From a virus: a stretch of DNA of 25,152 bases. The stretch spans positions 1 to 25,152 of the IMG/VR virus record IMGVR_UViG_3300034082_003727; one strand, given 5' to 3'. The notes under the pieces were generated by a model, which was given only the letters and a program-made list of their open reading frames with translations, searched no databases and was not told the origin of the DNA. Shown here in pieces: positions 1 through 25,152 of this stretch. How positions within the stretch are numbered: position 1 is the first letter of the stretch; the number at the start of each line of letters is the position of its first letter. A program made the translations under genes and the position numbers.

Positions 1-30
1 ATAAGATTTTTTTAATTTTTCCATACTCAT
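1..30 (-). CDS. 5' end of a further minus-strand gene (partial)
   Basis: An ATG at 28-30 opens a frame that stays open to the left edge and reads MSMEKLKKSY. It lies two bases after the TAA stop of the 92-aa gene, which suits the tightly packed operon. Only ten codons are visible, so no function can be given. A start two codons later (second Met) is equally possible. Confidence 0.45.
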   Translation of the reverse strand, partial: MSMEKLKKSY

Positions 31-32
31 AA

Positions 33-311
33 TTATTGATTTTTATTTCTTGTTACAAACACAAAACTGCCATCATAACAATATTCATTATTCACCCAAT
101 TGTCAACTAAGCAATACATAAATGGCTCTGGGTTTGGAAGCATTATGTTTGAATATTTTTGTTCTGGTATATTTTCCAACAAGACGCCATTTTGATTATA
201 CCAACGATCCCAATTTCTATTAACTGTGAATGCGCATGGGTATTGAAATGTGCTCATAAAATTTAAACCTTCCGTAATACTATTGAATGACATTAAAATT
301 ATTTGTTTCAT
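33..311 (-). CDS. Hypothetical protein, 92 aa
   Basis: This short protein is not one I recognise. It is rich in aromatic residues and asparagine (for example NRNWDRWYNQNG and CLVDNWVNNEYCYDG) and has no signal peptide, membrane segment or known motif. The first Met is followed by KQIILMSFNS, which could be a buried beta strand. It lies five bases downstream of the 192-aa fibre-module protein and two bases upstream of the next gene, so it is almost certainly co-transcribed with the fibre genes. A role as a small chaperone or accessory tail protein is possible from position only, with no sequence support. Confidence 0.7.
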   Translation of the reverse strand: MKQIILMSFNSITEGLNFMSTFQYPCAFTVNRNWDRWYNQNGVLLENIPEQKYSNIMLPNPEPFMYCLVDNWVNNEYCYDGSFVFVTRNKNQ

Positions 312-315
312 ATTC

Positions 316-894
316 TTATTTTTTTGTTATCCTTTCTATCCAAACAGAGTTTAAATAACTCTCACCAGTATTAAAAACTATAACTCTATAAGCTGGATAT
401 GTTTCATCATTTTCGGCAGTTATAAAAACTTCTATTCTATTTCCAGCAGCGACTCCAGCTGCCCACAAATCATAATCAACACCAGTTGATACTATAGCAG
501 TGCTTTGAACTCCCCCTCCATATAAATACGCCGATGCTCTCATGTCACCACTACCACCAGGAGCTACTTTCATTTGAAATTCTAAATCATTACCAGTCTC
601 ATCCCAGTTAAACAACACATTATCATCTTCAAATATAGGCCTTGTATCTACGGAGTTTGATATTTGATAATAAAAGTTATCAACTACAGCGTTACCGCTA
701 TTTATATTTGTTATATTAACAGAATTCCCATCATTTCTCTGTAATGTAAGAGTTCCTCCAGTAGATAAAGTACCTCCTGTAACATAATAATTAGGGTCGA
801 CAGGTAAATTATAATAAGTTGTTGCTGATACTGATGTCACACCAGTTAAGTCACCTTTTATTCTAAAACCTTCAATATTTTGTTCAAATGCCAT
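316..894 (-). CDS. Fibre-type virion protein with VSATTYYNLP module, 192 aa
   Basis: The N-terminal half carries VSATTYYNLPVDPNYYVTGG, followed by a strand-rich stretch ending LQRNDGNSVNI. The same module occurs in the 830-aa and 279-aa fibre proteins of this window, so this is one of a set of related tail appendage proteins. The C-terminal part, from about residue 110, is different and compact, ending VWIERITKK. The 279-aa neighbour ends with the similar VWIRLIRG, suggesting a shared C-terminal cap with variable surface loops. There is no enzyme motif. The start is the ATG at 892-894, with an A/T-rich leader and no Shine-Dalgarno sequence. An assignment as a fibre or fibre-tip protein is inference from the shared modules and operon position. 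Confidence 0.7.
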   Translation of the reverse strand: MAFEQNIEGFRIKGDLTGVTSVSATTYYNLPVDPNYYVTGGTLSTGGTLTLQRNDGNSVNITNINSGNAVVDNFYYQISNSVDTRPIFEDDNVLFNWDETGNDLEFQMKVAPGGSGDMRASAYLYGGGVQSTAIVSTGVDYDLWAAGVAAGNRIEVFITAENDETYPAYRVIVFNTGESYLNSVWIERITKK

Positions 895-922
895 ATTATT
901 TTATTTTATTTGTAATATTTTA

Positions 923-2578
923 TTAAGGATTAAACGATGTAAATAACGAACCTACAGTATCAACTGTTGCTACATTTTTTAACCTTACAGCCATAGGATT
1001 TGTTGATCCAGTTATAGCGTTTAAAAAATCTTCAGCGGTTAATTCAGCTGTACCAACGGTATTATCAACTGGCACACCCATTCTTACATTTGAAGCTGTG
1101 GGTACAATCAAAGAACCAGTTAAGGTTGCACCAGTAGGACCAAAACTAATACCGTTTCTAACATCAGTTGTTAATGGTAAACCTAAAGTACTACCAGTTA
1201 TATTAGATGAATATAAATTAAAATCAACATTAGCAGAATCTTGAAATAACCATTGAACCGTTGAACCAGAATAAAATGCCATTTTATAAGCATTAACAGC
1301 AACAGCACCATCATAATTAATAAATGGTGACGTGAATTTAGAAATGTTAGTACTAGTAGATAGAACAGCTGGTCTAGCGTTAGCATTTAAAATTTGAACA
1401 GTTCCTGTATGGTTTAAAATACCAGCCGTTTTAAAGATAGCAAACCCTAATTGTGTTACAATATTACCAGTAACATTAAGTATACCGTTTGCCGAACTCA
1501 TCTGAATAGCTCTATTAGCAGTGTTACTTGTAGCTCCATATACATTACCAGTTACATTAACTGTAGGTGATGTACCTATAATATTTACAGAGATATTAGT
1601 ATTACCATCTGCAGTTGTAGGGCCGTATATATTACCTATGATATTAACAATGGTATTTCCACCTATATAAAAATTACCTTGTCTGGAATATCCACCTATA
1701 TTTGGCGAATAAACATCTCCAGTATAATTTAATGTACAAGTACCATATGTTCGTAACGCAGTTGTATCTTGGTTGACTGATGTTATTTGATTAGGGCCTA
1801 AAATATAACCACCGTTTATTGATGATAAATTTACTATATCAGGCGAGTTAGAATTAATAGCTAACACAATACTAGAACCAACAGCGGCGCTTTGTACAGC
1901 AATGCCATCACCACCGTTAAATACTATATCTCTAGATGTATTTACATCAAATTTACCAGTAGCTGTTGTACCATAAACAGTGCCAACACTCTCAGTCATT
2001 TCTAAATTATATAAATATGATAATGTACCTAATTTTACAGCTGTAATTCTTAACCTATAATAAGTATAAGACGTTGTGTTGGCTAAAATTCCACTTGTGT
2101 ATGGAGTATAAGCTACGTTTGCTGTTACTGTTTCTAATGCAGTATATGTTATGTCATCATTAGAGCCTTCAAAAACCCAAGATTGAGGACTTTGATTAGT
2201 ATTACTTCTGAAAAAATAATATCTTTTTATAATCTTACCAGTAGGAAACATATAGCCAACATAATTATCAATTAAACTATTACCTGAAGACCAAAACGTG
2301 GATTGATTATAATCAAATACCACATAAGCATTAGATGTATTTTGACCTGCAAACGCTTCTCCTTCTGGTAGAAGATTACCTGTCATTAACGGAATAGGCA
2401 TGTCAGGTAAATAAACATTAGGCGTTGTATTTCTCAAACTACTTATTGTTATATTCTGATCTACTGTAACCGTAAAACTATTAGCATAAACATTATCACC
2501 ACTTAAAGGTAATGCGGTATTATCCCAAATAGCTGTGTTACTCCAATTTCCGTTAGCTATTGCGAATCTAGTAGCCAT
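923..2578 (-). CDS. Virion surface protein with F5/8C (discoidin)-like region, 551 aa
   Basis: Residues about 65-195 read like a coagulation factor 5/8 C-type (discoidin) carbohydrate-binding domain: an early FAGQNTSNAYVVFDYNQST segment, WVFEGSNDDITYTAL in the middle, and YRLRITAV near the end. In this fold, loops at one end of a beta sandwich bind sugars. Residues 1-50 (ANGNWSNTAIWDN...) resemble the start of G8-like repeats. From about 230 onward the protein is repetitive and rich in Asn, Thr, Gly and Ile (VNITGNVYG-like units), as expected for a beta-helical or fibre shaft. It sits in the fibre operon, so I infer a receptor-binding or glycan-binding role on the virion. The domain call is by eye; the shaft region has no recognised family. 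Confidence 0.65.
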   Translation of the reverse strand: MATRFAIANGNWSNTAIWDNTALPLSGDNVYANSFTVTVDQNITISSLRNTTPNVYLPDMPIPLMTGNLLPEGEAFAGQNTSNAYVVFDYNQSTFWSSGNSLIDNYVGYMFPTGKIIKRYYFFRSNTNQSPQSWVFEGSNDDITYTALETVTANVAYTPYTSGILANTTSYTYYRLRITAVKLGTLSYLYNLEMTESVGTVYGTTATGKFDVNTSRDIVFNGGDGIAVQSAAVGSSIVLAINSNSPDIVNLSSINGGYILGPNQITSVNQDTTALRTYGTCTLNYTGDVYSPNIGGYSRQGNFYIGGNTIVNIIGNIYGPTTADGNTNISVNIIGTSPTVNVTGNVYGATSNTANRAIQMSSANGILNVTGNIVTQLGFAIFKTAGILNHTGTVQILNANARPAVLSTSTNISKFTSPFINYDGAVAVNAYKMAFYSGSTVQWLFQDSANVDFNLYSSNITGSTLGLPLTTDVRNGISFGPTGATLTGSLIVPTASNVRMGVPVDNTVGTAELTAEDFLNAITGSTNPMAVRLKNVATVDTVGSLFTSFNP

Positions 2579-2580
2579 AT

Positions 2581-2754
2581 TTATTGATTTTGAATTGAAT
2601 TATTTTGAATAGTTATACATTCAGATAAACTTTTATTGGTATGAATTTCGCTAACTTCATTAACTGGTAAACCATCAACGATATCAAATTTTTTAATAAC
2701 GATTGCATATAAATCATTACCAGTGTGATTAATTACTATACTGTATTTTTTCAT
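2581..2754 (-). CDS. Small hypothetical protein, 57 aa
   Basis: An ATG at 2752-2754 opens a 57-codon frame ending in TAA at 2581-2583, two bases before the 551-aa gene begins. The product starts MKKYSIVINHTGNDLYAIVI and ends with a polar Asn/Gln-rich tail. It fills exactly the gap between two genes on the same strand, with 13 bases to the upstream stop, and has the same A/T-rich leader ending AATAATATAATATG as its neighbours. This context is the main support for it being real. The alternating hydrophobic pattern suggests beta strands. The function is unknown. Confidence 0.65.
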   Translation of the reverse strand: MKKYSIVINHTGNDLYAIVIKKFDIVDGLPVNEVSEIHTNKSLSECITIQNNSIQNQ

Positions 2755-2767
2755 ATTATATTATTTT

Positions 2768-2998
2768 TTATACATAAATTTCACTATATCTATTATCCCA
2801 ACTAACATTGGTAGCTGTTTGTTCTGTCGTAGTACCATCTAAATTCTCTTCAATTCTAGTTATATCCCAAACTGGGTCGCTATCCAATGAATTATATGGC
2901 GCTAAACCACAATAATAATACGGTTCTACATAATCATATCTTCTATCATATTGATTATAATGACTAACTTTAATTATTTTACCGTTATGCAAAATCAT
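2768..2998 (-). CDS. Small hypothetical protein, 76 aa
   Basis: This acidic, tyrosine-rich protein starts MILHNGKIIKVSHYNQYDRR and has a DPVWDITRIEENLDG segment near the middle. I recognise no family. It begins one base after the stop of the 279-aa fibre-type gene and ends 13 bases before the 57-aa gene, so it is part of the fibre operon. The aromatic-rich composition (many Tyr, some Trp) fits a protein-protein or carbohydrate contact surface, but that is speculation. No membrane segment or signal peptide is visible. Confidence 0.6.
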   Translation of the reverse strand: MILHNGKIIKVSHYNQYDRRYDYVEPYYYCGLAPYNSLDSDPVWDITRIEENLDGTTTEQTATNVSWDNRYSEIYV

Positions 2999-2999
2999 A

Positions 3000-3839
3000 T
3001 TATCCTCTAATTAATCTAATCCAAACATTGTCTTGAATAGCCGTGTACCAATAATTGTCATTATAATGGCTCTGACCTAAAGACGTACCGCTAATTGAAC
3101 TTCCTGTATAAACCCCATATTGATTCCAATTATTAGCATCATCTAATAAAGTGGCAGCTGTTGATCCTGTGTTGACATAAGCTTCCACTGTTAGTATCTC
3201 TGAAACAGTGCCTCCAGAAGTTGTAGAACCTAACAAAGCTGGCTGTGAAACCGTTTGCATTTTATCATAAGTAACTACATTTGGTTGTATTGTTGTTAAC
3301 CCACTATAATTTAAACTTATATCACCAATTACATCTCTAGCTTGGGTATTATCTGAAGTATTACCAATAAATATTTGTGCTTCATTAAGAGATGGGATAG
3401 TCGATGCACTGAAGGTTATTTTTTTATTAATATCATCACTAATAACATCAATATTTACACCGCTAAAACTTATTGTGTATGCTGACATAACGTCATTTCT
3501 GTTAAAAAAAACAGAACCATCAGAAACAGTAACGCCTGTTGTTCTTATATCAATAGGCAAATTATAATAAGTTGTTGCTGAAACACCTTCAGCAATTATC
3601 TGACCGCTGATTTTTGTATTTCCACTTACTTCTAGCTTTTCTGTCGGTGTAGTTGTTCCAATACCAACGTTACCATCATTATAATAAATACTTGTTCCTG
3701 AGCTAATCCAGTTAGTAGACCCACTTAAACCAGTTAAGTTTGATCCATCCCCATAGTAGGTTACTGCGCTTAAAGCACCTTGAACTTCACTATCAGTTTT
3801 GGATATAAACCCATTTTTAATTACAAATTCGTTTCCCAT
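3000..3839 (-). CDS. Fibre-type virion protein with VGIGT repeat, 279 aa
   Basis: Three fibre modules can be read in order. A shaft segment IYYNDGNVGIGTTTPTEKLEV lies near residues 50-70 (the VGIGT-P repeat seen in many tail fibres), followed by VSATTYYNLPID near 85-97 and RNDVMSAYTISF near 113-125. The second and third are close to segments in the 830-aa and 192-aa proteins. The N-terminus (MGNEFVIKNGFISKTDSEVQGALSA...) looks like a short assembly region. The C-terminal 100 residues are unique and end YWYTAIQDNVWIRLIRG, similar in its last residues to the 192-aa protein. It is probably a tail fibre subunit or an adaptor for one, inferred from shared modules. It is followed one base later by the 76-aa gene. 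Confidence 0.7.
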   Translation of the reverse strand: MGNEFVIKNGFISKTDSEVQGALSAVTYYGDGSNLTGLSGSTNWISSGTSIYYNDGNVGIGTTTPTEKLEVSGNTKISGQIIAEGVSATTYYNLPIDIRTTGVTVSDGSVFFNRNDVMSAYTISFSGVNIDVISDDINKKITFSASTIPSLNEAQIFIGNTSDNTQARDVIGDISLNYSGLTTIQPNVVTYDKMQTVSQPALLGSTTSGGTVSEILTVEAYVNTGSTAATLLDDANNWNQYGVYTGSSISGTSLGQSHYNDNYWYTAIQDNVWIRLIRG

Positions 3840-3895
3840 GTTTTTAAAATTTCTTTCCCTATCCAGAAATTATTACCACTACTAGTAAATATGTA

Positions 3896-4153
3896 TTAAA
3901 TTTCTTCTATCGAAGTCCAATACTCTGTTTTTAAAATTATTTTAATTTCATCATAAGTATAAGGTCCTTCTTTTGTTATTAAGTTATTTACAGACATCGG
4001 AATATCTATACCTTCCCACTTAACAAACGTCTTTAATTCATCTACAGATTTTCTTACTGTATCTTTAGAGTTTTCTAATACTTCATCAAAATCAACTGTA
4101 TCTAACTCTGATACATTAAATATCATAAAACGTCTTTGTTCGTAATTTTCCAT
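3896..4153 (-). CDS. Small acidic hypothetical protein, 85 aa
   Basis: The sequence begins MENYEQRRFMIFNVSELDTV and is acidic, with a probable helical middle (FDEVLENSKDTVRKSVDELKTFVKW) and a C-terminus rich in Ile and Glu. It lies 41 bases downstream of the endolysin and 56 bases upstream of the 279-aa fibre-type gene, on the same strand. No transmembrane segment is present, so it is not an obvious holin or spanin despite sitting beside the endolysin. The text segment ITKEGPYTYDEIKIILKTEYW is distinctive, but I cannot link it to a family. Confidence 0.6.
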   Translation of the reverse strand: MENYEQRRFMIFNVSELDTVDFDEVLENSKDTVRKSVDELKTFVKWEGIDIPMSVNNLITKEGPYTYDEIKIILKTEYWTSIEEI

Positions 4154-4194
4154 AATTTATATATTTCTATAATACAGGTATTGATTTTTTAAGC

Positions 4195-4809
4195 TTATTT
4201 AGTTAGCCATTTGTAATATTTTTTCGTAAGCTCTGTTCTATGCTCTAAACCATTAAATCCGCCGTTAATTTTTTTAGTCAACGACTTAATAACTTCATCA
4301 CCAACTCCTTTATCACATATAGACCATAATTTATTTTTATCAAAGAAAAATAAAGCTGATTCAAAAGCAAATTCGCTCGATACTAAATCAGGATTTTTTA
4401 AAACCTCTGGATTATTTAAATAATCAGAAAAAGATTTGTAATTACTTTTACCAGTTAACTGAAGTGCTCCACGACCTCTATATTTCCACCCATCTCCTGA
4501 TTGTTCATTTCCATTTCCCATTCTATTTGCATAAACTCTATTAGCAATTTTTTCAGGCTTTCTTGCGTATTGTTCTTCTAAGTTGCCTGGAAAATATTTT
4601 TCGAAAATTGACTGTAAACCTTTTGCTGAATAATTCAAATTCTCAACAAATAACTTAAATTCACCAGTTTCGTGAGATGTTTGTGCGAAGAAATGCGACG
4701 CTCTCTCAGGTGTCATTTTAAAAAACTCCATAGCCTTCTTTAGAGTGCCTGGCCCAAATGCACCATCAGGTGTTGACCCTATTTTTTCTTGTAATTTTTT
4801 TATACTCAT
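4195..4809 (-). CDS. GH19 chitinase-like endolysin, 204 aa
   Basis: This is a cell-wall hydrolase of the glycoside hydrolase 19 (chitinase/lysozyme) superfamily, expected to cut peptidoglycan glycan strands at lysis. Residues 1-30 (LQEKIGSTPDGAFGPGTLKK) look like a shortened peptidoglycan-binding repeat. The catalytic region follows: HETGEF at 46-51, with Glu47 the likely general acid, then WKYRGRGALQLTGKSNY at about 108-124 and INGGFNGLEHR near the C-terminus. All three are GH19 signatures in the expected order. There is no signal peptide or membrane anchor, so export would need a holin or equivalent, and none is recognisable nearby. It sits inside the fibre operon, 11 bases downstream of the LamG-like gene; a virion-borne lysin is an alternative role. 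Confidence 0.88.
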   Translation of the reverse strand: MSIKKLQEKIGSTPDGAFGPGTLKKAMEFFKMTPERASHFFAQTSHETGEFKLFVENLNYSAKGLQSIFEKYFPGNLEEQYARKPEKIANRVYANRMGNGNEQSGDGWKYRGRGALQLTGKSNYKSFSDYLNNPEVLKNPDLVSSEFAFESALFFFDKNKLWSICDKGVGDEVIKSLTKKINGGFNGLEHRTELTKKYYKWLTK

Positions 4810-4820
4810 GATATTTATTT

Positions 4821-5537
4821 TTATAATCCAAATCTTGTTTTTGTTGCATTAAAATTTTGCCTAACCTCGTCAGAACTTAATATTCTGTTATAAACTTTTA
4901 AACTTGGTATTTTACCTTCAAATGGGAATGGTGAAACATCTGTCCATTTACTTAATCGTAAATATTGAGGTGTTGAATATACAGAATCTACAGTACCTGG
5001 CAATGTTAACACATTATCTAATTCACCGTTTATATACATTTTAGCTTCAGCATCTCCAGTTGTTGTGTTTGTTTCAATCGTACAACACACATTATACCAA
5101 ACATTATCCAAATAAGTATCCTGTGAATAAAGAAGACGTTGGGTTGCAACACTACTTAAAACCGTGTAAAAAGATACTAAAAACTTATCGGCATTAACAC
5201 CAGCTAAATCCCCTCTAAAAGATAAATAGGGTTGGAACATTGACCAAACCATATGATTAGAAGCAACATCACCTGTTCTCATAAACCAAACATCGAAACT
5301 CATAGTTTCTGTTCTTGTGTATGCTTCAGTAGTTTGAGTAAAATCATCCAAACCATCAAACACTAAAGTACCTAAATTATCTGACGAATATAGAACCCCA
5401 TTATTGAGAGTCATATTTTGCGAACCAACCAAATCATACGCAGTGGTGTTACCGCTTTGATAACTTTTAAAATTAGATGAATCTATATAAAAATCTATAC
5501 CATCTGTTACTATTTTTGGTGAATATGTTGTTGCCAT
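4821..5537 (-). CDS. LamG / concanavalin A-like lectin-fold virion protein, 238 aa
   Basis: Most of the chain fits a laminin G/ConA-like jelly-roll domain. The signature steps are GTLVFDGLDDFTQT (about 55-68), ETMSFDVWFMRTGD, then DNVWYNVCCTIE, AKMYINGELDNVLTLPG, and a final FPFEGKIPSLKVYNRILSSDEVRQNF. The 'yNRaLs..Ei..ny' ending is typical of phage and bacterial LamG proteins. Such domains bind glycans. It starts one base after the 830-aa fibre stops and precedes the endolysin, so it is probably a fibre-associated surface adhesin. The N-terminal YSPKIVTDGIDFYIDSSN is the usual opening of this phage subgroup. Receptor identity cannot be read from sequence. Confidence 0.8.
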   Translation of the reverse strand: MATTYSPKIVTDGIDFYIDSSNFKSYQSGNTTAYDLVGSQNMTLNNGVLYSSDNLGTLVFDGLDDFTQTTEAYTRTETMSFDVWFMRTGDVASNHMVWSMFQPYLSFRGDLAGVNADKFLVSFYTVLSSVATQRLLYSQDTYLDNVWYNVCCTIETNTTTGDAEAKMYINGELDNVLTLPGTVDSVYSTPQYLRLSKWTDVSPFPFEGKIPSLKVYNRILSSDEVRQNFNATKTRFGL

Positions 5538-5538
5538 A

Positions 5539-8031
5539 TTATATACTTCTTACTATTGTTTTTATTTCCCACGTACCAGTCGTTGCTGATACAGTTAAAT
5601 TAGCTGTACCTCCAGATACATTCATATCAAACGTAATAGGGCTAGTATCACCTATATCTGTAGTAGTTGTTTCTGTATAATTAACAGATGAACCGCTAAA
5701 AATTGACATAATAGATCCAGCTCTAGCACCACTACCGACTAAGGTATATTCAAAGAAACCTCCAGTATAAGCGCTTATAGGTATTGAATATAACTCTGTC
5801 AAACCAGCGGATATTGAACTTTTAAATGTTGTATTTAATGAAGGTGCTTGATAATTACCCATTAAAATTTCATCATCACTATTAACTTTTAATATAGGTA
5901 AGCCAGATATATCATTAACTGAAAAAAGGTCTCCTATTAAACTATCTGTTACGGAAAATAATTGACCATTAGAACCTTGTACTGTAAATAATGGATTAGT
6001 ATCTCCTGAACCTATAATTGTTAAAACATTTTGTCCAGAACCACTTATTTGTGCTTCACCTATAACTTCTAATTTTTTGTTAGGTGTCTTAGTGCCAATA
6101 CCAACATAACCTTTTGTACTTCCAGAACCATGTATGTGTACATGTGGTGTTGCTGCTGCGTTGTTACCAGCATAAAAATTAATACTATCTTCAGTTCCAG
6201 TACCAGCTCCATTAAATATGTTTAAATTATTTGCTGTAGTCGAAGCGAATAAAAATGCATCATCGGATTCTCCACCATATGCAACAGATGAACCACGATT
6301 TGAACCTAATACACCCATTACAATCGACCTACCTATATCATTTACTAATTGTATTACAGATGAACCAGATGCATTTGTTGTTTGTCCGTATATTTCAGAT
6401 GTATATGGTAATGTTTTATCGACTCTAGTTTCTATTAATCCAGATGAACCAGATATTGATAATCTATGTGATGGTGATGTTGTACCAATGCCCACTTTAC
6501 CATCTGCTGTTACATCTAATAAATTAGTACTATTATTTCTAACTCTAAGTATAGGTCTTGTCGTTACGCCACTCCAAGGGTCAACCCCTGGTTCTGTGCT
6601 AACTCTACCTTGTAACATTATCAATGGATTGACACCTGTATCTACAGAAGGGTCTATAACCGATTGTATATATAAGTTTGTTGATGTATTCGTATTATTA
6701 AAAGACCTTAAAACTGGATTAAAAGAACCATCAGTAGAAACAGCGTTAGTTATTGCTAAATAATCCGTACTATCTATTGTACGGAATCTAGTGATATTTT
6801 CAAAACTTCCAGTCCCACCACTACTAACAATATCTAAATTAAACAATGGACTACTAGTGCCTATACCTACATTACCACTATTATAATAAATATTTGATCC
6901 ACTTTGAGACCATAAACCATCAAGAGAAGAAGTATCTATAGTTACGACATTACCATCATTCCTATTTAACAACAAGTCTGAACCACTTACTGTTCCACCA
7001 GTAATATAATAATTAGGATCTATTGGTAGATTATAATATGTGGTTGCGCTTATTGCTCCAGCGTTTATTGTCACAGCACTCAGCGAACCATTTATGATAT
7101 AATCACCAGTTAATTCTTTTGTATATTTCCAATAACCTCCAGAACTATCGTAAGATATTAAATCACCATTTGTTTCGCCACTAGTTTGCGTATTATGTAA
7201 ATCACCTAAATTATAGCTCAAAGAAGGTCTAACAAATAATGAACCATTGGAAGCAGCATTAATAACTATAGCTATTTGAATCTTCAAATTAGGCTCTATA
7301 GGCTCAATACTAGTTAAAGCACCAGCTATTGTTGGATGTACATAAAGTATAGTTCCACCAGTCCATGTTTCACCATATATTGAGCCTGTTGTATTAACAC
7401 CTTTAACTAAACCAAACTCATATACATAACCATCTTCGCCATCTAATATATTTTCACCAGCAATACCCAAAGTAAAATAATGAGGTATTGATCCGTCGGC
7501 AATCATGTATTCACCTAAAATTCTTCCACTTCCACCAAGAGTACCAGCAGCTCTTACTACTTTCCCTTTTTCAATTGTAGATCCACTTTGGTTTTTTATA
7601 TAGTAAAGATTATCTAAACCAACCTTAAGATTTAAATTATTTCCCTCTAAATCAACATCAAGAGTTCCATAATCGGAATCCCAATGAATTCTTCCTTCTT
7701 GTTGTGTTGGAATGTAGGTAGTATTAAAATCTATATAATCAGTATATACTGATGTTGCACTTACTGCATTTGCTATTACTTCACCAGAGAAAATCGTATT
7801 ACCTGTGACATTTAAATCTCCATTTATTGTTCCTCCCGTTAGACCTAAAAATGAATTTGATCCGTATTCAAAAACATTAGAACCGTCATAACTAAACAGT
7901 TTTTTATCTGCCAAGTTTGACGCAAGCTCACCCACCTTAATTAAATTCAATTCTGTGCCCGTAGTTCCAGTTGGAATCTTACCTGGCACAGCAGTTCTCT
8001 TAGTTATTATTCTAACTGTTCTTTCTGCCAT
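5539..8031 (-). CDS. Large tail fibre protein, 830 aa
   Basis: The N-terminus MAERTVRIITKRTAVPGKIP resembles that of the 458-aa protein (MAERQVRI...), suggesting a shared virion attachment region. A middle domain at about 105-290 reads HWDSDYGTLDV then YYIKNQSGSTIEKGKVVRAAGT, a segment common in tail fibres of marine and T4-like phages. A shaft follows with VSATTYYNLPIDPNYYITGG and at least three VGIGT.(S/T/K)P repeats (GNVGIGTSSP, GKVGIGTTSP, GYVGIGTKTP). The last 100 residues (TELYSIPISAYTGGFFEYTL... to EIKTIVRSI) form a distinct Gly/Ser/Thr-rich tip. This is probably the main receptor-binding fibre. It is the first gene of the left minus-strand operon, behind a 242-nt divergent intergenic region. 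Confidence 0.82.
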   Translation of the reverse strand: MAERTVRIITKRTAVPGKIPTGTTGTELNLIKVGELASNLADKKLFSYDGSNVFEYGSNSFLGLTGGTINGDLNVTGNTIFSGEVIANAVSATSVYTDYIDFNTTYIPTQQEGRIHWDSDYGTLDVDLEGNNLNLKVGLDNLYYIKNQSGSTIEKGKVVRAAGTLGGSGRILGEYMIADGSIPHYFTLGIAGENILDGEDGYVYEFGLVKGVNTTGSIYGETWTGGTILYVHPTIAGALTSIEPIEPNLKIQIAIVINAASNGSLFVRPSLSYNLGDLHNTQTSGETNGDLISYDSSGGYWKYTKELTGDYIINGSLSAVTINAGAISATTYYNLPIDPNYYITGGTVSGSDLLLNRNDGNVVTIDTSSLDGLWSQSGSNIYYNSGNVGIGTSSPLFNLDIVSSGGTGSFENITRFRTIDSTDYLAITNAVSTDGSFNPVLRSFNNTNTSTNLYIQSVIDPSVDTGVNPLIMLQGRVSTEPGVDPWSGVTTRPILRVRNNSTNLLDVTADGKVGIGTTSPSHRLSISGSSGLIETRVDKTLPYTSEIYGQTTNASGSSVIQLVNDIGRSIVMGVLGSNRGSSVAYGGESDDAFLFASTTANNLNIFNGAGTGTEDSINFYAGNNAAATPHVHIHGSGSTKGYVGIGTKTPNKKLEVIGEAQISGSGQNVLTIIGSGDTNPLFTVQGSNGQLFSVTDSLIGDLFSVNDISGLPILKVNSDDEILMGNYQAPSLNTTFKSSISAGLTELYSIPISAYTGGFFEYTLVGSGARAGSIMSIFSGSSVNYTETTTTDIGDTSPITFDMNVSGGTANLTVSATTGTWEIKTIVRSI

Positions 8032-8273
8032 AGGAAATTATATAATTTCATTAAAAATAAACCTATATAGGTTAAAAATAAAGCCTGTTTAGACTTTAAA
8101 ATAAATAGCTTTAAATAAAATATTTTTGGTTTAAAATTAATTTAACACACTTTTATAAGCCATATGTCATTTTTAAGTTATTATAAAACATTTTAAAGAA
8201 AATACCGAATAAAAAAAAATTTTTTCTAAGTATTTATTTAAAAGGAAAATAATATTAAATAATTACTATAGCT
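8032..8273. promoter_or_regulatory. Divergent intergenic region with 14-bp palindrome
   Basis: These 242 gene-free bases separate the leftward fibre operon from the rightward tail-tube cluster, so promoters for both directions should lie here. A perfect palindrome, AACCTATATAGGTT, sits at 8060-8073, flanked on both sides by TTAAAAATAAA, and could be an operator. CTATTTATT in the leftward sense lies at 8100-8108. TATTTATT in the rightward sense lies at 8231-8238, 35 bases before the tail-tube ATG. I see no clean -33/-7 host promoter. Confidence 0.5.
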
Positions 8274-8762
8274 ATGGCTGATATGTTTAGACCAGTTCCT
8301 ATTGAACAGGAACCAAAAAGAAAAAATAGATTCGTACTTGAATTTCCTACGGAATTAGGTATTGAATCTTTTTTAGTTCAAACTTCAGGTAAACCTTCAT
8401 TAGAAATTGGAAGTACAGAAATACCGTACATGAATAGTAGTACTTGGGTTGCTGGTCGTTCTAAATGGAGTACAATCGAAGTGAAATTTATCGATGTTAT
8501 CGGACCCTCTACAACTCAAAAAGTTATGGAATGGGTAAGACTTCACTTCGAATCTGCAACAGGTAGAATGGGTTACGCTGTGGGTTACAAAAAGAATCTT
8601 GTACTTAAAGCTCTTGACCCAACTGGTGTTGAAGTGGAGAAATGGACTTTAATTGGTTGTATGATTACAAATGCATCTTTCGGCGACTTTGATTATGGTG
8701 CTGATGATCTTGCGGAGGTAACAATCACTCTTCAGCCTGATATCTGTCTACTAAACGCTTAA
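8274..8762 (+). CDS. 19: Tail tube protein, gp19-like, 162 aa
   Basis: This forms the inner tube of the contractile tail. Its length (162 aa) matches T4 gp19 (163 aa). Typical family features are RKNRFVLEFPTELGI near the N-terminus, SLEIGSTEIPYMNSSTWVAGR around 42-63, a central VKFIDVIGPSTTQKVMEWVR, and the C-terminal WTLIGCMITNASFGDFDYG followed by VTITLQPDICLL. It is the first gene of the only rightward cluster in the window. In T4 it lies next to the sheath on the same strand; here it is on the opposite strand and about 6 kb away. A strong terminator follows, allowing high expression separate from the two genes downstream. Confidence 0.93.
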   Translation: MADMFRPVPIEQEPKRKNRFVLEFPTELGIESFLVQTSGKPSLEIGSTEIPYMNSSTWVAGRSKWSTIEVKFIDVIGPSTTQKVMEWVRLHFESATGRMGYAVGYKKNLVLKALDPTGVEVEKWTLIGCMITNASFGDFDYGADDLAEVTITLQPDICLLNA

Positions 8763-8782
8763 TAGCTCAAAAAAAACATATC

Positions 8783-8830
8783 AATCCTTGGGGTATTGTA
8801 TTTTAAATATAATGTTCCAAGGATTTTTTA
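8783..8830 (+). terminator. Rho-independent terminator after the tail-tube gene
   Basis: AATCCTTGG at 8783-8791 pairs with CCAAGGATT at 8817-8825, and a T run follows at 8824-8829. It lies 20 bases after the tail-tube stop codon and ends ten bases before the next ATG, so the next gene depends on read-through or its own promoter. Confidence 0.85.
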
Positions 8831-8839
8831 TATAAAATT

Positions 8840-9256
8840 ATGGGAGAGATAAGATTATACAGAAAAATTTATTGTGTTTCATTTATCAATACACCAACTG
8901 GAAAAACACAATCGTATTCGCTTTTTGACCCTCATTCTATAAGTGCAAGTTCATATGTAGCTGGAGTAGGGGGTGATGAGTCTTCAACAGTAATTGAATC
9001 TAATACCCCTATAACACAAGAAGAGTCAGGTATCTACTACACAGATTTAAATCCAAGTTTATATGCAACTGATATAACATATGATTTAGTTTGGTATGTA
9101 AACTACACAAATATTGCTCCACAAAAAAAATTAACTACTAGATTTAGATTAAATAATCAAACTGGTCCTTCTGGAGAAATTACCTCAGAAATAATAGGCA
9201 ATCAAGAAATATCTATAGAAATATTATCTAACACTATAGAAATAGAGATATTATAA
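8840..9256 (+). CDS. Hypothetical structural protein, 138 aa
   Basis: The protein starts MGEIRLYRKIYCVSFINTPT, is strand-rich, and ends with a repetitive Ile/Glu tail (EISIEILSNTIEIEIL). The segment TYDLVWYVNYTNIAPQKKLTTRFRL in the middle fits a beta-sandwich. I do not recognise the family. It lies between the tail tube and a BppU-N-like protein on the same strand, so a tail or baseplate accessory role is a reasonable inference. The start ATG follows directly on the terminator of the tail-tube gene, with the leader TTTTTTATATAAAATTATG. Confidence 0.6.
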   Translation: MGEIRLYRKIYCVSFINTPTGKTQSYSLFDPHSISASSYVAGVGGDESSTVIESNTPITQEESGIYYTDLNPSLYATDITYDLVWYVNYTNIAPQKKLTTRFRLNNQTGPSGEITSEIIGNQEISIEILSNTIEIEIL

Positions 9257-9257
9257 T

Positions 9258-9267
9258 CTATTTATAA
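9258..9267 (+). promoter_or_regulatory. CTATTTATAA element before the BppU-N-like gene
   Basis: This is an exact copy of the recurrent element, eight bases before the ATG at 9276. It is the only exact copy on the plus strand, and it keeps the sense orientation relative to its gene, which shows that the element follows gene direction. Its role is inferred. Confidence 0.45.
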
Positions 9268-9275
9268 TTAAAAAA

Positions 9276-9635
9276 ATGGTAGGAAATAACAACGAATTTC
9301 ACATCAAAAGAAATGATACTTTACCTGTTTTAAAAATGCAGCTTATAGATAGAAGTTGTTTAGGGAGTAGAATTCCTTTTGATTTAACTGAAGTATCTAA
9401 CGTTACATTCACAATGAAGAATTCTTGTGGAGATATTAAGATAATGGCTAAACCAGCTCAAATACTTTCTTTTAGTGGGGGTGTAATTCAATATAATTGG
9501 GATGCTGAAGACACAAGCGACTCAGGTTTATTTGAAGCTGAATTTCAATTAACATATTTAGATGGAAAAAGACTATCTATTCCTCAAATAGGATCCATTA
9601 GAATTGAGATAGAAAAAGACGTTAATCCTTATTGA
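9276..9635 (+). CDS. BppU N-terminal-like baseplate/structural protein, 119 aa
   Basis: The pattern FHIKRNDTLPVLKMQLIDR, then PFDLTEVSNVTFTMKN, GGVIQYNWDAEDTSDSGLFEAEFQLTYLDGKRLSIP and a final SIRIEIEKD matches the N-terminal domain of phage baseplate upper proteins (BppU_N, DUF2479-like). This is a small beta sandwich that in other phages anchors proteins on the baseplate. Here it stands alone, with no C-terminal fibre part. Two extra cysteines (SCLGS, NSCGD) are unusual for the fold. Its last seven bases overlap the end of the convergent GIY-YIG gene. The family call is by pattern recognition; the exact place in the virion is unknown. Confidence 0.7.
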   Translation: MVGNNNEFHIKRNDTLPVLKMQLIDRSCLGSRIPFDLTEVSNVTFTMKNSCGDIKIMAKPAQILSFSGGVIQYNWDAEDTSDSGLFEAEFQLTYLDGKRLSIPQIGSIRIEIEKDVNPY

Positions 9636-10420
9636 TTTTCTTCTTTATATTTCCAGATGAAGCCACCTGCTGATTTTAGTTCTCCTCTAGCTGCAGATGC
9701 TACATTTCCAATATGAAATCCATCTTTTTTTACTTCAGATAAAAATTCATATTCTTTAATAAAATTACCACTTTTATCAAATTGTAGTATAACCTTTCTG
9801 CTTGAGGATGGTTTCCCCCACATTGGATTTTTATCTCCAAGCTGTCTATCACCTTTTCCAAATGCAGGATTTTTTTCTCCAATATTATGTTGTCTTATTT
9901 TTTCTTTAACTTCTTCTGGATGCAATCTTCCTGTTTGAGATTGCCTCATTTTCTCTTTTGTTAAATCTGCTTTTTCTTTTCCCATTCGCTCTTCTAAAGT
10001 GATTCCCTTTCTAGAATTTGACAATTCTTGTTTCATTTCATCTGTCCATTTATTTCCAAAATTTGGATTGTTTTCTCCGCTGTTTGCTTTGCTTATTTTT
10101 TTTCTAACATAATCTGAATGTTCATTCAATAAAGGATCTTTTAAATTATAAACTTTATCGCTATTAATTCCTCCATAAAAATCAATCCAATATTTTTCCC
10201 TTTCGTTAAGCATATTTTCATCTAACACTTCCTCTATAATATTGTATTCAAAATTATCAAAACCGTATTTATTAAATGATTTTTGTAAAATATCATTATG
10301 ATGTCTTCCTTTTTTTATATTTATTAAATGATCATAATATCTTTGTTTTAAACGTTTTGACTGACCAACATAAACTTTGTTGTTGATTGTGTTTCTAATA
10401 ATATAAATTCCTATATTCAT
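9629..10420 (-). CDS. GIY-YIG homing endonuclease with NUMOD modules, 263 aa
   Basis: This is a free-standing site-specific nuclease of the kind that spreads itself between phage genomes. The catalytic domain is at residues 1-90: GIY at 4-6, the YVG variant of YIG at 17-19, QRYYDH with the catalytic Arg near 27, and LNEREKYWI with the metal-binding Glu near 73. Residues about 105-215 carry NUMOD3-type DNA-binding units (SGENNPNFGNKWTDE, GEKNPAFGKGDRQLGDKNPMWGK). The C-terminus, FDKSGNFIKEYEFLSEV to GGFIWKY, is a NUMOD1/IENR-like unit. I chose the ATG at 10418-10420. The frame could start at a TTG at 10496-10498, but that would span a terminator hairpin. The gene fills the junction between the fibre operon and the converging tail-tube cluster. 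Confidence 0.88.
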   Translation of the reverse strand: MNIGIYIIRNTINNKVYVGQSKRLKQRYYDHLINIKKGRHHNDILQKSFNKYGFDNFEYNIIEEVLDENMLNEREKYWIDFYGGINSDKVYNLKDPLLNEHSDYVRKKISKANSGENNPNFGNKWTDEMKQELSNSRKGITLEERMGKEKADLTKEKMRQSQTGRLHPEEVKEKIRQHNIGEKNPAFGKGDRQLGDKNPMWGKPSSSRKVILQFDKSGNFIKEYEFLSEVKKDGFHIGNVASAARGELKSAGGFIWKYKEENQ

Positions 10421-10431
10421 AATTTTTAAAT

Positions 10432-10461
10432 AAAAAAAACAGAGACTTTTTTGCCTCTGTT
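10432..10461 (-). terminator. Terminator after the 458-aa fibre-type gene
   Basis: AACAGAG (10438-10444) pairs with CTCTGTT (10455-10461), with a ten-base loop. On the minus strand it runs into eight U residues. It lies between the fibre-type gene and the GIY-YIG start, so late transcription should mostly stop before the endonuclease. Confidence 0.8.
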
Positions 10462-10470
10462 TATAAATAG
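10462..10470 (-). promoter_or_regulatory. CTATTTATA element before the GIY-YIG gene
   Basis: An exact copy of the recurrent element, unusually far (41 bases) from its ATG and with the terminator hairpin in between. This arrangement may place the hairpin in the leader of the endonuclease mRNA. Confidence 0.35.
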
Positions 10471-10494
10471 TTAAAAATTTAGTAAATTCCACCG

Positions 10495-11871
10495 TCAAAA
10501 CGATCCCCCATCTAAAATATCCTGTTCGGTAAGAACTCTAACACCATTAGGCGAGCTCACAGTTCCTGATTCTCTAAGGTATATATCATTTAAATTAGTA
10601 GCGAAACCTCTATTTGAAACTGTTGTTCCTGTACCTCTAATATCTAAGAAAACATCAGTACCAGCAACACCAGAACCATCTTGTATAGACCAACCAGCTC
10701 CAAGAGATGTAGATTCTGTAGAAGCTGTTGGGTTGTAGTTTAATTCTATAAAATTATCTTCTATATACAACTGAGAAGTAAAACCACTTATAGATTCCCC
10801 CATTATAAGCAAATCTCCATTAATAGTTAATGTTGTACCTGTTTGACCTGCTACTCCAAAAGTTGCATGTAATGCATTCAGTGTATCAGTATTTTGATCA
10901 TAAGTGAATCCAGGCTCATCAACCAATCTACCACTAGTTCCGACATAAACAACTCTACCAGCTGTTAAACTAGAGTCTGTAAATCCAGTTGCAGATACTA
11001 ATCCTAAAAAAGTAGGAGAAGTTGCAACATTTACAATTGGATTTGATGCCGTTCCTCCTATAGTAATATTTGAACCTGCGCTTATCGAATCAACAAATAT
11101 ATCATACAGATTCGTTGACCCTGAATATATCGTACCTCCACTTATTTGAGTTGCAGTTAAGTTCCCACCAGTTGCAACACCTGAAAACGATAAATTATTT
11201 ATAGAAGGAGAACTTACAAGACTTACTATGGGGTTTGAAGCAGTTCCTCCTGTTGTGATGTTTGAACCAGGTTGTACGTTTGTAATATTTTCAGTAGAGT
11301 TAGCAATATTATAAATTATTGTCTCTAGTGAAGTGCCAGCTGAATAAAAACTTGTTGTTGCAGAAACATTAGTCGCTATTGAATTTCCACCTATTGATGT
11401 TCCTGAATAAGTAATATTATTAACAGAAGGAGAGTCTACAAGATTTACTGTAGGATTGTCTGCAGTTCCTCCTGTTGTGATGTTTGAACCAGGTTGAACT
11501 CTTGTTGTAACACCTTGAATATCTGTAATATTACCTAATACAAACCCATTTGTTGTTCCGCTTAAGAATTTTCCAATCAAACCTGACCCTGATGTAGAAC
11601 CATATGTTGATATAATCCCAGTATCTCCGCTTACTACAAAATTACTATTAACACTTAATCTGTTTGTTACTTTTTGATTATAAATAGTTGAACCTACTTC
11701 GAAAACACCAGCCTGGTTAGATGTTTCGAAGCCACCACCTGTAACACCAGAAAATTTTAAAACACCGTCATATAGGTTTACAAAAGGTTCTCCAAATAAT
11801 GCTGTTCCAGGTACAGAGCCCCCAGTTGTTTGTTTGTCTCTAAGGGTTATACGAACTTGTCTTTCTGCCAT
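10495..11871 (-). CDS. Fibre-type virion structural protein, 458 aa
   Basis: The N-terminus MAERQVRITLRDKQTTGGSVPGTALFGEP is related to that of the 830-aa fibre, but is followed by a domain with FVNLYDGVLKFSGV. The middle contains repeated units of the form VQPGSNITTGGTA.NP(T/I)V, three of them clear (near residues 122, 197 and 265), separated by NNITYSGTSIGGN-like strands. The C-terminal 100 residues read LYIEDNFIELNYNPT, then GAGWSIQDGSGVAGTDVF, and end ILDGGSF. The 183-aa upstream neighbour ends similarly (LEGGNW) and shares the FSGTSTGGN and LYSGSTNL(E/Y)DIF segments, so the two are probably partial paralogues. It is likely a tail fibre or whisker-like protein; the exact role is unknown. 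Confidence 0.7.
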   Translation of the reverse strand: MAERQVRITLRDKQTTGGSVPGTALFGEPFVNLYDGVLKFSGVTGGGFETSNQAGVFEVGSTIYNQKVTNRLSVNSNFVVSGDTGIISTYGSTSGSGLIGKFLSGTTNGFVLGNITDIQGVTTRVQPGSNITTGGTADNPTVNLVDSPSVNNITYSGTSIGGNSIATNVSATTSFYSAGTSLETIIYNIANSTENITNVQPGSNITTGGTASNPIVSLVSSPSINNLSFSGVATGGNLTATQISGGTIYSGSTNLYDIFVDSISAGSNITIGGTASNPIVNVATSPTFLGLVSATGFTDSSLTAGRVVYVGTSGRLVDEPGFTYDQNTDTLNALHATFGVAGQTGTTLTINGDLLIMGESISGFTSQLYIEDNFIELNYNPTASTESTSLGAGWSIQDGSGVAGTDVFLDIRGTGTTVSNRGFATNLNDIYLRESGTVSSPNGVRVLTEQDILDGGSF

Positions 11872-11882
11872 AATTTTTTATT

Positions 11883-11895
11883 TATTTATAAATAG
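11883..11895 (-). promoter_or_regulatory. CTATTTATAAATA element before the 458-aa gene
   Basis: The exact element (plus strand TATAAATAG at 11887-11895) overlaps its own reverse complement (TATTTATA at 11883-11890 on the plus strand). It lies 15 bases before the ATG at 11871. The reverse complement is the T4 late promoter consensus TATAAATA, so either orientation could be the functional one here. Confidence 0.45.
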
Positions 11896-11903
11896 TATTT
11901 TTT

Positions 11904-12455
11904 TTACCAGTTACCCCCCTCAAGTGTGTATCCAGATAAAATAATATTATCTTCTGTTATAGTTGTTGTGCCTAAAATAATTTCAGGAGTTGTTACTCTA
12001 GTACTTGCCGTGAAGTTAACAGCAATCCCATTAATTGCATTTAAAGATCTAAATCTTTTAAGTGGAGCACCAATATCAACATAATTATCTAACACTGGCT
12101 CTATTAAAGTATTAGCATAAATTGTATTACCAGTTATATTTAATGCATTAATATTCCCCCCAGTTGATGTTCCTGAAAAATTAACATTATTAAAAGAAGG
12201 TGAATCTACTACCGATACTTTATAATCTTCTCCTACACGCTGTATTGAAATATTTGAGCCTTCTGATACTGTTGTTGCTGTTAGGTCTCCTGCTGTTAAA
12301 AATATATCTTCTAAATTTGTAGATCCAGAATATAATGTACCCCCAGATAAAGCATTAGCATATAACCCTTGGGTGAAGACTGTGTTTCCTGTAACAGTAC
12401 CACCAGAAAGATTTAAAAATTCTCTTTTTATGGGCTGAAAATAATTACCTGACAT
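11904..12455 (-). CDS. Fibre-type virion structural protein, 183 aa
   Basis: The protein opens MSGNYFQPIKREFLNLSGGT, followed by VTGNTVFTQGLYANALSGGTLYSGSTNLEDIF, a pattern found in the 458-aa gene downstream (IYSGSTNLYDIF). A PSFNNVNFSGTSTGGNI segment is also shared with it. The C-terminal part, ENIILSGYTLEGGNW, follows an IGAPLKRFRSLNAINGIAV stretch of the sort seen in fibre proteins that end in a self-assembling tip. It is followed after 32 bases by the 458-aa gene. The two probably form one appendage, or alternative versions of it. No catalytic motif is seen. Confidence 0.65.
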   Translation of the reverse strand: MSGNYFQPIKREFLNLSGGTVTGNTVFTQGLYANALSGGTLYSGSTNLEDIFLTAGDLTATTVSEGSNISIQRVGEDYKVSVVDSPSFNNVNFSGTSTGGNINALNITGNTIYANTLIEPVLDNYVDIGAPLKRFRSLNAINGIAVNFTASTRVTTPEIILGTTTITEDNIILSGYTLEGGNW

Positions 12456-12472
12456 TTATTTTTTTTCTTTTA

Positions 12473-12481
12473 TATAAATAG
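12473..12481 (-). promoter_or_regulatory. CTATTTATA element before the 183-aa gene
   Basis: An exact copy, 17 bases before the ATG at 12455. The rest of this 115-nt gap is plain A/T-rich sequence with no hairpin that I can see. Confidence 0.45.
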
Positions 12482-12570
12482 AAATGAAAAATAAGTATTA
12501 AATATTTTTAATTTTTTAACACCAAAATGAATTAATTTATTTTTAATATTTTGAAATTTAATAAATAATT

Positions 12571-14358
12571 TTAAAAAACCATTTCAAATCTTAAATTTCC
12601 ACAATCCCAAATTCTATCCATCCCAAGAATTTGAGCTATTTCCCATTCAGATACATTTGGAATATTTAATATTTTTAATAATTTATTTTTATTAAACTTA
12701 AACCTATGATGTCTTTTTAAGTAGTCTCCTTTTTCAAAATACCAATATCTAGGTTTTATTTGATTTGTTAAAATAAATCCGTTTTTGTGGTAAACGGTTT
12801 TTTCATAATCTACTCCACTAAATCTACAATCAGAAAATGTTATTATTTTCTTTGGTTGGTAATTATTTATAAAAAACTTTAATAATTTAGAAAATGCCCC
12901 TACAACACTATAATCTATTAATGAACAAAATCTTGTAAGCTCGTAAAAATTTTCACTATCTTCTTTGTTGCCCATAGATTTCCTTAACTTAATAAAAGTC
13001 ATAACTGATACTAATTTGTCATCATAATATAAACCAATTCTCACTTTATCTTTTGAATTGCCTTGTATGTGGTTATCGTTTAGAAATTTAGTTTTATCTA
13101 ACAGCGAAACATCTCTTATACTACATTTTCTAGCATATAACTTGTTGTCTATAAAACCTAACTTGTTTTTAATCATAGACATTAATATATCTTTTTTAAA
13201 AATTATCTCATCTTCAAATATATGAATCAAATCAATATTCTGTTTGTTACATAAATTTGTTTTATTTATGTGGTAATCTTTTGTTTTATCACCTCCAATT
13301 TCTGAATGATAATAATTTCCATTTAATTCTAAAGCTATTTTTTTTTCTGGAAAATAAAAGTCTAATTCAAAAGGTTTTATTTCTGTTTTTGTATTTTCTT
13401 TGAATGATATATCTATATTTTTAAAATATTCAGCAAATTCTATCTGATGTTTGTTGTTTTTATACATCGGATAACACGATCTACATATTGGAGGTCTATG
13501 GTTTGAAAAAGTGCCAAAATATTTATGGTTGCATTTTTTACACCTAAATTCATATTCATTATAAACGTTTCCGACTCTTAATCCTTCATATTTGCTTATT
13601 AATTCTATTTCCATGGTTTCCATCTTATCAAAAATTATAGTATCATCAAAATTATCGTAATACGTTTGCTTTATTTTTTCTATAATTTTATGATTTTGAG
13701 AAGGGTTTTTAAAACCATATACATTTAAGTTTGTATTTTGAAATTTGTTTAATATTTCTTTATTTTGTAGTGGATGTAAAACTCCGTAATTTTTAAATAA
13801 AGTTTTTTTTTGCTTTTCTTGATATTTAACAAGCATCATAGCGTGATTTACGCCATAATCCTTATTCATTGTCTCTTTTGCTTTTATTCTATTATTATAG
13901 TTCTCATCTCCGTATTTTTCTTTCTTTGTCTTTTTTGATTTGTCTAAATTATTATAGTTCTCATCTCCATATTTTTCTTTCTTTGTCTGTTTTGATTTGT
14001 CTAAATTATTATAGTTCTCATCTCCGTATTTTTCTATTTTTGTTTGTTTTGATTTGTTTTTAATAAAATCCAATTCAAAAATATTTTCTGTACCAAATTT
14101 TTCCTTCAAAGAATTTAAAGACTTTTCAATTCTTATTTTTTTATTTTCAGGTAACAAAGCATAAGATTTTCTACATTCATCTGAGCACATTGTTTTTTTA
14201 GTGCTTTTTTTCACCTCAAAACTTAAATTACACTGAATGCAGACTCTATATTCCCTATTGTTTTTCTTTTTAAACTCATCAGAACATTTTCTAGAACAAG
14301 TCTTTTGTTCTTTTGGTTTTTCAAACTCAGAATTACAATTGATACATTTTAATTTCAT
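12571..14358 (-). CDS. Hef-like homing endonuclease with zinc ribbons, Vsr-like nuclease and GNAT-like domain, 595 aa
   Basis: Two CxxC...CxxxC zinc ribbons occupy residues about 5-65. Next come YG-x-EN repeats of the DNA-binding type common in phage endonucleases (about 85-225), including three nearly identical 19-residue copies. A third CKKC...CRSC pair lies near 272-294. Residues about 305-385 form a Vsr/PD-(D/E)xK-like nuclease: FELDFYFPEKKIALELNGNYYHSE, followed by the chain that ends IDLIHIFEDE. Residues about 405-560 (IGLYYDDKLVSVMTFIKLRKS, KIITFSDCRFS, KPRYWYFEKGD) resemble the GNAT-like domain often fused to this family. It lies between the sheath gene and a fibre gene, behind the sheath terminator. 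The leader holds a perfect hairpin. The domain calls are by eye; nuclease activity is inferred. Confidence 0.8.
   Translation of the reverse strand: MKLKCINCNSEFEKPKEQKTCSRKCSDEFKKKNNREYRVCIQCNLSFEVKKSTKKTMCSDECRKSYALLPENKKIRIEKSLNSLKEKFGTENIFELDFIKNKSKQTKIEKYGDENYNNLDKSKQTKKEKYGDENYNNLDKSKKTKKEKYGDENYNNRIKAKETMNKDYGVNHAMMLVKYQEKQKKTLFKNYGVLHPLQNKEILNKFQNTNLNVYGFKNPSQNHKIIEKIKQTYYDNFDDTIIFDKMETMEIELISKYEGLRVGNVYNEYEFRCKKCNHKYFGTFSNHRPPICRSCYPMYKNNKHQIEFAEYFKNIDISFKENTKTEIKPFELDFYFPEKKIALELNGNYYHSEIGGDKTKDYHINKTNLCNKQNIDLIHIFEDEIIFKKDILMSMIKNKLGFIDNKLYARKCSIRDVSLLDKTKFLNDNHIQGNSKDKVRIGLYYDDKLVSVMTFIKLRKSMGNKEDSENFYELTRFCSLIDYSVVGAFSKLLKFFINNYQPKKIITFSDCRFSGVDYEKTVYHKNGFILTNQIKPRYWYFEKGDYLKRHHRFKFNKNKLLKILNIPNVSEWEIAQILGMDRIWDCGNLRFEMVF
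13891..14061. repeat. Three tandem 57-bp units inside the endonuclease gene
   Basis: Units start at 13891, 13948 and 14005. They differ by only a few bases and each encodes 19 residues of the pattern KYGDENYNNLDKSKQTKKE. More diverged family units flank them on both sides, so the near-identical block looks like a recent in-frame amplification of a DNA-binding repeat. Confidence 0.9.
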
Positions 14359-14373
14359 ATTATTTCAAATTAA

Positions 14374-14389
14374 AGCTACAACAGTAGCT
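14374..14389 (-). promoter_or_regulatory. Leader hairpin of the 595-aa endonuclease gene
   Basis: AGCTAC and GTAGCT form a perfect 6-bp stem with a 4-base loop, 15 bases before the ATG at 14358. A -7-like TATATTTA (minus sense) lies at 14401-14408, but no TTTG is found 20 bases further up. The hairpin could restrain translation, as leader structures do for some T-even homing endonuclease genes; this is inference. Confidence 0.4.
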
Positions 14390-14424
14390 GTATTTAAAGG
14401 TAAATATACAAATTATTTTTAAAT

Positions 14425-14457
14425 AAAAAAAGGAGCATTAAAAATACTCCTTTTTTT
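14425..14457 (-). terminator. Terminator after the tail sheath gene
   Basis: On the minus strand, AAAAAAAGGAG pairs with CTCCTTTTTTT around a loop and ends in a long U run. It lies about 30 bases after the sheath stop codon, isolating the endonuclease gene from sheath transcription. The bases between it and the sheath stop are a run of TTTA repeats. Confidence 0.85.
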
Positions 14458-14486
14458 ATTTATTTATTTATTTATTTAAATGTATT

Positions 14487-17165
14487 CTAAAAATCTTCAA
14501 AATTTGCTCCAGATGGTAAAACTTGGAACGTTAAATCTATAAATTCAGCAGTTCTAGTAGGTTTAAGTTGAATCTTACCAACCAATGTATTTCTATCAAT
14601 TGTTTCATTTGTGTTATTTGAATCATCCATAACTACTTTGAAGGCTGTTAAACCTCTTTGGTTTTGAATTTGCAATAAAATAGGCTCTACTTTTGCTAAG
14701 AATTGATCTCTTAATGTTTGATCATTTTGTTCGAATACTAAAGTTTGAGAAGCTGAAGCTACTAATCTTCTAACTTGTATCAGTAATCTTCTAACGTTAA
14801 TTCTATCAAGAGCAGATTGTCTAACTTGAAGAGTTTTTTGACCATCAATCTTAACACCAACTTGAATTGATGTTGCAATTGGATTTACCCTACCTTGATA
14901 TAAAGTGTCTCTATCTGTTTTCTTAAGCTTAACATCAGCTCTTATAACATTAGTTGGAGCAAGACCTCTAAGTTCACCTGCAGGCGCAATCCAAGGAGCT
15001 GCAACATTATCTGTATAAGCCATACTTCTAACTACCATAAATGTAGGTGCTTGATATGTGTATTTACCGCTTGTCGAATCTTGAACTTGAACCCAAGGCC
15101 AATAAGTTGCAGCATAATTAGAGTCAATACCTGTAGACTCAAGAATAGATACAACTTCATCTGCAGTACCCTTTTCTGTTCCAACAGTTAATCTAGGAGC
15201 ATCAATAATATATAATGTATCTGCTCTATCTTCTATAATTTCAAGAGCGTAATTTACAATTGAGTCATTATTAGAATAATCTACACCTGGTGTTGCAAAT
15301 AAGTTAATGTCTACTTCTTCAGGGCTAGCTATTAAATCAATACCAGCTTTAAATGCGTTAACATTATCTACATAAGCATCTGTAAATTCTTCATATAAGT
15401 TATCATACTGTTTATATTTATCCCATCCATCAAAACCTCCTGCTGGAGCAACTGTAAATTTAAGAAGAGATTTATCAATTAAAGTTCCAGCAACATTTGT
15501 ATAAGCTGTTAAATTATCTTTATTACCACTTACGAAAGTATTTGCATCTGCTGTATTTTCTAAATGGAAACCTTTGATTGAAGTATTACCTGAAGAAACT
15601 GCTCCGTCATATGCAAATAAATCAAATTCTAAAGATTTAACTGAATTTCTTACAGATACTTGACTTTGAGTTAAACTTGTGTATCCAAGCTCAGAAAGAC
15701 CAAGGTAAGTTTTAAATTTAGAATCTCCAGATAAATATTCAGTTTTATAATAAACATCAGTTGAAGTGATGCCACTAATTCCAGAATCTCTCAAAGAATA
15801 ACCCTCAAATCCTGCAGGTACAGTATTTACTGGATGATTTTCTTCCATATCAACAGTAATAAACATTGATTTTCTAGGGAAAGACTCATCTGTTGTACCG
15901 ATTATTTTTGCAATATAATTAGGTTGTTCAGGGTTTAAAGAAACGTTTGACCATCTTTCTAATGCTGTTGAAGAAGCTGTTGCGTCAGTATCAAAATAAT
16001 TTCTAACAATTAAATCAAAAGTATAATTTACAATATCAATATTTGCAATAGATATTTTTATTTCATTTGAAGATGTATCTCCATCTGAAATCGTTTGAAC
16101 TCTAAACAATCTTCTTACGTTAGAACCAATTACTCTAGAAACGATCCAAGGAGTTATTGCGTTTGAATAAGAATCTTCGAAGTCTGTATAAGCAGCCTCT
16201 GTAGAATAAACTAAACTAGGGTTAATACCTGTAATTTCCTGTCTAGCTGCAGCTTCTCTAATGAAATGAGGATAAATTCTTTCCACATAAAAATCAGGAT
16301 TACCATTAGTTACCTCAGGACTTTTACCTAATATTTTAACGATATAATCATCACGTGTTTCGTCTAATGAAAATGTATAACCGCTATTTGTAACAGCTGT
16401 TAATGGCCCAGTTGAAGCTGATAAAACAAACGGAGCTAAAGCAGATGTTGTAGCGCCAATAGTAATTTGATTTTCAGCATTGTAGAAGAAATTTCCTGAA
16501 ATTTGGCTCTTTTTACTTCTAATTATTGCTAATGTTGAACCTGATTTAGAACCTCTTGTTTCTACATTTGTTGCAGCTAAAGTAACTGTAGAAGCACTAA
16601 TCGCTGTTGTATCTCCACCCGTTGTGGTAATTCCTAATGCTGTAAATCCTGCACTTGCAGTAAGACCTGTCAATAACTGATAAGAAGTTGTAGGTGCTTG
16701 AAACCCTACAAAAGTATTATTTCCTACTGTTGTTGCAGTAACTGTTCCAGCTGTACCAACAGCTCCTGATAATACAATAGTGTAAGTAGTAGGTGAAGTT
16801 AAAGAGTTTTTACTAAAAGTAATGCCACTTACGGCTGTAGAACCCTCATACTCTACAGACATATCTGCAGCAATAACCCAAGCAGGTGAATTTTGGAAAC
16901 CAGTTGTACCTAAAATTCTTACCACGTTCAATTCATTTGATTGAGATAAGAAAGAGTTAGCAACGTAAGGCATAGGATATTTTACATTGGTACCTCCGAA
17001 TCTTAAAAGATACTCATCCGTGCTTGTAATTTTTATGTTTTCAAACGCAGGTCCTTTTAGAGTTTTACCAACTAATCCTAATCTAGTGATACCAATTCTA
17101 GATGCAAAAACTGAAAAGTCTTGCTCTTTTGTATATACACCTGGTGAAACGAATATTGTAGCCAT
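14487..17165 (-). CDS. 18: Tail sheath protein, gp18-like, 892 aa
   Basis: This is the contractile sheath subunit. The N-terminus ATIFVSPGVYTKEQDFS is the classic sheath opening, followed by IGITRLGLVGKTLKGPA and the FGG...YVANSFL segment. The C-terminal region holds the conserved sheath core: APAGELRGL, LYQGRVNPIATSIQVGVKIDGQKTLQ, INVRRLLIQVRR, and the final VVMDDSNNTNE...GKIQLKPTRTAEFIDLTFQV. It is much longer than T4 gp18 (659 aa). The extra length falls in Thr/Ser/Gly-rich segments at about residues 110-270 and in the middle, which probably form surface protrusions. It starts 11 bases after the 94-aa gene and has its own strong terminator. The tube gene, usually next to it, is on the other strand. 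Confidence 0.93.
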   Translation of the reverse strand: MATIFVSPGVYTKEQDFSVFASRIGITRLGLVGKTLKGPAFENIKITSTDEYLLRFGGTNVKYPMPYVANSFLSQSNELNVVRILGTTGFQNSPAWVIAADMSVEYEGSTAVSGITFSKNSLTSPTTYTIVLSGAVGTAGTVTATTVGNNTFVGFQAPTTSYQLLTGLTASAGFTALGITTTGGDTTAISASTVTLAATNVETRGSKSGSTLAIIRSKKSQISGNFFYNAENQITIGATTSALAPFVLSASTGPLTAVTNSGYTFSLDETRDDYIVKILGKSPEVTNGNPDFYVERIYPHFIREAAARQEITGINPSLVYSTEAAYTDFEDSYSNAITPWIVSRVIGSNVRRLFRVQTISDGDTSSNEIKISIANIDIVNYTFDLIVRNYFDTDATASSTALERWSNVSLNPEQPNYIAKIIGTTDESFPRKSMFITVDMEENHPVNTVPAGFEGYSLRDSGISGITSTDVYYKTEYLSGDSKFKTYLGLSELGYTSLTQSQVSVRNSVKSLEFDLFAYDGAVSSGNTSIKGFHLENTADANTFVSGNKDNLTAYTNVAGTLIDKSLLKFTVAPAGGFDGWDKYKQYDNLYEEFTDAYVDNVNAFKAGIDLIASPEEVDINLFATPGVDYSNNDSIVNYALEIIEDRADTLYIIDAPRLTVGTEKGTADEVVSILESTGIDSNYAATYWPWVQVQDSTSGKYTYQAPTFMVVRSMAYTDNVAAPWIAPAGELRGLAPTNVIRADVKLKKTDRDTLYQGRVNPIATSIQVGVKIDGQKTLQVRQSALDRINVRRLLIQVRRLVASASQTLVFEQNDQTLRDQFLAKVEPILLQIQNQRGLTAFKVVMDDSNNTNETIDRNTLVGKIQLKPTRTAEFIDLTFQVLPSGANFEDF

Positions 17166-17176
17166 ATTTCTGTTTA

Positions 17177-17461
17177 TTATTTATTTTTGTTTTTACTTTT
17201 TTTTGTTTTTTCAGTTGAATATATTTCAGCTTCTTTTTTTGCTTTTTCTAATACACTATCAAGGACTGTTTCTTTGTTTTCAATTTCATTAACCACTTCA
17301 AACCATCCTCTATTAAAATCAAGTTTATTTATAATTTGGTTAAAATCAGTCAAATCAGTTAAATTAACAGTTGAACCTGCAGGGATTATTTCGGATTTAG
17401 CAATGCCTCCAATCTTATAATTTATTGTATTTGTACCATTTCTTTTATTCCTTATTTTCAT
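17177..17461 (-). CDS. Small hypothetical protein upstream of the sheath, 94 aa
   Basis: The first 60 residues (NTINYKIGGIAKSEIIPAGSTVNLTDLTDFNQIINKLDFNRGWFEVV) read as a small beta-rich domain. The last 30 are a highly charged, Lys/Glu-rich tail ending KKSKNKNK. I do not recognise the family. It is placed between the gp15-like gene and the sheath, with 11 bases to the sheath ATG, so it is likely made together with them. It may help in sheath or neck assembly; that is position-based inference. Confidence 0.65.
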   Translation of the reverse strand: MKIRNKRNGTNTINYKIGGIAKSEIIPAGSTVNLTDLTDFNQIINKLDFNRGWFEVVNEIENKETVLDSVLEKAKKEAEIYSTEKTKKSKNKNK

Positions 17462-17478
17462 CTACTTCAAGTTTTATT

Positions 17479-17486
17479 TATAAATA
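17479..17486 (-). promoter_or_regulatory. TATTTATA element before the 94-aa gene
   Basis: Eight of the nine element bases are present (the leading C is missing), 17 bases before the ATG at 17461. It would serve the 94-aa gene and the sheath together. Confidence 0.4.
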
Positions 17487-17498
17487 TTAAAAAAAATA

Positions 17499-18218
17499 TC
17501 ATTTCCCACTTTTCTTCTCAGAAATTTTAATTGAAATCTTATTAATTGTATTAACCCTCTCAAATGAAGCAGGATCTAAAAGCTTTCCATGAACAGTTAT
17601 TGGGACTGTTATTTGATATAATTTCTCTGACGCTAACTCCTCTTGCAGTGTCTGAGAAGGGTCTGATATTTTTGAAGCTATATGGTGTCCGTTTATATTT
17701 AAATACCCTTGACCGTTTGAATATCCGTCTCTTAATATTTTTTCATAGTAAGCGTTAACATCAACAAAATAATAAGCAACTAGTATCATATCATATTCCA
17801 CATCAACCCAAGTAGGTTGCGGTATTTTATATAAATAATAACCTTTTAATGTACCATCAAAAGTTGGAACCTTAACAAATTTAAATTGTTTTTTCACTGG
17901 AACCGTTCTTTTCAAAGGGGAAGTTCCAGGTTTTACAGTTTTTCTAGCAATAGCAATAAAAGGTCTAGATAACTCTTCTCCATACTCAAATCTAAAATCT
18001 TTCCAATTCATTTTTTTTTCAGCCCACAATTCTTGAGCTAAAAATATCACTGGAACTGTTTTTTGATTTCCTGTCTCGTCTTCTACGGTTAAATTAAGAT
18101 TTTTTATATAATCTACTATTGCTAAATCTATATCTTCTAAGAAAATACCTTGTGGGAGATAATTATGATTTTCAAAATCTTTATCTAAATTTTTCCCTAC
18201 ATTATCTAGGATTGACAT
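17499..18218 (-). CDS. Tail completion / sheath stabiliser, gp15-like, 239 aa
   Basis: The segment KGYYLYKIPQPTWVDVEYDMILVAYYFVDVNAYYEKIL at about residues 120-160 fits the central region of gp15-type proteins, in which a 'P-x-P-I-x-x-x-Y-x-h' strand leads into a helix. It is preceded by RPFIAIARK and followed by ITVPITVHGKLLDP. T4 gp15 (272 aa) caps the tail and joins it to the neck; the length here is similar. Synteny agrees: it lies between the neck genes and the sheath. The N-terminus SILDNVGKNLDKDFENHNYLP resembles that of the gp14-like neighbour (SDLTEIGKNPENFDSHEALP), which is curious. The call is moderate; overall identity to T4 gp15 is clearly low. Confidence 0.55.
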   Translation of the reverse strand: MSILDNVGKNLDKDFENHNYLPQGIFLEDIDLAIVDYIKNLNLTVEDETGNQKTVPVIFLAQELWAEKKMNWKDFRFEYGEELSRPFIAIARKTVKPGTSPLKRTVPVKKQFKFVKVPTFDGTLKGYYLYKIPQPTWVDVEYDMILVAYYFVDVNAYYEKILRDGYSNGQGYLNINGHHIASKISDPSQTLQEELASEKLYQITVPITVHGKLLDPASFERVNTINKISIKISEKKSGK

Positions 18219-18235
18219 AATTTAACTAGTTATTT

Positions 18236-18245
18236 TAAATAAATA
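18236..18245 (-). promoter_or_regulatory. CTATTTATT element before the gp15-like gene
   Basis: This differs from the exact element in the last base only and lies about 18 bases before the ATG at 18218. It sits at the left edge of the gene-free stretch, back to back with the plus-strand promoter that begins at 18256. Confidence 0.4.
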
Positions 18246-18255
18246 GTTTTAAAAA

Positions 18256-18287
18256 TTTGTAATAAATAATTCTTTGTATTATATTTG
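18256..18287 (+). promoter_or_regulatory. Bacteroidota-type promoter for a plus-strand RNA
   Basis: TTTG at 18256-18259 and TATATTTG at 18280-18287 are separated by exactly 20 bases. This matches the Bacteroidota -33 (TTTG) and -7 (TAnnTTTG) elements. Initiation would fall near 18293-18295. No open reading frame follows, which points to a non-coding transcript. The same spacing and the same -7 octamer occur at the only other clean site in the window (23516-23547). Confidence 0.7.
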
Positions 18288-18293
18288 TCAAGG

Positions 18294-18498
18294 ATTTTTT
18301 ACTTTATATCTCGTTTTTCTTAGGGGCGTTGATTTCGGATATAAAGGTTTTGCACTGGGAATATGGTAGTATATTTAGGTGAGAAATTAAAAACTAACAT
18401 CCCCTTACCTCGGTGACTAAACTAGTCATTTTGCTTGGCAAACAGAAGTTTTTCATACTTTTGGGGGGTAAGGGGGGCGTTCAAGTTTTTTAATTTTT
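18294..18498 (+). ncRNA. Candidate structured non-coding RNA, about 205 nt
   Basis: In a 357-nt gene-free stretch, the RNA predicted from the promoter at 18256-18287 folds throughout. (1) CTTTATATC (18302-18310) pairs with GATATAAAG (18338-18346), 9 perfect pairs. (2) CACT (18353) with GGTG (18378), and inside it AATAT with ATATT. (3) A long closing helix: ATTAAAAACT (18386) with AGTTTTTTAAT (18484, one bulge), AAC with GTT, and CCCCTTACC (18401) with GGTAAGGGG (18467), 9 perfect pairs. This helix encloses three hairpins: TGACTA/TAGTCA (18414-18428), TTTGC/GCAAA (18430-18442) and AGAAGU/ACUUUU (18444-18462). The 3' side of the helix ends in T-rich sequence to about 18498, like a terminator. 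No known RNA family is recognised. It runs opposite to the flanking late genes. Confidence 0.7.
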
Positions 18499-18501
18499 CC
18501 C

Positions 18502-18527
18502 TAAAAAATTGGTAGTAAAAATACTAC
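18502..18527 (-). terminator. Weak terminator-like hairpin after the gp14-like gene
   Basis: GTAGTA (18512-18517) pairs with TACTAC (18522-18527). On the minus strand a short U run (18503-18508) follows after CAA. The stem is A/T-rich and short, so termination would be partial. It stands between the gp14-like gene and the structured RNA locus; the rest of 18528-18575 is plain A/T-rich sequence. Confidence 0.45.
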
Positions 18528-18575
18528 ACTTAAAGTAAAGAATATTACTATAAGTAATAATAAAAAATTAAATTT

Positions 18576-19145
18576 TTATCTACCTTGGAAGATATCTTCA
18601 TCAATTTCTACAGCTTTTATAGTTACAAAAAACCTTCTATCACCAGCCCAAGAAAATTCATTTGATATTTGAGAATACCCATCATCAATAATTTTATAAA
18701 ACTGTCCTTTATAACCAATAAAATGACCCATTTTAATGCCAGAAACAATAACGTTTGTACCTTCTTGTTTTGTGATTAATTCCAGCTCTTCTAGTTGATC
18801 TATATAGATATGAGCAGTTAAGTTACCTAAACCTTTTTTCTCAATACCACCACCCACTTGATAAGTTGGCTCTTGTGATTCTACATTTATTCTGCCAAAT
18901 ATTTGTATCTCTGGAAGCCAAACTTTTCTTTTTGATTCTCCGTATAGTTTATGTGTTTTTGTTTTTTGCAAATCTATTCTATACAACAAAAAACTTTCTT
19001 GAAGTACACCCTCAGTAATTTCTCTACCTGAAGCAGAGAAAAAATTTCTTTCTTTTTCACCAAAAAAAAGTTTAATTCCTTTTGGAAGTGCCTCGTGAGA
19101 ATCAAAATTCTCAGGATTTTTACCTATTTCTGTTAAATCTGACAT
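18576..19145 (-). CDS. Neck protein, gp14-like, 189 aa
   Basis: The protein starts SDLTEIGKNPENFDSHEALPKGIKLFFGEKERNFF. Its core, ESFLLYRIDLQKTKTHKLYGE at about residues 50-70, resembles the 'hhYY-x-R...LYGE' start seen in gp14-type neck proteins. The strand-rich second half includes MGHFIGYKGQFYKIIDDGYS, and T4 gp14 also has a 'GDLIYFPMDNSLFEI' strand pair there. T4 gp14 is longer (256 aa). It lies five bases downstream of the gp13-like gene, the T4 order. The family call rests on synteny and weak pattern similarity; another neck or connector protein is possible. After its stop comes the gene-free stretch with the structured RNA. Confidence 0.5.
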   Translation of the reverse strand: MSDLTEIGKNPENFDSHEALPKGIKLFFGEKERNFFSASGREITEGVLQESFLLYRIDLQKTKTHKLYGESKRKVWLPEIQIFGRINVESQEPTYQVGGGIEKKGLGNLTAHIYIDQLEELELITKQEGTNVIVSGIKMGHFIGYKGQFYKIIDDGYSQISNEFSWAGDRRFFVTIKAVEIDEDIFQGR

Positions 19146-19151
19146 AAAAAA

Positions 19152-20345
19152 TTAAAATACTGATATACCCATAGGACCAAAGCCTAATGTTTTATTAATT
19201 GATTCTTGCATTAAAGCTCTTTTCTCTAATATTTTTTCATAAGATAATTCAGCTAGTTGCAAATTTAGCTCTTCTATTAACTTTGTTTGATCTTCCCTAC
19301 CAGTATTAATCAAATCATCTTTATTTAGCGTTAATTCAGCTCCTGGTATAGGTAATTGACCATTAAATTTACCTCTAATACCTAATCCAAGAATTTCTTT
19401 ACATAAAGCAAGGGAATATCTTTTAACCCATCTTTGAGCAACAGAGTTTAATTGATTCCAAGTTATAAAGTTTAATTGAACATCAGCTGGTGAAGAAACA
19501 AGTCCATTTCCTTGATTTCCTGACATACTACCTGAGTAACCACTAAATCCTGGATTTGCAGTATTTCCACTATATAATGGATTTCCATAATAATTTTCTT
19601 TATCATAGTAGTAATAAAATACAGTCCCAGGAGTTCCAAATCCACCACCAATTCCCATATTTGCACCAGAAGTTGCATTTGTAGGGTAAGGTATAGGTAA
19701 TAATTTTAATGTTTTTGTACCATTTGGCCCAGGTTTAAGTACATAAGAATATTCAGACCCTCTAACTCTATTTCTTAATTCAGCAGCTTGTGCTGTTAAT
19801 AAAGTATCAAAAACAGGCATAACATGATATAATGTATGTCCAGCAAATGATGCTCCAAACTCAGTAAAGGCTATGTTTGTATTAGCAAATGGATCTAAAC
19901 CAAATAAATTAACAAAACTAGGGGTAAACCAAAGAACTTCATTAACTTCTCTTCCTGAGGGTATTGTATAGTCTTGAGTTCCAGCAGTCAATACTATTGA
20001 ACCAATTTTAGACTCTCTAACGCTATCAGCTCCTAAGCCTACTTGCTCTCCATACGAAGTTGCAAATGATTTTTCAAAATATAGACTATTAGAAACATAT
20101 TTAAGGGTGAAATCATATTCAGAAGGTAAACCTAACATTTCACCTAATCTATTATTTATAACCCAATTATTTATAAACGTTGAATATTCTTCAATAGCCA
20201 TACAAATAGCTTCTTCGACTTGCTCATTATCAAGTTCGACACCCATAACTGGTTCTCCAAGAAAACGTCTTATCCTACGAATAAGCTTTGCTCTATCGTT
20301 TTCTGGCATTTCATCTAAGCAACCATCTGCACAAAATACTCCCAT
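19152..20345 (-). CDS. Neck protein, gp13-like, 397 aa
   Basis: The N-terminal segment RAKLIRRIRRFLGEPVMGVELDNEQVEEAICMAIEEYSTFINNWV is a helical connector-type opening found in gp13-like neck and adaptor proteins, with the telling 'LGxPV-x-VEL...AIxxAIxxY' pattern. The C-terminal helix region (QRWVKRYSLALCKEILGLGIRGKFNGQLPIPGAELTLNKDDLINTG) also suits this family. Between them is a Gly/Asn/Tyr-rich insert (about 225-290, with YYYYDKENYYGNPLYSGN). T4 gp13 is 309 aa; the insert explains the extra length. It would close the portal after packaging and join head to tail. It lies 12 bases after the 92-aa gene, upstream of the gp14-like gene. Confidence 0.72.
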   Translation of the reverse strand: MGVFCADGCLDEMPENDRAKLIRRIRRFLGEPVMGVELDNEQVEEAICMAIEEYSTFINNWVINNRLGEMLGLPSEYDFTLKYVSNSLYFEKSFATSYGEQVGLGADSVRESKIGSIVLTAGTQDYTIPSGREVNEVLWFTPSFVNLFGLDPFANTNIAFTEFGASFAGHTLYHVMPVFDTLLTAQAAELRNRVRGSEYSYVLKPGPNGTKTLKLLPIPYPTNATSGANMGIGGGFGTPGTVFYYYYDKENYYGNPLYSGNTANPGFSGYSGSMSGNQGNGLVSSPADVQLNFITWNQLNSVAQRWVKRYSLALCKEILGLGIRGKFNGQLPIPGAELTLNKDDLINTGREDQTKLIEELNLQLAELSYEKILEKRALMQESINKTLGFGPMGISVF

Positions 20346-20357
20346 AAAAATTAATTT

Positions 20358-20636
20358 TTAACCGAATAAAGGACCTCTACTATCTAATTTTGACCTAAAC
20401 CCAATATAAGTTCCACTAATTACTGTTACCTCTCTTAACATACAGTTTATAGATTGACCTGATGTCATAGGAACTGTAGCTTGACCTCCTCCACTAGCAG
20501 ATATAGTAACACTACCGTTTGTTACACAATAAATTTGATGAACGGTAGAAGCTGTTAAATTATCTCCCAAGACATCTGATTTATATGTTCCAGAAGTTAA
20601 ATTTACAATTTCATAATTTGAATTAAAAGTTGCCAT
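20358..20636 (-). CDS. Small virion-like protein, 92 aa
   Basis: This is a compact, beta-rich protein: ATFNSNYEIVNLTSGTYKSD, then VHQIYCVTNGSVTISASGGGQATVPMTSGQSINCMLREVTVISGTYIGF. The pattern of short strands with a 'NGSVTI.ASGGG...VPMTSGQ' core is like small decoration or spike proteins that assemble as trimers on phage heads, but I cannot name the family. It lies in the late block between the capsid and neck genes, has an exact CTATTTATA element eight bases before its ATG, and is followed after 12 bases by the gp13-like gene. A capsid decoration role is an inference. Confidence 0.6.
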   Translation of the reverse strand: MATFNSNYEIVNLTSGTYKSDVLGDNLTASTVHQIYCVTNGSVTISASGGGQATVPMTSGQSINCMLREVTVISGTYIGFRSKLDSRGPLFG

Positions 20637-20644
20637 TTTTTTAT

Positions 20645-20653
20645 TATAAATAG
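20645..20653 (-). promoter_or_regulatory. CTATTTATA element before the neck operon
   Basis: An exact copy with the shortest spacing, only eight bases from the ATG at 20636. If it were a -10-type promoter, the transcript would have almost no leader; this is the strongest argument for considering a role at the RNA level instead. Confidence 0.45.
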
Positions 20654-20654
20654 T

Positions 20655-21326
20655 TTAAAATATTGATTTGATATTCTCTATCTCTTTTAAGTTATTTAAT
20701 GAACTTATTCTACCAAGCATTAACAATAATTGCTGCTTATCATCTTCATCTGGATAATTTTTATCTATATATTCTTGAACTTCACTCTTGTTTTTTAATA
20801 AATTTTTCATTTCTTTTTTCAAATCATCAAAATAAGAATCTTCACAAGAAATTAAATCATTGTACTTTTCCTTGACTTTTTCAATCATTATAAATATTTC
20901 ATCATTTAATTGACTTTTATTATCATCTTTATAATTTGTAAAAGCAAAAAGAATATTATGGTTTAAATTATAATCTAAATCTTTCTGTAAATCCTTAGCG
21001 TTATTAAAAGGACCAAACTGTAATTCAAAATCTTTACCTTTACCGCTAGTTACATTAGAGGTGTGAGATTTCCAATAAACAAATATTTTATAATACCAGT
21101 TTTCGTTAGGAGTTTTTGCAATAAAAACATTAAATATATAATCACCATCTTTTTTAATATTAGATTTATCTTTTAGTGATTTTGAATATTTCCAAATTAA
21201 ATTTTTATTTTCATCTGTTTTTTTATTAATAAATTCAAATCCATCTAATTTTATTAATTCGCTATCATTCAGACGATTATTAACCATCTGTTCTATATTC
21301 TCTCTAATTATTTTTCTAAGGTTCAT
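20655..21326 (-). CDS. Hypothetical protein, 223 aa
   Basis: The N-terminus MNLRKIIRENIEQMVNNRLND is a short amphipathic helix of a type often seen at the start of virion-associated proteins in T4-like phages. The middle is strand-rich (WKYSKSLKDKSNIKKDGDYIFNVFIAKTPNENWYYKIFVYW), and the last 100 residues are highly charged and helical, possibly a coiled coil. I recognise no domain. It carries an exact CTATTTATA element and starts 76 bases after the end of the nuclease-methyltransferase gene. Its stop lies in sequence overlapping the element of the next gene. It may be an internal head or assembly protein; that is speculation. Confidence 0.65.
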   Translation of the reverse strand: MNLRKIIRENIEQMVNNRLNDSELIKLDGFEFINKKTDENKNLIWKYSKSLKDKSNIKKDGDYIFNVFIAKTPNENWYYKIFVYWKSHTSNVTSGKGKDFELQFGPFNNAKDLQKDLDYNLNHNILFAFTNYKDDNKSQLNDEIFIMIEKVKEKYNDLISCEDSYFDDLKKEMKNLLKNKSEVQEYIDKNYPDEDDKQQLLLMLGRISSLNNLKEIENIKSIF

Positions 21327-21345
21327 TACAAAACATTATATATTC

Positions 21346-21354
21346 TATAAATAG
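21346..21354 (-). promoter_or_regulatory. CTATTTATA element before the 223-aa gene
   Basis: An exact copy, 19 bases before the ATG at 21326. It would restart late transcription downstream of the inserted nuclease-methyltransferase gene. Confidence 0.45.
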
Positions 21355-21393
21355 AAGGGAAAAAGATTGTTTTAATTAAAAAAATGAGCCTTT

Positions 21394-21405
21394 AGGGTAA
21401 AATCA
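21394..21405. repeat. Downstream copy of the GTAAAATCA direct repeat
   Basis: AGGGTAAAATCA differs from the two upstream copies (AGGCGTAAAATCA) by loss of a single C and has the same orientation. It overlaps the stop codon of the 702-aa gene. Confidence 0.55.
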
Positions 21406-23511
21406 TATTTTAATTGCATGTATTAGAAGTTGTTTTTTTGTATCTTTTTTTGTATAATGACTCTTTCTTACATTATAGTTTTCTATTTCTACAATTTTAA
21501 ATCCTGATTTTTCTAATGTATTTAAAATAGATTCTGAATATAACTCCTTTATGTCAATAACTATTCTACTATTATTTTTTAAATATAAAAAACAGTTATT
21601 AAAAACAGGTGTTAATAAATTATCTTCCCACTCTTTTATATTTTCATATACAAAAGAGTCATAAGAGTAAATTTCATCGTTATAAAAAGGAGGTGAGGTA
21701 AAAATAAAATCAATATTATTAATTAATTTACGATTTAATTCAGTAGATGTTTTAAAGTTAATATCTATATTAGAATGATACATATCATCAAACTCTAAAT
21801 TTATCAATTTACTATATCCTGTTTTTAAATCTTTGTTTATATCATTTCCAATGTATGTACAATTTTTATTTTTTATTAAATTTTTTAATGATGTTAATCT
21901 AGAACCCCAACCTATAAATGGATCATATATTTTTGAATTTTCATTTTCTATATATTTTTCATATATTTCTTTAGATTGTTTTATATAAAATATACCTACA
22001 TTAAACATACTTCTAACTTCTAGTCCTCTATATAAATTTTTTATATTTAAATCAAAATATTCATTTGAATTATTAAAACCTAACCTATATTCAACAGTTT
22101 TTTTTAATATTTCATCATTATTGTTGTTAAAAAAATCATCTATATTCTTATTTCCTATTTTTTTTGCAGTATAAAACTCTTTGAAAAATACACCTTTTAA
22201 TTTAAACTCAGCTTTTCTAGTGTCTAAATCTACAAATTTTTCGCACTGATGGTGATTATAGAAGTTTTTCCATAAAAAAACTATATTTTGTATTAAATTA
22301 TTTTTATTCTTCTCATCAATTAAATCTCTATTTTTAATGCATCTATTTATATCAAATATAGAAACATTTTCCTTTAAATTAAAAAGAATGTGATTTTCTA
22401 TATTGAAATTCTCTTTAATTAAAAAATTAAAAAATTCATCTTTAGATTTTATGTTTTTTAAATTATTTTCATTAATAGAAATATCTTCTATTAATCTATA
22501 TATTTTATTTTTTGGTTTGATTATTGTTTTTTTATAATCGTTAATAATATTATTAAAGACAGAATAATGCCAATTTGAATCTCTGTCATGCCCATGCCAA
22601 AAAATACCATCACATTCTATAAATAAATTATATTCTGGAATAAAAAAATCATAAACATAACCATCTGATTGTTTTTGAGGTATAAAATCTATTTTCAATT
22701 CACTTAATTTATTTAAAATAAGTACTTCTATTTTTGTGTTTTTAAATTTAAAATTATTAAAATTACCAGAATTTAATTTTAACTTATCTATAGTGCTTTC
22801 TGAATTAATAGTTTCCCCAAAAACTTCTTTATATTTTTTTATAGAAATACCATGTTTTTTTAAATGTGTATTTGTTATGCTTTTTAGTGGTTCATTACAA
22901 ATTTTACAAATAATATGGTTTTCATTTTTAGACAATACCTCCAATCTATCTTCTCTTTTAGATAAATGTGTCTTAAAAAGAAAGTCTTGATCGTTGAATT
23001 TGTTTAAATATTCATCTACGTTAATATTATGACTCTTTGCTATATGTTTTGTTAAAGACCCTGATTTGTTATTTAAATCATTAGATTTCCAATTGCAAAT
23101 TAAACAATTTAACATAGGTTTACTTTTTTCTGTCTTTTCTTTTATTATAAAAAAATCTTCATACCAAAATTTCCCAGTTTTTAATTCTGTTTTTTTTCTT
23201 AAAAATTTACTTTCCAAAACAAAATTAGGATATATTTCTTTTATATGTGTTGTTAGTTTACCTGACAAGTTTAGATAATCATCATATATTTTTTTAGTTT
23301 TTTTACAAATAGCCTCATAATTAACATTTTCTTTAAATCTATTTTTTATTTTTCCATAACCATCATTCAATAAACCTTCTTTGTTTAAAAAATTCGTTAT
23401 AAACGTTTGAGAATATTTAGTATATCTAGAAATTGACCTTAATGATTCACCTTCTTTAAATAATTTAACTATTCTAACACTATCTTCTTGTTTTAAATTT
23501 ATCTCTTTCAT
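21403..23511 (-). CDS. Vsr-like homing nuclease fused to DNA methyltransferase, with HTH and zinc fingers, 702 aa
   Basis: One unbroken chain carries several parts. Residues 1-50 look like an HTH (VRIVKLFKEGESLRSISRYTK). Two C2H2 fingers follow: C136/C139/H156/H161 and C202/C205/H216/H220, the second like MucR/Ros fingers. A Vsr-like (EDxHD-type) nuclease spans about 255-345, with Asp288 in YDFFIPE and ECDGIFWHGH at 299-308. The C-terminal third is a class I DNA methyltransferase: YDPFIGWGSRL (529-539, the SAM-binding motif I), GNDIN near 555, and TSPPFY (605-610, motif IV of N6-adenine or N4-cytosine enzymes). It could cut unmodified DNA and protect its own. The gene sits between the capsid terminator and the 223-aa gene, with its own host-type promoter. 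The domain calls are by eye; activity is inferred. Confidence 0.82.
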   Translation of the reverse strand: MKEINLKQEDSVRIVKLFKEGESLRSISRYTKYSQTFITNFLNKEGLLNDGYGKIKNRFKENVNYEAICKKTKKIYDDYLNLSGKLTTHIKEIYPNFVLESKFLRKKTELKTGKFWYEDFFIIKEKTEKSKPMLNCLICNWKSNDLNNKSGSLTKHIAKSHNINVDEYLNKFNDQDFLFKTHLSKREDRLEVLSKNENHIICKICNEPLKSITNTHLKKHGISIKKYKEVFGETINSESTIDKLKLNSGNFNNFKFKNTKIEVLILNKLSELKIDFIPQKQSDGYVYDFFIPEYNLFIECDGIFWHGHDRDSNWHYSVFNNIINDYKKTIIKPKNKIYRLIEDISINENNLKNIKSKDEFFNFLIKENFNIENHILFNLKENVSIFDINRCIKNRDLIDEKNKNNLIQNIVFLWKNFYNHHQCEKFVDLDTRKAEFKLKGVFFKEFYTAKKIGNKNIDDFFNNNNDEILKKTVEYRLGFNNSNEYFDLNIKNLYRGLEVRSMFNVGIFYIKQSKEIYEKYIENENSKIYDPFIGWGSRLTSLKNLIKNKNCTYIGNDINKDLKTGYSKLINLEFDDMYHSNIDINFKTSTELNRKLINNIDFIFTSPPFYNDEIYSYDSFVYENIKEWEDNLLTPVFNNCFLYLKNNSRIVIDIKELYSESILNTLEKSGFKIVEIENYNVRKSHYTKKDTKKQLLIHAIKI

Positions 23512-23515
23512 AATA

Positions 23516-23547
23516 CAAATATAAAAATAAATAGGCGTAAAATCAAA
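23516..23547 (-). promoter_or_regulatory. Bacteroidota-type promoter of the nuclease-methyltransferase gene
   Basis: In the minus sense, TTTG (23544-23547) and TATATTTG (23516-23523) are spaced by 20 bases, the same layout as at 18256-18287. The -7 element ends four bases before the ATG at 23511, so initiation would fall on or next to the start codon, implying a leaderless mRNA. A CTATTTATT element lies within the spacer. Confidence 0.65.
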
Positions 23548-23565
23548 TTTAAAGGCGTAAAATCA
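23533..23565. repeat. Two upstream direct repeats AGGCGTAAAATCA
   Basis: Copies lie at 23533-23545 and 23553-23565, exactly 20 bases apart. They overlap the promoter of the 702-aa gene, and a near copy lies at its far end (21394-21405). They could be binding sites for its HTH or zinc fingers, or traces of insertion. Confidence 0.7.
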
Positions 23566-23573
23566 TTTTTAAA

Positions 23574-23608
23574 ATAAAAAAAAGGGTGAGAAAAACTCTC
23601 ACCCTTTT
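23574..23608 (-). terminator. Terminator after the major capsid gene
   Basis: GGGTGAGA (23584-23591) and TCTCACCC (23597-23604) form an 8-bp perfect stem with loop AAAAC, flanked by A and T runs. On the minus strand a run of U follows. It begins 20 bases past the capsid stop codon. Confidence 0.92.
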
Positions 23609-23627
23609 ATAACTTATTGATTTACAA

Positions 23628-25152
23628 TTAGTAAGTATTGATATTATCGATGTAGATAACTCCGTAAAATCTGTTATTAACCATCTTTTTAGCATATCTC
23701 GTCATAATACCTTTACGTGGAGTAAAGTCATTTGGATCGTAGATAGTTTGAGTCAACTGAAGAGGAATATATGGTGCGTAGATATAACCAGCTTCCAAGA
23801 AAGTGTTACCTTTGTGACCTAACAACACGATTGGTGCAGGTAAATAAGGATCCTTGTAAACTACATATCTTGAACCAAGATTACCAATTTTCTCAACACC
23901 CAAGTTGTATTTTTCAGACTCTGGTTGAGCTGACCCATCAACGTGGAAGTATTCTAAATCGTCAAAAATAGCACCAGCCTCAGCAGAACAAACGATCCAG
24001 TTAGCACCACCTCTTAAAGTAGATTTATGGATTTGAGCTGAAAGTTCGTTTACTCTTGTAATAAGAGTTTGGTTCCAGTCTTTTTGAGTTCCGAAGAAGT
24101 TAGCATTGTTTGAAAGACCTTTGTAATCCCATTTTGCTCTGAATGGAGCTTCATTGATAAGGTCGATGATGATTTCTCTATCAATCTCAGCAGCAATGTG
24201 CTCAGAAAGAAGAGCTGTTAACTCAGCCTCAGCATCAATTGAGTGGTATGCTTCAAGATCTTGAGCTAATTCTGGAGTCCAGTGTGCTCTTAATTTTCTT
24301 GTTGCAGTATTAACTGTAACAGAAGAGAATCTAATAGTGATTTCACCCATTTCAGATTTACCTTCTAAGCTGTTGAAGATTTCGTATGCAGGAACGAAGT
24401 TAAGTGCGAACACTGAACCAAATTTACCAGCACCATCATTCAATAAAGCAGCGTTAAAATCTGTTCCATAAACTCCAGCAGGTCTTAAATCAAGAACAAC
24501 TTTAGCAGTTCCGTTAGCGAATAAATCACTTGCATAAGTTTGAATTTGAGAATAGAAAGGAATTCTTCCTCCAGCAGCAACTACAAGACTGTTTCCATTT
24601 GCACCTGAATAGTAAATATTAGTTACAGCAGAGAATCTTAATGTAGCTGAAGATTGAGAAGTTGAAACGTCCCATCCAGCACCTAAAGTGAATGTTCCAG
24701 CATAAATACCGTTAGAGAAAGAGTTAGCTGATAACGTAGTTACAGCAGTACCTAAAACTGTATTTCCTGTTCCAAAAGAAAGGTCAAAACCTCTATTGTT
24801 GTAGAATCTTTCGTATGCAGTTGTATCTGCAAAAGTTGGTCCAGCTTGTCCATTAGCAGTATTAGCAGGAGCTACTTTGCTATAAGATCCAGCACCTGAG
24901 TTATCAGGGAAGATAGGGTTAACTGGATTGTTAAGTGTAGAGTCAGTTCCATCGAAAGATACTCTTGCGTCCATATAGAACAATAACCCTGAAGGTAATG
25001 CTAATGGTTGTACAGATACAATCTCATTAGCCAATAATCTAGAGAATACTCTTCTTACGATAGGGAAAGCAACAGTATCGAATCTACCAGCAGATGAATC
25101 AAGAGTTACCTCGTTCAACATAGCTTGTGCTTGATTTTCCATTAATTGCGCC
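23628..25152 (-). CDS. 23: Major capsid protein, gp23-like (N-terminus beyond the window)
   Basis: This is the main head shell subunit. TRKLRAHWTPELAQDLEAYHSIDAEAELTALLSEHIAAEIDREI closely follows the T4 gp23 pattern (ELAQDL, HxxDAxAEL, EIxRE). RRVFSRLLANEIVSVQPLALPSGLLFYMDARV matches its 'FDICGVQPMNSPTGQVFALRAVY' region, and the C-terminus (IYAPYIPLQLTQTIYDPNDFTPRKGIMTRYAKK) matches as well. The first in-window ATG is at 25140-25142, but the frame stays open to the right edge (codons for Ala-Gln-Leu precede it). T4 gp23 has about 50 more residues before this point, including the prohead protease site, so the true start is probably outside. Codon use is smoother and less A/T-rich than in the endonuclease genes, as expected for a highly expressed protein. 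Confidence 0.95.
   Translation of the reverse strand, partial: AQLMENQAQAMLNEVTLDSSAGRFDTVAFPIVRRVFSRLLANEIVSVQPLALPSGLLFYMDARVSFDGTDSTLNNPVNPIFPDNSGAGSYSKVAPANTANGQAGPTFADTTAYERFYNNRGFDLSFGTGNTVLGTAVTTLSANSFSNGIYAGTFTLGAGWDVSTSQSSATLRFSAVTNIYYSGANGNSLVVAAGGRIPFYSQIQTYASDLFANGTAKVVLDLRPAGVYGTDFNAALLNDGAGKFGSVFALNFVPAYEIFNSLEGKSEMGEITIRFSSVTVNTATRKLRAHWTPELAQDLEAYHSIDAEAELTALLSEHIAAEIDREIIIDLINEAPFRAKWDYKGLSNNANFFGTQKDWNQTLITRVNELSAQIHKSTLRGGANWIVCSAEAGAIFDDLEYFHVDGSAQPESEKYNLGVEKIGNLGSRYVVYKDPYLPAPIVLLGHKGNTFLEAGYIYAPYIPLQLTQTIYDPNDFTPRKGIMTRYAKKMVNNRFYGVIYIDNINTY

Follow-up and report, generated by a model that had tools for sequence, protein, structure and literature searches.

The stretch of DNA analysed here, referred to as the window (25,152 nt; positions 1-25,152 of IMG/VR record IMGVR_UViG_3300034082_003727, an uncultured T4-like phage), contains between two of its neck and tail genes a structured RNA that represents a family new to Rfam, and within this RNA two repeat units remain matched in sequence even as both drift between phages. 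That the locus is an independent, previously undescribed structured non-coding RNA gene, as put forward by the original prediction, is strongly supported by its own conserved promoter, by compensatory changes in its helices, by an asymmetry of G-U pairs and by the lack of a match in Rfam. With regard to its function, we tentatively favour the view that the RNA acts in cis as a transcript-primed start of replication, a possibility to which we would not yet give even odds.

The RNA gene is located in a 357-nt gap (18219-18575) of the T4-like late region and is oriented opposite, i.e. head-on, to the late neck and tail genes on either side (Table 1). The right-hand neighbour gave no match in PHROGs or in the phage collection. 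Upstream of the RNA, nearly all relatives have a TTG-N19-21-TAnnTTTG arrangement at the equivalent position. The gap, the plus-strand promoter (here resolved as TTTG-N20-TATATTTG) and the orientation against the late genes all stand as predicted. Plus-strand coding within the gap was rejected, since there is no ORF of at least 60 aa and the sequence changes track the stems. The candidate late motif CTATTTAT, a T4-late-like ATAAATA motif when read as its reverse complement, has 13 matches in the window versus 4.0 expected, many of them just upstream of gene starts; further coding-strand sites lie at 20646, 21347, 23527, 12474, 11888, 8101 (plus-strand ATAAATAG) and 9258 (minus). From reading their sequences, the regions 9629-10498, 12571-14358 and 21403-23511 among the late genes likely encode homing endonucleases and an endonuclease/methylase-like protein.

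Table 1. Features of the RNA gene and its surroundings (positions are those of the window).
Feature	Position	Strand	Remarks
Sheath gene	14487-17165		phrog_23
Tail-completion-like gene, left neighbour, before sheath gene	17499-18218	minus	named from position; conserved neighbour in relatives
CTATTTAT, candidate late-promoter or leader motif	18239-18246	minus (late-gene strand)	21 nt before tail-gene start codon; divergent to RNA promoter
Bacteroidetes-type housekeeping promoter	18256-18287	plus	TTTG 18256-18259, 20 nt, TATATTTG 18280-18287
RNA body, just after the -7 element to CCCTAA	18288-18504	plus	predicted ends; fold z -4.4; conserved in ~30 contigs
Hairpin H1	18302-18346	plus	CTTTATATC 18302-18310 pairs with GATATAAAG 18338-18346, perfect 9 bp
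Box 1 copy 1, GGGGCGTT	18323-18330	plus	in H1 loop
CACTGGG and hairpin H2 (ATAT-GGTAGT-ATAT)	18353-18374	plus	contains box 2 copy 1 (TGGTAGTA 18364-18371)
Helix P3	18401-18475	plus	CCCCTTACC 18401-18409 with GGTAAGGGG 18467-18475, perfect 9 bp; pair probability 0.91-1.0
G6-TAA-G6 tract	18463-18477	plus	P3 3' strand; from alignments
Box 1 copy 2, GGGGCGTT	18474-18481	plus	
Rest of repeat unit 2	18486-18517	plus	U-run 18486-18498, CCCTAA 18499-18504, box 2 copy 2 TGGTAGTA 18510-18517
Neck gene, right neighbour	18576-19145	minus	named from position; conserved neighbour in relatives
Head-tail adaptor match	19152-20345		
Major capsid Gp23	23628-25142		

Relatives were fetched from IMG/VR via the two flanking proteins, and a motif scan gave one more lineage. 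An RNA of this kind is present in approximately 30 IMG/VR contigs, in every case flanked by the same neck and tail genes and in the opposite orientation to them, and the proteins of the phages that share it are down to ~46% identical. No cultured relative was found in the phage collection, neither by DNA nor by the neck/tail proteins. The capsid protein alone matches this collection, weakly, namely to Rhodothermus phage RM378 and Flavobacterium phage immuto, and this weak likeness together with the promoter type suggests a host from the Bacteroidetes. In immuto, no annotated gap separates a pair of successive structural genes that could be counterparts (putative homology). A scan of GTDB with the tail-protein alignment gave no relative, and the three matches that the RNA motif produced there were all due to chance. 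In Rfam 15, no covariance model reached its gathering score in the window and a permissive scan returned chance matches, while in 15 relatives the only Rfam matches were tRNAs in L021. As ARAGORN likewise reported 0 tRNA/tmRNA genes, a known RNA family was rejected.

The plus strand folds with -65.4 kcal/mol compared to -45.5 +/- 4.5 in dinucleotide shuffles (z -4.4; 0 of 200 as good), and the minus strand also reaches z -4.65. Since both strands score alike, folding energy alone cannot give the strand, but covariation and G-U pairs do. Among the relatives, the plus strand has the lower folding energy in 18 of 19 lineages, but the z-scores of the two strands are similar, and in lineage L226 excess stability is absent. 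In a 19-sequence alignment, 8 of 8 pairs of H1 vary on both sides and 90.1% of cells are paired, with a covariation of 0.829 compared to 0.339 +/- 0.041 in shuffled and at most 0.307 in slid versions. The 21 different H1 stems contain 154 Watson-Crick pairs, 4 G-U pairs and no mismatch, and P3 in 20 lineages 173, 15 and 1, respectively, counts in which pairing is partly a matter of selection as the stems were delimited by eye. Together the helices hold 19 G-U pairs and no A-C; because a G-U pair would become an A-C mismatch if the opposite strand were the transcript, the RNA is the plus strand. Paired positions thus change among the relatives with compensation in both helices.

The two perfect 9-bp pairings and the U-rich end that the original prediction had described correspond to H1, P3 and the U-run, and its 3' helix enclosing three hairpins (18414-18428, 18430-18442 and 18446-18460) was recovered as a four-way junction. 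The middle domain inside P3 comprises, by eye, one to approximately five hairpins among the relatives, and because of this variable length, only H1 and part of P3 are recovered by consensus folding when all lineages are put into a plain MAFFT alignment. By eye, UUAGGG and CCCUAA could form a pseudoknot, which we do not claim, as CCCUAA shows hardly any variation and compensatory changes were not observed.

In addition to these helices, each RNA carries twice a ~50-nt unit of the form GGGG(x)GUUG ... U-run ... CnCURR ... GGUAGU (or local equivalent). In the window, the units start at 18323 and 18474, i.e. ~150 nt apart, and have the same order of boxes with similar spacing. They were no part of the original prediction, and the end of unit 2 (TGGTAGTA) lies outside the region 18256-18498 to which it referred. 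The two copies tend to vary together from phage to phage, with GAGGGCGTTAG in both units of L159, GGGGGCTTGGT and AGCTATAC in both of L221, GCTGA in both of L029 and CGTAAAA in both of L016. For hand-cut boxes, with one sequence per lineage, permutation gave p 0.002 and 5e-5, values that are biased by this cutting by eye. A blind test, in which the 60 nt following each of the two G runs were compared in 11 lineages, gave 144.5 observed against 105.2 +/- 8.2 (p 5e-5; z ~4.8 to 5.7), whereas a control of unit 1 against the next 60 nt gave z 1.6 to 2.2. A small same-genome effect hence exists, but it is far weaker than the co-evolution of the two units.

Such co-evolution of direct repeats is not predicted by a simple antisense role and rather indicates a mechanism in cis (R-loop/origin) or a protein that binds two sites. 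We regard a cis-acting antisense brake on late read-through from the neck gene into the tail gene as the least probable of the readings considered here: it would fit the orientation and the host-type promoter, but any unstructured transcript would suffice for it, and the compensatory stems and matched units would be left unexplained. A role in trans, in which an antisense RNA would use two identical seeds to target an RNA of the host or of the phage, is also improbable, although the two matched motifs, the U-rich stretches and the host-type promoter could be put forward for it. Outside the locus, box 1 is almost absent from the long contigs, where at most 1-2 additional short matches occur on either strand (an exception is one contig with the short form GGGGTTG), the second copy of the G-box is largely paired in P3, and a box sequence that varies between phages would demand a target that varies as well. 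A DNA-level element, namely iteron-like protein-binding direct repeats or a packaging or recombination site to which the RNA is incidental, could account for two matched units ~150 nt apart in the window, and direct repeats are also present in T4 oriE; we consider it very improbable, as compensatory helices with G-U but no A-C pairs and the promoter show selection on RNA.

The strongest rival to an origin is an RNA that acts in trans, with units 1 and 2 as equivalent binding sites for a single protein of the phage or the host; it would serve as a sponge, scaffold or packaging RNA whose units follow the changes of the protein. Co-evolution by identity, the order of boxes, the similar spacing in both units and a strong fold with a size-variable middle domain would all be in line with such a role. 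We nevertheless find it somewhat doubtful, because box 1 of unit 1 resides in a hairpin loop and that of unit 2 within or next to the strand of a helix, which would require one protein to read two structures, and because a role in trans does not need a fixed place opposite the late genes.

The origin reading, in contrast, draws on this fixed place. Neither box is specially complementary to the body of its own RNA and the two units share no partner within it, so that alternative intramolecular pairing is unsupported as a cause of the box identity. Pairing of one copy with the template of the other copy would account for this identity, which an intramolecular partner does not. A fixed site, a host-type promoter opposite the late genes and identical units that lack an internal partner would best be accounted for if the RNA recognises the template DNA of its own gene, with formation of an R-loop and priming. 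In this model, host polymerase would make the RNA early and head-on to the late neck and tail genes, and H1 (in part of the family also H2) would display boxes 1 and 2, whose sequences recur unchanged in the downstream unit. The H1 loop presents a U-rich sequence together with the first copy of box 1. Base pairing might then occur between these early boxes and the downstream unit's template strand; alternatively, the nascent hybrid there might owe its stability to the paired G-tracts. A persistent R-loop would form, and its RNA end could prime leading-strand synthesis toward the head genes.

Several findings count in favour of an origin, namely a position that stays fixed even among highly divergent phages, with a host-type promoter in front and the late genes always on the opposite strand, the near-confinement of box 1 to the locus in long contigs, and G tracts that are retained despite variation in the bases they pair with. 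G6-TAA-G6 is invariant in the window's own group, in which the partner strand varies between C and U; in the 16 contigs where the paired G-tract pattern was matched, it is confined to this locus. Against an origin, six long contigs have their switch of GC skew and strand ~20 kb from the locus, the sequence after the RNA is not unusually AT-rich, L159 and L200 have no long G tracts, and box 2 is not always placed in the H2 loop. Skew at fourfold sites around the locus is too noisy to discriminate. T4 oriA and oriC also lie outside the skew switches (PMC3016281), and a distant switch thus does not exclude an origin here.

Other relatives with the same flanking genes have different occupants at this site, most of which share the form of the promoter. 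A second type of RNA, with GACGG...ACACCTG in a 5' hairpin loop, the same promoter and no Rfam match, is found in L017, L042, L044, L045 and L170 (the latter in a 372-kb contig). A third type, possibly related to the second, is defined by a GGCACTAAGnAAyGAG and GTTTGACTwTwGGC stretch that L014 and L206 have in common; in L206, Rfam gave a weak, sub-threshold match to Betaproteobacteria-1 (26.2 bits versus 49.4). No comparable internal repeats were seen in either type, which also counts against an origin. A winged-helix DNA-binding gene occupies the site on the plus strand in L019, L021, L024, L178, L186 and L197, and on the minus strand in L028 and L209, with TATATTCG as the promoter form in winged-helix cases, and its presence is compatible with a protein-initiated alternative. 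We find it unlikely, on balance, that these phages reveal a new class of phage RNA in which two transcript loops recognise matched downstream DNA and replication is started or gated by RNA-guided strand invasion at the gene of the RNA itself, other phages relying at this site on another RNA or on a protein of the winged-helix kind.

Some further observations concern this gap. In L187, L190, L175, L178, L183, L184, L186 and L188, where a winged-helix gene replaces the RNA, AACTCG(A/C)TTATGCGGAAAA and TTG(A/C)GAGTGAAAGGATAA inside the gene are conserved at the nucleotide level and a GC/CG pair step shifts in concert to GA/AG, which suggests an embedded RNA or DNA element. L191 (388-kb contig) has a longer element with a CCCCCTATAG / CTTTAGGGGG pairing that may combine features of the first and second types. 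Downstream of the RNA, L047 has small plus-strand ORFs, and L220 and L226 have a plus-strand gene with an LKHSxRCxVSKTxMK motif that by eye resembles YtxJ-type thiol proteins.

Overall, the present analysis adds a well-supported RNA family that is absent from Rfam and whose locus is fixed throughout a widespread group of uncultured T4-like phages; contigs of >200 kb have other types of RNA at this site. Two internal units that stay identical while both drift represent an unusual and testable rule. If the RNA marks an origin, it would bear on a question left open in the T4 literature, namely what governs R-loop formation at origins, and RNA and protein initiators would be exchanged at one genomic site.

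Among known systems, phi29 pRNA (RF00044) and type III antitoxin RNAs resemble the RNA as phage-encoded structured RNAs of similar size or as repeated RNA units; they differ in that no Rfam match was obtained and that the units here lie far apart in different structural contexts. Tandem repeats next to a toxin gene, as in type III toxin-antitoxin loci, were not found, the next gene in the window being the convergent neck gene. At oriE and the R-loop origins of T4, early transcripts run opposite to late virion genes. R-loops serve for initiation at oriF and oriG, and oriE has an early-mode promoter that needs no phage factor, as well as direct repeats (PMC3016281). The candidate origin described here would share with oriE this orientation, the early-mode promoter, transcript-linked initiation and direct repeats. 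It differs from the cluster of evenly spaced 12-nt iterons of oriE in its two ~50-nt units, which bracket a structured RNA and lie ~150 nt apart, and no rep gene is located beside it; of the features of a T4-type R-loop origin, the promoter is present; the AT content after the RNA is not exceptional and does not discriminate.

In mitochondria, the primer-forming transcript contains at CSB II two long G tracts followed by a U-rich stretch. The same succession is found in the RNA of the window, with no structural or sequence homology and a different polymerase. Mitochondrial transcripts form R-loop primers (PMC6317783), which is what the RNA would do if it acts as an origin. For ColE1, RNA II is a structured pre-primer in which a G-rich hairpin loop upstream pairs with the C-rich template near the origin, with a G tract downstream. 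There is no sequence relation between the two, the box identity here extends beyond G, and the RNA belongs to a phage and not to a plasmid; yet a G-rich hairpin loop that matches a downstream G tract is present in both, and by analogy RNA II would represent the closest mechanism.
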